This document shows, one piece after another, positions 1-51,398 of a stretch of 51,398 bases of DNA. The notes under the pieces are model-generated. The model did not search any database and was not told where the DNA came from. It was given only the letters and a program-made list of their open reading frames with translations. Source of the DNA: an uncultured Gammaproteobacteria bacterium (GTDB lineage Bacteria > Pseudomonadota > Gammaproteobacteria > Enterobacterales > Succinivibrionaceae); the NCBI GenBank assembly GCA_900315395.1, contig OMZC01000037.1:1-51398 (forward strand). Direction: 5' to 3'. The position numbers and the translations under genes are program-made. Each line of letters begins with the position of its first letter. Position 1 is the stretch's first letter.

Positions 1-60
1 AAAGTGGACAAACCGAAAAGACCTAGAGGTCGCCCTAAGAAGATCTTATCTACACATTAG
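1..60 (+). CDS. C-terminal end of an unidentified protein (partial)
   Basis: The first 60 bases read as 19 codons plus a TAG stop in frame 1. The residues are strongly basic and include PKRPRGRPKK, which resembles an AT-hook or a basic DNA/RNA-binding tail. Only this tail is visible, so the protein cannot be named. Basic tails of this kind occur on nucleoid proteins, RNA enzymes and some transposases. The reading depends on there being an open frame upstream of the window, which cannot be seen. Confidence 0.4.
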   Translation, partial: KVDKPKRPRGRPKKILSTH

Positions 61-176
61 TACGGCGATCTGTGAAAGTTTTACTAAATTTAAAATGAAT
101 TTTTCTAAAAATCACCTTTTAGCCTTATTTTTTATTAAAATACCGCGAGTAAAACAGCACAAACAAGGTTAACGCA

Positions 177-1154
177 ATGTCTGAAAAGCAAGTAGTATCC
201 CAATCAGTTACATATAGAACCGCAGATGAAAATGATGACGGTCAGAGACTAGATAATTATTTAGCTCGCATCTTAAAAGGGGTGCCTCGTAGCATGCTTT
301 ACAGGATCTTGCGCAGAGGTGAGGTAAGAGTTAACAAAGGTAGAGTTACTCCTTCTTACAAATTAAAGAAAGGCGACACCATCAGAATCCCTCCTGTAAA
401 GGTAACAGAAGGTCCTGTAACTATCCCTTCTTCAAATCTGCACCTAGTTCAGGATTTGAAAAATCGTATTCTTTTTGAAAATGACGATTTGTTAGTTGTA
501 AACAAGCCAGCAGGTCTTGCAGCTCACGGCGGCAGTGGTATTGAGTTTGGTTTAATTGAAGCCCTGCGTGCCTTAAAACCTGAGCAAAGATTTTTAGAAT
601 TAGCTCACCGTCTTGATAAAGAAACCTCAGGCTGTCTTATTGTAGCTAAAAGACGTTCTGCTCTAAGAAATCTGCATGAACAGTTCAGACAGAGAATTGT
701 TAAGAAAAGATATTTAACTTTAGTTCCTGGTAAGTGGGACAGAAGAGTTCACTTAGTAGATGCTCCATTAGTTAGAAATGAACTGAGATCAGGCGAGCGA
801 ATGGTGGAGGTAAGCTTTAAGAACGGAGCTCCTTCATCTACAGGCTTTGATGTTGTTGAGTTTTTAGATGGAGCAACATTAGTTGCTGCTATGCCTCATA
901 CTGGTCGTACTCATCAGATTAGAGTACACACAGCCTATGTAAAACATCCTGTAGGCGGTGACGAAAAGTACGGCGACAAAGAGTTTAATGCAAGATTAAA
1001 AGAAATTGGTTTAAAGAGAATGTTCTTACATGCTTTTAGAATTACTTTCTTAAATCCTGCTGACAACCATGTCTTAAAAATTGAAGCTCCTTTACCTGAT
1101 GAATTAGAGGCGGCTGTAGAAGCATTACGCTTTAAAAAAGACGATAAGGAATAG
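177..1154 (+). CDS. rluC: 23S rRNA pseudouridine synthase RluC
   Basis: This 325-residue RluA-family enzyme isomerises uridines to pseudouridine in 23S rRNA (positions 955, 2504 and 2580 in E. coli). An N-terminal S4 RNA-binding domain (about residues 22-80, with KGVPRSMLYRILRRGEVRVN) is followed by the catalytic domain. That domain carries the family motif HRLDKETSGC, whose Asp is the catalytic residue, and the downstream TGRTHQIRVH motif. Length matches E. coli RluC (319 aa). The ATG start follows an AAGG-type ribosome site. The next gene begins 5 nt after the stop, so the two are probably co-transcribed. In E. coli, rluC likewise sits near yceD-rpmF-plsX-fab. Confidence 0.95.
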   Translation: MSEKQVVSQSVTYRTADENDDGQRLDNYLARILKGVPRSMLYRILRRGEVRVNKGRVTPSYKLKKGDTIRIPPVKVTEGPVTIPSSNLHLVQDLKNRILFENDDLLVVNKPAGLAAHGGSGIEFGLIEALRALKPEQRFLELAHRLDKETSGCLIVAKRRSALRNLHEQFRQRIVKKRYLTLVPGKWDRRVHLVDAPLVRNELRSGERMVEVSFKNGAPSSTGFDVVEFLDGATLVAAMPHTGRTHQIRVHTAYVKHPVGGDEKYGDKEFNARLKEIGLKRMFLHAFRITFLNPADNHVLKIEAPLPDELEAAVEALRFKKDDKE

Positions 1155-1159
1155 TTTTT

Positions 1160-1885
1160 ATGTCTGATAATTCACGTTTTGCTTACATAGAAGGTCGTCG
1201 AGATATCGTTTTTGATGTTAATGCTAAGAGTATTCTTGGAATGATTGAAGCTGTTGTCTTTGATCTTGATGGAACATTAACCGATAGCATAGGACAGATC
1301 TTAAGCTGTACTCGTACAACATTTCAATATCTTTCTCTTCCCCTGCCTGACGATAAAGCTATTATGAGCACTATCGGTCTTGAGTTAGGTGAAGCTTTAA
1401 CAAGCTTACTGCCAGAGGATAAAAAGCACTTAGGACCTAGCGTTACAAAATATTACCGAGAGATCTTCAAATCAAGACTTGATTTTCAGTTAGATACTCT
1501 GTTTATAGGAATAGAGCCTCTTATGAAAAAGTTAAGAGATTATGATATCAAGATAGGTTATGCCTCTGGTCGTTCTATGCAGGGCATTGAAAGAACCTTG
1601 AATGCTACTTATTTAGGAAAATATTGTGATGGCATCTGTGCTGGTTCTGAAGTGCCATCAAAACCTGATCCAACCATGATGCATACTCTATGTAAGAGAC
1701 TTAATGTTAAGGAAGAGATGGTCCTAGGAGTAGGTGACTCAGGTCTTGATATTAAGATGTACCAAAATGCAGGCTGTTTCTCATTAGGTGTACAGACTGG
1801 TGTTTGGAGTGGTGATGCTCTCATGCGATTAAAACCAGATATCCTACTTGAGGGAGTTGGTGATTTAACAGCATATTTCTATTAA
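1160..1885 (+). CDS. HAD-superfamily hydrolase, phosphoglycolate-phosphatase-like
   Basis: The protein has the HAD subfamily I layout. Motif I is FDLDGTLTDS (Asp35 and Asp37 are the presumed nucleophile and acid/base). A helical cap follows, then the motif III lysine in SKPDP and motif IV GVGDSGLDIKM. Such proteins dephosphorylate small phosphometabolites; the substrate cannot be told from sequence. The first 27 residues precede the usual HAD start, and an internal ATG at 1241 would give a canonical length. AAGGA at 1145-1149 favours 1160. The gene follows rluC by 5 nt, the position where vibrios and related groups also carry a HAD gene. A strong terminator follows. Confidence 0.85.
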   Translation: MSDNSRFAYIEGRRDIVFDVNAKSILGMIEAVVFDLDGTLTDSIGQILSCTRTTFQYLSLPLPDDKAIMSTIGLELGEALTSLLPEDKKHLGPSVTKYYREIFKSRLDFQLDTLFIGIEPLMKKLRDYDIKIGYASGRSMQGIERTLNATYLGKYCDGICAGSEVPSKPDPTMMHTLCKRLNVKEEMVLGVGDSGLDIKMYQNAGCFSLGVQTGVWSGDALMRLKPDILLEGVGDLTAYFY

Positions 1886-1904
1886 GCTAAAACTTACATA
1901 TAAC

Positions 1905-1935
1905 AAAAAAGCAGATCGTTCTGGTCTGCTTTTTT
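1905..1935. terminator. Bidirectional rho-independent terminator after the HAD gene
   Basis: An 11-bp stem, AAAAAAGCAGA with TCTGCTTTTTT, encloses a 9-nt loop. The flanking A and T runs let it work in both directions, which suits the convergent genes ending at 1885 (+) and 1959 (-). Confidence 0.85.
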
Positions 1936-1958
1936 AATTCTCTAAAAAAAATATCTTA

Positions 1959-2660
1959 CTACTCACAAAGAATATCGTTTACAGCTCCATGAGCGCTGAT
2001 GAAGAAAGGTAATCTGTTAACTGTTCTGTCAGCAATAGCAAGGATGTTCACTTTACAGTTCTTCTTTACTTTAGCCATCTGATCTTTTGTATAGTAAACA
2101 CTGTCAATTGGGGCAAAATCGAAAATTAAAGCTCTGCTGTCAGTGGTATAGAAAAGTTCACCTCTATAGTTTTTAGATACCATCTCAAGTGGTACTTGAG
2201 AAATAACTAGAGGGAAAGATACTAATTCTGAGATAAGCTGACTTAAATTCTTATTATCAGCCATAGTTGAGAACTGTTTGAAAGTAAGGTAGATACCAGC
2301 ATAGGTAGCATGTTTTGCATTATCATCAAAGGTAATGTTAGAACTTGCGCTTTGTGAGTAGTTCTCAGTGGTGATTACACCTAGCATAGGTTCTGCAATA
2401 GTGCCTGACATTCCTTTAGAACCATTACTAAAGATAGCAGCTGTTGCTTGGTATTTGCCTTTTCTTGCCACATCATTAGCAATTATGTTCTTCAAGCTAC
2501 TGTCATAAACTTCACCTTTACCTAAAATTACTTCATATAAAGCAAAGTGTTTTGTAGCAACTTTTTCTGTAAGAGTGTAAGCATTAGCTGCAAAACTAAA
2601 GCTTGCACCTAGAAGTACAGTGGTAGTAATGCAGATTTTTAAGAGAGCCTTTGAAAACAT
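1959..2660 (-). CDS. Secreted protein of unknown function
   Basis: I do not recognise this 233-residue protein. It begins with a clear Sec signal peptide: basic MFSKALLK, a hydrophobic core ICITTTVLLGASFSF, then a likely cut near AANA-Y. The mature part is soluble-looking, rich in Ser, Thr and Asn, with no membrane segment. It has two cysteines near the C-terminus (KNCKVN and ILCE) that could form a disulfide in the periplasm. The chosen ATG at 2660 has a TAGGTG ribosome site 4 nt upstream. A longer frame to 2774 would bury the signal peptide and overlap the yceD promoter region. It sits on the opposite strand inside the rluC-yceD-fab neighbourhood, suggesting insertion of a lineage-specific gene. 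Confidence 0.75.
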   Translation of the reverse strand: MFSKALLKICITTTVLLGASFSFAANAYTLTEKVATKHFALYEVILGKGEVYDSSLKNIIANDVARKGKYQATAAIFSNGSKGMSGTIAEPMLGVITTENYSQSASSNITFDDNAKHATYAGIYLTFKQFSTMADNKNLSQLISELVSFPLVISQVPLEMVSKNYRGELFYTTDSRALIFDFAPIDSVYYTKDQMAKVKKNCKVNILAIADRTVNRLPFFISAHGAVNDILCE

Positions 2661-2780
2661 AATGCACCTAAAATTCGATAAATACATAACACTAGTGTAT
2701 ACTTTTGTGCTCAATATACATAGTTTGTATCTAAACTTGTATCGCAAATTTTGAAAATAAAGGTCAGGAGACACGAATAT

Positions 2781-3317
2781 ATGACAGATTTGTCATTTAC
2801 TGAAAATGTTAATTTTGACAAGCTAGCTTCTCAAGAGTCTAGTTACAGTACCAAAATTGATCCTGAGAACCTGAAAAGACTACAGGCAGCTTGTGTAAAG
2901 GTAAATGGTCCTGTTCAGGCAGATTTCAAATTCTATGTTGATATGCAGGGATTAAGAACCATTGAAGGTACCATTAAGGCAAATGTAACTTTTGTTTGTC
3001 AAAGATGCCAAAAAGAATTTAATAAAGATTTAGAGAGTTCTTTCTTATCTACCTGTGATGAGCAGAAAGCAAAAAGCTTAAAGATTGATGAAAAGTTAGA
3101 TATCGTTGAGCTTAACGAAGATGGAACCTTTAATCTTTTAAACTTTTTAGAAGATTGCCTATTACTTGAAATTCCTTACATCACTTCACATGATGAAGGA
3201 GATGAGAATTGTGTATCTTCAGACAGTGATTGGTCTTTTGGTAAAATCGAAAAAAGCGATGATGAAAACCCATTTGCCAAGTTAGCATCATTAAAGGATC
3301 AGTTAAAAGGTAATTAA
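2781..3317 (+). CDS. yceD: YceD (DUF177), 23S rRNA accumulation protein
   Basis: A 178-residue DUF177 protein. It carries the family's Cys pair in FVCQRCQKEF (about residue 75) and the acidic, Leu-rich second half typical of YceD. YceD is linked to accumulation of 23S rRNA and is almost always encoded just before rpmF, as here. ATG 2781 is preferred because AGGAG (2766-2770) lies 10 nt upstream; the frame also opens at TTG 2751, which has no ribosome site. The stop codon lies inside an 11-bp hairpin. The Maf-like gene that stands between rluC and yceD in E. coli is absent here. Confidence 0.9.
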   Translation: MTDLSFTENVNFDKLASQESSYSTKIDPENLKRLQAACVKVNGPVQADFKFYVDMQGLRTIEGTIKANVTFVCQRCQKEFNKDLESSFLSTCDEQKAKSLKIDEKLDIVELNEDGTFNLLNFLEDCLLLEIPYITSHDEGDENCVSSDSDWSFGKIEKSDDENPFAKLASLKDQLKGN

Positions 3318-3344
3318 TAAGCTCAATTAATAGGAGCTTATTAA
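3314..3344 (+). other. Hairpin overlapping the yceD stop codon
   Basis: TTAATAAGCTC pairs perfectly (11 bp) with GAGCTTATTAA across a 9-nt loop. No T-run follows, so it is more likely an mRNA-stabilising or processing hairpin at the yceD 3' end than a terminator. Confidence 0.45.
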
Positions 3345-3417
3345 TAGGTAAATTGCATTACTGATTACGGTACAGCTTGAACATAAGCCATTAATATTTT
3401 GAATGTTCAATTTTTGC

Positions 3418-3446
3418 TTGAAATGGTAAATCATTATCAGTATAAT
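3418..3446 (+). promoter_or_regulatory. Sigma-70 promoter for rpmF (and the fab genes)
   Basis: TTGAAA (3418-3423), a 17-nt spacer and a perfect TATAAT (3441-3446) lie about 100 nt upstream of rpmF. This is among the best sigma-70 matches in the window. The near-palindrome TTGAATGTTCAA (3399-3410) lies just upstream of the -35 box. Confidence 0.75.
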
Positions 3447-3547
3447 ACCGCGATTAGTGCCACAGAGTGTGGCTGCAGTTGGTTAATAAATAAAGTTAGC
3501 GGGGTTATTGATCTCCGCAAAAGTAGTAATATTTAGGAGACAAAAAC

Positions 3548-3766
3548 ATGGCTGTTCAGCAGACCCATAAGTCCCGTTCACGTCGTGACATGCGTCGTTC
3601 ACACGATGCTTTATCAGCATTAGCATTATCAGTAGATAAGACTTCAGAAGAAGTTCATATTCGTCACAATGTTACCGAGGGCGGTTACTATCGTGGTGAG
3701 AAGTTAAATCTTACCCCAGCAAAGCCTTTAGTGTCTAAGAAAGAGTTCTTAGCATCAAAGAAATAA
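3548..3766 (+). CDS. rpmF: 50S ribosomal protein bL32
   Basis: The N-terminus [21 protein letters not shown] is the conserved bL32 start that binds 23S rRNA near the peptide exit side. The protein has 72 residues against 57 in E. coli; the extra length is a Lys-rich C-terminal tail (about residues 55-72). TAGGAG lies 8 nt before the ATG. The 230-nt leader has its own strong promoter, and a short G-rich stem lies at about 3498-3519. A terminator-like hairpin follows, so most transcripts may end before plsX. Confidence 0.95.
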
Positions 3767-3806
3767 TTTGTGAGAACAAATAATTCTTATTAAGTAATTT
3801 ATGGAG

Positions 3807-3842
3807 AAGGGCGTCGAGACTAGGTCTCGCTACGCCCTTTTT
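3807..3842 (+). terminator. Terminator-like hairpin between rpmF and plsX
   Basis: GGGCG-T-CGAGAC, loop TAG, GTCTCG-CTA-CGCCC, then a six-base T-run. It is a strong intrinsic terminator by shape. It stands inside the operon and ends 5 nt before the plsX GTG, where the ribosome site should be. Confidence 0.75.
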
Positions 3843-3847
3843 AAATT

Positions 3848-4825
3848 GTGCAGGATCAGAATTTAGTAACTGTAGCTTTAGATGGAACCGGTGGTGACAA
3901 CGTTGATGCAAGAAGCGTTGCTAGTGCTGTTCGTTTCGCTTTGGTTTTAAATCCTAGCTTAAGAGTTTTAGTTTTTGGTAGCCAAAAACTTAAACAAGCT
4001 TTGTCTCAAGAAAAAATCGACGCTAAGCGTTATGAATTTTTCTCAGCACCAGAATGTATCCCTCAAGATGAAGATCCTCGTAAGGTCTTAGAAGGATATT
4101 ACAATTCTGCAATGCGCAAAGCTATTGAAGCTGTGCGTGACAAAAAAGCTGATGTAGTAGTTTCAAGTGGTGGTACAGGTCCTTTAGTAGCCTTATCAAG
4201 ACACATTTTAGGAACTATCGATAACATGCGTCCGGCTTTATGCGCAAGAATTCCTGCAGGCCCTGAGAAGTATTCTTTGATGTTAGACTTAGGTGCTAAT
4301 GCTCAAAGTAAGAGTAAAGATCTTCTGTCATTTGCCCTCTTAGGTAATGCTGCCTATAAAGTAATGTACAAAGAGGAGCATCCTCGTGTATGTGTGCTTA
4401 ATGTAGGTTCTGAGCGCAATAAGGGTAATCCTTTAGTAAAAGAAGGTCGTGATCTTATTGAACAGGTAAAACGCATCAACTGTTGCGGTTTTGTCGAGGC
4501 AGACAAACTCTTTACAGATGAAGCTGATGTAATTGTAACTGATGGCTTTACCGGTAATGTTGCTCTAAAAGCAGCAGAAGGTGTGGCCTCTGCTTTCTTG
4601 AATGCACCTGGCATCAAAAAATTCTTTTCAAAGCTAGCAAGACCTGACTGGCTAGTTCCATGGCAGTACAACGGTTCACTCCTTTTAGGTGTGGATGGCT
4701 TAGTTGTTAAGAGCCATGCTAGCGCAGGTAAAGAAGCTGTGGCTGTAGCTCTGGCAGGTACAGTAAAACTTGCAAGGCTTAATCTTATTGATTCTATCAA
4801 GGAAGAGCTGAAAAAATCCGTCTAG
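3848..4825 (+). CDS. plsX: Phosphate acyltransferase PlsX
   Basis: PlsX makes acyl-phosphate from acyl-ACP for phospholipid synthesis. Family features seen are VALDGTGGD near the N-terminus (most PlsX proteins have DxMGGD), VVVSSGGTGPLVAL, LMLDLGANAQ, DVIVTDGFTGNVALK and VVKSHASAGKEAV. At 325 residues it is somewhat shorter than E. coli PlsX (356 aa). The start is nearly forced: a TAA in the same frame at 3842-3844 leaves GTG 3848 as the only start before the core. No Shine-Dalgarno lies directly upstream; GGAG (3803-3806) lies on the far side of the hairpin. Confidence 0.95.
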   Translation: MQDQNLVTVALDGTGGDNVDARSVASAVRFALVLNPSLRVLVFGSQKLKQALSQEKIDAKRYEFFSAPECIPQDEDPRKVLEGYYNSAMRKAIEAVRDKKADVVVSSGGTGPLVALSRHILGTIDNMRPALCARIPAGPEKYSLMLDLGANAQSKSKDLLSFALLGNAAYKVMYKEEHPRVCVLNVGSERNKGNPLVKEGRDLIEQVKRINCCGFVEADKLFTDEADVIVTDGFTGNVALKAAEGVASAFLNAPGIKKFFSKLARPDWLVPWQYNGSLLLGVDGLVVKSHASAGKEAVAVALAGTVKLARLNLIDSIKEELKKSV

Positions 4826-4894
4826 TTCATGGAAATTCAGCCTCATCTTGTATAAAATGGACAAATTGTTTAATTGCATTATTTGGAGAATTCA

Positions 4895-5851
4895 TTGTTT
4901 ACCAGAATTCTTGGAACAGGCAGTTACTTGCCAGAACAGATACGTACCAACGCTGATTTAGAGCGCATGGTAGACACATCAAACGAGTGGATTTTAGAGC
5001 GTACAGGTATTAGCGAGAGAAGAATCGCTGCTCCTGACGAAACAGCTGCATCTATGGGCGCGATTGCTGCTCGTAGAGCTTTAGAAGCAGCTAATACCGA
5101 TCCTAGCGAAATTGATTTAGTTATCTGTGCTACTACATCATCACAGAATGCTTTTCCTTCAACCGCTTGTGAGATCTCTGGACTTGTAGGAATTTCTGAT
5201 TGTCCTGCATTTGATCTTGCTGCAGCTTGTTCAGGTTTCAGCTATGGCTATGCTTTAGCTCATTCTATGATTATGTCAGGTCAGGCTAAGAAAGTTCTTA
5301 TAGTGGCAGCTGACTTAATGTCTAGAGCATGTGATCCAAATGATAGAACTACTATCGTTCTGTTTGGTGACGGTGCAGCAGCTTGCGTATTAGGTCAGTC
5401 AGAGACAGAAGGCACCATTGCTGTTCACATGTCAGCTGATGCTAAATATGGTCCATTACTTTCTTTAGCATATCCAAAGCGTGGTGAAGATACATCAAAC
5501 AGTTCATGGTTATACATGAAGGGTAACGATGTATTCAAACATGCAGTTACAGTTTTAGCATCTCTTGTAACCAAGACTTTAGAGAAAGGTAACATGAGTG
5601 CTGAAGATCTTGATTTCTTAGTACCTCATCAGGCTAACTTGAGAATTATTGCAGCTACTGCAAGAAAGTTAAAGATGGACATGTCTCAAGTTATCGTTAC
5701 TCTAGACAAACAGGGTAATACCTCAGCTCCTTCTGTAGGCTTAGCTTTAGATGAAGGTATTCGTTCAGGCAGAATTAAGCGTGGCGACGTTCTGTTACTA
5801 GAGTCTTTTGGTGGTGGTTTTACCTGGGGCTCTGCTCTTATCCGCTACTAA
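4895..5851 (+). CDS. fabH: 3-oxoacyl-ACP synthase III (FabH)
   Basis: FabH starts fatty-acid synthesis by condensing acetyl-CoA with malonyl-ACP. The catalytic triad is visible: Cys112 in AAACSGF, His in VPHQANLRI and Asn in GNTSAPS. The start is TTG 4895, with GGAG (4885-4888) 6 nt upstream, giving FTRILGTGSYLPEQ, which aligns with E. coli FabH from its second residue. The frame extends to a TTG at 4874 that has no ribosome site. The resulting 318 residues match the family length. It lies 69 nt after plsX and is followed by a hairpin before fabD. Confidence 0.95.
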   Translation: MFTRILGTGSYLPEQIRTNADLERMVDTSNEWILERTGISERRIAAPDETAASMGAIAARRALEAANTDPSEIDLVICATTSSQNAFPSTACEISGLVGISDCPAFDLAAACSGFSYGYALAHSMIMSGQAKKVLIVAADLMSRACDPNDRTTIVLFGDGAAACVLGQSETEGTIAVHMSADAKYGPLLSLAYPKRGEDTSNSSWLYMKGNDVFKHAVTVLASLVTKTLEKGNMSAEDLDFLVPHQANLRIIAATARKLKMDMSQVIVTLDKQGNTSAPSVGLALDEGIRSGRIKRGDVLLLESFGGGFTWGSALIRY

Positions 5852-5862
5852 TCTTTTCAATC

Positions 5863-5895
5863 AAAAGCGCAGTGATAATTTACTGTGCTTTTTTT
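5863..5895 (+). terminator. Terminator-like hairpin between fabH and fabD
   Basis: AAAAGCGCAGT pairs with ACTGTGCTTTT (one G-T pair) across 8 nt and runs into seven Ts. The fabD ribosome site AGGAG follows immediately at 5896-5900. It probably acts as a partial terminator or attenuator. Confidence 0.65.
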
Positions 5896-5906
5896 AGGAG
5901 ATAAAT

Positions 5907-6839
5907 ATGAAAAAATATGCAGCTGTATTTCCTGGTCAGGGATCCCAGAGTGTTGGTATGTTCGCTGATTTCATGGACAATGAAATTGTAGCAAAGACCT
6001 ATGCTGAGGCAAATGAAGCTTTAGGTTATGACTTAAAGAACATCACTTTAAACGGCCCTGAGGCTGAGTTAAACAAGACTGAAGTAACTCAACCTGCTAT
6101 TTTAACTGCATCTGTTGCAGCATTTAGAGTTTTAATGTCAAAGGCTGAGAAGCCTGCAGCTTTAGCTGGTCACTCATTAGGTGAGTACAGTGCTTTAGTT
6201 GCAGCAGGCGCAATTGACTTTAAGGATGCTGTAAAGTTAGTAAGACTACGTGGTCAGGCAATGCAGGAAGCAGTACCAGCTGGTGTTGGTGCTATGGCTG
6301 CTATTTTAGGTTTAGAAGATCAGGTAATCATCGATACTTGCAAGAAAGTATCTGATGACAAGTCAAAAGTTTGGGCAGCAAACTTCAATACTCCAGGTCA
6401 GGTTGTAATTTCAGGTAATAAGGAAGCTGTTGATAAGGCTTGCTCTGAGTTCACAACATTAGGCGCAAAGAGAGTTGTTCCTTTAGCAGTATCTGCTCCT
6501 TCACATTGCCCACTAATGCAGCCAGCAGCTGACAGATTAGAAGCAGCTTTAAAAGATATTAACGTAAAGGATGCACAGATCCCTGTTTATGCTAACGCAT
6601 ATGCAAAGCCAGTTGTAAAAGCAGCTGACATTATTGATGCTTTAGTAAAACAGTTAACTCAGCCAGTGCGTTGGGTTGAGACTGTACAGGCATTAAAGGC
6701 AGAAGGCGTTGAGTCTTTAATTGAAGTTGGTCCTAATAAAGTTTTAAGCGGTCTAGCTCGTAGAATCGACAGATCTTTAGGTACAGCTAACGTATGCAAC
6801 GAAGCTACCTTAGAAAAAGCATTAGAAGAATTAGCTTAA
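5907..6839 (+). CDS. fabD: Malonyl-CoA:ACP transacylase (FabD)
   Basis: FabD moves malonyl groups from CoA to ACP. The fold motifs FPGQGSQSVGMF, GHSLGEYSAL (nucleophile Ser90), the active-site His200 in SAPSHCPL, and VEVGPNKVLSGL are all present. Length (310 aa) matches E. coli FabD (309 aa). AGGAG lies 6 nt before the ATG. It is followed 12 nt later by fabG, so the two are co-translated in one message. Confidence 0.97.
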   Translation: MKKYAAVFPGQGSQSVGMFADFMDNEIVAKTYAEANEALGYDLKNITLNGPEAELNKTEVTQPAILTASVAAFRVLMSKAEKPAALAGHSLGEYSALVAAGAIDFKDAVKLVRLRGQAMQEAVPAGVGAMAAILGLEDQVIIDTCKKVSDDKSKVWAANFNTPGQVVISGNKEAVDKACSEFTTLGAKRVVPLAVSAPSHCPLMQPAADRLEAALKDINVKDAQIPVYANAYAKPVVKAADIIDALVKQLTQPVRWVETVQALKAEGVESLIEVGPNKVLSGLARRIDRSLGTANVCNEATLEKALEELA

Positions 6840-6851
6840 AGGTAAGAAGAC

Positions 6852-7598
6852 ATGTTTAATTTAGATTTTAAAGGCAAAGTAGTTTTCGTAACTGGTGCTA
6901 GCCGTGGTATTGGTAAGGCAATTGCTCAGAACTTCGAGCAGTTAGGAGCTACTGTATACGGTACAGCTACATCAGAAAAAGGTGCACAGGGCATTACTGA
7001 GTACTTAAACGGTCATGGTAAAGGCTTTGTAATGAACTCATTAGATAAGCATTCAGTTGAAGATTGCTTCAATGCAGTTGTAGCAGAAGCTGGTACTTGC
7101 CCAGATGTTTTAATTAACAACGCAGGTATCACCAGAGATGGTCTATTCATGAGAATGAAAGACAATGACTGGAATGACGTTTTACAGTGTAACTTATTTG
7201 CATGCGTACAGTTAGCTAAGTTATGTGTAACTCCTATGATGAAAAAGCGCGCTGGTAGAATTATCAACATCGCATCAATCGTAGGTCAGGATGGTAACGC
7301 AGGTCAGTGTAACTACTCAGCAGCTAAGGCTGGTTTAATTGGCTTTAGCAAATCATTAGCTAAAGAAGTAGGTTCACGTGGCATTACCGTAAACTGCATT
7401 GCTCCAGGTTTCGTAGCAACTGATATGACAGCTGCATTAAACGAAGAGCAGTTAAAGGCTTGGACTAACACCATTCCTTTAAAGAGAGCAGCAACTGCTG
7501 ATGATATTGCAGCTTCAGCTGTATTCTTAGCATCTGATATGGCTTCATACATCACTGGTTCTACCATTGATGTAAATGGCGGTTTACACTGCAACTAG
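6852..7598 (+). CDS. fabG: 3-oxoacyl-ACP reductase (FabG)
   Basis: A classical short-chain dehydrogenase that reduces beta-ketoacyl-ACP with NADPH. It shows the cofactor motif TGASRGIG (about residues 14-21), NNAG, and the Ser142-Tyr155-Lys159 catalytic set in NIASIVG and YSAAKAG. It is 248 residues, the usual length. The C-terminal end IDVNGGLHCN is typical of FabG. A GGTCAG...CTGACC stem follows before the acpP leader. Confidence 0.96.
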   Translation: MFNLDFKGKVVFVTGASRGIGKAIAQNFEQLGATVYGTATSEKGAQGITEYLNGHGKGFVMNSLDKHSVEDCFNAVVAEAGTCPDVLINNAGITRDGLFMRMKDNDWNDVLQCNLFACVQLAKLCVTPMMKKRAGRIINIASIVGQDGNAGQCNYSAAKAGLIGFSKSLAKEVGSRGITVNCIAPGFVATDMTAALNEEQLKAWTNTIPLKRAATADDIAASAVFLASDMASYITGSTIDVNGGLHCN

Positions 7599-7608
7599 TT
7601 TTTTAGGC

Positions 7609-7632
7609 GGTCAGTATCGAATTGATGCTGAC
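7609..7632 (+). other. Hairpin downstream of fabG
   Basis: GGTCAG-t-ATC, loop GAATT, GAT-g-CTGACC forms a stem with one mismatched base pair. It has no T-run, so it is probably an mRNA 3'-end or processing structure ahead of the separately expressed acpP. Confidence 0.4.
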
Positions 7633-7724
7633 CAAATATAGTTAATTTTGTGCTAATAATGTGATCTGTCACTTTTTATTGTAAATATAAGCATAATTTA
7701 CTACCAAAACTGAAAGAAAACATA

Positions 7725-7730
7725 TATAAT
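7725..7730 (+). promoter_or_regulatory. Possible -10 box of an acpP promoter
   Basis: A perfect TATAAT lies 93 nt upstream of acpP in the 224-nt fabG-acpP gap. No convincing -35 hexamer is seen at 16-18 nt. acpP commonly has its own strong promoter in gammaproteobacteria, which supports the site, but it is uncertain. Confidence 0.4.
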
Positions 7731-7822
7731 TAGCACAAGTTTGTTTGGGACCTAGCATTGGGCTGGCCCTTTTAATTTGAATAGGACAGTATCTGCATTT
7801 TGCAGTCTGATCAAGGAAAGAA

Positions 7823-8065
7823 ATGAGCAACAGCAATATTGAAGAGCGCGTAAAGAAGATTATCGTAGACATGTTAGGCGTAAAGCCTGAAGATGTTGTA
7901 CCTGAGGCATCTTTCGTAGATGATTTAGGCGCTGACTCACTGGACACTGTAGAGCTAGTTATGGCTTTAGAGGAAGAGTTTGGTACTGATATTCCTGATG
8001 AGGAAGCAGAGAAGATCAATACTGTTCAGGCTGCTATTGATTACATTACCAATCACAAGGAATAA
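7823..8065 (+). CDS. acpP: Acyl carrier protein
   Basis: This 80-residue acidic protein carries growing acyl chains on a phosphopantetheine attached to Ser39 in [12 protein letters not shown]. It is almost identical in pattern to E. coli AcpP (EERVKKII...[17 protein letters not shown]). AAGGAAAG precedes the ATG. The long leader with a TATAAT, and the two hairpins that follow, suggest that acpP is also made as a short separate transcript. That fits the high level of ACP cells need. Confidence 0.97.
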
Positions 8066-8093
8066 TAACTTTTAGTTATTATCCATCAATAGG

Positions 8094-8108
8094 GATGGGG
8101 ACCCCATC
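8094..8108 (+). other. Short GC-rich palindrome after acpP
   Basis: GATGGGG-A-CCCCATC is a perfect inverted repeat with effectively a 6-bp stem and 3-nt loop. It stands between the acpP stop and the terminator at 8132 and could act as an mRNA stabiliser. Confidence 0.4.
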
Positions 8109-8131
8109 TTCTGTTATTTAATAAATAGACT

Positions 8132-8160
8132 GGAGATGAATTTCATCTCCATTCTTTTTT
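8132..8160 (+). terminator. Rho-independent terminator between acpP and fabF
   Basis: GGAGATG, loop AATTT, CATCTCC, then ATTCTTTTTT. This is the standard stem and T-run. fabF starts 25 nt later with its own ribosome site, so read-through or a separate start must supply it. Confidence 0.7.
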
Positions 8161-8185
8161 CAAATACATTTACGGAGATCCAACG

Positions 8186-9433
8186 GTGCAATTACGTAGG
8201 GTTGTAGTTACCGGTATGGGCATGTTAAGCCCAGTTGGCGGTACACTTGAAGAATCATGGAAGAACCTATTAGCCGGTAAAAGTGGTATCAGCACAATAG
8301 ATCACTTTGATACTTCAGATTTCACAGTTAAAATCGCTGGTCTTGTTAAAGATTTTAATGCTGAGCAGTGGGGCATTGCTCGTAAAGATGAGCGTAAGAT
8401 GGATTTATTCATCCTGTACGGCATCGCTGCAGGCGTCATGGCTATCAATGATTCTGGTCTTGAAATTAATGATCAGAACCGCGACAGAATCGGAACCATG
8501 ATTGGTTCTGGTATCGGTGGCTTAACCTTAATCGAGAAGAACATCAATGGTTTAGCAAATCGTGGTCCACACGGTATCAGCCCATTCTTCGTACCATCAA
8601 CCATTATTAACATGGTTTCTGGTCAGCTATCAATCATGAAAGGCCTTCGTGGTCCTAACTTATCAACCGTTACAGCTTGTGCTACCGGTACTCATGCTAT
8701 CGGCTTATCAGCACGTTTAGTTGCTTACGGTGATGCTGACGTAATGATTTGTGGTGGTGCTGAAAAGGCTTCTACCCCAATGGGTATCGGCGGTTTCTCT
8801 GCTATGAAAGCTTTATCACATCGTAACGATGATCCTGAGCACGCATCTCGCCCTTGGGATAAAGATCGTGATGGCTTCGTTTTAGGCGACGGTTCAGGTG
8901 TATTAGTACTTGAAGAGTACGAACACGCTAAGGCTCGTGGTGCTAAGATTTATGCTGAGTTAGTAGGTTTCGGTATGTCAGGTGATGCTTATCACATGAC
9001 TGCAACTCCTGAGACTGGTGAAGGTGCAGCACGCTCAATGGTTCATGCATTAAAGGATGCAGGCGTAAAACCAGAGCAGGTTAACTACATCAACGCTCAC
9101 GGTACTTCAACTTCAGTTGGTGACTTATCAGAGTTACGCGCAGTTAAGAGCATCTTTGGTGACGCTCCTAAGAACTGCTGCATGAGCTCAACCAAGTCAA
9201 TGACCGGTCACTTATTAGGTGCTGCTGGTGCTATTGAAGCTGTTATTACTGTTATGTCAATCAAGGATCAGATTTGTCCTCCAACCATCAATCTACAGAA
9301 CCCTGAAGATGAAGTTGGTGATTTTAATCTTGTTCCTGGTACAGCTCAGAAACACGATATTGAGTACGCTATGTCAAATAACTTCGGTTTCGGTGGCACT
9401 AACGGCTCATTACTATTCAAGCGTGTTGACTAA
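8186..9433 (+). CDS. fabF: 3-oxoacyl-ACP synthase II (FabF)
   Basis: FabF elongates acyl-ACPs, including palmitoleoyl to cis-vaccenoyl in E. coli. The Cys-His-His triad is seen: Cys165 in TACATGTH, His in NAHGTSTS and His in GHLLGAAGA. The closing [15 protein letters not shown] is characteristic. The start is GTG 8186 with GGAG (8174-8177) 8 nt upstream. The 415 residues match the family. In E. coli, pabC-mltG-tmk-holB follow; here the operon ends at a terminator and an unrelated opposite-strand gene comes next. Confidence 0.96.
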
Positions 9434-9455
9434 GATTTAGTCTTTTATCGCTTTT

Positions 9456-9478
9456 AATCCCGTCTTTATGACGGGATT
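9456..9478. terminator. Convergent terminator between fabF and the TraF-like gene
   Basis: AATCCCGTC pairs perfectly with GACGGGATT across TTTAT. The loop holds the TAA stop of the minus-strand gene, so one hairpin probably closes both transcripts. The T-run is weak (ATTATTGT). Confidence 0.6.
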
Positions 9479-10047
9479 ATTGTCTCTATCACACCCTTTA
9501 TCTGCTCTCTTTTTACAATTCCAAAGTATCTGCTGTCATATGAATTCTCTTTAGCAGAAGCTACGATAAACTCACCGTTATCTAAATATCTGTCCATCGA
9601 GAATATAGGCATTTTGCGTTTAAGATTGTCATACTTCGAAGGCTTTGAGTCTGTAAGTAATCTTCCGTTAACCTCAATTCCGTTATCACTTATCTTTACA
9701 AGATCACCTTGTGTTGCAACAACTTTCTTACCAATAGGTGCTGACTGAAAGGCGCAATTGCCTCTAGTTATGTAGTGCCTGTCGACAGTAATTTTTGCAA
9801 TTTCATTTTCAAGACAGAATAAGATGTAGTCTTCCTTTTGTGGGTACTTAGTAACTTTTTTATAGATCCCGTAAGGAATAGAAGGGGAGACATTGATCCA
9901 AAGGTTAAAAACATTTGGCATTAAAGAGATGAAGTAGGCACAACAGAGCACCGAACACAGACACTTACAAACAGTTGCCTTCTTTGATTTCGTCTTTGTA
10001 CGTACCTTTCTTAATATTGGAGAATTCTCTCTGTCTTTTAAACTCAT
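9466..10047 (-). CDS. TraF-like S26 signal peptidase, single membrane anchor
   Basis: A 193-residue serine peptidase of the conjugal TraF / signal peptidase I clan. A basic N-terminus and one membrane segment (about residues 24-48, Cys-rich) precede NVSPSIPYGIYK, where Ser56 is the likely nucleophile. Lys107 in GKKVVATQGD is the general base, and YDSRYFG matches the conserved SxDSRYFG box. Plasmid TraF matures conjugative pilin; no pilin or other transfer gene is in view, so its substrate is unknown. ATG 10047 is chosen because GAGGT lies 7 nt upstream; an earlier ATG at 10068 lacks such a site. Confidence 0.75.
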   Translation of the reverse strand: MSLKDRENSPILRKVRTKTKSKKATVCKCLCSVLCCAYFISLMPNVFNLWINVSPSIPYGIYKKVTKYPQKEDYILFCLENEIAKITVDRHYITRGNCAFQSAPIGKKVVATQGDLVKISDNGIEVNGRLLTDSKPSKYDNLKRKMPIFSMDRYLDNGEFIVASAKENSYDSRYFGIVKREQIKGVIETIIPS

Positions 10048-10180
10048 TTTCTTACCTCGGTATAGCATTCTTAGCTATGAAATTCTAAGGTATGAAAAAA
10101 GACAGAGCCTTAATTTACTGACAAAAAGTGCAGATTTTAGATGAAAATAAATAGAAATGAGGGGGATTTGTAAAATTAAA

Positions 10181-10206
10181 TTCTACTGCAGAGAACTGCA
10201 GTAGAA
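10181..10206 (-). terminator. Terminator of the rpiR-type gene
   Basis: A perfect 11-bp stem, TTCTACTGCAG with CTGCAGTAGAA, and a 4-nt loop. On the minus strand it is followed by the T-rich run TTTAATTTTAC. It lies 24 nt past the regulator's stop. Confidence 0.7.
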
Positions 10207-10230
10207 ATTGGTTGCTTAATCATTAAGCTA

Positions 10231-11088
10231 CTAGTCATTAGATGATGAGAGTGACTCAATAGCATCCTGTGTATCCTGCTTAATCTTAATGGCTTTTTCA
10301 CCAATTACTTTGATAAGCTCAATGTAGATTAAATCGATGATAAAGAACACACTCAATCTTGAGTCAGCATAACCATGTGCTAGATCATAGTCATGCACAG
10401 CATGTAAAACTGTAATATCGGTAAAGGTGTAAAGAGGGGAGGCTGTCTCTGCTGTAATCGCACAAATCATAGCGCCCTTTTTAGCACAGATAGAAGCTGA
10501 TTTTACCAGTTCACCAGTTTTACCAGAATTTGAAATATAAATTACTAAATCCTGACTGTTAGTCATTACAGAATGGGTCATGATCTCATGAGAATCTGTA
10601 TAACAGCGGGCATCAATACCGATACGGGCAAATTTTCTGGCAGCATCACGTGCTAAGAAACCAGAACTTCCAATACCAAAGAAGAATACGTGTCTTGCTG
10701 ACACCATCTCTTTAGCTAGTTTAGTCACTTGCTCATAGCCAATTTCAACGGCAGTCTGTGATAAAAGAGTCTGGTTTAACTGCAGCAACTTCTGAGCGGT
10801 AGTTTCACAACTTTCTTTGAGGTTAATAGCGGTTCTCTTGCCTTTGTTATCACTGTCTTGAGCGCCAAGATCCTGTGCTAGAGAAATTTTGAAGTCTTTT
10901 AAAGTATCAAAACCGAATTTTCTAGCGAATCTGGTGACTGTTGCATGGCTGATATCACAATCAGCAGAGATCTCTGATATAGATGAAGAACACGCTTTAA
11001 GACCGTTAGATAAAAAGTAGTGAATTAGTTTGTTATCTGATTTAGATGCTTTAATCTGAGGGTTACTTAGTTTCTTTAAAATGCTCAC
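10231..11088 (-). CDS. RpiR/MurR-family transcriptional regulator
   Basis: The 285-residue protein has an N-terminal RpiR helix-turn-helix (about residues 1-78; ISEISADCDISHATVTRFARKFGF is the recognition region). A C-terminal SIS sugar-phosphate-binding domain follows (about residues 125-255; GIGSSGFLARDAARKFARIG and ISNSGKTGELV). Members sense phosphorylated sugars and usually control neighbouring uptake or catabolic genes. It is divergent from a symporter-family transporter with a 276-nt shared upstream region, so that transporter is the natural target. The ligand cannot be read from the sequence. Confidence 0.85.
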   Translation of the reverse strand: MSILKKLSNPQIKASKSDNKLIHYFLSNGLKACSSSISEISADCDISHATVTRFARKFGFDTLKDFKISLAQDLGAQDSDNKGKRTAINLKESCETTAQKLLQLNQTLLSQTAVEIGYEQVTKLAKEMVSARHVFFFGIGSSGFLARDAARKFARIGIDARCYTDSHEIMTHSVMTNSQDLVIYISNSGKTGELVKSASICAKKGAMICAITAETASPLYTFTDITVLHAVHDYDLAHGYADSRLSVFFIIDLIYIELIKVIGEKAIKIKQDTQDAIESLSSSND

Positions 11089-11179
11089 GGTCTTTTCCTA
11101 ATATTAGTATTTTCTTGTAAGGTCTTGTACAAAAATTCCATTATTGAAAATTATTTTACACTTATAGAAAATCAAATGT

Positions 11180-11199
11180 AAATTTTTTTGAAAAAATTT
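11180..11199. promoter_or_regulatory. Palindrome in the rpiR/transporter divergent region
   Basis: AAATTTTTT-TG-AAAAAATTT is a perfect 9-bp inverted repeat midway between the two divergent genes. RpiR proteins bind AT-rich inverted repeats, so it is a possible operator. The region is so AT-rich that chance is a real alternative. Confidence 0.25.
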
Positions 11200-11364
11200 G
11201 AAAAAATTGCGTAAAAAATGTCGAATTTTATCGTAAATTTTCATTTAGCTCACATTTGATGCATTCTTCATGACAATATTTTTCTTTTTGTAAAATAAAT
11301 AATACATACCTTTATTAAATGCGCATTTCCCATTACAATGAAGCAACTTTATGAGGAAAGAAAA

Positions 11365-12264
11365 GTGAATCCAATCTTTATTGTTCTACCAATTCTAACC
11401 ATTCTGACTTATTCATTAGGTCTTACCTTAAAGTCCGATGATTTTAAGATGTTATTAAAAAAGCCTCTACCTATGGCTGTAGGTCTTACAGGTCAGTTAG
11501 TAGTATTACCTGTAATTGCCATTGCTATTGCTTACTTTATGGGGTTAGATACTGTTTTCTTTATTGGTTTAGTTTTAATTGCCTGCTGTCCTGGTGGCTC
11601 ATCTTCTAATATCTTTTCATACATAGCTAAAGGCGATGTAGCTTTATCTGTATCCATGACAGCTGTAAGCTCCATTGTGACTTTGGTGACTTTGCCTGTC
11701 ATCATGTCTTTATGTGTATCCATATTAAATGCAAACGGCACAGAGTCTGAATTTGGTGCAGTACAACTTCCAGTAGGTAAGCTCTTAGTTCAAAACGTAG
11801 TTTTGATGTTAATTCCAATTATCTTAGGTGTACTTACTCAGCATTACTTTAAAAATGCAGCTGTAAAGATCTCAAAGGTATTATCTAAATTTGCCTTTCC
11901 ATGCTTAATCCTTTTAGCATCGATCTTTTTTGTAAAGCACTATCAGAACATTGCTAACCACTTAGATAAGTTAGGTTTAAGTGTGTTACTGCTAGTTGTC
12001 TTTGCTGTCATTGCAGCATCATTACTTTCAAGACTGTGTCATCAGTCATCAAAGACAAGACGCACAATCGTCATTGAAGTTGCAATGCAAAACGCAGCTC
12101 AGGCCATTGCTATTGCTTCAAGTCCATTTGTCTTTAACTCTGAAATCATGACTATCCCTCCAATCTTATATGCCTTAGTCATGAACTTAGTGTTATTAGT
12201 TTATGTAGGAGCCATCTTACGTAAAGACGAGAGTTCTACACTCATAGCTGCTAAGACTGAATAG
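11365..12264 (+). CDS. Bile acid:sodium symporter (BASS) family transporter
   Basis: A membrane protein of about 299 residues with some nine to ten hydrophobic helices and the BASS signature CCPGGSSSNIF. The helix-break segment EVAMQNAAQAIAIA lies in the second half, where Na+ coordination residues usually are. Bacterial members import bile salts, pantothenate, 2-oxo acids or related anions with sodium; the substrate here is not decidable. The start is taken at GTG 11365 because AGGAAAG sits about 6 nt upstream; ATG 11338 has no ribosome site. It is divergent from an RpiR-type regulator. Confidence 0.85.
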   Translation: MNPIFIVLPILTILTYSLGLTLKSDDFKMLLKKPLPMAVGLTGQLVVLPVIAIAIAYFMGLDTVFFIGLVLIACCPGGSSSNIFSYIAKGDVALSVSMTAVSSIVTLVTLPVIMSLCVSILNANGTESEFGAVQLPVGKLLVQNVVLMLIPIILGVLTQHYFKNAAVKISKVLSKFAFPCLILLASIFFVKHYQNIANHLDKLGLSVLLLVVFAVIAASLLSRLCHQSSKTRRTIVIEVAMQNAAQAIAIASSPFVFNSEIMTIPPILYALVMNLVLLVYVGAILRKDESSTLIAAKTE

Positions 12265-12289
12265 CTTTAAAACAATATACTTGTACAAA

Positions 12290-12319
12290 GATCTTTTACA
12301 CAGCGATCTTTTACACAGC
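12290..12319 (+). repeat. Two perfect 15-bp tandem repeats
   Basis: GATCTTTTACACAGC occurs twice head-to-tail (12290-12304 and 12305-12319). It lies in the 348-nt gap after the BASS gene, and its second copy supplies part of the hairpin arm at 12314. Confidence 0.9.
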
Positions 12320-12390
12320 GACTCAATTACAGAATATCCTCATAACAGAATATCCTCATAACAGAATATCCTCATATTTGAGTTGCTGTG
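12314..12390 (+). other. Long hairpin enclosing a triple tandem repeat
   Basis: CACAGCGACTCAA (12314-12326) pairs with TTGAGTTGCTGTG (12378-12390), 13 bp with one G-T pair. The loop is made almost entirely of three 16-bp repeats. No strong T-run follows, so its role (terminator, mRNA end or neutral expansion) is open. Confidence 0.6.
12329..12376 (+). repeat. Three perfect 16-bp tandem repeats
   Basis: ACAGAATATCCTCATA occurs three times without a mismatch at 12329, 12345 and 12361. There are no spacers, so it is not a CRISPR array. It forms the loop of the hairpin at 12314-12390. Confidence 0.95.
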
Positions 12391-12469
12391 TATTCTAATA
12401 GCCTCGTCTGATGTCTCAAATTTCTCTTAAAACTCACACCGTTTGTAAAATAAAAAGTTCGCACCAAAG

Positions 12470-12498
12470 TTGATCTTTTGAAAATAATTCTGTATAGT
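12470..12498 (+). promoter_or_regulatory. Sigma-70-type promoter of the heme locus
   Basis: TTGATC (12470-12475), a 17-nt spacer and TATAGT (12493-12498) lie 114 nt upstream of hutW. It is the best promoter match in the gap. No textbook Fur box was found, although an inverted repeat lies just downstream at 12516-12531. Confidence 0.55.
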
Positions 12499-12515
12499 GC
12501 AAGTTTATTTTATAA

Positions 12516-12531
12516 GTTAGTCAATGCTAAC
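12516..12531 (+). promoter_or_regulatory. Operator-like inverted repeat in the hutW leader
   Basis: GTTAG-N6-CTAAC is a perfect 5-bp inverted repeat about 18 nt past the -10 box. It therefore falls inside the expected transcript start region, where a repressor would block transcription. The binding protein is unknown. Confidence 0.35.
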
Positions 12532-12612
12532 GTAAATTATAAAGAGCTAACCGCAATTATATATAGCTAATTTAATTTTTATTTTAAATCAAAGAGTTTT
12601 TACCCAACAACT

Positions 12613-14136
12613 ATGAGCTTATCTAAAATAATTGAATTTCCATTTGAGCATTACTTAAAAAAACACACCTCACCTACAGGTGAAGTTGATTTCTCAGAAC
12701 TTGTAGAAGAGTTCAAAAAGATGGGAAAGATGCTGATGCCTAAATTAGGTGGTGCAGCTCCTAAGATGCCTATGGAAAAAATGATGGAGCAAATGGCAAA
12801 AGCACAGAATTTAGAATTAGATTACCGCGCTAAGATAAGTTCAGATCCATTAGAGAATGCCTTCGGTGAAAAGAGCATGTCTCACAACAGCTCTAACGTG
12901 AAAGTGGTACCTCATCCATTTGTCCCATATGCAATAGATATTCTTTCAAACGTTAAGAGAACAACCAAGAGCGCTATTTATATTAACGTGCCATTCTGTC
13001 AGACCAGATGCTCATTCTGCATGTTCTATATCTCTCCTTACAAGAAAGAAGAGTCAAAGCGCTATACCGATGCTTTGATTAAAGAAATGAGAATGTGGGA
13101 GAACTCAAAATCAGTAGGCACTTCTCCAATTCATGCTGTATACATGGGAGGTGGTACTCCTACAGCTTTAGAAGCTGAAGACTTACATCGCATTATCAAA
13201 ACCTGTCATGAGATTTTCCCATTAGCTAATGACTGTGAATTTACAGTTGAAGGTCGTCTTTCATACTTTACTGATGACAAGATTGAAGCCTGTTTAGCAG
13301 CAGGAGCTAACCGCTTTTCCTTAGGTGTACAGTCTTTTGATACTGAAGTGCGCAGACGCATGGGCAGATTAAGCTCAAAAGAGGATCTTATCCGTGGTCT
13401 TGAGCATCTGTCCTCATATGACGATGCTGCTGTCATCATCGATTTAATCTTTGGTCTGCCAGGACAGAATGACAAGAACTGGGATGAGGACTTAAAGATT
13501 GTCTCATCTTTACCAATTGACGGTGTGGATTTATACCAACTCATCATGCTCGAAGGCTCTCCTTTAGAGAAGCTTGTAAAGGCAGGCAAGATGCCTGAAG
13601 CACCTTCAAAAGAACAAAGAGCCAGAATGTACAAACGTGGCTTTGAGTACTTATTAGATAACCACTTTAGAGATCTTAGTGTGTCTCACTTTGGTAAGAC
13701 CTTCAGAGAGAGAAATCTATATAACGTCTTAGCTAAATCTGATGCTGATACTTTAGCTTTTGGACCAGGTGCCGGTGGCAAAATTCAGGGCGTAAGTTTC
13801 ATGAATGTCAGAAGCTATGAGAAATGGTTAGAAAAGATTGATGAGGGTAAAAAGAGCGCTCTGATGATGTTTGTACCTGAAAAGAACTGGCGCTTGTACA
13901 AGAAACTAGGTGAACAGGTAGAACTTGGCTTTATCAACTGGGATTACTTTGAACAGAACTTTAATGTCAACTTAAAGGACTCTTTAAAAGAGGTGATCTC
14001 TCAATGGCAGAGCGCAGGTTTGCTGACAGATAAAGGTAAATTTGCAGATCTTACCTTACCAGGTCGTTTCTGGGCAGTAACCATGGTGCAGCTTTTAATT
14101 AACTATCTGCAGCATCGTGTATTTGTGACAGCTTAA
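12613..14136 (+). CDS. hutW: HutW/ChuW-type radical SAM enzyme for anaerobic heme degradation
   Basis: This 507-residue HemN-like radical SAM protein has its 4Fe-4S cysteines at 129, 133 and 136 (CQTRCSFCMFY). It also has the SAM-contact segment MGGGTPT and the HemN-type LGVQSFD and DLIFGLPGQ motifs. E. coli ChuW and its relatives open heme without oxygen by radical methylation, releasing iron and a linear tetrapyrrole (anaerobilin). Assignment to this branch, and not to coproporphyrinogen dehydrogenase, rests on the divergent SFCMFY motif and on the receptor, HutX and flavodoxin genes that follow. About 120 residues precede the cysteines, more than in ChuW, including a Met/Lys-rich stretch near residues 38-62. 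Confidence 0.85.
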   Translation: MSLSKIIEFPFEHYLKKHTSPTGEVDFSELVEEFKKMGKMLMPKLGGAAPKMPMEKMMEQMAKAQNLELDYRAKISSDPLENAFGEKSMSHNSSNVKVVPHPFVPYAIDILSNVKRTTKSAIYINVPFCQTRCSFCMFYISPYKKEESKRYTDALIKEMRMWENSKSVGTSPIHAVYMGGGTPTALEAEDLHRIIKTCHEIFPLANDCEFTVEGRLSYFTDDKIEACLAAGANRFSLGVQSFDTEVRRRMGRLSSKEDLIRGLEHLSSYDDAAVIIDLIFGLPGQNDKNWDEDLKIVSSLPIDGVDLYQLIMLEGSPLEKLVKAGKMPEAPSKEQRARMYKRGFEYLLDNHFRDLSVSHFGKTFRERNLYNVLAKSDADTLAFGPGAGGKIQGVSFMNVRSYEKWLEKIDEGKKSALMMFVPEKNWRLYKKLGEQVELGFINWDYFEQNFNVNLKDSLKEVISQWQSAGLLTDKGKFADLTLPGRFWAVTMVQLLINYLQHRVFVTA

Positions 14137-14200
14137 AAGTCACACAACCTAAAAAAATTCAAATACATATATATCCAACATAAAACAAGGAAAAATCATT

Positions 14201-16378
14201 ATGAGAAAAACTAAACTTGCTTTAGCTTGCACTCTAATTTTGACATCAGCTTTTACCAAAGCTTATGCAGAGGAGGTTAAGACCAAAGGTATTGAAGTTA
14301 CCGCAACTAGAGTTGAGCGTGACTTACTACAGGTACCTGTAAGTGTTAGCGTGGTCTCTGAAAAACAGATTAAAAAGTCAGGTGCTAGCACCATCGGTGA
14401 TCTTTTAAAAGATGTACCTGGTGTTGAGGTTAATAATGATGGTTCTCAAGGTTTAAAACGTATCGGTATTCGTGGTGAGGATGCTTATAGAACTTTAGTT
14501 TTAGTTGATGGTCAAAAGATCTCTGAGCATAAATCAATGTCAGGCACTCCAATGTTAATTGATCCTGCATCAGTTGAGAGGATCGAGGTAATCAAAGGTC
14601 CTAACTCTGTTTTATACGGTTCAGATGCTATCGGTGGTGTTGTAAACATCATTACTAAAAAGAATGCTGATAAGCCTTTTACAGCTGATGTTGCAGCAGG
14701 TTATGACGGTTCAGGTGACGCCTGGCGTGAAAGTGCTGGTGTTTCAGGTAAAGTTTCAGGTGTAGGTTACAGATTTGGAGCTGCTAACGTAGAAGCTGGT
14801 AACTTACGTGTTCCTCATAAGGTAATTGAAGGCACTTCATATCGTCAAAAGAATTTTGATGGTCTGTTATCTTACGATTTTACTGACAAGGTTACCTTAG
14901 GTGTTAATGGTGAGTATTTTGATTCAGACATTAACTCAACTACAGAAGATACAGGTAGCTATGATGACTTTGGTGTGGAGATCCCTGTATGGAAGCGCAG
15001 TAAGGTAAACGTATTTGCTGAGTTAAAGAATTTAACTGATACCTTAGCACGAGTAAGAGTAGATGCTTACCATCAGTTAAATCAAAAGATCATGGTAAAC
15101 AGAATTAAGCAGTCAGAGAGTAGCTCATCTACTACTGTAAAAACATCCCCTAAGGGAAGCATTACTACTCAAAGAGATATTACAACCTCAATGACTGTAA
15201 ACTCTGGTGCTAAAAACACCATTTTAACAAATGCAGCAACAGCTCAGACTGAGTGGACACTAGGTGATGCTAATTACTTAATTGCAGGTGCCGGTGTTGA
15301 GAACGACAGCTTTACCTCACAGACAACTACCAAAGGTCATATGGATATGACTATGGATGTAACAATGTCTGGCATGGTAAATCAGAATGTTCATCAGAAT
15401 GTATCACGTGATGTTGTAAACAACAGAGGTATTTTATCAGGTGGTCAGAAGACCATTTACGGCTTCTTATCAAACGAAACTCAGTTACCATTTGATTTTG
15501 TTGCAAACTATGGTCTGCGCTACACCAAGGTAAAATCAAATGCTGATACCAACCTTAAGGTTAACAATCTAAACGGTTTAATCACCTCATCAGATACTGG
15601 CGATTCAACTAATAACCGTACTGTGTTTAACGCAGGTTTAGTTTGGAATGGTCTTGAAGATACTGCTGTAAGATTTAACTTTGGTCAGGGCTTTAGAGCA
15701 CCTATTTTACAAGAGAGATATTTCTCAACTTCAATGGGTGGCGCTACCGTTTATGGTAATCCAGATCTTAAAGCTGAGACCTCAAACAGCTATGAATTAG
15801 GTATCCGTCATGCTTCAGACAGATTCTTTGCTGATGTAAGTGCTTTCTTAACTAAGTCAAAAAACTTTATTGCAACTAAAGAGACAATTTCAAACCTGCA
15901 GGCATTACGTCAGTACTACAACGTAGCAAGTGCTAAGACCTTTGGTTTAGAGACTGTACTTTCATATGACTTTGAAGCAGGTATCACTCCATACACCAGC
16001 ATTACCTACATGCGTCGTCGTTTTGATAATGAAAGCTCAATCTTAGGTGCTACCTATGACACCAATACTCCAAAGCTTATCGCACGCTTTGGTCTGCGTT
16101 ATGAGCATGACTTTGGTAACTGGACTTTAAATACTGATGCATATGCTCGTTCACAGAGTGCTAGAAACTACACCAAGGTTGTTGACGATGCAGTAGCAAC
16201 AACTCATCAGGGTGGCTTTACCACAGGTAACTTTGAAGTATCAGGAAGCTTTGGTGAGAAGCGTCAGTATGTAGTAACCGCAGGCTGGTTAAACATTCTA
16301 AACAAGCGTTACTACACTACAGACGCGATTGCAGAGCCAGGTTCTCATGGCTTTGTAACTGTGTCAGCTAAGTTCTAG
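14201..16378 (+). CDS. TonB-dependent outer-membrane receptor, probably heme
   Basis: The 725-residue protein starts with a signal peptide (cut near AYA-EE). The TonB box region is IEVTATRVE, and the plug domain contains LLKDVPGVEV, RIGIRGED and GPNSVLYGSDAIGGVVNI. The beta-barrel ends in a terminal Phe (VTVSAKF). FRAP (residues 498-501) and NPDL (520-523) match the FRAP and NPNL boxes of heme receptors. The His normally found between those boxes is absent (Met512 is there). A Met/His-rich stretch lies at residues 380-398. It sits 64 nt after hutW, so heme or hemoprotein is the likely ligand. Confidence 0.85.
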   Translation: MRKTKLALACTLILTSAFTKAYAEEVKTKGIEVTATRVERDLLQVPVSVSVVSEKQIKKSGASTIGDLLKDVPGVEVNNDGSQGLKRIGIRGEDAYRTLVLVDGQKISEHKSMSGTPMLIDPASVERIEVIKGPNSVLYGSDAIGGVVNIITKKNADKPFTADVAAGYDGSGDAWRESAGVSGKVSGVGYRFGAANVEAGNLRVPHKVIEGTSYRQKNFDGLLSYDFTDKVTLGVNGEYFDSDINSTTEDTGSYDDFGVEIPVWKRSKVNVFAELKNLTDTLARVRVDAYHQLNQKIMVNRIKQSESSSSTTVKTSPKGSITTQRDITTSMTVNSGAKNTILTNAATAQTEWTLGDANYLIAGAGVENDSFTSQTTTKGHMDMTMDVTMSGMVNQNVHQNVSRDVVNNRGILSGGQKTIYGFLSNETQLPFDFVANYGLRYTKVKSNADTNLKVNNLNGLITSSDTGDSTNNRTVFNAGLVWNGLEDTAVRFNFGQGFRAPILQERYFSTSMGGATVYGNPDLKAETSNSYELGIRHASDRFFADVSAFLTKSKNFIATKETISNLQALRQYYNVASAKTFGLETVLSYDFEAGITPYTSITYMRRRFDNESSILGATYDTNTPKLIARFGLRYEHDFGNWTLNTDAYARSQSARNYTKVVDDAVATTHQGGFTTGNFEVSGSFGEKRQYVVTAGWLNILNKRYYTTDAIAEPGSHGFVTVSAKF

Positions 16379-16442
16379 TAAGCATGGTTTACAGAAATCA
16401 TAATTCCAAATAGCTTTGTTCCAATAAAAAGCAATTAAATCT

Positions 16443-16469
16443 AAGAGTAGAAGCTTAGCTTCTACTCTT
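16443..16469 (+). terminator. Perfect 12-bp hairpin after the receptor gene
   Basis: AAGAGTAGAAGC, loop TTA, GCTTCTACTCTT. Only a weak T-run (CTTTAAA) follows, and the ECF S gene starts 15 nt later. It may lower expression of the transporter relative to the receptor. Confidence 0.5.
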
Positions 16470-16484
16470 CTTTAAAAAGACATT

Positions 16485-17021
16485 ATGAAAAAAAGATACT
16501 TTAACTGTCGAGAATTAGTAGTAATAGGCGTATTTGCAGCCTCTGTAAAAGTAGTGACCATGATCATTGCTCTAGCAGGTGGTGGTCTAAATCCTGTCTC
16601 ACTAATTCTAAAGAATCTGGTTTTTACAACACTTATGGTTGTTCTTTTGTACAAAGTAAGAAAAACAGGTGCTTTAACTCTGTTTTCCTTAGTAAGTGCA
16701 CTCATAAGTTTTGTACTGCTAGGTGGTGGTATTACCTCTATTCCTTCAAGTTTGCTCTCAGCTATGTTAACCGAGCTGTGCGTGATTTTAACTGGTGGAT
16801 GTAAGAGAAGTTACGCTCCTGTAGTGGGAGCCTTTTTCTACGATCTTATCTCAAAGACTGCTTCACTGCGTGTCAGCTACATCATGGTACGTGAAACACC
16901 TGGTGTAATTTTTATGGTCGTAGGTATTGTAGCTATTGGCTATATAGGTTCACTTTTAGGTTTAGGTACAGGTGTGTACTGCGCAAGAGAATTAAAACAT
17001 GCTGGCATCATTAACCGTTAA
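16485..17021 (+). CDS. ECF transporter S component, MptD/Trep_Strep type
   Basis: A 178-residue integral membrane protein with five to six hydrophobic segments, Gly-rich turns (ALAGGGLNPVS, LLGGGITSIPSS), a basic start and RVSYIMVRETPG. This matches the MptD-like family of ECF substrate-binding subunits, which capture the ligand in the inner membrane without a periplasmic binding protein. The T and ATPase genes follow directly, so this is a dedicated transporter. The heme-locus context suggests heme or a tetrapyrrole as ligand. No strong ribosome site is visible, and the start lies just after a stable hairpin. Confidence 0.75.
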   Translation: MKKRYFNCRELVVIGVFAASVKVVTMIIALAGGGLNPVSLILKNLVFTTLMVVLLYKVRKTGALTLFSLVSALISFVLLGGGITSIPSSLLSAMLTELCVILTGGCKRSYAPVVGAFFYDLISKTASLRVSYIMVRETPGVIFMVVGIVAIGYIGSLLGLGTGVYCARELKHAGIINR

Positions 17022-17772
17022 TAATTCCGTTTTATATAAGTACAACGTCAAAAGCAAAATGCTTTTGTCGGTGTTTTGCTCAATCTGCGCTTTGTTTATG
17101 ACAAAGTTTGAGCCTTTATTTTTAATGTTTGTAGTAACTTTAAGCTATGCCTTATTGATGCAACGCTACAGGATCTTATTTGTAAGCTACATGTTCATGA
17201 CGGTGGTCATGATAATTTCACTTACCTGCGTCAATATCATTGCTATCTACATTCCAATGGTAAAAGACAGTGCTGATTTTACAAAATTGGCAGTGCCTTT
17301 TATGCGTGGTGCCTGCGTGATGAATGTGGTGATGCCACTTACTCTTACCATTAGAATGCAGAATCTTTTGACTACCTTACAGAATCTGCACTTGCCTTTC
17401 ATGATTTATTTGCCAGGGGCTGTGATGATCCGCTTTGTGCCTACCTTTATCAATGACATCAAGCAGGTCTTTGAGGCCATGAAGATACGTGGCTTTGAAT
17501 TTTCAGTTAAGAATATTCTAAAGCATCCATTGTTACTCATAAGACTTAGCTTCTCTCCATTAGTCTTTATGTCTTTACGCTCATCTGAGGATCTTGGAAT
17601 AGCCTGTGAGTTAAAGGGAATTGGTCAGAACAAACACTGCAATATGAAAAATCAGTGTCTGCATCGACGTGATTACTCACTTATTGCTCTAGCTGTAATC
17701 GTCTGTGCTGTAAGTTTGTATCTTGAGTATGCATGTGGAGGTTCATTTATTAACAAGGCAGGACATCCATGA
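16999..17772 (+). CDS. ECF transporter T component (EcfT/CbiQ family)
   Basis: The 257-residue membrane protein has hydrophobic helices in its first 130 residues, then a cytoplasmic coupling region with FEAMKIRGFEFS and the final helix. EcfT proteins carry two short Ala-Arg-Gly-like coupling motifs that contact the ATPases; MKIRGFE fits the first. The start overlaps the end of the S gene by 23 nt, and the stop overlaps the next ATG (ATGA), showing tight translational coupling of the S-T-A set. Confidence 0.8.
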   Translation: MLASLTVNNSVLYKYNVKSKMLLSVFCSICALFMTKFEPLFLMFVVTLSYALLMQRYRILFVSYMFMTVVMIISLTCVNIIAIYIPMVKDSADFTKLAVPFMRGACVMNVVMPLTLTIRMQNLLTTLQNLHLPFMIYLPGAVMIRFVPTFINDIKQVFEAMKIRGFEFSVKNILKHPLLLIRLSFSPLVFMSLRSSEDLGIACELKGIGQNKHCNMKNQCLHRRDYSLIALAVIVCAVSLYLEYACGGSFINKAGHP

Positions 17773-19175
17773 TTGAATTAAAACATGTAAGTTATGCTTA
17801 TGCTGATGAAACCAAATCTAATTTAAAAGATATCTCAATTACTGCTAAAGACGGTGAAATTACCTTATGTACAGGTGTATCAGGTTGCGGTAAATCTACT
17901 TTATTAAGAGTAGTAAACAGTCTGTGTCCAAATTACTACGGTGGTACTTTAGAAGGTGAGATCCTCATTGATGGTATCAACATCGTAGGTGAAGAGTTAG
18001 CTTATGTAAGTACTTTAGTAGGTACTCTGTTTCAGGATCCTGAGCGTCAGTTCTTTGCTTTAAATGTTGAAGACGAAATTGCCTTTGCACTTGAATGGAA
18101 AGGACTTACCAAAGCTCAGATTATTGAGCGCGTAAATTCTGTAATTGAGATGTTCTCACTTGAGGAGATTAGAAATCAGGCCATTGACTCTTTATCAGAA
18201 GGTCAAAAGCAAAAGGTAGGTTTAGCTACAGTTGTAGCTATGCAGGTAAAGAACATTATCCTCGATGAACCTACAGCTAATCTTGACCCAGAGTCAACTG
18301 AAGAGCTCGCTAAGATCCTCAATCGATTAAAGCAGGATAACTACTGCATCATGGTAGTAGATCACCGTCTTTATTACCTAAAAGGCTATGCTGACAAAGT
18401 TTATATCCTAGAGCAGGGCAGTGTAGTTGAAGAAGGTGACTTTAGCGTGATCTCAAATGAGATCATCAAAAAGTATGGTCTAAGAAAAACTGTAGTTAAC
18501 GATCGCCGTGAGAGCTTGAAGCGTCTTGAGTTTTCTGATGTTGAAAATTCTGATGATTGTATCGCTCAATGTAGAGAGCTCTCTTTTAAATACAAAAATG
18601 GCAAAGAGATCTTTAAAAACTTAAATGTAGCTTTCCCATTAGGCTTTCATGTCCTTTTAGGTCGCAACGGTATAGGTAAAACAACCTTATCAAGACTTGT
18701 CTTTGGTTTAGAAAAACCAACTAATGGCAAAGTAATATTTACAGATGATTCTGTAAAACATCCTTTATCTTATGGCTCTATTGTCTTGCAGAACACAGAT
18801 TATCAGTTAAACATGAGTTCTGTTCACAATGAGCTTAAATCCTGTTTCGAGCTTTCAGGTAAAAAGTGCACCAATGAGAGTATTAAAGAAGTTCTAAAGG
18901 AACTCTCTTTAGAGAACTTTGAATACCGTCATCCTCAATCCCTGTCAGGTGGTCAAAAGCAGCGTTTAGTCATCGGTTGTGCCTTGTGCAAAAATCCTAA
19001 GATTTTAGTGTTAGATGAGCCAACCTCAGGCTTAGATGGTGAAAATATGCGAAAAATTAAGCAGATCCTGCTTAATTTCTCCAAAAAAGGTCACTGTGTC
19101 GTCGTCATTACACATGATCTTGAGTTGATCGATGAAGACTACTTTGATGCAATTGAAATCAGGAACCAAGACTAG
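17769..19175 (+). CDS. ECF transporter ATPase, two fused nucleotide-binding domains
   Basis: This 468-residue protein is two ABC ATPase domains in one chain. Domain 1 has Walker A GVSGCGKSTL (about residues 38-47), signature LSEGQKQKV and Walker B ILDEPTANLDP. Domain 2 has Walker A GRNGIGKTTL, signature LSGGQKQRL and Walker B LVLDEPTSGLDG. It corresponds to EcfA and EcfA' fused and would power the S-T pair. The four-base overlap with the T gene supports one complex. Both sites look intact. Confidence 0.88.
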   Translation: MIELKHVSYAYADETKSNLKDISITAKDGEITLCTGVSGCGKSTLLRVVNSLCPNYYGGTLEGEILIDGINIVGEELAYVSTLVGTLFQDPERQFFALNVEDEIAFALEWKGLTKAQIIERVNSVIEMFSLEEIRNQAIDSLSEGQKQKVGLATVVAMQVKNIILDEPTANLDPESTEELAKILNRLKQDNYCIMVVDHRLYYLKGYADKVYILEQGSVVEEGDFSVISNEIIKKYGLRKTVVNDRRESLKRLEFSDVENSDDCIAQCRELSFKYKNGKEIFKNLNVAFPLGFHVLLGRNGIGKTTLSRLVFGLEKPTNGKVIFTDDSVKHPLSYGSIVLQNTDYQLNMSSVHNELKSCFELSGKKCTNESIKEVLKELSLENFEYRHPQSLSGGQKQRLVIGCALCKNPKILVLDEPTSGLDGENMRKIKQILLNFSKKGHCVVVITHDLELIDEDYFDAIEIRNQD

Positions 19176-19196
19176 TTAAAACAAGGCCAGTTAAAA

Positions 19197-19227
19197 CCAG
19201 AATAAATTAAACCCAGAATAAATTAAA
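19197..19227 (+). repeat. Two 15-bp direct repeats between the ECF ATPase and hutX
   Basis: CCAGAATAAATTAAA occurs at 19197-19211 and 19213-19227, with a period of 16. It lies within a 71-nt AT-rich gap whose other parts (CAGTTAAAA) look like decayed copies. Confidence 0.8.
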
Positions 19228-19246
19228 CCAAGAGTGAGATAAACAA

Positions 19247-19744
19247 ATGAATGATTTAAAAAATAAGATTGAAGAGATCCTATCCTCAGGTAAGTGCATG
19301 GGCCTTATGATGCTTAAAAATGCCTTAAACACCACTGAACTTGAAGTTTTACAAAATCTTAATCAGAAAGATACTTTGATTTTAGATAATAGCGTCTTTG
19401 ATAAGGTCTGGGAGTTTTTAACTGGATTTAAAAAGTTGACCTTATTTTTAGAAAAAGCAGGCAATATCTTTGAAATTGATACCAAGATAGGTCCTGGCAA
19501 AGAGGGCATGGGCTATTTCAATCTCTTTGAAAAAGGCTGTCTAAACGGACATTTAGTAAAAGAGTCTGTAACTTACATAGGTCTTTTAAAACTGCCTTTT
19601 ATGCACCTGACCTCTTATCAAATCGTCTTTTTAGGAAAAGATGGAAACTCTATTTTCTCACTCTATTTAGGTCGTGAGAATCATAAGCATGACGAGGCTG
19701 AAGTTGAGCGTTTCATGTCTTTTATCCTAGAAAATCAAAAGTAA
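19247..19744 (+). CDS. hutX: HutX/ChuX family heme-carrier protein
   Basis: A 165-residue cytoplasmic protein of the HutX/ChuX fold. Recognisable features are the N-terminal helix followed by the half-barrel, FEIDTKIGPGKEGMGYFNLF, and the C-terminal segment YQIVFLGKDGNSIFSLYLGRENH, which parallels the FFNRDGEAMFKIYVGRD block of ChuX. ChuX and HutX bind heme in the cytoplasm and hand it on for storage or degradation. Its place after an importer and within a hutW locus agrees with that. Identity to characterised members is probably modest. Confidence 0.75.
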   Translation: MNDLKNKIEEILSSGKCMGLMMLKNALNTTELEVLQNLNQKDTLILDNSVFDKVWEFLTGFKKLTLFLEKAGNIFEIDTKIGPGKEGMGYFNLFEKGCLNGHLVKESVTYIGLLKLPFMHLTSYQIVFLGKDGNSIFSLYLGRENHKHDEAEVERFMSFILENQK

Positions 19745-19796
19745 TAAAAGCTTTTTAAAAGGCTTATCCACCAAATTTAGAATGTAAAGGCAAAAT

Positions 19797-20312
19797 ATGA
19801 ATACCCAAATTGTTGTAAGTTCAGTTACCGGTAATACTTTAAAGGTAGCAAAAGCTATCTTTGAGAATTTAGTAAATTCAAACAAGGTGGATAAATGCAC
19901 CTTAGTTAAGGTTGATGATTATAAAAACTCTGATGACTACGAGAATGTCTTAGTAGGCTTTTGGTTAGATTCAGGTCATGCTGACATCAAAGCTTTAGAG
20001 GTGATTAAATCTTTAAAAGACAAGAATGTCGGTATCTTTGGCACATTAGGTGGCAGACCTGATTCTAAAGGTGCTTTTGAGGTGATGCAAAAGACCTGTG
20101 AGAGTCTTGATAAAAGCAATGTCCTGTTAGGCAATATGTTCATTCAGGGTAAGGTTAGCGCTGAGGTGCTAGAGAAAATGTATATAGCTTTTCCTCATTT
20201 AAAGAATGATGAGAATCATCAAAAAAGAATTAAAGAAGCTTCAACTCATCCTGATACCACTGATCTTGAGATGGCAGCAATGACCGCTAGAAGATGGATT
20301 GAACAGAATTAA
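19797..20312 (+). CDS. Flavodoxin-like protein, candidate electron donor (HmuF-like)
   Basis: The 171-residue protein begins like a flavodoxin, IVVSSVTGNTLKVAKAIFENL, where the TGNT loop would hold the FMN phosphate. It continues with VLVGFWLDSGHADIKA and FGTLGGRPDSKGA. Flavodoxins supply electrons to radical SAM enzymes. A flavodoxin-superfamily protein of the Fusobacterium heme locus (HmuF) has been reported to act in heme trafficking and anaerobilin reduction. This gene, 52 nt after hutX, could do the same; the specific role is inferred from position. AAAGG precedes the ATG. Confidence 0.72.
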   Translation: MNTQIVVSSVTGNTLKVAKAIFENLVNSNKVDKCTLVKVDDYKNSDDYENVLVGFWLDSGHADIKALEVIKSLKDKNVGIFGTLGGRPDSKGAFEVMQKTCESLDKSNVLLGNMFIQGKVSAEVLEKMYIAFPHLKNDENHQKRIKEASTHPDTTDLEMAAMTARRWIEQN

Positions 20313-20341
20313 CAATTAAAGCAAAGATATAAATAATCAAA

Positions 20342-20944
20342 ATGAATTTAGAAAAACTCTATAACCTCTCAGGTCCATGTGGACTTGTGATTGTTCTAAT
20401 CGGTATTGTCGCTATCTATATCAGTATTAGAAACTATCTTTATACTAGCTTTGCTTGGAAGAGCTTTAAAAAGACCTTTGTAAACACTTCAACCAATGAA
20501 GAAAAGTGCTTAAAAGACTATCATGGTGGTAATCCCTTTTTGAATATCATCTATGCGATGGTAACTACCCATCAGCAGCATTCTGATGATTTAAGAGCAG
20601 AGGTAGTCTATCTTTTTAATAAGAACTTCCGCTCTGTAACTAACGGCTTAATTGTCCTAAAGCTAATTACCGTAATTTCACCTTTATTAGGTCTGTTAGG
20701 TACGGTTTTAGGAATGCTTACCATCTTTGAAGAGATCTCCAAACTCTCAAATCAGGATCCGCAATTATTAGCCTTAGGTATCTGGCAGGCTTTAATTACA
20801 ACGGTAATGGGACTGTGTGTAGCTATTCCTACTCTAGTTATGTTCTACCTTCTGTCGATGCGCATGAAGATCTTTTTAATGGAGACCATTGAGCATACTT
20901 ATCAGGCTATTAGCTCCTTTAACAAAGTAGAAAGAGCAAATTAG
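20342..20944 (+). CDS. exbB: ExbB/TolQ-type proton channel subunit
   Basis: The 200-residue inner-membrane protein has an N-terminal helix (about 13-30), a cytoplasmic middle, and the two-helix core with ISPLLGLLGTVLGMLTIFEEI and ALITTVMGLCVAIPTLVMFY that defines the MotA/TolQ/ExbB family. With ExbD it forms the proton channel that energises TonB. It is the first gene of an exbB-exbD-tonB trio directly after the heme genes, so the motor is probably dedicated to the nearby receptor. Confidence 0.9.
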   Translation: MNLEKLYNLSGPCGLVIVLIGIVAIYISIRNYLYTSFAWKSFKKTFVNTSTNEEKCLKDYHGGNPFLNIIYAMVTTHQQHSDDLRAEVVYLFNKNFRSVTNGLIVLKLITVISPLLGLLGTVLGMLTIFEEISKLSNQDPQLLALGIWQALITTVMGLCVAIPTLVMFYLLSMRMKIFLMETIEHTYQAISSFNKVERAN

Positions 20945-20966
20945 GCTTTAGGACAAAGGCAAAGAG

Positions 20967-21494
20967 ATGAAACTTGATAAAGACATCAACCTGATTTCAG
21001 ATGATGCGCATATCGATCTGACACCTTTAATCGATGTCATCTTTATGTTGCTCATCTTTTTTATCTTGACCATGAGCTTTTCTCAGACAGCTTTAAAGAT
21101 CACGCTGCCTCAAAGTCAGTACTCAGAAAAGATTAGAGAGAACAATCTAATCAGCATAACTGTAACTACTGAGGGTAAATACCTTATCAAGAAAGATGAG
21201 GTAACACTTGATAAGCTTGCCTTAATGCTAGATGAGAATAAAGAGGCTCAATTGAACATTGCAGCTGACGCTAATTGCCCATTTCAGGCTTTTTTAGATC
21301 TTGTGGATCTGGCTAAAAGCAAAAGAGAGGGGAAGTTTATCTTAGCTACAAATAACAAAGCTACAAATAACAAAGCTACAAATAACAAGTCTATAAATAA
21401 CAAGTCTATAAATAACAAAGAAGATGGCATGAAAAGTAATGCCAATGTTGAGAGTATGAATAATCCTGCTCCCACTGCAAAAGATAAAGAATAA
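20967..21494 (+). CDS. exbD: ExbD-type proton channel subunit with a repetitive tail
   Basis: Residues 1-140 are typical ExbD: a short cytoplasmic start, one membrane helix with the essential Asp (HIDLTPLIDVIFMLLIFFIL) and a periplasmic domain. The C-terminal end is unusual. From about residue 127 it consists of five tandem five-residue units (three ATNNK, two SINNK) and a polar tail, all coded by 15-bp repeats. At 175 residues it is about 35 longer than typical ExbD. The repeats are in frame and leave the core intact. Confidence 0.9.
   Translation: MKLDKDINLISDDAHIDLTPLIDVIFMLLIFFILTMSFSQTALKITLPQSQYSEKIRENNLISITVTTEGKYLIKKDEVTLDKLALMLDENKEAQLNIAADANCPFQAFLDLVDLAKSKREGKFILATNNKATNNKATNNKSINNKSINNKEDGMKSNANVESMNNPAPTAKDKE
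21345..21419 (+). repeat. Five in-frame 15-bp tandem repeats within exbD
   Basis: The unit GCTACAAATAACAAA at 21345, 21360 and 21375 is followed by the variant TCTATAAATAACAAG at 21390 and 21405. Each unit adds five residues, so copy-number change would keep the frame. Confidence 0.95.
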
Positions 21495-21511
21495 AGCACG
21501 TTTAACACAAG

Positions 21512-22312
21512 ATGAACCTTTACGATAAGTACGAGCAAAAAGCTAATAGAGCTTCTTTTCTAATCACACTCTTAGTGTTGATAGTGCTTTTGTCTGTCTT
21601 TGAATTTAATACCTCGGTTGAAGTTGAGGCTCAAGTTGAACCACAAGCTGCATATGCTGTGACGGTTATGGACTCTAATGTAGTCTTAAAAGAGCCTAAG
21701 GTTGTAGAAGAAATTAAAACAGAAGAACGTGTAAACCCTGTAAATGAGCATGTAAAAGACGATTTTCAAAGTGAAGAGAAAATCGAGACCAAGGTAAAAG
21801 AAGATAAGAAGGTAGACAAAAAGGTAGAAAAGAAAGTAGAGAAAAAAGTAAAAACTAAAAATGAGAAGAAAATTGTTAAAAACAAAGAGAAAGTAGCTAA
21901 AAAAGAGATAAAAATAGCTAAAAATACAGAAAAATTGGCAAAACAAGGCGAAAATCTTAATTCTACTAATAACAGCGAGAATGAAAGCAAAGCCAAAATT
22001 GCCTATGAAAGAGAACAGGCAAAAATCTCTTACAAGAATGCCTTTAATTCTCTGTTAGCTTTTTTGTCTTCAAAAAAGCAGTATCCGCTTAAAGCTAAAA
22101 AGTTAAACCAAGAAGGGGAGTGTGTCATTGTTTTTAATGTAGATAAATTTGGAAAAGTTGTATCAGCTTCGCTTAAAAAGTCATCTGAATATCCACTGTT
22201 AGACAGAGAGTGTAACTCTCTTGCTTCAAAAGCAGTAGGCTTTGACAGCAAAGTTTTAGGCAAAGAGCTTAATGTTTCTGTGCCAGTTAAATTTTCTTTA
22301 ACTTCAAGATAA
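21512..22312 (+). CDS. tonB: TonB energy transducer with a charged linker
   Basis: The 266-residue protein has an N-terminal membrane helix (about residues 14-30), a long periplasmic linker, and a C-terminal TonB domain with YPLKAKKLNQEGECVIVFNVD and GKVVSASLKKSSEYPLLD. Instead of the usual Pro-rich linker, residues about 62-165 are a Lys/Glu repeat (VEKKVEKKVKTK) with few prolines, likely a long charged helix. It ends the exbB-exbD-tonB trio, 17 nt after exbD. A terminator follows. Confidence 0.85.
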   Translation: MNLYDKYEQKANRASFLITLLVLIVLLSVFEFNTSVEVEAQVEPQAAYAVTVMDSNVVLKEPKVVEEIKTEERVNPVNEHVKDDFQSEEKIETKVKEDKKVDKKVEKKVEKKVKTKNEKKIVKNKEKVAKKEIKIAKNTEKLAKQGENLNSTNNSENESKAKIAYEREQAKISYKNAFNSLLAFLSSKKQYPLKAKKLNQEGECVIVFNVDKFGKVVSASLKKSSEYPLLDRECNSLASKAVGFDSKVLGKELNVSVPVKFSLTSR

Positions 22313-22344
22313 TTCAAATTCACTTTTTTATTATCATAATCCTA

Positions 22345-22394
22345 CCTCTGTAAAGCTTGAGCCCTCTATGCCAAGTCTTTACAGAGGCTTTTTA
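22345..22394 (+). terminator. Terminator of the heme/TonB locus
   Basis: CCTCTGTAAAG pairs perfectly (11 bp) with CTTTACAGAGG over a 21-nt loop and runs into CTTTTTA. It closes the ten-gene block. Confidence 0.7.
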
Positions 22395-22509
22395 TAATCG
22401 CAAATCATCACCATCTAAAGATGAGCTCAACAAACAATAATCTGTGAATAATATAGAGTTAAATCCTCTGTAATTTGGTAAAATCTAGTCACAATTTATA
22501 GAGGGCAGT

Positions 22510-23322
22510 ATGGCAGAAGATTTTAAAAAACAAGGAATGCACAATGGCTTTGAAACTCTGGTTAAAGCTATTGAAGAACTAGCAGGCAACAAGGTTGATC
22601 TTTCCGATATAAAAGAGAAAGATGATGTTGCTAAATTAAGAGCTATGGATGCTAGAAGTGCTAGTTTAGAGCTTGCAAAAGAACGTCTTGAAAATCATAA
22701 AACCTTTGTAAATAGTATCTATGAGAGCAAGAAGGTCTTACCTAACAATACCTTTGAAAAAGCTCTACTAGATGATATGAATCGCGAAGCTTTCAATACT
22801 GCCAAAGCTTTTTGCTCTATGGCCTTTTTATCAGGTCAGTTTTCAGCTGCTCCTGCTTTATTACTGTTACAGGGCGCTGCAGGTACTGGCAAAACCTATA
22901 TTTGTAATTGTGTTGCCAACGAAGTTTTAAACAAAATCTGGAAAGAAGTTGAAATTTGCGATTACAACCAAATCAAAAAAGCTAAAGTGCCAAGTCAGGC
23001 TGACACAAGCTATGATATTGATGCAAAGAATAAGGCATGGCAACGCTTTGTAACAGTTGATCTGTTAATACTAGATGGTCTTTGCAAAAATAATGAAGCT
23101 CTGACAGCTTATGATAAACAGCTGTTACCAGAGTTATTAAGAGCAAGAAGAGCAAATAACCTGCCTATGGTAATTACTACTCCTTTGCAGCCTACCATGA
23201 TGCATAATCACTTAGGTGATGAGTGTTTTGAGTCTTTAAAAGACTATTCTGTAATGACCTCTGCCTTATTCGGTCCTAGCAGAAGACAACCAATCTTATT
23301 TGGTGGAGCAAGATTAAATTGA
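22510..23322 (+). CDS. DnaC/IstB-like AAA+ ATPase, putative helicase loader
   Basis: A 270-residue protein. The N-terminal 60 residues are helical; the ATPase domain has Walker A GAAGTGKT (122-129) and a Walker B-like VDLLILDGL (183-191). It resembles DnaC in the segment from NTFEKALLDDMNREAF onward and in VDLLILD against VDLLVID. The usual Glu after the Walker B Asp is Gly190, so hydrolysis may be impaired. DnaC-type proteins load the DnaB helicase; this is a similarity call only. Its stop overlaps the TTG start of ruvX, so the two genes are translationally coupled. Confidence 0.65.
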   Translation: MAEDFKKQGMHNGFETLVKAIEELAGNKVDLSDIKEKDDVAKLRAMDARSASLELAKERLENHKTFVNSIYESKKVLPNNTFEKALLDDMNREAFNTAKAFCSMAFLSGQFSAAPALLLLQGAAGTGKTYICNCVANEVLNKIWKEVEICDYNQIKKAKVPSQADTSYDIDAKNKAWQRFVTVDLLILDGLCKNNEALTAYDKQLLPELLRARRANNLPMVITTPLQPTMMHNHLGDECFESLKDYSVMTSALFGPSRRQPILFGGARLN

Positions 23323-23735
23323 GTACCATTATCTGTTTTGACTTTGGCACCTCACATATTGGTGTAGCCACAGGAAACACTGTAACTAAAACCTGTACCC
23401 CACAAAAGGCAATACCGGCTAAAGACGGTATTCCTAATGAGGTAGCCTTAAAAAAACTAATCTTAGACTGGCGTCCATCTCTGTTTGTAGTAGGTCTTCC
23501 ACTGAATATGGATGGTACAGAACAGTTGATGACTAAAAGAGCCAGAAAATTTGGCAACAGACTTTCTCAGAACTTTAAAATTCAGGTTGCTTTTGTCGAT
23601 GAACGTCTAACCTCAGCTCAGGCTAAAGATGAGATCTTCAGTCAGGGCGGATTTAGAGCTTTAGCTAAAGACAAAGGGGCAATTGATTGTCTGTCAGCTG
23701 TAGCTATTCTTGAGCAGTATTTTTCTGAACAGTAG
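23319..23735 (+). CDS. ruvX: RuvX/YqgF family pre-16S rRNA nuclease
   Basis: The 138-residue RNase H-fold protein shows FDFGTSHIGVATGN (catalytic Asp8), VVGLPLNMDGTE, FVDERLTSAQAKD and the closing AIDCLSAVAILEQYF, all family marks. YqgF matures the 5' end of 16S rRNA and was first proposed as a Holliday-junction resolvase. It starts at TTG 23319, overlapping the previous stop by 4 nt; GGAG (23304-23307) is the ribosome site. Directly after its TAG comes an 85-nt run of 15-bp repeats that looks like its own last codons repeated. Confidence 0.88.
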   Translation: MSTIICFDFGTSHIGVATGNTVTKTCTPQKAIPAKDGIPNEVALKKLILDWRPSLFVVGLPLNMDGTEQLMTKRARKFGNRLSQNFKIQVAFVDERLTSAQAKDEIFSQGGFRALAKDKGAIDCLSAVAILEQYFSEQ

Positions 23736-23820
23736 TTTTCAGAGTAGCAATTTTCAGATCTGCAATGTTCAGAGCAGTAATGTTCAGAGTCTTATTTTTT
23801 AGAGTCTCAATTTTTAGAAA
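23736..23820 (+). repeat. Degenerate 15-bp tandem repeat filling the ruvX-yqcC gap
   Basis: About 5.6 units of the form TTTTCAGAGTAGCAA start at 23736, 23751, 23766, 23781, 23796 and 23811. In the ruvX frame they read mostly as F/C-S-E-Q-like residues with stops, like the FSEQ end of ruvX. Confidence 0.8.
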
Positions 23821-24156
23821 ATGAATAAGCTTAATAAAAAAGAACAGGTTGTTCTTTCATTATCAAATATTCAAAAAGAACTTAATAAATTAGGTCTATG
23901 GTCTGATGGTAAGAATAGACCTGAAGACAGTGCTTTTAACACTAATACTCCTTTTTTCATGGATACCATGGAATTTCATCAGTGGCTTGAATTTGTACTG
24001 TTTCCTAGAATGATGGAAATTGTAAATTCTGACACTCCGCTACCTCAAAAAGTGCTCATTCACACATATGCGCAAGAAATATATAGAGGCAGGTGGCAAG
24101 AATACAAAGATCTTATAAAAACCTTGATAGAGTTTGATAAGATTTTCGAACTGTAA
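23821..24156 (+). CDS. yqcC: YqcC family protein (DUF446)
   Basis: The 111-residue protein contains the family block FNTNTPFFMDTMEFHQWLEFVLFPRM, close to E. coli YqcC (FNSTQPFFMDTMEPLEWLQWVLIPRM), and ends acidic. Its function is not established; in E. coli it neighbours the tRNA pseudouridine synthase gene truC. The ATG directly follows the 15-bp repeat run and has no good ribosome site, since the repeats fill the upstream space. Confidence 0.85.
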   Translation: MNKLNKKEQVVLSLSNIQKELNKLGLWSDGKNRPEDSAFNTNTPFFMDTMEFHQWLEFVLFPRMMEIVNSDTPLPQKVLIHTYAQEIYRGRWQEYKDLIKTLIEFDKIFEL

Positions 24157-24211
24157 GGCATATAAAATGCTTGTTACAGTAAAAATATAGTGATTTACGG
24201 AATTTTGACAC

Positions 24212-26422
24212 GTGGCAATTCTAGATAAAATAAAGGTTCCTGCTGCTATTACCAATTTTATTGGAGCAGCAAAACGCAATGAAAAGGTAGCAAAAGGTCT
24301 TGCAATAGGCAACACCGCCTATAAGAAGATCTCTATGTTCAAGATAGGTACTCCTATCCTGGTGCTAGCCTGTCTGTCTATGATCACTCTGCCAATGCCA
24401 CCATTCTTACTGGATATGCTGTTCTCTTTGAACATTGCTTTATCCATGATTGTGCTTTTGGTAGCTATTTACTCACAAAAGCCACTGGACTTTGGTTCTT
24501 TCCCATCAGTACTACTGTTAACCACAATTTTAAGACTGTCATTAAACGTAGCTTCAACACGTGTGATTTTGCTGCACGGTCAGGATGGTACCTCAGCTGC
24601 TGGTAAAGTTATTGAAGCTTTCGGTAACGTGGTTATGGGTGGTAACTACACTGTAGGTATCATTGTATTTGCTATCTTAATTATCATTAACTTCCAGGTT
24701 GTTACCAAAGGTGCTGGTCGTATCGCTGAAGTATCCGCAAGATTTACCTTGGATGCTATGCCTGGTAAGCAGATGTCTATTGATGCTGACTTAAACGCCG
24801 GTATTATCGATCAGGATACAGCAAGACAAAGACGTATTGATGTAACTAGAGAAGCTGACTTCTACGGTTCTATGGATGGTGCTTCAAAGTTCGTTAAAGG
24901 TGATGCTGTTGCAGGCTTGCTGATTATGATCATCAACCTTGTAGGTGGTATTATCATCGGTACTTTTAACCATGGTTTGACAGTAGGTGAAGCTGCTTCC
25001 ATTTTCGCTATTCTAACCATCGGTGACGGTCTGGTAGCCCAGATCCCTTCCTTACTCTTATCTGTAGCTTCAGCTATTATCGTTACACGTCAGAGTAGCT
25101 CAAAACAGGAAATGGGTCAGCAGGTGGTTACAGACTTGTTCTCAAAGCCAAAGACAATGTACATTGTAGCTTCTGTTTTAGCTGTAATGGGCGTAGTACC
25201 AGGCATGCCTCATGTAGCATTCTTAATGCTAGCTTCAATTTGCGCCATCATCGGTTTAATCATCAAGAAGCATAAAGAATCTCAGGCTCTAAAAGCTAAA
25301 ACTGAGGTACAAAAGGGCGGTGCTAAAGCAGGAGCTCCTAGTGCTGAACAAAAAGAATTGTCATGGGATGATGTCTCTGAGGTTGATGTTATCGGCCTTG
25401 AGGTAGGTTACAGACTGATCCCAATGGTTGATAAGAATCAGAATGGTGAACTGTTAAATCGTGTAAAAGGCGTAAGAAAGAAGCTGTCACAGGATTTAGG
25501 TTTCTTAATTCCACCTGTACATATTAGAGACAATCTTGATTTAGGACCTAACTTTTACAGAATTACCATTATGGGCGTAACCTTTGGTGAAGCTGAAATT
25601 CAGCCTGAGCGCGATATGGCAATTAATCCAGGTCAGGTCTTCGGTGATATTCCAGGTCTTAAAGCAAAAGATCCTGCTTTTGGTCTTGATGCTGTATGGA
25701 TTAGCAAAAACGATAATGATAAGGCTTTAGGCTTAGGTTATACCGTGGTGGATTGTTCAACTGTAATTGCAACCCACTTATCTCAGATCTTAGTGAACAA
25801 CTGCGCTTCATTATTAGGCCAAGAAGAAGTTCAGAATATTCTTGATATCGTTGCAAAGTCACAGCCAAAGCTTGTAAATGGTTTGGTTCCTTCTGTAATC
25901 AATTTAGGTTTATTAACTCATATTCTGCAGAACCTCTTAAATGAAGGTGTACCTATTCGTGATATGAGAACTGTACTTGAAACATTAGTTGAGTACGGTC
26001 CTAAGAGTCAGGATCCAGAGGTATTGACCGCAGCTTGTCGTATCGGTCTGCGCAGACTGATTATTCAGGATATTGTAGGTTCAGAGAATACCATCCCTGT
26101 AATTACATTAGCTCCAGATTTAGAGAAAGTTTTACATAAGTCTTTAGAGACTGGTGGTGCTGAAGGTATCGGTATTGAGCCTGGTATGGCTGACAGATTA
26201 CAGCGTTCACTTATGGATGCAACCTCTAATCAGGAGATGGAAGGCGAGCCTGCTATCTTATTAACCTCAGGTATTTTAAGATCGACCTTATCAAGATTTG
26301 TTAAGAATACAATTCCTGGTCTTAGAGTTCTCTCTTATCAAGAAGTTCCTGATGACAAACAGATTAAGATTGTCAGTGTCGTAGGAAATCAGAATAATCA
26401 GCAGAATTTAGGTATGCGTTAG
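24212..26422 (+). CDS. flhA: Flagellar export gate protein FlhA
   Basis: FlhA forms the nonameric export gate of the flagellar type III secretion system. The N-terminal half has about eight membrane helices with the conserved FHIPEP-type loop (VTKGAGRIAEVSARFTLDAMPGKQM). The C-terminal half is the cytoplasmic ring domain (from about residue 390). At 736 residues it is some 40 longer than E. coli FlhA, mainly at the N-terminus. It starts at GTG 24212. flhB, which often precedes it, is not in the window; yqcC stands there instead. flhF follows after 160 nt. Confidence 0.96.
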   Translation: MAILDKIKVPAAITNFIGAAKRNEKVAKGLAIGNTAYKKISMFKIGTPILVLACLSMITLPMPPFLLDMLFSLNIALSMIVLLVAIYSQKPLDFGSFPSVLLLTTILRLSLNVASTRVILLHGQDGTSAAGKVIEAFGNVVMGGNYTVGIIVFAILIIINFQVVTKGAGRIAEVSARFTLDAMPGKQMSIDADLNAGIIDQDTARQRRIDVTREADFYGSMDGASKFVKGDAVAGLLIMIINLVGGIIIGTFNHGLTVGEAASIFAILTIGDGLVAQIPSLLLSVASAIIVTRQSSSKQEMGQQVVTDLFSKPKTMYIVASVLAVMGVVPGMPHVAFLMLASICAIIGLIIKKHKESQALKAKTEVQKGGAKAGAPSAEQKELSWDDVSEVDVIGLEVGYRLIPMVDKNQNGELLNRVKGVRKKLSQDLGFLIPPVHIRDNLDLGPNFYRITIMGVTFGEAEIQPERDMAINPGQVFGDIPGLKAKDPAFGLDAVWISKNDNDKALGLGYTVVDCSTVIATHLSQILVNNCASLLGQEEVQNILDIVAKSQPKLVNGLVPSVINLGLLTHILQNLLNEGVPIRDMRTVLETLVEYGPKSQDPEVLTAACRIGLRRLIIQDIVGSENTIPVITLAPDLEKVLHKSLETGGAEGIGIEPGMADRLQRSLMDATSNQEMEGEPAILLTSGILRSTLSRFVKNTIPGLRVLSYQEVPDDKQIKIVSVVGNQNNQQNLGMR

Positions 26423-26434
26423 CAAAAGTTTTAA

Positions 26435-26468
26435 AGATTATGCATTTTTAGCCAAAATTGCATAATCT
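26435..26468 (+). other. Hairpin between flhA and flhF
   Basis: AGATTATGCA pairs perfectly (10 bp) with TGCATAATCT over a 14-nt loop. No T-run follows, so it may mark mRNA processing and not termination. Confidence 0.4.
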
Positions 26469-26582
26469 ACTTAACAATATTGAATTTAATATACGTTTAG
26501 TCATTGACTTAAATCGCACTTTTACAGAAAATTGTACAGATTTTCATAAGTGTCACTAAATTATAAAAAGAACGAGTTCTAA

Positions 26583-28064
26583 ATGAAATTAAAACGCTTT
26601 GTTGCTGCAGATATGCGCTCAGCTCTTGCCAAAATTAAAGAAGAGCTAGGTGCAGAGGCTGTTATTATGTCTAACAAGCGTGTTGCAAATGGTGTTGAAA
26701 TCATTGCTGGCGTTGAAACTAAGACTGTAAGCGTAGAAGATCTGTCTTCAAATGCTGCAGATGACGGCAGCATCACTCAAAGATTATTAAAAGAGGATTC
26801 TCCTCTTTCAAGAATCATCAAAGATGATGAGGTTACTTTAAGCTCATCTAAAAAAGCCTCTACAACTCCTGTATCTAAAGAAGCCTCTAAGCCTAATAGC
26901 GTAGGTGGTTCAAAAGCTGAAGGCTTTGCAAGAAGCCTTTTAGAGATCTTAGAGCGCCAGAAACAGGAGCAGAATAAAGCAACTGATGCTAAAAAAGCCT
27001 CCAATACCTCATTTAATAACAAGGTTCCTCCAGCTCCTTTATCAGAGCAGTCAGGTCTTAAAGATCTGTTTGTAAAAGAAAAAGATAGAGATTTAGCAAA
27101 GAAGGTAGAGACTACACACGGAATTTCCTCATACGAATCTAAAGAGTCTTTAAATGAGAAAAATGAGCTCTCTAAGATGCGTCAGGAGGTAGATTCTATT
27201 CGTCGCCTCTTGCAATTTGAGCTTGCAGGCCTCATGTCAGATAGTAAGAAAAGAGAAGAACCTGTTAGAGCCATGATTTATGAACTTCTGTTAAGTTCAG
27301 GCTTTGAAAAACAGCTCTCACAAGAACTCTCTGAAAATATTGATGCTGATGCTTCATTCAATTTTGCCTGGAGACAGTTAGCTTCTATTGTTGAAAAGAG
27401 ACTTACTGTAGGACAGGACGAAATTGTAAATGAAGGCGGAATAGTGACACTCATAGGTCCAGCAGGTGTCGGTAAAACCACAACTTTAGCTAAATTAGCA
27501 GCTAGATTTGTGATGAGATATGGTCCTGACAGAGTGGCTTTAATTACAGCTGACCATTACAGAATTGGTGCTGTAGAGCAAGTAAAGACTTATGGAAGAA
27601 TTATGGGATGTTCTACCTTTGCGATAAAATCGCTCGATGAACTTCCAGAAATGTTATATACACTAAGAGACAAGAGCTTGGTTCTAGTTGATACTGTGGG
27701 TGTCGGTTTGCACGATGAAAGATTTGGCACACAAATTGCACAGTTAAAACAGCAGTCAAAGTTAAAACTCAAGCACTATTTAGTACTACCTGCAACTGCT
27801 CAACGCAGGGTGCTAGAGCAGGCTTATGAGCACTTTAACTCAATAGGACTTAAAGGATTGATCTTAACTAAAGTAGATGAAAGTGAGTCTTTAGCAGACG
27901 CTTTATCTTTGTGTATCAAACAAAAATTGACACTTTCATATATTACAGATGGTCAGAGAGTCCCAGAGGATCTATCAGTTCCTGTTTCAAGAACTCTGGC
28001 AGTCAAGGCTTTAAGTGCTGTTGAAAATGACGTTGCAAAGATAGCTTTAGAGAAAGAAGCCTAA
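26583..28064 (+). CDS. flhF: Flagellar biosynthesis GTPase FlhF
   Basis: FlhF is an SRP-type GTPase that sets the position of polar flagella. The N-terminal basic region (LKRFVAADMRSALAKIKEELG) is typical, followed by a polar linker and the NG domain (from about residue 220). G1 is GPAGVGKTTT, then DHYRIGAVEQVKTYGRIMG and TKVDES. The G3 motif reads DTVGVGLHD where most SRP GTPases have DTAG. At 493 residues it is normal for Vibrio or Pseudomonas FlhF. A weak TTGACT/GAAAAT pair (26504-26532) could be its own promoter. Confidence 0.93.
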   Translation: MKLKRFVAADMRSALAKIKEELGAEAVIMSNKRVANGVEIIAGVETKTVSVEDLSSNAADDGSITQRLLKEDSPLSRIIKDDEVTLSSSKKASTTPVSKEASKPNSVGGSKAEGFARSLLEILERQKQEQNKATDAKKASNTSFNNKVPPAPLSEQSGLKDLFVKEKDRDLAKKVETTHGISSYESKESLNEKNELSKMRQEVDSIRRLLQFELAGLMSDSKKREEPVRAMIYELLLSSGFEKQLSQELSENIDADASFNFAWRQLASIVEKRLTVGQDEIVNEGGIVTLIGPAGVGKTTTLAKLAARFVMRYGPDRVALITADHYRIGAVEQVKTYGRIMGCSTFAIKSLDELPEMLYTLRDKSLVLVDTVGVGLHDERFGTQIAQLKQQSKLKLKHYLVLPATAQRRVLEQAYEHFNSIGLKGLILTKVDESESLADALSLCIKQKLTLSYITDGQRVPEDLSVPVSRTLAVKALSAVENDVAKIALEKEA

Positions 28065-28091
28065 CAGATTTTATTATAAGAAGGATAAAAA

Positions 28092-28925
28092 ATGGCAGAA
28101 CTAGCAAACGGCAAACGCAAAGTAAAAGTAATCACCGTAACAGGTGGTAAAGGTGGTGTGGGCAAGTCCAGTGTTTCACTGAACCTTGCTGTAGCATTAT
28201 GCCAGATGGGCAAGAAAGTTATGCTGTTCGATGCTGACTTAGGTCTTGCTAACATCGATGTTATGTTGGGTCTTAAAGTAGATAAGAACTTAGGTCATGT
28301 GTTAAACGGTGAGTGTGAACTGCAGGATATTCTGCAGACCGGTCCTCATGGCTTGAGAATTGTTCCTGCATCATCAGGTTTAAAACAGATGGTTGAACTT
28401 ACTGTTGAGCAACATGCCGGTTTAATCAGAGCTTTTTCTACCTTAAAGGAAGATATTGATTATTTTATCGTTGATACCGCAGCTGGCATCTCTGACATGG
28501 TTCTATCCTTCTGCCGTGCAGCTCAAGATGTTCTGATGGTTGTTTGCAACGAGCCTACATCTGTTGCTGATGCTTATGCTCAGATGAAAGTTTTATCTCG
28601 CGATTATGGTGTAAAGAAATTTAAGATCATTGGTAATCAGCTACATTCATTAGATGAAGGTAAGCTAATGTACCAGAAGCTTGTAACCGTAACCGAGCGC
28701 TTTATTGATGCAACACTAGAGTTAGTAGCATGTATCCCTGTTGATATGAACATGCGTAAGGCTATTCGTCAGCGTTCATGTGTGGTTGAGGTTTTCCCAA
28801 CTTCACCTGCTGCAAGAGCTTTTAGAACTTTAGCAAACAGAATTACCACATGGCCAATTCCTGAGGTTGCAGGTGGTCATTTGGAATTTTTTGTTGAAAA
28901 TTTGATCAACAACAATAAGCAATAA
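28092..28925 (+). CDS. flhG: FlhG (FleN) MinD-like ATPase
   Basis: FlhG limits flagellar number and opposes FlhF. The 277-residue protein shows the deviant Walker A TGGKGGVGKSS (about residues 16-26), VMLFDADLGLANIDVMLGL and FIVDTAAGI. The N-terminal extension carrying the FlhF-activating DQAxxLR-type motif in other species is very short here (MAELANGKRKVK). AAGGA precedes the ATG. It lies between flhF and fliA as in polar flagellates. Confidence 0.93.
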   Translation: MAELANGKRKVKVITVTGGKGGVGKSSVSLNLAVALCQMGKKVMLFDADLGLANIDVMLGLKVDKNLGHVLNGECELQDILQTGPHGLRIVPASSGLKQMVELTVEQHAGLIRAFSTLKEDIDYFIVDTAAGISDMVLSFCRAAQDVLMVVCNEPTSVADAYAQMKVLSRDYGVKKFKIIGNQLHSLDEGKLMYQKLVTVTERFIDATLELVACIPVDMNMRKAIRQRSCVVEVFPTSPAARAFRTLANRITTWPIPEVAGGHLEFFVENLINNNKQ

Positions 28926-28980
28926 GAGCAAAAACGCTTATCATAAAAGAAGATAACGTTTACAAAAGAAAGAATATTAT

Positions 28981-29721
28981 ATGGCAGGTATGTTAAACGG
29001 AGCAAAAGCTTATCAGGCTCAACAACGTCTGGATATGAACAGACTTGTAGAGTCTTATGCCCCATTGGTAAAGAGAATTGCCTTACACTTGAAGGCAAGA
29101 CTACCTGCATGCGTTGAAGTAGATGATTTAATCCAGTCAGGTATGATTGGACTTATGGATGCAGCCTCACACTATGAAGATGGTCATGGTGCTGTATTTG
29201 AAACTTATGCTTCAATCAGAATTCGTGGCGCTATGATTGACGAATTGCGTCAGTCAGACTGGGCCCCTCGTTCAGTTCATCAGAATACTAGAAGTATTTC
29301 TGATGCAATCTCCAGACTTTCAAACAAATTAGGTAGAGAGCCTAGAGATTATGAAATTGCAAACGAACTTGGAGTTGATATCGATAAATATCATCAGATG
29401 CTTAATGATTCTTCATCAAGTCAGATGATTGGTATTGAAGATCTTGGCGTAAGTGCCGATGTTATTGCAGAGGGTGGAGATAACACCAAAGATAAATTAT
29501 TTGATACTCTTGCAACATCAAAATTTAAGGTTTCGCTTGTAGAAGCTATTAAGAAGCTTCCAGAGCGTGAACAGCAAGTTCTTTCTTTGTACTATGATGA
29601 AGAATTGAACTTAAAAGAAATAGGAAAGGTTCTTGATTTAAGTGAATCAAGAATCAGTCAGTTACTTTCACAATCAATGGCAAGATTGAGATCTCTGCTC
29701 AAAGATTGGTGTTCTAAGTAG
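28981..29721 (+). CDS. fliA: Flagellar sigma factor FliA (sigma-28)
   Basis: The 246-residue sigma factor shows region 2 (YAPLVKRIALHLKARLP, DDLIQSGMIGLMDA, YASIRIRGAMIDELRQ), region 3 (SISDAISRLSNKLGREP) and region 4 (LPEREQQVLSLYYDEELNLKEIGKVLDLSESRISQL). It directs late flagellar and chemotaxis transcription. The next promoter region has a GCCTATAA close to the sigma-28 -10 element GCCGATAA. Confidence 0.95.
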   Translation: MAGMLNGAKAYQAQQRLDMNRLVESYAPLVKRIALHLKARLPACVEVDDLIQSGMIGLMDAASHYEDGHGAVFETYASIRIRGAMIDELRQSDWAPRSVHQNTRSISDAISRLSNKLGREPRDYEIANELGVDIDKYHQMLNDSSSSQMIGIEDLGVSADVIAEGGDNTKDKLFDTLATSKFKVSLVEAIKKLPEREQQVLSLYYDEELNLKEIGKVLDLSESRISQLLSQSMARLRSLLKDWCSK

Positions 29722-29770
29722 TGACAGTTAACATTTTTTTTTGAATTAGGTGGTAATTTAAAAATAAACT

Positions 29771-29778
29771 GCCTATAA
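29771..29778 (+). promoter_or_regulatory. Possible sigma-28 -10 element before cheY
   Basis: GCCTATAA differs by one base from GCCGATAA and lies 53 nt upstream of cheY. No good TAAA-type -35 box is found at the expected spacing, so the call is weak. A FliA-driven che operon would be normal. Confidence 0.3.
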
Positions 29779-29831
29779 GTATAAAGATAGACGGATCAAA
29801 ACGACCCTGAATCTGTGCAAAGGAGATAATC

Positions 29832-30215
29832 TTGGACAAGAATATCAAGATACTGATTGTTGATGATTTCTCAACAATGAGACGCATTATTAAGAATCTG
29901 CTTCGTGATCTAGGATTTAACAATACTCACGAGGCTGACGATGGCGCTACTGCTTTACCTATGTTAGAAGCAGGTGATTTTGATTTCGTTGTAACCGATT
30001 GGAATATGCCTATTATGCAGGGTATTGACCTATTAAAGGCAATCCGTAAGAGCCCTAAGTTAAAGGCTCTACCAGTGCTAATGGTTACAGCAGAAGCAAA
30101 ACGTGAACAGATCATCGAAGCTGCTAAAGCAGGTGTTAATGGCTACATTGTTAAGCCATTTACCGCTGCTACATTAAAAGCTAAGTTAGATAAGATCTTT
30201 GAGCGTTTCGAATAA
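29832..30215 (+). CDS. cheY: Chemotaxis response regulator CheY
   Basis: A single receiver domain of 127 residues: acidic pocket Asp11-Asp12, phosphorylation site Asp56 in VVTDWNMP, Thr86 and Lys108. Phospho-CheY binds the flagellar switch and changes rotation. It starts at TTG 29832 with AGGAG 6 nt upstream. cheZ follows 10 nt after the stop. Confidence 0.96.
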
Positions 30216-30225
30216 GGTTAAGGTA

Positions 30226-30984
30226 ATGGCTGACGTAGTTACGAAAGAACTGACAGTCGAAGATTTAGACGATATTAAAGCTTTAGTAGAAGCAGGAATG
30301 CAGGAAGAAGCTCAGTCTAAGTTGTTGGCTCTTTCAAGAGTATTTTCAACTCCTAAAGAGGATGAAATCTTTGCTGAAGTAGGTACTCTTACACGTGATC
30401 TGCACAATGCAATTAAGTCTTTTGCCGAAGACGAAAGATTAAGAGTAATTGCAAATGTTGATATGCCAAGAGCATCAGAGAGACTGTCATCAATTATTAA
30501 AATGACAGATTCTGCTGCATCTAGAACCTTAGATGCTGTTGATGCTTGTGAACCTATGGTGAAGAGTCTTCAGATGGCAGTTGAAAAACTAATGCCTGCA
30601 TGGAGCGCATTGATGCATGGTCGCATTGATAGAGATAATTTTGTGACCTTGTGCAGAAATGTTGATGGACTCATTCATGATACTAAAACAAATGCCGAAA
30701 AGGTATGTGAACAGTTAAATGCAATTCTGATGGCTCAAGACTATCAGGATCTTACAGGACAGATGATTCAAAAGGTCATTGCTCTTGTAGGTGAGGTGGA
30801 AGATAAGTTGCTCAAGTTCTTAATGAACTTCTCTGACGAGGACAGATTATCACTGTTAGATGATGACGCAACTTCAGGTATTAACCCTCAAGGTCCTGCT
30901 TTAGAGAGCGTAAAGGAACAATCAGACAATGTTGCTGCAAGTCAGGACGATGTTGACGATCTGCTTGCAAGTTTAGGATTCTAA
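30226..30984 (+). CDS. cheZ: CheY phosphatase CheZ
   Basis: The 252-residue helical protein removes phosphate from CheY. The catalytic-helix Gln region is seen in LMAQDYQDLTGQMIQKVI, and the CheY-binding C-terminal peptide is DDVDDLLASLGF, the classical ending. ATG 30226 has AAGG 8 nt upstream; the open frame continues to a TTG inside cheY, which is unlikely to be used. It sits between cheY and cheA, as in Vibrio and Pseudomonas. Confidence 0.94.
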   Translation: MADVVTKELTVEDLDDIKALVEAGMQEEAQSKLLALSRVFSTPKEDEIFAEVGTLTRDLHNAIKSFAEDERLRVIANVDMPRASERLSSIIKMTDSAASRTLDAVDACEPMVKSLQMAVEKLMPAWSALMHGRIDRDNFVTLCRNVDGLIHDTKTNAEKVCEQLNAILMAQDYQDLTGQMIQKVIALVGEVEDKLLKFLMNFSDEDRLSLLDDDATSGINPQGPALESVKEQSDNVAASQDDVDDLLASLGF

Positions 30985-31002
30985 TAATAACGGAGACTGA
31001 AA

Positions 31003-33060
31003 ATGGATGACGAGATTCTACAAGACTTTATAGTAGAAGCTGGTGAGATTATTGAAAATCTTAACGAACAGCTAGTCCAGATTGAGAAGACCCCTGACGA
31101 TAAGGATCTTTTGAATGCTATCTTCAGAGGATTCCATACTGTTAAGGGAGGCGCAGGTTTCTTGCAGCTGAGCAGTCTCGTTGAAGTTTGTCATGCTGCT
31201 GAAAGCTTATTCGATGAGTTAAGAAACGGCCGTATCAGCATGTCTCCTGATCTGATGGACGCTGTGCTTCAGGCCTATGATGAAATCACCAACATGTTCG
31301 AAGCTGTAAAGAATGGTGATACTCCTGAAGATGCTCCTGCTGATCTTATTGATAGATTACATGCGCTAGCAGCAGGTAAGGCAGCTCCTGCTGCTGCAAC
31401 TCCTACACCTGCACCAGAACCAGCTCCTGCTCCAGAACCAGAGCCTGTTAAAGAAGAGCCTAAGGCTGAAGAACCAGCTAAGGAAGAGGCATCTGGTGAT
31501 TCATCAATCGATGATATTACAGAAGAAGAGTTTGAAGCATTATTAGACCAGTTACATGGTAAGGGCCATGCACCTGGTTCTGATGACGATGCAGCTCGTG
31601 ATGCAACCGATGCTGACTTTGACAAGATGATTGCTAATGCTCATGAGGAAGTTGAAAAGGCTCATGAAGCTCAGAACAATGACAAGTCAGAGTTAAAGGT
31701 AGCTTCAGGCGAAGATTACAATAAAGCTAATGAGGCAGCAAAAGCTGCTGCTGAGGCTCCAAAGGCAGCTCCTGCTGCACCATCAGGCGATGACAAGAAA
31801 GCAAAGCCTGCAGCAAAAGCTGGTGAAGGTAAGTCTGCAATTGAGACTGATACTACTGTTCGTGTTGATACTAAGATCTTAGACGACATCATGAACCTAG
31901 TAGGTGAGTTGGTTCTTGTAAGAAACCGTTTGGTTAATATGGCATCACGCCGTTCTGATCAGGAAATGTCAAAGGCTATTTCTAACCTTGATGTTGTAAC
32001 TGGTGATTTACAGAACTCTGTAATGAAGACCAGAATGCAACCTGTTAAGAAGGTATTTGGTAGATTCCCTCGTGTCGTACGTGACTTAGCTAGAAAACTT
32101 GGTAAGAAGATCGAGTTACGTATGGAAGGTGAGGATACTGAGTTAGATAAGAACTTGGTTGATGCGCTAGCAGATCCTATGATCCATATGGTTCGTAACT
32201 GCTGTGACCACGGTATTGAATCTCCTGCTGATCGTATTAAGGCTGGTAAGCCTGAGACTGGTGTAGTTTTACTGTCAGCATCTCAGCAAGGCGACCATAT
32301 CTTATTAAAGATTTCTGATGATGGTCAGGGTATGGATCCTGATCAGTTAAGAGCAGTTGCTGTTAAGAAAGGTCTTATGGACGAGAGTGCAGCAGACAGA
32401 TTGTCTGATGCTGATGCTTTGAATTTAATCTTTGCTCCAGGCTTCTCAACTAACAAAGTTGTAACTGATATTTCAGGTCGTGGCGTGGGCATGGATGTGG
32501 TTAAGACCAATATCTCTAAGTTAAATGGTATTGTTCATGTAGTATCAACCTACGGTAAGGGTACCACCATTGAGATTAAGGTTCCATTAACCTTAGCAAT
32601 TCTGCCAACATTGATGATTTCTGTATCTCACAGAACCTTTGCTCTACCATTGACTTCAGTATCTGAAATCTTCTACCTAGAGCTTGATTCAATGAGAAAC
32701 GTTGATGGTTTAAATACTATCGTAATTCGTGACAAGGCAATTCCTTTATTCTTCTTGAAGCAGTGGTTCGAGAATGTTTCAATTCAGGAATACATGAAGC
32801 ACAAGGCTCACATTGTTCTTGTTCAGGTTTCAGCAGCTCAGTTAGTAGGCTTTGTTGTTGATGAGCTTTTAGGACAGGAAGAAGTTGTAATTAAGCCTTT
32901 AGATGACGTTCTCCGTCATACTCCTGGTATGGCAGGTGCTACCGTAACTTCAGACGGTGGGATCGCTCTAATTCTGGATATTCCAGGCTTAATGAGAGCT
33001 TATGCTCATAAGAATGCTGAGAGAGTACAGCCATTACCAGAGCTAAAAGAAGAAAAATAA
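31003..33060 (+). CDS. cheA: Chemotaxis histidine kinase CheA
   Basis: Domains in order: Hpt (phosphorylated His45 in FHTVKGG), an Ala/Pro/Glu-rich linker of about 150 residues (about 128-275), then the dimer, kinase and CheW-like domains. The kinase boxes are MVRNCCDHGIE, DDGQGMD and GRGVGMDVVKTNI. The C-terminal CheW-like regulatory domain follows (about 545-680). No clear P2 CheY-binding domain is seen, only a short acidic segment (DDITEEEFEALLDQL) in the linker. It autophosphorylates under receptor control and passes phosphate to CheY and CheB. Confidence 0.95.
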   Translation: MDDEILQDFIVEAGEIIENLNEQLVQIEKTPDDKDLLNAIFRGFHTVKGGAGFLQLSSLVEVCHAAESLFDELRNGRISMSPDLMDAVLQAYDEITNMFEAVKNGDTPEDAPADLIDRLHALAAGKAAPAAATPTPAPEPAPAPEPEPVKEEPKAEEPAKEEASGDSSIDDITEEEFEALLDQLHGKGHAPGSDDDAARDATDADFDKMIANAHEEVEKAHEAQNNDKSELKVASGEDYNKANEAAKAAAEAPKAAPAAPSGDDKKAKPAAKAGEGKSAIETDTTVRVDTKILDDIMNLVGELVLVRNRLVNMASRRSDQEMSKAISNLDVVTGDLQNSVMKTRMQPVKKVFGRFPRVVRDLARKLGKKIELRMEGEDTELDKNLVDALADPMIHMVRNCCDHGIESPADRIKAGKPETGVVLLSASQQGDHILLKISDDGQGMDPDQLRAVAVKKGLMDESAADRLSDADALNLIFAPGFSTNKVVTDISGRGVGMDVVKTNISKLNGIVHVVSTYGKGTTIEIKVPLTLAILPTLMISVSHRTFALPLTSVSEIFYLELDSMRNVDGLNTIVIRDKAIPLFFLKQWFENVSIQEYMKHKAHIVLVQVSAAQLVGFVVDELLGQEEVVIKPLDDVLRHTPGMAGATVTSDGGIALILDIPGLMRAYAHKNAERVQPLPELKEEK

Positions 33061-33100
33061 TTTAAATTATAATTATAAGAATTATTAAGGAACTATCTAT

Positions 33101-34444
33101 ATGGCCACCAAGGTTTTGATTGTGGACGATTCAACCTTCTTTAGGAAGCGTTTGAAAGAGATTGTTGAGTCTGATCCTACAATGCAGGTTGTAGGAGAGG
33201 CAAAAGATGGAAAAGAAGGTGTTGAGTTAACTCAGAGATTACATCCTGACGTTATTACTATGGATGTTGAAATGCCAGTGATGGACGGTATTACAGCCGT
33301 TAAAGAAATCATGGCAAAATGTCCAACACCTATTTTGATGTTTTCATCATTGACTTTCGAAGGCGCAAATTCAACTTTTAAAGCACTAGAAGCTGGTGCT
33401 ATTGACTTTATGCCTAAGAACTTCGATGACATCGCTCACCGTCGTGAAGAAGCAATCAAGACTTTAATTGGTTCTATTAAGGCAGTTTCACGTAGCCGTG
33501 TTCGTGGCTTCAGACCTGCAGCACCATCAGCTGCTGCTCGTCCTGCTGTAAGCACCGCTACAAGTGCAACTAGTGCTACATCAACACTGCGTCGCACTTC
33601 TACACTGACATCTACACTGTCTTCTAGCACCACCAGAACTTCAACTTTAGGTGCTACAAGACCTGCATCTACATTATCATCTCGTACAACCTCAACTTTA
33701 GGCAGTTCTACTTTATCAAGAACTACAACTCCTGCTGCAACAGCAGGTGCTGCTATGGGCCAGTACAAGAAGATCAACGAGATGTTATCTTCAGATCAGG
33801 GTGTACCTGCAGCTGCTAGAAAGTTTACCTTTGGCGATCATAAGTCAGAGACAACTGCATTTAAGAAGTCAGGCAAGTTACATTCAATCGTAGCTATCGG
33901 TAGCTCAACTGGTGGTCCTATTGCATTGCAGCAGATCATTCCTAAGTTACCAAAGTTATCAGTACCTGTAGTAATTGTTCAGCATATGCCAGGTTCATTT
34001 ACCACTACCTTTGCGTCTCGTTTAGATGCAATGTCACAATTGCATGTAGTAGAAGCTAAAGATGGTGATATCCTAGAAGCAGGTACCTGTTATATTGCAC
34101 CAGGTGGCAAGCAGATGATTTTTGAAAGGGTTGGTGTAAAGACTCGTGTACGTATCATTTCAGATACTGGCAGAGTTTCATACAATCCTTGTGTTGATGT
34201 TTCATTTGCTTCTTTATGCCAGATTTATGGTGGCAAAGTTCTTGCAATGATCCTAACCGGTATGGGATCAGATGGTTGCGAGGGCTGTTCATTATTGAAG
34301 AAAAAGGGTTCAGTAATCTGGGCTCAGAATGAAGAAACATGTGTGGTATACGGCATGCCTCAGGCTGTTGTAAACGCAAATGTTGCTGATTTAGTTTTAC
34401 CTTTAAACGAAATTGCAGGTTGCATCGTTAAAGAATTAAGCTAA
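33101..34444 (+). CDS. cheB: Protein-glutamate methylesterase CheB with a long Ser/Thr linker
   Basis: A receiver domain (Asp9-Asp10, phosphorylated Asp55) is joined to the methylesterase domain. The catalytic Ser269 lies in IGSSTGG, the His in VQHMPGSF and the Asp in GMGSDG. CheB demethylates or deamidates chemoreceptors for adaptation. The linker (about residues 140-215) is made of repeated Ser-Thr-Leu and Thr-Ser units, which brings the length to 447 against 349 in E. coli. No cheR gene is in the window. Confidence 0.94.
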   Translation: MATKVLIVDDSTFFRKRLKEIVESDPTMQVVGEAKDGKEGVELTQRLHPDVITMDVEMPVMDGITAVKEIMAKCPTPILMFSSLTFEGANSTFKALEAGAIDFMPKNFDDIAHRREEAIKTLIGSIKAVSRSRVRGFRPAAPSAAARPAVSTATSATSATSTLRRTSTLTSTLSSSTTRTSTLGATRPASTLSSRTTSTLGSSTLSRTTTPAATAGAAMGQYKKINEMLSSDQGVPAAARKFTFGDHKSETTAFKKSGKLHSIVAIGSSTGGPIALQQIIPKLPKLSVPVVIVQHMPGSFTTTFASRLDAMSQLHVVEAKDGDILEAGTCYIAPGGKQMIFERVGVKTRVRIISDTGRVSYNPCVDVSFASLCQIYGGKVLAMILTGMGSDGCEGCSLLKKKGSVIWAQNEETCVVYGMPQAVVNANVADLVLPLNEIAGCIVKELS

Positions 34445-34496
34445 ATCATAAAAATCAGCACAGCTTTTAAAGCTTAATACTAAGTAAGGCGGACAT

Positions 34497-35246
34497 ATGA
34501 ACTTTTTAGGCATTTTCTTAGCAATCGGCTGTATTGTAGCGGCGATGATGATGGAAGGTACCAATCCTACCATGATGCTGGTTCTGCCTGCTTTCTTGGT
34601 TGTGTTCGGTGCTTCATTCTTCGCATGCGTAGTTCAGTTCCCAATTGCAACTATTGTAGGCGCTCTAAAGTGCTTTATCTGGACTATCGCACCTCCACGT
34701 AACAATATGGATGCTCAGGTTGAGCTTTTAGTTGGTCTTTCAACTACCGCCCGTCAGCAAGGTCTGTTAGCCCTTGAAAATTCTATTGCATCAGCATCAG
34801 ATGACTTTACCCGCGATGGTATTCAGATGATCGTTGATGGTGTGGATAAGGATGCCTTAAAAGAAATCCTAGAGCAGGGCATCGCTGTTGAAGAGGCTAA
34901 ATACGAGCCTTATGCAAAGATGCTAGAGGCTATGGGTGGTTATTCTCCTACCATGGGTATTATCGGTGCGGTGCTAGGTCTGATTCACGCGATGTCACTT
35001 CTTGATAGACCTGATGAGTTAGGTCCTGCGATTGCGGTGGCATTCGTTGCTACTATTTACGGTCTGGTTCTAGCAAACCTAATCTGTCTTCCTGCTTCAA
35101 ACCTTGTAAAAGGTATTGTGGCAAATCAAACTCTATACAAATATATGACTCTTGAGGGATTGGTATCAATCGCTGCAGGAGAAAATACCATGATGTTAAA
35201 GCGTAGATTAGCTGTTTACGCTGGTGAGAAGAACGAGAACGCTTAA
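34497..35246 (+). CDS. motC: Flagellar stator MotA-family protein (MotC type)
   Basis: The 249-residue proton-channel protein has four membrane helices; the first (NFLGIFLAIGCIVAAMMMEG) and third (GGYSPTMGIIGAVLGLIHAM) are recognisable, the latter with the conserved Pro. A cytoplasmic loop carries the charged residues that meet FliG. A second stator pair, motC-motD, sits exactly between cheB and the ParA gene in Pseudomonas, and this position supports the name. AAGGCGG precedes the ATG; motD follows after 16 nt. Confidence 0.88.
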   Translation: MNFLGIFLAIGCIVAAMMMEGTNPTMMLVLPAFLVVFGASFFACVVQFPIATIVGALKCFIWTIAPPRNNMDAQVELLVGLSTTARQQGLLALENSIASASDDFTRDGIQMIVDGVDKDALKEILEQGIAVEEAKYEPYAKMLEAMGGYSPTMGIIGAVLGLIHAMSLLDRPDELGPAIAVAFVATIYGLVLANLICLPASNLVKGIVANQTLYKYMTLEGLVSIAAGENTMMLKRRLAVYAGEKNENA

Positions 35247-35262
35247 GGTTTAAGGGGTAGAA

Positions 35263-36471
35263 ATGAAAAAGAAACCTCCTGAGCATGAAAACCTTGAGCG
35301 ATGGATGGTGTCATATGCTGACTTCATGACACTGCTGTTCGCACTGTTCGTGGTTTTGTATGCATTCGCTATGGCAAAACAATCTGATGCTAAGTCTATT
35401 GCCGAGAGTATCGCACAGGCATTTACAGAAGCATCAGTTGTCAATTCTCCTGGTGGCGCTCTGTTAGTACCAGGTTCAATGGCTTCAAAGTTATCTGAAG
35501 ATGTTCAAGAGGCCGTAAAGGCTCAGTTAGATGCAAATCAGGGGGATACTGGTAAACAGATCATTGAAGATGGTGGTGTGATGATGAACTTCCAAACCAC
35601 CTCTACTGTATCTAATGAAAATCGTGATGACACTACCTCAGGCTCTGATGATGAAAGAGATGGACAGAATAACTCTGATTCAGCTACATCAGCAGGTGAG
35701 TTAGTGATCTCAGAGAACACCGTATCAAAGAATCAGAATCCTAAGTCTAATAACCCAGATGGTGGCGCACAGACCGGTGATGGCGGTTTCCAGGCTGGTG
35801 GTAGTGCTGATAAGTTTGAAAACGGCGGTAGAACCGACGTTGATGCAGATACTCAGGCTGAGGGTAAAGTTGGAACTCATTTTGATGCTGTAAGACGTTC
35901 TATCTCAGAGGCTATCTCTGAGTCAGGTATGGAAAAGTATATTGATATTGAAGAAGATCCACACTGGTTGTCTATCAATATCAACTCAGGTATGCTCTTT
36001 GCCAAGGATAGTGCATCTGTTCTAGCTGCATCTCGTCCTGTGATCTCTAGAATTGCTGTAGCTTTATCAAACATTAACAACTACATCAGAATCAGAGGTT
36101 ATACCGACAATACCTTTATTCCAAACGGTATCTTTAGAAACAGTTGGGATTTATCAGCAAACCGTTCTGTATCTGTTCTAGAAGAATTAGAAAAGGCTGG
36201 TATTGAGCCTGAGAGAATGGCTGTTGAAGCTTTCGGTCAGTATTCAAATAAATACTCAAATAAGACCGCAGCAGGTCGTGCCTTAAACCGTAAGGTAGTG
36301 ATTGCAATCTCAAGATATGCAATGGAAAGAAAGCCTGAATTAGATGCTACAAACGTACCTCAAAACGGTCAGTCTCAGACTGGTGAGGTAAGTGGCAAGG
36401 CTGGCTCTTCAGATATTGAAGTAGTACGCGGTGAAGGTAATACTATTGAGTTAAATTTCAATCAGAAATAA
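35263..36471 (+). CDS. motD: Flagellar stator MotB-family protein (MotD type)
   Basis: One N-terminal membrane helix carries the proton-binding Asp20 (SYADFMTLLFALFVVLYAF). A C-terminal OmpA-like peptidoglycan-binding domain follows (about residues 235-365; IRIRGYTDN, WDLSANRSVSVLEEL and RALNRKVVI). Between them is a Ser/Asn/Asp/Gly-rich spacer (about 115-205) of low complexity. A polar tail follows the OmpA part. At 402 residues it is about 100 longer than Pseudomonas MotD because of these regions. Confidence 0.9.
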   Translation: MKKKPPEHENLERWMVSYADFMTLLFALFVVLYAFAMAKQSDAKSIAESIAQAFTEASVVNSPGGALLVPGSMASKLSEDVQEAVKAQLDANQGDTGKQIIEDGGVMMNFQTTSTVSNENRDDTTSGSDDERDGQNNSDSATSAGELVISENTVSKNQNPKSNNPDGGAQTGDGGFQAGGSADKFENGGRTDVDADTQAEGKVGTHFDAVRRSISEAISESGMEKYIDIEEDPHWLSININSGMLFAKDSASVLAASRPVISRIAVALSNINNYIRIRGYTDNTFIPNGIFRNSWDLSANRSVSVLEELEKAGIEPERMAVEAFGQYSNKYSNKTAAGRALNRKVVIAISRYAMERKPELDATNVPQNGQSQTGEVSGKAGSSDIEVVRGEGNTIELNFNQK

Positions 36472-36538
36472 TTGAATAGTAATTGAAAGCTCGAGTAGTA
36501 AATTTAGTTCGTAGATATTAAAGAGTAGGGGAGCACAA

Positions 36539-37435
36539 GTGTTAGTCTGGTCAATTGCAAGTCAGAAAGGTGGTGTTGGTAAAACAACAACTGTCGCTTC
36601 ATTAGCAGGTTGGTTCCAAAAAGAGAATCTGCGTGTACTCATGATTGATACAGATCCTCATGCTTCTTTAACCAGTTATTTAGGCTTTGACTACAATAGC
36701 GTAGCTAACAGCCTTTATGATCTTTATACTGCTAAAGAACTCACCAAAGAAGGTGTAGAGCAGTGTATTACTCATACCAATTTTCCAAATCTTGATATTA
36801 TAGCTTCAAGCATGACACTAGCTACTATCGACAGAAAACTGTCGGGTAGAGTTGGTGTTGGTAGAATTCTAACTAAAGCATTAGCTTTAATCGATGACGA
36901 GTATGATATAGCTTTAATTGACTGTCCTCCTGTACTTGGTGCGTTAATGGTTAATGCATTAGTTGCAAGTACTTCAGTATTAGTTCCTACTCAGACAGAA
37001 TTCTTATCATTAAAAGGTCTTGAAGGTATGGTTCGTACTTTCAATATCATGAAGAAAGCAGACGGCCAGTGTAATATCAATTTCACTGTTGTGCCTACTA
37101 TGTTTGATAAACGTACTAAGGCTAGCAGAACCTCACTTGAATTTTTAAAAGCACATTATAGAGATAATCTTTGGGATGGTCAGATCCCTGTGGATACTCT
37201 GTTTAGAGAGTCTTCACAAAGGGGTATGCCTATTACAATGCTAGATGAGAAATGTCGTGGTGCAGTAGCTTACAGAAAGCTTCTGACCGATCAGCTTGTA
37301 AAAGAATTATCTGTAAACCCTGAGAGAATTTCTCCTAATGCGGCAGCTTTAGTATCTTTAGAATCTGAAAAGAAAAAGAAGAAAGATAGTGAGCTAGAGA
37401 TTGTCGCTGATGACATGGGCTCTATGCTTGGTTAA
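36539..37435 (+). CDS. ParA-family ATPase of the chemotaxis cluster (ParC-like)
   Basis: The 298-residue protein has the deviant Walker A SQKGGVGKTTT (about residues 8-18), MIDTDPHASLTSYLG and ALIDCPPVLGALMVNALVAS. ParA proteins encoded between mot/cheB and cheW in polar flagellates (ParC of Vibrio) place chemosensory arrays at the cell pole; the genomic position is the same. It starts at GTG 36539 with GGGGAG 5 nt upstream. A Lys-rich acidic tail (EKKKKKDSELE) follows the core. Confidence 0.9.
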   Translation: MLVWSIASQKGGVGKTTTVASLAGWFQKENLRVLMIDTDPHASLTSYLGFDYNSVANSLYDLYTAKELTKEGVEQCITHTNFPNLDIIASSMTLATIDRKLSGRVGVGRILTKALALIDDEYDIALIDCPPVLGALMVNALVASTSVLVPTQTEFLSLKGLEGMVRTFNIMKKADGQCNINFTVVPTMFDKRTKASRTSLEFLKAHYRDNLWDGQIPVDTLFRESSQRGMPITMLDEKCRGAVAYRKLLTDQLVKELSVNPERISPNAAALVSLESEKKKKKDSELEIVADDMGSMLG

Positions 37436-37462
37436 ACCATAAAAGAATTAAAAGGATAATGT

Positions 37463-38506
37463 ATGTCATTTAATGAGATTGATGACACTTTAGTAGCTTA
37501 TTTCAAGCAAATGCTTGATGAAGAGACTGCTCAGTCAGATGAAGACTCTCAAGATGAAGCTTTAACTGATACAGAGAAGAATCTCTCTGCGCTACAACAG
37601 GAAGTTACACCAATTGAAAATGATGAAAATACAGAGGCTCAAAGCTTATCTGCAAGTGACGATATTGACTATGCAGCAGATGACTATGTTCCTCCTGTTC
37701 AGGAGCAGCAACCAGTTCTTGCTCAACAGGAAGTCTATGAACCTGAACTTCAAACTCAGAGTGTAGCTCAAGAAGAAACTAGCTCTTTGCCTTTTGCTGA
37801 GCACAAGTCTTTACAGACACTCTTAGAGAACGTCAATGACGTTGCTACTAAGACTGAGACAGAAACAAAGACTGAGACTGAAATCGCAGAGCCTGTTACT
37901 GAGGTTAAGACAGAAGTTGCTGAACCTGCAACTGAAGAGAAAACTGAGGTTGTACAGACTACAGCTGATGTTAAATATGAAACTCCTGCGGTTGTAAAAG
38001 ACAAGATTGATGAAACACCTCATGAGAACCCATATGAGTGGGAAAACATTGAGATGCCATCAGAGTTCCAGGCTTTATTCTTCTTGGTAAAAGGAATTCG
38101 TTTTGCAGTACCTTTAGTAAACTTAGGCGGTATTTTCCAGTGTGAAAAGATCACTCCATTATTTGGTAAGCCAAAGTGGTTTATGGGTATTGCTGATATC
38201 CGCGGTAAGAAAATGAATGTCGTGGATACATTAAAATGGGTAAAGTCAGACGCACCTTTGTCCGATAAGTATGAATATATGATTGCTCTTGATAAAACAT
38301 TATGGTCAATTGGCTGTGATGAATTAGAAGGCAACCGTATTTTAAGTAAGGACAGTGTGACCTGGAGACAGACAGCAGGCAACAGACCTTGGCTTGCTGG
38401 TATCGTTAAAAAGGAAATGTGTGCGCTGTTACATGTAGACGCTTTAATCAAGATGTTTGAAAATGGTGTTAACCTCAAAGATCTTGATCAACAAGTGAGT
38501 GACTGA
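37463..38506 (+). CDS. CheW-domain protein, ParP-like
   Basis: The first 190 residues are acidic and low-complexity, with Gln-rich parts and repeated Thr-Glu-Thr-Lys and EPATE/EPVTE units. The C-terminal 150 residues form a CheW-like domain (FQALFFLVKGIRFAVPLVNLGGIF through WLAGIVKKEMCALLHVDALI). ParP in Vibrio has this form, linking the ParC ATPase to CheA arrays. The gene lies 27 nt after the ParA gene, which supports that role. AAAGGA precedes the ATG. Confidence 0.85.
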   Translation: MSFNEIDDTLVAYFKQMLDEETAQSDEDSQDEALTDTEKNLSALQQEVTPIENDENTEAQSLSASDDIDYAADDYVPPVQEQQPVLAQQEVYEPELQTQSVAQEETSSLPFAEHKSLQTLLENVNDVATKTETETKTETEIAEPVTEVKTEVAEPATEEKTEVVQTTADVKYETPAVVKDKIDETPHENPYEWENIEMPSEFQALFFLVKGIRFAVPLVNLGGIFQCEKITPLFGKPKWFMGIADIRGKKMNVVDTLKWVKSDAPLSDKYEYMIALDKTLWSIGCDELEGNRILSKDSVTWRQTAGNRPWLAGIVKKEMCALLHVDALIKMFENGVNLKDLDQQVSD

Positions 38507-38584
38507 TCAAATATTTAGGATCATCACATTAAAAATTTTAAAAACTCTATTAAAATTGGTAATTAGATTGGAACGTAATGTTAT

Positions 38585-38613
38585 GTAACGATCTGTAAGG
38601 TGCAATTCGTTAC
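38585..38613 (+). promoter_or_regulatory. Inverted repeat upstream of cheW
   Basis: GTAACG and CGTTAC lie 17 nt apart in the 137-nt gap before cheW, beside further ACGTAAT/ACGTGTT-like sequence. It could be an operator or a leader hairpin; no clear promoter hexamers were found with it. Confidence 0.3.
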
Positions 38614-38643
38614 AAAACGTGTTCAATGATGAGGATTTTTTAG

Positions 38644-39150
38644 ATGTCAGATAAAGAGCAGAAAAAAGAAGAAACCAGCGCAGTTAACGAGAAGAACGGC
38701 GAACTGTTACGTTGGGTTACTTTCAAACTGGGAAATGAAATCTACGGCGTAAATGTAATGCAGGTCCGTGAGGTTTTGCGTTATACAGATATTGCTCCTG
38801 TTCCAGGCGCTCCATCTTACGTTTTAGGTATTATCAATTTACGTGGTAACGTAGTTACCGTTATTGATACAAGAGCTCGTTTTGGTATTCCTCCAGCTGA
38901 GGTAACCGATAACACCAGAATCATGATCATCGAGTCAGAGAAGCATGTAATTGGTATTTTGGTTGACTCTGTAGCTGAGGTTGCAGACTTAAATACTGCA
39001 GATATCGATGATACTCCTAATGTTGGTACTGAGGAGAATGCTCAGTTCATCAGTGGCGTATGCAACAGAAAGGATGATCTGTTAATCCTGATCGATTTAA
39101 CCAAGCTATTTACTGAAACCGAGTGGAAAGAAGTAACTAACTTAGGTTAG
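38644..39150 (+). CDS. cheW: Chemotaxis coupling protein CheW
   Basis: The 168-residue protein is a single CheW domain that couples chemoreceptors to CheA. Marks include WVTFKLGNEIYGVNVMQVREVLRY, VPGAPSYVLGIINLRGNVVTVIDTR and the Val/Asp-rich second half. A charged 20-residue N-terminal tail (KEQKKEETSA) precedes the domain. A GAGGA ribosome site is present. It ends the che block, and a bidirectional terminator follows. Confidence 0.95.
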   Translation: MSDKEQKKEETSAVNEKNGELLRWVTFKLGNEIYGVNVMQVREVLRYTDIAPVPGAPSYVLGIINLRGNVVTVIDTRARFGIPPAEVTDNTRIMIIESEKHVIGILVDSVAEVADLNTADIDDTPNVGTEENAQFISGVCNRKDDLLILIDLTKLFTETEWKEVTNLG

Positions 39151-39196
39151 TAATAGATTTGTTGTAAACTCTATCATAATAAGTTACCTCCTATGA

Positions 39197-39231
39197 AAAA
39201 TGCAGCTAGGGTTATGTCCTAACTGCATTTT
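39197..39231. terminator. Bidirectional terminator between cheW and bioG
   Basis: AAAATGCAG-c-TAGG, loop GTTATGT, CCTA-a-CTGCATTTT. The A and T runs serve both converging transcripts (cheW + and bioG -). Confidence 0.75.
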
Positions 39232-39284
39232 ACTTTTCAGAACCTTAATTCTCTAAATTCTCTTTACTCAGACTCACTCAAGCC

Positions 39285-39989
39285 TTAGTTCAGGCAGTTT
39301 TGATACAAATTAGATGTTCCATCTATAACTTTATCAAAGTCAGTTACATGCACTGAGAAGACATTGTGATTGGCGTTTTTTATAAGATAAAGCTTAGTTT
39401 TATTCAAAGATGAGTAGTACTCTTTTTGGTATTTGTATTTGAAGATCATATCAGCATCAGAGAGTAGCATTCTGTCATAGATAAAGCGAGTCTTAAAGTT
39501 ATTATCTTTTGTCAAAGAGTTATAGTAGCTTTGCAGGGCATCTAACTCCTGATTACAGGACTTGGCCGAACGCATACAGGAGTGCTCATTGAAGATCTCA
39601 AGTTCTTCAAGTGACTTACACAAATACTTTTGACGAAACTCTAAGAAGTTGGTTACATCGATGCTTCTGAAGATCTTTAAAATATTCTCATCAAGACCTA
39701 AGTTCTCATCAAAAAGATTGATATTACCGTTAATAGCAACCTTAAGCTCTACCTTTGGCAATTTATTGATAACTAAGGATGTAACAAAGACACCTGCTGA
39801 ATAGGCAATTAAGTAGAACTTTTTGTACTTTGAAAAATCAAAATCTATCTTCAAATCGTCATAGTCATAAAAGATCACCAGATCTTTAGTTGAGGTAATG
39901 CCTTCAAACTGTTTATCGTCACAGCCCCAGCCAGACATAAAGATAATCAGCTCATCAGAGTGATTGTTTAGAAGAAGTTTTGATTTCAT
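39285..39989 (-). CDS. bioG: BioG-type pimeloyl-ACP methyl ester esterase (DUF452)
   Basis: The 234-residue alpha/beta hydrolase has the DUF452 start IIFMSGWGCDDKQFEGI, the block FYDYDDLKIDFDFSKY (Haemophilus BioG has YDYQDLNLDFDFS), the nucleophile region AYSAGVF with its Ser, and a late His in NANHNVFS. BioG frees pimeloyl-ACP from its methyl ester in biotin synthesis. No other bio gene is nearby; in many species bioG sits beside bioC. It lies on the minus strand between cheW and the DUF2802 gene, with an FNR-type site 105 nt upstream. Confidence 0.75.
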   Translation of the reverse strand: MKSKLLLNNHSDELIIFMSGWGCDDKQFEGITSTKDLVIFYDYDDLKIDFDFSKYKKFYLIAYSAGVFVTSLVINKLPKVELKVAINGNINLFDENLGLDENILKIFRSIDVTNFLEFRQKYLCKSLEELEIFNEHSCMRSAKSCNQELDALQSYYNSLTKDNNFKTRFIYDRMLLSDADMIFKYKYQKEYYSSLNKTKLYLIKNANHNVFSVHVTDFDKVIDGTSNLYQNCLN

Positions 39990-40093
39990 ATGTGCTACTC
40001 AATTATGTAAATTTTATTAAATTATATAAAACTAATCAGTTTAGTAGGTATTATTATAAACACTAAAAGATAGAAATTTCTAACATTTGATTT

Positions 40094-40107
40094 TTGATCT
40101 ATATCAA
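40094..40107. promoter_or_regulatory. Perfect FNR/ANR-type site
   Basis: TTGAT-CTAT-ATCAA matches the FNR consensus TTGAT-N4-ATCAA at all ten positions. It lies between divergent genes, 99 nt before the DUF2802 gene (+) and 105 nt before bioG (-). A TAAGAT at 40127-40132 would put it near -40 for the plus strand, the normal activator position. Confidence 0.6.
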
Positions 40108-40192
40108 TGCTTTTATGTATATGGCTTAAGATTTTTTGCGCATAATTGAAAGTAGTGATATATTTGTTATAAATCAGATAGAAGAGAGCTAT

Positions 40193-40915
40193 ATGCATTC
40201 ATATTTAGACATGTCCATGATGATTGTAATCAGTACAGCAGTAGTGCTGTTGCTGTTTATTCTTATCTCTTTTATCTTAACCTCTCACCGCTGTTCAGTT
40301 CTTGAAAAAGAGAACGCTAAGTTAAAAGCAACTACTGAAGAAGCTTTAAAAGCCTTAAAAGAGCTTACAGATAAGCATGAAGAGCAGTTAGAAACTTTTG
40401 AAAGAAAAAGCAAAGTTTCAGAAAGCTCAATTCAGTACCTAACCGGAAAACTTCAGGATATTACAGATAAGCAAAAGGACATTAACAGTCATTTTGATAA
40501 TATCAACGTAAAGTTAGAACAGCAGAAAAAAGAGTTTGAAAACAATTCTGTTGAGAATCAACCTATCATTTTAGCTAAAAGACTTCTAGCTCAAGGCATG
40601 AGCATCAATGAAGTTATTGCTAGAACTTCTTTACCAAGCTATGAAGTAGAGATGTTAGCAAAGGTTCACAACCTTTCAGCTCCAGCTCCTTCTGTAGCTT
40701 CATCAGATCAAAACTCAGCTCCTGCTGATTCTTCAAGGAACACTCGCTCTATTGAAGATGAGGTTAATGCTCAAAGAGCTAAGTTCAGTCAACAAGCAAA
40801 TAATGCTTTAAATGAACAGACCCAAGAGCCAAGACCTACACATCATGTAGCTAGCATGAAAGCTCGTGATGCTTATGGTATTGGTACTCGTTCAGCTTTA
40901 CGTCGCCCAAGATAA
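40193..40915 (+). CDS. DUF2802 membrane protein of the chemotaxis neighbourhood
   Basis: About 240 residues: one N-terminal membrane helix (MMIVISTAVVLLLFILISFIL), a long coiled-coil (about 40-125 of this start, many Lys/Glu), and the DUF2802 helix-turn-helix-like block PIILAKRLLAQGMSINEVIARTSLPSYEVEML. A Ser/Ala/Gln-rich tail ends RSALRRPR. DUF2802 genes commonly follow cheW in vibrios and pseudomonads; here bioG has come between them. ATG 40193 is chosen for the AGAGAG upstream and the better membrane start; a TTG at 40136 is possible. pncC follows 7 nt later. Confidence 0.72.
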   Translation: MHSYLDMSMMIVISTAVVLLLFILISFILTSHRCSVLEKENAKLKATTEEALKALKELTDKHEEQLETFERKSKVSESSIQYLTGKLQDITDKQKDINSHFDNINVKLEQQKKEFENNSVENQPIILAKRLLAQGMSINEVIARTSLPSYEVEMLAKVHNLSAPAPSVASSDQNSAPADSSRNTRSIEDEVNAQRAKFSQQANNALNEQTQEPRPTHHVASMKARDAYGIGTRSALRRPR

Positions 40916-40922
40916 GATAAAA

Positions 40923-41450
40923 ATGAAAGATAAGTTATTAAAAGAGATCTCTAATCAAGCATTAGGGCTCAAATCACTTTATGCAAAATACCATGATATC
41001 TATGTAACTGCAGAATCATTAACAGCAGGTTTTATCGGTGCTTCTATTGTAGAAATACCAGGAAGCTCTGCTTGGTTTGATAGAGGTTTTATTACCTATT
41101 CAAATGAAGCTAAGATGGAGCTTTTAGATGTAAAAGATGAGACTCTAAAAGCTGTAGGTGCTGTAAGTGAAGACACTGTAAAGCAAATGGTAAGAGGTGC
41201 TTTATTACACTCATCATTAGCAACAGTAGGTGTTTCTGTAAGCGGTATTGCAGGACCTGATGGCGGTTCTGCTCAAAAGCCTGTAGGCACTGTGTGGATG
41301 GGACTTATGAGAAAAGGTGAAGAGCCAATTGCTCACTGTTTCCATTTTACAGGTGACAGAGAAGAGGTAAGACTTAAGACCGTGCTAAGAGCAATTGAAG
41401 GCTTAGCTGCAATTACTCAAGGTAAGACTCCTGATTTTTCAGATCTATAG
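40923..41450 (+). CDS. pncC: Nicotinamide-nucleotide amidase PncC (CinA C-terminal family)
   Basis: This 175-residue protein turns nicotinamide mononucleotide into nicotinate mononucleotide for NAD recycling. Family marks are VTAESLTAGFIGASIVEIPGSSAWFDRGFITYSN, VGVSVSGIAGPDGGS and KPVGTVWMGL. ATG 40923 gives a normal single-domain length; the frame extends back into the previous gene without a ribosome site. It is 7 nt after the DUF2802 gene and 8 nt before queD, so it reads as one transcript with both. Confidence 0.9.
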   Translation: MKDKLLKEISNQALGLKSLYAKYHDIYVTAESLTAGFIGASIVEIPGSSAWFDRGFITYSNEAKMELLDVKDETLKAVGAVSEDTVKQMVRGALLHSSLATVGVSVSGIAGPDGGSAQKPVGTVWMGLMRKGEEPIAHCFHFTGDREEVRLKTVLRAIEGLAAITQGKTPDFSDL

Positions 41451-41458
41451 GCAAAGAT

Positions 41459-42001
41459 ATGTATACCATCGATAAGCAGTTTGAGTTTGAATATGGTCAT
41501 AGAGTCTGGACACAGACTTTAGATGAGAGATTTAGCCTTGATAACAGATGTGTATGTCGTCATCTGCATGGCCATCATGCAATCGTTAAGTTACACCTTG
41601 CAGCGAATGAACTTACAGATGGCATGGTAACTGATTTTAAACATTTAAACTGCTTTAAAAAGTTCTTAGATGATGTCCTTGATCATCGTTTTATCATCGA
41701 CGAGAATGATCCTCTGTTCTTATTAGATTCAGCAATCATCACTAACTATATCGATCATGGCTTTTATAGAACAGCTGATCTGTCTACTTTAGATATTCCT
41801 GAAACTCTGCCTGAGGACATCAAATTATCGGTTGTAGAAAAGTATGACAGCTTTGTCATTGTGGACTTTATCCCAACCTCAGAGAATATCTGTAAATGGC
41901 TTTATGACATTGCCAATGAGATGTTAGATGATCTTAATGTATATGTCTCAAAAGTAGAGTTCCAGGAGACTCCTAAATCTCACTGCTCTTACGAAGAGTA
42001 G
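41459..42001 (+). CDS. queD: 6-carboxytetrahydropterin synthase QueD, long form
   Basis: QueD makes 6-carboxytetrahydropterin, the second step to queuosine. Zinc ligands are His14 (FEYGHR), His37 and His39 (LHGHH); the catalytic Cys lies in CVCRHLHGH (Cys31 or Cys33), and LDHRF and PTSENICKW are the usual later motifs. At 180 residues it is about 60 longer than E. coli QueD, because an insert of roughly 55 residues lies between LDHRF and PTSEN. queE follows after 24 nt; queC is not in view. Confidence 0.9.
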   Translation: MYTIDKQFEFEYGHRVWTQTLDERFSLDNRCVCRHLHGHHAIVKLHLAANELTDGMVTDFKHLNCFKKFLDDVLDHRFIIDENDPLFLLDSAIITNYIDHGFYRTADLSTLDIPETLPEDIKLSVVEKYDSFVIVDFIPTSENICKWLYDIANEMLDDLNVYVSKVEFQETPKSHCSYEE

Positions 42002-42025
42002 GTTCATAATCACCATAGCTAAATC

Positions 42026-42799
42026 ATGTCAACTAAACTTCCTGTTGTAGAGATCTTCGACTCCTTGCAAGGCGAAGGTCCTTATCTGCATCCTGCTATC
42101 TTTTTAAGAACAGCTTTGTGCTGTTTTAAATGCAAAGGATTTAATTGTACTCTAAATGCGCCTGATGGCTCATGTGTAACAGGTTGTGACACCATAAGAG
42201 CAGTCTCACCTAAATTTAAGGATACCTGGACATATTATGAGGATAGCTCCTTACTTATCCATGATTTAGAAAAGCATCTTAAGCATTATCCTCATTCAAG
42301 TGTCTTGCAAGATTTGGTGCTTACAGGCGGTGAGCCTTTACTGCATTTTAGCAACCCTGTCTTACTTGAAACACTAGAGCACTTTATCTTATTAGGTCAT
42401 AAGCTTACAGTTGAGACTAATGCTGCTCTTCCCATTAACTTTGAGCATGAATTCTTAAAACAGGCCCGTTTTTCTATGAGTGTAAAGTTATCTAACTCAT
42501 TAGAGACAAAAGAGAAGAGAATAAATTACGACACCATCAGAGCCATTGCAGATAATACTAAAGACTCTTACTTTAAATTTGTAGTTTCAAAAGCTACCTG
42601 GGAGCAAGACAAAGACGAGATCTTTGAAATTATCGACAACGTAAAAAGAGATATTCCTGTATATCTCATGCCTTTAGGTGGTGATATTAAGTCGTTGCAG
42701 GATAACACTCAATTTGTAGTAGAAAAGTGTATAGAGCAAGGCTTTTACTATACAGACAGAACACATATCAGAGCCTGGAACACCAAGGAAGGTGTATAG
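42026..42799 (+). CDS. queE: 7-carboxy-7-deazaguanine synthase QueE
   Basis: The radical SAM enzyme of queuosine synthesis converts the QueD product to 7-carboxy-7-deazaguanine. SLQGEGPYLHPAIFLR is the standard start and LVLTGGEPLLH the SAM-binding GGEP motif. The cluster cysteines are spaced unusually: Cys32 and Cys36 are followed by the third likely ligand only at Cys54 (GCDTIRAV), with extra cysteines at 33, 41 and 50. E. coli QueE has the compact CxxxCxxC. Spacing of this wide kind occurs in other QueE types, including epsilonproteobacterial ones as I recall them. Confidence 0.88.
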   Translation: MSTKLPVVEIFDSLQGEGPYLHPAIFLRTALCCFKCKGFNCTLNAPDGSCVTGCDTIRAVSPKFKDTWTYYEDSSLLIHDLEKHLKHYPHSSVLQDLVLTGGEPLLHFSNPVLLETLEHFILLGHKLTVETNAALPINFEHEFLKQARFSMSVKLSNSLETKEKRINYDTIRAIADNTKDSYFKFVVSKATWEQDKDEIFEIIDNVKRDIPVYLMPLGGDIKSLQDNTQFVVEKCIEQGFYYTDRTHIRAWNTKEGV

Positions 42800-42840
42800 A
42801 AAAAGTCTTATAGGCTCTGATACTTACAAAGCTGTATTAG

Positions 42841-44523
42841 CTACTCTGAAATTACAGCCTTGGCGCTAAATGGCGCAATGGTAATTTCTTTTTTAGATAC
42901 AGGTAAATTGGTGAACAGATCATTACCTTTAGCTTTTACAGTAATTGGCATATTGATCCAGTTAAAGTAAACATCAATCTTACGAGAGCTTGTATTATCT
43001 TTAATTACAAAGTGAGTAAAGTCGTCATCATAACTAATGCTCTTATCCCACTTTTGAACCTCAATTAACTTATCAATGTGGTTAAAGTCCAAAGGCTCAA
43101 GCTCTTTTAAGGAGTCGCCTAACATGAGCACACCATCTGAAACTAAGGTTGCGCATAAGTGGAAGTTAAAGTCCTCCTCAGTTGCAATCTGATTTTCAAA
43201 GTTCTTAAGGCACAGGCAATCAGGATCGTTAATCCATAACTCTTTGTTCATCCATTGTCTTGAGAAGGTCTCTTTAGCATTGTGCTCAATCCAGAATCTA
43301 GTTCTCTGGATATCATCACTTACTCTCATTGCATGAACTAAGCCTAGGCTTGGCCACATAGGCGCATTGCAGCCTAAAACAAAACTGTCTTTACCTACAA
43401 CAGATAAGATTGCCTTTAAGCCTTCACGGTAGTTGTCAATTCTTGAGTAGCCATTTGAGAACTTGTAGCCATTGATAGCACCCCAGTAGCAGGCATCTAA
43501 CTTGAAGTACTTAATGTTAAGGCGATCATGGAAGTAACTGAAGACATTCTGAATATAGGTAATAACCTCAGATTTAGAAAAATCTAAAGTGTACCAGTTC
43601 AGATCTCTCCAGCCACCGTAGGTGATTTTTTCAGCACTGACTAGATTACCTTCATAGTCGGTAGCAAACCAGTCAGGATGCTTTTTGAAAAGTTCTGAGT
43701 TTTCACTAGCAATAAAAGGAGCTAACCATAAAGCAGGCTTCTTTCCTGCTTTAATAATATCAGATACAACTCTTTCAAAGCCTGATGGAAATTTGTCGGT
43801 AAAAGTTAACCAGTCACCCATATGAGTTTGGTAACCGTCATCTATCTGCACATACTCAAGATTGTCGTGCAGCTTCATATCATCAAGATTGGTATAAACA
43901 GCATGCTCGGTTAAATTTGCATAGTAGCAGTACCATGAGCACCAGCCTGTTGGTGTATGGTCAACTTTTAAAGGAGTATGGTGAGTGTTGATGATTGAAG
44001 CAAACTCTTTTAGAACATCAGCTTTGTTCTTACCTTCAAGGATGGTGAAATATTCTGATTCAATCACTTCACCGCACTTAAAGCTTTTTCCTTCTAAAAG
44101 AAGCTCGATCTGTAAGCTTCCGTCTTTGAAGATCTTAAACAGACCTGTGTAGTGCTCACATGAGGTAAAGCCTAATAAATGCCATAAGCCATCATGTTTA
44201 AAGATCACAAAGTTATAAGCTTCTTTGTATTCAGGATTTCTATTTTTATGGCTGTAAGGAGGTTCATCATCAGGGCAACGACCGATGTTCTCAGGATTTT
44301 TAAAGGTACCACCTGTCTGAGACAACATCTGAAAACCTTCAGCATAAAGCTTGTCATCAGGGGATGCTACCTTACCTGAAAACACGGTAAGACTACCTGT
44401 AAAATCATAGGTAGTTATAGCTTTCCTTAAAAGGAACTCTTTATTGCCATTAGGAATGATTGAAAAACTACTGTTAGAAGCTGTTTCTTTTAAAATCTTT
44501 AAAAGATAGTTCTCAGACATCAT
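42841..44523 (-). CDS. Alpha-galactosidase, GH36-like
   Basis: A 560-residue cytoplasmic enzyme without a signal peptide. The catalytic barrel shows TPTGWCSWYCYY, VQIDDGYQ, the nucleophile Asp343 in YFKLDACYWGAI, and the acid/base Asp404 in MRVSDD. This pattern fits GH36 alpha-galactosidases, which release galactose from oligosaccharides such as melibiose or raffinose. No transporter or regulator lies beside it, so substrate entry is unexplained here. AAGGA stands 7 nt before ATG 44523. An opposite-strand neighbour ends 41 nt away. Confidence 0.85.
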   Translation of the reverse strand: MMSENYLLKILKETASNSSFSIIPNGNKEFLLRKAITTYDFTGSLTVFSGKVASPDDKLYAEGFQMLSQTGGTFKNPENIGRCPDDEPPYSHKNRNPEYKEAYNFVIFKHDGLWHLLGFTSCEHYTGLFKIFKDGSLQIELLLEGKSFKCGEVIESEYFTILEGKNKADVLKEFASIINTHHTPLKVDHTPTGWCSWYCYYANLTEHAVYTNLDDMKLHDNLEYVQIDDGYQTHMGDWLTFTDKFPSGFERVVSDIIKAGKKPALWLAPFIASENSELFKKHPDWFATDYEGNLVSAEKITYGGWRDLNWYTLDFSKSEVITYIQNVFSYFHDRLNIKYFKLDACYWGAINGYKFSNGYSRIDNYREGLKAILSVVGKDSFVLGCNAPMWPSLGLVHAMRVSDDIQRTRFWIEHNAKETFSRQWMNKELWINDPDCLCLKNFENQIATEEDFNFHLCATLVSDGVLMLGDSLKELEPLDFNHIDKLIEVQKWDKSISYDDDFTHFVIKDNTSSRKIDVYFNWINMPITVKAKGNDLFTNLPVSKKEITIAPFSAKAVISE

Positions 44524-44736
44524 GAAAATCCTTATATGCGATGAATGTATGGGCTGTGCCTATAGGCTTAATTTTATTATGAAGTGACAAAGCTTTAAAA
44601 GATAACCTGTCACAGTAGAATGATTGTAACAGTATGCAAAAAAGATAGGTAAGGTAATTTTAGAAAAACAGACAATGATCTGAATATTGTAAGTTCAATA
44701 AAATATACGATTGACAAAGAATTATCTAAGATAGAA

Positions 44737-44757
44737 GCTCGGTTATAAAGACCGAGC
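44737..44757 (-). terminator. Hairpin after the TerC-family gene
   Basis: GCTCGGT and ACCGAGC (7 bp) flank a 7-nt loop, 24 nt past the minus-strand stop. The following minus-strand sequence TTCTATCTT is only moderately T-rich. Confidence 0.5.
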
Positions 44758-44780
44758 ATCATGTGATTTTGCGTTTAAAC

Positions 44781-45809
44781 TTATTTTTTAGGCGCAAACA
44801 GGAGGCTTGATACAATACCAACAAAGAGAGTTACTACAATCACTATCAGTGAGGTATAAACGTCAATATCAAGTCCGTAACCTGTAAGGTGTAGTGAAGC
44901 TGCAGCTGCAAGTTTAAATGCTACAAAGAACAGTAAAACGATCACCGCCTTTTCAAGATACACTAAAGCATTTTTAAGAGCATCAAGGATAAAGTACATA
45001 GAACGTAACCCTAAGATCGCAAAAATCATACAGGAGTACACGATAAACGGATCTTTAGATACAGCGATAACAGCAGGTACTGAATCAAAAGCAAACATCA
45101 CATCAGAGGTCTCAACAATAGCTAAACACAGGAAAAGTGGAGTTGCATAAACAAGACCTTTTCTCTTTAAATCAATGTGCTTGTTCTCTTCTTTTTTGAG
45201 TTCTTCTTGTACATGAGAGTTTGAAACAAAGAAATTATGACCTACTAACTTTGGATAAACAGGTACAAAGAACTTTACAAACTTGTAAGCTGGGTGATTT
45301 GAAAAGTCAGAGATACCAGTGTTCTCTTTCTTTTTCATCATCAGGAAAGCTGACAGTGCCACCATTATGGCAAAGACAATCTCAATATATGCGCCTAATG
45401 AGAACAGACTGGTGCCGATTAACACAAAGATAAGTCTGAATACTACGGCTCCTAATACACCCCAGTATAAAACTCTGTGGGTATATCCTGAGGAAATACC
45501 AAACCAGGAGAATACAGCCATGATCGCAAAGAGATTATCTACAGAAATTGCCATTTCAAAAGCGTAGCCTGCAAAGTACAAAGATGCTACTTCTTTTGAA
45601 AAGTGATACCACAAAAAAGCTCCGAATAAGCTTCCTACTGCAATCCAGAACAATGACCATAATGCAGCTGCTTTTACAGAGATAGGTTTGTCTGCACGGT
45701 GGGCAAATAAGTCAATTAAAAGACCTGCTACTGCCAGTAATGAAAAGATAACAACTGATTCTTTCTCTAAACCGATATGAGGAGTAGGCATATTAGGGAT
45801 AGTTTGCAT
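44781..45809 (-). CDS. TerC/Alx-family membrane protein
   Basis: The 342-residue protein has about nine membrane helices and the TerC marks AISVDNLFAIMAVF (acidic residue in the membrane), ETSDVMFAFDSVPAVIAVSKDPFIVYS and LGLRSMYF. The family includes Alx, linked to manganese export, and TerC of tellurite clusters. The SVDN and FAFDSVPA acidic residues are thought to bind metal. No other ter genes are present and I could not see a yybP-ykoY manganese riboswitch upstream. AGGA precedes ATG 45809. Confidence 0.88.
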   Translation of the reverse strand: MQTIPNMPTPHIGLEKESVVIFSLLAVAGLLIDLFAHRADKPISVKAAALWSLFWIAVGSLFGAFLWYHFSKEVASLYFAGYAFEMAISVDNLFAIMAVFSWFGISSGYTHRVLYWGVLGAVVFRLIFVLIGTSLFSLGAYIEIVFAIMVALSAFLMMKKKENTGISDFSNHPAYKFVKFFVPVYPKLVGHNFFVSNSHVQEELKKEENKHIDLKRKGLVYATPLFLCLAIVETSDVMFAFDSVPAVIAVSKDPFIVYSCMIFAILGLRSMYFILDALKNALVYLEKAVIVLLFFVAFKLAAAASLHLTGYGLDIDVYTSLIVIVVTLFVGIVSSLLFAPKK

Positions 45810-46012
45810 TAAAAATCCTAGATATTTTGCTTTGCTATTGTCTAAAAAGCTGTAAGACTTGGTAAATACAGCCTAAATCTTAACAAGGATCTGTAAATTT
45901 TAAAATGCAGAACTTTGATTATATCTATCAGTTTGAGACTTGAAGGAGCATTGCCAGTTTTGTCTCTACATTCTTTAAAGGCACAGTTATAAAAAACAAA
46001 GCATAGCCTATA

Positions 46013-46033
46013 AGAACAGGATTTAACTGTTCT
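46013..46033 (-). terminator. Hairpin after ogt
   Basis: AGAACAG and CTGTTCT (7 bp) flank 7 nt and lie 8 nt past the ogt stop on the minus strand. The T-run comes only later (GTTTTTTATAA), so it is a weak terminator call. Confidence 0.45.
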
Positions 46034-46040
46034 ATGTACT

Positions 46041-46574
46041 TTATTCTTTGTACTTTATCCCTTCTAAAGAGAGTAGCTTTTTCTTAGCTTCAAGGCCTCC
46101 TGCAAAGCCTGTAAGAGCTCCATCCTTACCTAAGACACGATGACAGGGGATGATGATACAAACAGGATTATGACCTACAGCATTGCCTACAGCCTGAGCA
46201 GACATCGCTTTTAACTTATTATTCTCGATTGATTTATTCTTGATTAACCTATTCTCGATTAACTTTTTAGCAATCTCACCATAAGTAAGAGACTTACCAT
46301 AAGGAATGCTAGATAAGATCTCATATACCTGTTTTCTAAATGGAGTGGTGTGAAACTCTATCTTTCCTGAAAATTCTGGTCTCTCACCTTTAAAGTAGCT
46401 ATTTAGATAGCACTTTACCTTTACAAAAACGTCTGTTTCTTTATCAATGATCTCATCGTCTAAAGATACAGGAATATGCTTTTGAGATGTAAAGTAAAGA
46501 GAAGTTAAGGTATTATCAGTACCTGTCATAGTCAAATCACCAACTGCTGACAGGTAGTGCCATCTGTAAATCAT
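46041..46574 (-). CDS. ogt: Methylated-DNA-protein cysteine methyltransferase (Ogt type)
   Basis: The 177-residue suicide enzyme removes alkyl groups from O6-alkylguanine. The acceptor Cys lies in IIPCHRVLGKDG, with FRKQVYEILSSIPYGKSLTYGEIA and AVGNAVGHNP before it and TGFAGGLEAKKKLLSLE after. ATG 46574 has GAGG 7 nt upstream; the frame reaches back to 46625. Between GEIAKKL and the AVGNAVG block lies an insert of LIEN/LIKN/SIEN units, coded by three 15-bp repeats, in a place where family members have a short loop. Confidence 0.9.
   Translation of the reverse strand: MIYRWHYLSAVGDLTMTGTDNTLTSLYFTSQKHIPVSLDDEIIDKETDVFVKVKCYLNSYFKGERPEFSGKIEFHTTPFRKQVYEILSSIPYGKSLTYGEIAKKLIENRLIKNKSIENNKLKAMSAQAVGNAVGHNPVCIIIPCHRVLGKDGALTGFAGGLEAKKKLLSLEGIKYKE
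46221..46265 (-). repeat. Three 15-bp tandem repeats within ogt
   Basis: ATTCTCGATTGATTT, ATTCTTGATTAACCT and ATTCTCGATTAACTT run head-to-tail on the plus strand. They keep the reading frame and add five residues each to Ogt. Confidence 0.85.
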
Positions 46575-46602
46575 AAAGAGCCTCTTTTTAAATCGATTTT
46601 CT

Positions 46603-47739
46603 TTAGTTAAGAACGATTTTAACAAGCTGCGATGGTGTGTTTAATCTTAAAGGAACACCTGCCCAAATACGGGTACCGTTTGTTACGATTATCTGCTCTT
46701 TATCTAATCTGTAATAACCGCTTACAAGACCTCCGTTAGCAGCTGCCACAATCTGTTTTAGACCTGGCATCAGTCCTCCATGAGTGTGACCTGCTAGAGT
46801 AAGAGCTGAGAGCTCTTTTAATTCATGGGCAATTTTGGGCTGATGAGTCATGAACACAGTAGGTGCTAATGGATCAATATTAGCTGTAGCCTTTTTAATA
46901 TCAGGGAATGCAAAGCCATAGCGTGGAGCTGACAAATCAATAAGACCACACAGATTTAAAAGCGCAGTGCCATTGTCATCTCTGATTACAGTGCCATCAT
47001 TTTCTAAAAACTTAATGCCACCTTTTGAAAAGTAATTTAACCAGTCAGTGTAGCCAGAGTAGAACTCATGATTGCCTGATACAGCATAGACACCATATTT
47101 TGCTTTTAATTTAAATAAGATCCTAGTCATGTGGTCGAGGTAATCAATCTCACCATCAATAAAATCGCCGGTAATTACGATTAAATCAGGAGCTTCAGCA
47201 TTAGTTCTTTTGACAATATCCTCAATCTCACTCTCAGTTGTAGGTGCACTGATGTGTAAGTCTGCTAAATGTATAAGCTTAAAGCCTTGTGCTTCTTTTG
47301 GCAGATTTTCAAGCTTGAGGTTATAGGTAATATCCTCAGGTGGTGCAAAACCATTTATTACACCAGTAATACCTAAAAAGCAGGAAATAACTAGAATAAT
47401 TGCAGCATAGCGTGTGGAGAAAGCAGGAATCAAGTAGCGGTGATAATTCCAACGCACAAGTTTGAAAATGCCATTTAATAGCATTCTTAACAAGGTAAGA
47501 ATGCATAAAAAGATTGCTGAAAAATAGATACAGTCAGAAATGATAGCTGGGTATCTTGTAAGCTTTGGATCCATTAAGGTTCCACCTGTAAAGAGGTAGA
47601 AATAGATCTTAAGAGAACCTAGACCAAACAATATAGCTAGGATAATTCTTAGAGTTTTTGAGAGTTTCTTTAAAGGCAAAACAAAGAACAGGACGATTAA
47701 AAGAGCCTGTACAAAAGGATAAATTAAAAAAGCTAACAT
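46603..47739 (-). CDS. Membrane-anchored metallophosphoesterase (YaeI-like)
   Basis: The N-terminal 130 residues hold about four membrane helices. The calcineurin-like domain follows with LIHLADLHIS (Asp160, His162), VITGDFIDG (Asp192), SGNHEFY (Asn223, His224), MTHQPKI and LAGHTHGG, a full two-metal site. YaeI of E. coli is a phosphodiesterase-like member of this group; substrates may be lipid or nucleotide, and none can be fixed here. It lies 28 nt upstream of ogt on the same strand, so the two may be co-transcribed. Confidence 0.82.
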   Translation of the reverse strand: MLAFLIYPFVQALLIVLFFVLPLKKLSKTLRIILAILFGLGSLKIYFYLFTGGTLMDPKLTRYPAIISDCIYFSAIFLCILTLLRMLLNGIFKLVRWNYHRYLIPAFSTRYAAIILVISCFLGITGVINGFAPPEDITYNLKLENLPKEAQGFKLIHLADLHISAPTTESEIEDIVKRTNAEAPDLIVITGDFIDGEIDYLDHMTRILFKLKAKYGVYAVSGNHEFYSGYTDWLNYFSKGGIKFLENDGTVIRDDNGTALLNLCGLIDLSAPRYGFAFPDIKKATANIDPLAPTVFMTHQPKIAHELKELSALTLAGHTHGGLMPGLKQIVAAANGGLVSGYYRLDKEQIIVTNGTRIWAGVPLRLNTPSQLVKIVLN

Positions 47740-47823
47740 AATTTATTCAGTCTATCTGTGTTCAATCAAGCCAAATCGATACTTTCTGTATGCTTAATAT
47801 CAACGTGGTAAACAAAGAAATCT

Positions 47824-47858
47824 AGCTAACATAAGCTAATTTAAAGCTTATGTTAGCT
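47824..47858 (-). terminator. Perfect 14-bp hairpin after anmK
   Basis: AGCTAACATAAGCT pairs with AGCTTATGTTAGCT across 7 nt. It lies 50 nt past the anmK stop; the minus-strand downstream AGATTTCTTTGTTT is T-rich. Confidence 0.6.
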
Positions 47859-47908
47859 TTATTTAAAACTCAAAACATGCCTATTAGTGTCAGATACATG
47901 CCAATTCT

Positions 47909-49099
47909 TTAAGCTTTAGGATTGAGACATCCTAAGATTGATGGTCTATGTGCACCAGTGCTGTTACCTAAATCCAATGGTTTTCTATGACAGAACATAT
48001 AAGCAAAGAAAGCAAAAGCATGGGCTTCAATCAGTTTTGAGTTCACACCTAAAGTGTCAGCACAAACTACCTCTACATGCTGTTTTTCTAAGAGCTTTGT
48101 AAATCTCTCTACAATGAGGCTGTTATAGGCACCACCGCCACATAAGATAAGACGTGCAGAGTCAATCTTGTATTTAAATAAGCACTGTCTTATCGCATTT
48201 ACAGAAGCTACTACGGTAAATTCAGTTAAGGTAGCAATTAAATCTGGAATAAAAGATTTGTCTTGAGTTGCAAGTAACAGTTCTTCAGCGATGAACTCTG
48301 GGTTAAAAGTTTCTCGACCAGTTGATTTGGGAGGTGGTAACTGTAAATAAGGCTCTGATAAGTACTTAGCTAAAAGTGCAGGGATCACTTTACCAGATCT
48401 TGCAATTTCACCCTCTTTATCAAAAGGCTTTTTTAATAACAGTCTTGTAGCAGCATCAATCAGGGTATTAGCAGGTCCCGTATCAAAAGCCTGCAGAATT
48501 GAGTGCTCAGGATCTTTATCAATAACTGTAAGATTTGCAATTCCACCTAAATTTAGCACTATTGATACTTTGTCACTTGATGCAAATTGAATTCTGTGAA
48601 AAGCCTGAGTTAATGGAGCTCCATTACCACCGTTGGCAATATCAGCAGCTCTAAAGTTATTGATAACATCAATGTCTGTAAGCGCAGCAACTCTAGGACC
48701 ATCATCTAACTGAATTGAAAAGCCCTTTTCAGGTCGATGTCTTACAGTCTGTCCATGACAGCCCACAGCAACAACATCTTCTTTTTTAATTTTGGCTTTT
48801 TTAATCAGTTCGTTTACTGCTTTAGCTTCATATTCAGCAAGTTTAACTCTGGCTACACCTGCTTTTTCAATCTCATTGTCTGTTCCTATACATAAGCTGT
48901 GCATCAACTGTTTTAGTTCATCATCAAAATCGATACTTACAAAATCTACAATCTTACTTTTTTCTACAATCTTACTTTTTAAATTAGTCGTAGATTTCTC
49001 ATTCTTTTCAGAATTTTTAGAATTATCAAAATCAACTAAAACAGCATCGATGCCGTCAACGCTGGTGCCTGACATCAATCCTATATAAAACTCAGACAT
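47909..49099 (-). CDS. anmK: Anhydro-N-acetylmuramic acid kinase AnmK
   Basis: The 396-residue sugar kinase recycles cell-wall 1,6-anhydro-MurNAc to MurNAc-6-phosphate. Marks are IGLMSGTSVDGIDAVLVDF, GCHGQTVRHRP, NLGGIANLTV, FDTGPANTLIDA and LCGGGAYN. ATG 49099 has AGGA 6 nt upstream; the frame opens at 49126. Residues about 20-50 form a Lys/Ser/Asn-rich insert including the duplicated KSKIVE/KSKIVD, coded by two perfect 18-bp repeats. No murQ is nearby. It is divergent from tyrS, as the two genes also are in some other gammaproteobacteria. Confidence 0.93.
   Translation of the reverse strand: MSEFYIGLMSGTSVDGIDAVLVDFDNSKNSEKNEKSTTNLKSKIVEKSKIVDFVSIDFDDELKQLMHSLCIGTDNEIEKAGVARVKLAEYEAKAVNELIKKAKIKKEDVVAVGCHGQTVRHRPEKGFSIQLDDGPRVAALTDIDVINNFRAADIANGGNGAPLTQAFHRIQFASSDKVSIVLNLGGIANLTVIDKDPEHSILQAFDTGPANTLIDAATRLLLKKPFDKEGEIARSGKVIPALLAKYLSEPYLQLPPPKSTGRETFNPEFIAEELLLATQDKSFIPDLIATLTEFTVVASVNAIRQCLFKYKIDSARLILCGGGAYNSLIVERFTKLLEKQHVEVVCADTLGVNSKLIEAHAFAFFAYMFCHRKPLDLGNSTGAHRPSILGCLNPKA
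48945..48980 (-). repeat. Two perfect 18-bp tandem repeats within anmK
   Basis: TCTACAATCTTACTTTTT occurs at 48945-48962 and 48963-48980 on the plus strand and codes for a doubled six-residue unit. Confidence 0.95.
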
Positions 49100-49213
49100 A
49101 AAGGTCCTTTTTTTATCGAAAAACAAGATTAAATGGAGTTAGAAGTCATTTTAATATAAAATAACGGAATTATTGTCTGTTTTTAAAATTCATAAATTTA
49201 GGATATTAGTCAG

Positions 49214-50401
49214 ATGTCAGATATCGAGAACGCATTACGTGAAATTGCTCGTGGTGCAGAAGAAATTATTCCATTAGACGAATTAAAGAAAAAACTTGAA
49301 TCAGGTCGCCAGTTAACTATCAAGTTAGGTATGGATCCAACAGCTCCTGACATCCATTTAGGTCACACTGTGATCTTAAATAAGCTCAGAACCTTCCAAA
49401 AGATAGGTCATAAGATTGTTTTAATCATCGGTGACTTTACAGCTTCAATTGGTGATCCTTCAGGTAAGAATGCAACTCGTCCTGAGTTACCTCGTGAGCA
49501 GATCATTGAAAATGCTAAGACCTATGCTGAGCAGGCTTTCAAGATCTTAGATAAAGATTTAACCGAGATACGCTACAACAGCGAGTGGTGTGAGAAGTTA
49601 GGTGCAGCAGGTACCATTAAGTTAGCTTCAAAACTAACTGTAGCTCGTATGTTAGAGCGTGACGATTTCTCAAAGCGTTTTGCTTCAAAGCAGCCTATCG
49701 CAATTCACGAGTTCTTATATCCATTATTCCAGGGTTATGACTCTGTAGCTATCAAAGCTGACGTTGAGTTAGGCGGTACCGATCAGAAGTTTAACTTATT
49801 GATGGGTCGTGAGTTACAGAAAGATGCTGGCATGGAGCCACAGTGCGTACTAATGATGCCTCTGTTAGTTGGTTTAGATGGCGTAGTTAAGATGTCTAAG
49901 TCTAAGCACAACTACATCGGTGTAACCGAAGCTCCTAAAGAGATGTTCGGTAAGATTATGTCAATTTCTGATGATTTAATGTGGTCATACTATGATCTTT
50001 TATCATTCAAGAATGTTGATGAAATCAAGGCAATTCATGATAAGTGCAACTCAGGCGAAATGAATCCACGCGATGCTAAGATTGAATTAGGTCGTGAAAT
50101 TGTTGCCCGTTACCATGGTGAAGAAGCTGCTAATGCTGCTGTTGAAGGCTTTAAGTCTCAGTTTGCTAAAGGTGCATTACCAGACGACATTCCGGAGGTA
50201 ACTGTAACTTCAACTACCATTCCAAATCTATTAAAGGATGCAGGCTTATGTGCTTCAACATCTGATGCTATGCGAATGATCAAGCAGTCAGCTGTTAAGT
50301 GCGACGGTAAGGTTATTACCGATAAGGGCGCTCCTGTAGAGAAAGGTACTGCAATTTGGCAGGTTGGTAAGCGTCGCTTTGCAAAGGTTACTGTAGCTTA
50401 A
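49214..50401 (+). CDS. tyrS: Tyrosyl-tRNA synthetase
   Basis: The 395-residue class I synthetase charges tRNA-Tyr. The HIGH-type motif is HLGH (about residues 46-49), and KMSKSKHN is the KMSKS loop (about 226-233). [14 protein letters not shown] is the Tyr/ATP pocket. A C-terminal S4 RNA-binding domain (about 335-395) ends the protein. It belongs to the TyrRS-Z type judged by KMSKS spelling and length. A GGATATTAG stretch lies upstream as a weak ribosome site. rpiA follows after 13 nt. Confidence 0.95.
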
Positions 50402-50414
50402 TAGAGGTACGCAA

Positions 50415-51077
50415 ATGACACAGGATGAATTAAAGGTAATGGTTGCTAAGGCAGCTTTAGACTATATTCCTAAGAATGCTGTTCTAGGTGTAGGCAGTGG
50501 TTCTACTGTAATGAAGTTTATTGAGCAGATCGGTCTTAATAAAGTTCCTGTTGCAGCAGCTGTAAGCTCTTCAAATAAGACTACTGAAGCATTAACAAAG
50601 ATCGGTGTTAAAGTTGTAGATCCTAATAAGACTGAGCCTTATGAGGTTTACATCGATGGCGCTGATGAGGTTGATCCTAACTTTAATATGATTAAAGGTG
50701 GTGGCGCTTGTTTAACTCGTGAGAAGATCTTAACTTCAATGGCTTCAAAGTTTATCTGTATTGTTGATAAATCAAAGCTTGTTGAGTGCTTAGGCAAATT
50801 CCCTCTGCCAGTTGAAGTAATTCCAATGGCACGTGAGCAGGTAGCTCGTACTTTACGCACCTTAGGTGGTGATCCTGTATTACGTAAAGATTGCATTACC
50901 GACAACGGTTGTGAGATCTTAGATGTTCATGGTCTGCATATTACTGATCCAGTAGCTTTAGAGCAGAAGATTAACCAGATCCCTGGTGTTGTAACCGTAG
51001 GTTTATTTGCAACTAAAGGTGCTGACATCGTTCTTTACGCAACTGAAGAAGGCGTAAAAGTTTTAAAGAGAAAATAA
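50415..51077 (+). CDS. rpiA: Ribose-5-phosphate isomerase A
   Basis: The 220-residue enzyme interconverts ribulose-5-phosphate and ribose-5-phosphate in the pentose phosphate pathway. Motifs are VLGVGSGSTVMKFIEQI, SSNKTTEAL, YIDGADEVDPNFNMIKGGGACLTREKI (catalytic Asp and Glu) and the FICIVDKSKLV strand. Length matches E. coli RpiA (219 aa). GAGG lies 8 nt before the ATG. It is 13 nt after tyrS, an uncommon partner. Confidence 0.95.
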   Translation: MTQDELKVMVAKAALDYIPKNAVLGVGSGSTVMKFIEQIGLNKVPVAAAVSSSNKTTEALTKIGVKVVDPNKTEPYEVYIDGADEVDPNFNMIKGGGACLTREKILTSMASKFICIVDKSKLVECLGKFPLPVEVIPMAREQVARTLRTLGGDPVLRKDCITDNGCEILDVHGLHITDPVALEQKINQIPGVVTVGLFATKGADIVLYATEEGVKVLKRK

Positions 51078-51098
51078 TCTTTTAAACTGTTCATTTCA

Positions 51099-51124
51099 AA
51101 GCTCAGGAGTTCTTCCCTGAGCTT
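51099..51124 (+). terminator. Hairpin after rpiA
   Basis: AAGCTCAGG and CCTGAGCTT (9 bp) flank 8 nt. The T-run is weak (AAATTT), but position and stem strength fit a terminator. Confidence 0.55.
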
Positions 51125-51236
51125 AAATTTCCCCCAATAACTTATTTATCTTCAATCTTTTAGTTATTCTGCTCAAAAAATTTAGCTATCACTGATGATA
51201 TACTTAAGCTAAGAATAATCTTTTTAGGACTATGAT

Positions 51237-51398
51237 ATGGAATTTACAAAGAAACTGCCTAACTATGCTAGTTTTTCTAAACTCATAGAAACAAACAGTA
51301 TCTATGTAGACAAGACTGGTATCATCGCTAACTTTGCTAAAAGCAATGGTCCTTTTTTCATTTCACGTCCAAGACGCTTTGGTAAGTCAACTCTTATC
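51237..51398 (+). CDS. AAA-ATPase-like/PD-(D/E)XK nuclease family protein, N-terminal fragment
   Basis: The first 54 residues are seen before the window ends. KLPNYASFSKLIETNSIYVDKT followed by FFISRPRRFGKSTLI is the typical start of the AAA-ATPase-like family that carries a C-terminal PD-(D/E)XK nuclease-like domain. The RPRRFGKST segment is its Walker A. Such genes occur in many copies in gut and rumen bacteria; their role is unsettled, with mobile-element or defence links proposed. AGGA lies 7 nt before the ATG. The C-terminal domain is outside the window. Confidence 0.8.
   Translation, partial: MEFTKKLPNYASFSKLIETNSIYVDKTGIIANFAKSNGPFFISRPRRFGKSTLI

Follow-up and report, generated by a model that had tools for sequence, protein, structure and literature searches.

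Positions 12,613 to 22,312 of the window, by which we mean the whole 51,398-nucleotide stretch of DNA analyzed, hold a real, conserved and dedicated system built around an ECF importer, for which we propose heme as the cargo. We consider it very likely that the locus encodes a complete pathway for the anaerobic use of heme iron, leading from a TonB receptor through the ECF importer and HutX to HutW. It is also probably one example of a widespread, undescribed Gram-negative heme-import machine, in which the ECF S component would take periplasmic heme without a binding protein and send it on to HutX, an HmuF-type flavodoxin and HutW, with a receptor and a private TonB motor; the cassette is found in anaerobes of at least three phyla and is the usual partner of HutW in the class of Desulfovibrio (31 of 32 HutW genomes sampled). 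The computed basis of the pathway comprises gene content, synteny, co-occurrence, the predicted fold of S and the HmuF/FldH-type fold of the flavodoxin.

The ten ORFs of the locus all lie on the + strand, and neighbors either are separated by short gaps or overlap slightly. The preliminary description had claimed ten co-directional genes, and each of them is supported by Pfam and NCBIfam at the coordinates given there. The first, hutW (12613..14136), encodes a radical SAM anaerobilin synthase (ChuW/HutW) with a CxxxCxxC motif; its product matches TIGR04107 (NCBIfam) at 493.5 bits, above the cut-off of 400, over model positions 2-419 of 419. By this full-length match, HutW is a member of the ChuW/HutW anaerobilin synthase family, as previously claimed, and is predicted to convert heme to anaerobilin and Fe2+. 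It is followed by the gene for a TonB-dependent outer-membrane receptor of the heme type (14201..16378; Plug and barrel, with a profile match to PhuR, 8the) and by the ECF genes, which encode the S component, a substrate-binding membrane subunit and proposed heme binder (16485..17021; PF09605), the T component (16999..17772; PF02361 CbiQ, 47.8 bits, cut-off 25) and a fused A-A' double ATPase of 468 aa with two ABC_tran stretches (17769..19175), in agreement with the S-T-AA' transporter described earlier. The S and T reading frames overlap by 23 bases and those of T and A-A' by four bases. The remaining five genes, all recovered by Pfam under their earlier identities, are hutX, for a cytosolic heme carrier (19247..19744; PF06228, 57 bits, cut-off 25; ChuX 2ovi, E 2.2e-18; 99.8 bits with the HutX equivalog model, under its cut-off of 110), an hmuF-like flavodoxin gene, for a proposed heme shuttle and anaerobilin reductase (19797..20312; PF12641), exbB (20342..20944; PF01618, 84 bits), exbD (20967..21494; PF02472, 89.8 bits) and tonB (21512..22312; PF03544, TonB_C). 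ExbD has a repetitive C-terminal tail, which is encoded by 15-bp repeats at 21344-21418. The flanks are unrelated, with signal peptidase S26, RpiR-type regulator and SBF symporter genes upstream and genes for a weakly IstB-like ATPase (under the cut-off), RuvX and DUF446 downstream. Rfam and tRNA scans of the whole window gave no matches.

Over its full length, the receptor is more like heme receptors (PhuR/hemoglobin subfamily) than other receptors, judging from profile comparisons. The best NCBIfam models are hemoglobin/heme receptor subfamilies (226 and 207.5 bits, under the cut-offs of 323.75 and 316.85). With the window receptor alone as the query, the top match was Cir, in its plug region, and PhuR came third with a full-length match; with a profile of 18 receptors, PhuR (8the) ranked first (E 3.9e-54, positions 38-691 of 707) and Cir next, over 42-196 only. 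Heme receptors of the FRAP/NPNL type carry a His between the FRAP and NPNL boxes. The assignment of the window receptor to this type stands as far as its GFRAP and NPDL boxes and its likeness to heme receptors are concerned, but there is no His between the boxes, and a Met is located where some relatives have His. This position between the FR-P and NP-L boxes is Met in 20 of 26 receptors, the window included, and His in the other six (L049, L056, L060, L061, L062 and L067; one fragment row was set aside from the alignment), which suggests a changed axial ligand in the receptor. In the MAG contig of L067 (5400-8899), hutW and the receptor gene have overlapping reading frames, both in open ORFs.

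The S component matches PF09605 Trep_Strep at 36 bits (Pfam cut-off 28.7), and no substrate is named for the PF09605/TIGR02185 family. In the predicted model, the protein has six helices and the ECF S-component fold, and it is adjoined by a T component and two ATPase domains, as in an ECF importer. A PDB sequence search with the S profile gave no match even at E 10, so the substrate is not readable by sequence from a solved relative; the cobalamin S components BtuM and CbrT (PMC7299338) are absent among the fold matches listed, which excludes nothing. The window S protein contains one histidine, His172 near the C-terminus, in a column that is His in 28 of the 36 aligned sequences. No His is invariant in this alignment, and thus no conserved heme-ligating His was found in the family, whereas for LhaS spectra suggest His for heme ligation. 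The preliminary description had called heme cargo an inference; we also infer that the ECF importer carries heme, from a genomic context that makes a strong case.

HutX has been reported to pass heme to HutW under anaerobic conditions, and flavodoxin is a known electron donor of ChuW, both according to the available part of PMC12670364. The flavodoxin gene is present as described, while the electron-donor role first proposed for it is better revised: the protein belongs with the heme-binding flavodoxins of the HmuF/FldH type (anaerobilin reductase), with heme binding and anaerobilin reduction predicted in addition to, or in place of, the donor role. It has a flavodoxin fold with a helical cap, as in the HmuF/FldH type. 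A cap His is aligned with FldH His134 in 20 of the 24 locus flavodoxins, and the His of the window protein is two columns off. In all seven Deferribacterota loci with this place in view (L043-L048 and L052), HutX and the flavodoxin are encoded by one ORF of 355-432 aa, and in L045 and L052, the two of these loci tested, Pfam confirmed each of the two domains. In two genomes (L071 8016-8492 and L072 10632-11162), the flavodoxin gene is followed by a gene with a weak likeness, under the cut-off, to PNPOx, the superfamily of HutZ/HugZ.

The genome of the window (G000) is a 2.48-Mb assembly of 125 contigs, 92.6% complete, in which the window is contig 64. Searching 60 relatives with the S protein gave five matches: G000 itself, G008, G024, G029 and, weakly, G028 (E 6.5e-6). 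The check for the same gene set in related genomes was positive, since G008 (same genus as G000), G024 and G029 have the same genes in the same order, with S identities of 79, 60 and 70%, respectively; in G029, a contig end cuts hutW, and the remaining part is on contig 41. In G008 and G024, both flanks of the cassette differ from those of the window, and so does the downstream flank, the side compared, in G029. This repeated order in three relatives, together with much the same form in other phyla, indicates that the gene set is not due to chance.

Named genomes were scanned with an alignment of the four S components as the query, and hutW was not used. The scan with S alone gave 28 loci, in Succinivibrionaceae, Mucispirillum, another Deferribacterales MAG, Parasutterella, Mailhella, other Desulfovibrionaceae, Desulfobulbus, Desulfobacula, Desulfocicer and other sulfate-reducer lineages. 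A hutW gene is visible in 25 of these loci (with profiles of the window's genes, 24 over the threshold plus an end fragment in L041 at E 5e-56), and the other three (L047, L050 and L063) end at contig ends inside the receptor gene. As S was searched without hutW, this pairing counts in favor of the pathway. In L055, hutW is ~10 kb away on the opposite strand. Across the 28 loci, the receptor is found in 26 (not in L055 and L066), T in 26, A-A' in 26, hutX in 23, the flavodoxin in 24, exbB in 21, exbD in 18 and tonB in 18; these counts are to be read with L047, L050, L053, L066 and L067 ending early downstream, with the exbB, exbD and tonB of L055 lying on the opposite strand beside DUF3450 genes and not belonging to the cassette, and with the exbB of L060 being an 83-aa fragment. 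In L058, two ORFs make up the ATPase, and hutX was not detected. Where the contig covers that stretch, S-T-AA is located between the receptor gene and hutX in nearly all loci.

The HutW tree (24 rows) and the ATPase tree (26 rows) show only partial agreement. Mucispirillum, Mailhella and the Desulfobulbus/Desulfobacula group each cohere in both. In the ATPase tree, L042 falls outside the other Succinivibrionaceae and L043 outside Mucispirillum, and L051 shifts between the trees; the long branches of L042, L051 and L066 make the deep joins unsure. In Desulfocicer (L055 8895-9866), a weak Peripla_BP_2 gene, just under the cut-off, is located directly before S-T-AA, and its product may be a binding protein that feeds the ECF importer. 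G147 (L073 and L074) carries an additional S-T-AA-hutX set, which has no flavodoxin visible next to it and lies ~33 kb away from a second hutW.

S and HutW also go together at the level of whole genomes. In the family of the window, HutW is over the cut-off in 4 of 56 genomes and S in 4 of 56, and these are the same four genomes; some HutW-model match is present in 54 of the 56, mostly to weaker HemN/HemW-type relatives. We also sampled 297 genomes from the class of G104, which we take as that of Desulfovibrio because G104 is a Mailhella. S was found in 31 of these and HutW over the cut-off in 32, and HutW is present in every S genome (seven of the 31, G094, G097, G098, G099, G102, G104 and G105, had contributed rows to the S profile). 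All S matches in this sample are at E 1.8e-52 or better, with no best match between that value and 1e-3. A Fisher test of S versus HutW in the 297 genomes gives 3e-41; this value, like the 2.7e-6 also obtained, ignores kinship and linkage and is unsafe at face value. The sole HutW genome without S is G303, whose contig ends inside the receptor gene after hutW, and so its S may be off the assembly. S and hutW are on one contig in 30 genomes, in 27 of these within 4.5 kb, start to start. The arrangement varies: hutW comes ~1 kb after the S-T-AA-hutX-flavodoxin block, not before it, in G217 and G393; an S-ATPase-hutX-flavodoxin block, with no T listed there, lies ~30 kb from hutW in G133; and hutW and an S-ATPase-hutX-flavodoxin block are on separate contigs in G386. 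The separation in G133 and G386 implies that the S-HutW pairing is not only a matter of linkage. No receptor matching the receptor profile was found in the stretches examined of G133, G217 and G393.

The region upstream of hutW contains the palindromic box GTTAGTCAATGCTAAC (12516..12531; GTTAG-N6-CTAAC), a candidate operator that is probably iron-responsive. The exact form occurs once in the 51-kb window, ~80 bases before hutW, with a chance of 0.00035 for the 348-base region. Boxes with up to one mismatch number 4 in the window versus 1.89 expected, a count reached in 10 of 100 shuffles and thus at chance level, so that only the exact match and its position count as evidence. The box is also upstream of hutW in three related cassettes, exact in two and with one mismatch in the third. 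L040 (Succinivibrio faecicola) has three copies with a 20-bp period before hutW (6145-6200), L042 has two before hutW (5608-5646) and one before the receptor gene (7660-7675), G029 has two GTTAG-N6-CTAAC copies with one mismatch, and L081 has a box at 1216-1260; in L056, an exact box at 3586 is away from hutW. Among 30 family loci (114,758 bases), the exact box was found only in L010-L012, all of them cassette loci. In G028, two exact boxes (L009 8050-8085) are located between divergent S and NRPS genes, and two further one-mismatch boxes beside an AMP-ligase gene. The occurrence of the box both upstream of hutW and in this siderophore-like locus of G028 points to iron control, and GTTAG-N6-CTAAC is probably a family-specific iron operator, as a candidate read from sequence. 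Its half-sites may resemble DtxR/IdeR boxes. In other clades, hutW is preceded by a Fur-like box: of 21 relatives scanned, 9 gave a shuffle P at or below 0.05, values uncorrected for multiple tests and kinship, with the best in L051 (16 of 19), and the search was negative in the other 12 (L040 and L042 among them) and in the window. A promoter scan of 12200-22600 found 16 sites, below the shuffle mean of 29.0, and the same range has 17 terminator-like sites versus 5.9 in shuffles, with none listed after the operon end. Three 19-base repeats with 16-base spacing precede the operon at 12326-12376.

The ECF might import heme mainly as a cofactor, in cells with no synthesis of their own, with HutW disposing of the surplus. 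We regard this reading, which is compatible with heme as the cargo, as unlikely. It is favored by the lack of any ALAD (HemB) match in the four cassette genomes, but ALAD is missing from 47 of the 56 family genomes (35 of 41 among the more complete ones), and 43 of these 47 lack the cassette too. Most family genomes seem unable to make heme via the ALAD route, and this lack therefore looks like a family trait that is not tied to the cassette. Moreover, many of the cassette-bearing relatives are from sulfate-reducer groups that make heme, and the Fur-like boxes and the box in common with the siderophore locus point to iron.

We consider it quite unlikely that the ECF serves for a micronutrient other than heme or for an iron chelate (siderophore, cobalamin or other vitamin), sharing no more than iron regulation with the cassette, while heme enters by another permease. 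Such a cargo would fit an S family with no named substrate, and peptide permeases can carry heme into E. coli. It would also fit G028, where a distant Trep_Strep ECF set with its own S, T and ATPases (L009 2816-9989), preceded by the same box, lies beside an AMP-binding ligase gene and a divergent condensation-domain (NRPS) gene; this set is possibly a Gram-negative ECF importer of a siderophore. However, the identity of the G028 S protein is only 33%, over query residues 4-112, the A2 profile does not find it, and it deviates at Lys22, Gly33, Gly34, Asn36, Lys43, Glu137 and Glu169, although it keeps Glu97 and Arg136. The position of S-T-AA between the receptor gene and hutX and the presence of HutW in every S genome of the class sample also speak against a cargo other than heme.

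The preliminary description had stated that the locus has no binding protein and no BtuCD-like importer, and this extends to the whole G000 assembly (92.6% complete), where neither FecCD (13 of 14 controls positive) nor Peripla_BP_2 gave a match and hence no HmuTUV-type pair of binding protein and FecCD permease was found. FecCD is over the cut-off in 23 of the 56 family genomes. Among the relatives with the cassette, G024 has one FecCD and one Peripla_BP_2 match, and G029 and G008 have no Peripla_BP_2 match. It is very improbable that the locus is an ordinary HmuTUV-type heme operon with its binding protein and permease elsewhere in the genome and the ECF as a passenger: FecCD is over the cut-off in 24 of the 28 genomes of the scanned loci, so that the ECF is not the only import candidate in most of them, but FecCD is absent from G000 and G029 and below the cut-off in G008 (one match, 19 bits), all three lack Peripla_BP_2, and FecCD and S are on different contigs in all seven genomes where both were placed (G024, G094, G097, G099, G102, G104 and G105). 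As for the motor, G000, G008 and G024 have no TonB_C match other than the tonB of the cassette, and G029 has two matches.

The closest known systems share parts of the cassette. The hmu cluster of Fusobacterium nucleatum and other anaerobes, hmuTRUV-hmuW-hmuF, in some cases with exbB, exbD and tonB, likewise brings together a HutW/HmuW-type enzyme, an HmuF-type flavodoxin and a TonB receptor, as well as ExbB, ExbD and TonB; there, however, the HmuT binding protein and HmuUV import heme, whereas in our locus they are replaced by an ECF importer and HutX is added (available part of PMC10404700). HutW and HutX handle cytosolic heme here as in hutWXZ of Vibrio cholerae and in chuW/chuY with ChuX of E. 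coli O157:H7, but no HutZ- or ChuY-type gene is among the ten, the flavodoxin is of HmuF type and the importer is different (accessible parts of PMC12670364 and PMC10404700). For the membrane step, the closest parallel is LhaSTA of Staphylococcus lugdunensis, an ECF S-T-A heme importer that, like the putative heme gate here, acts at the cytoplasmic membrane without a binding protein; unlike our locus, with its outer-membrane receptor and HutW, LhaSTA belongs to the isd locus of a Gram-positive with a single membrane (PMC7299338, in its available part). The same portion of PMC7299338 cites streptococcal and L. sakei heme ECF systems, as the preliminary description had it for Gram-positives, and notes that known heme S components have remarkably little sequence in common and possibly independent origins. 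In the literature searched, with most subscription papers and all of bioRxiv outside the search, heme ECF importers were found only for Gram-positives and none for Gram-negatives. The available part of a 2025 review of bacterial heme (PMC12670364) contains no heme ECF, its sole ECF mention being a sigma-factor reference, and none was found in those of PMC12583661 and PMC11109136.

In the pathway that we favor, the binding and carriage of heme by S and every transfer step are proposals. The TonB receptor, driven by its own ExbB-ExbD-TonB, would bring heme into the periplasm, and the S component would pick it up on the periplasmic side of the inner membrane, with no binding protein involved. The T component and A-A' would drive heme inward by ATP hydrolysis, possibly by the toppling mechanism proposed for ECF importers. 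HutX would receive the cytosolic heme and, with the HmuF-type flavodoxin, hand it to HutW, which would open the heme ring with a SAM-derived radical and free Fe2+; the flavodoxin would then reduce the toxic linear product. This route, outlined in the preliminary description, gains support from the conservation of the set across phyla, the co-occurrence of S and HutW (31 of 31) and the absence of FecCD and Peripla_BP_2 in G000, and also from the HutX-flavodoxin fusion, the reported transfer of heme from HutX to HutW and the Fur-like and GTTAG-N6-CTAAC boxes.

If this is true, the S component must accept heme directly in the periplasm, purified S is predicted to be red, and the family is possibly another independent origin of heme ECF transport. 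In gut metagenomes, the cassette would also give a simple way to mark the anaerobic use of heme iron. In the textbook view, the last stage of heme import in Gram-negatives is a binding protein with a BtuCD-like ABC importer, and a set of anaerobes, among them the gut dwellers Mucispirillum, Parasutterella, Mailhella and Succinivibrionaceae, would use an ECF importer in place of that route.
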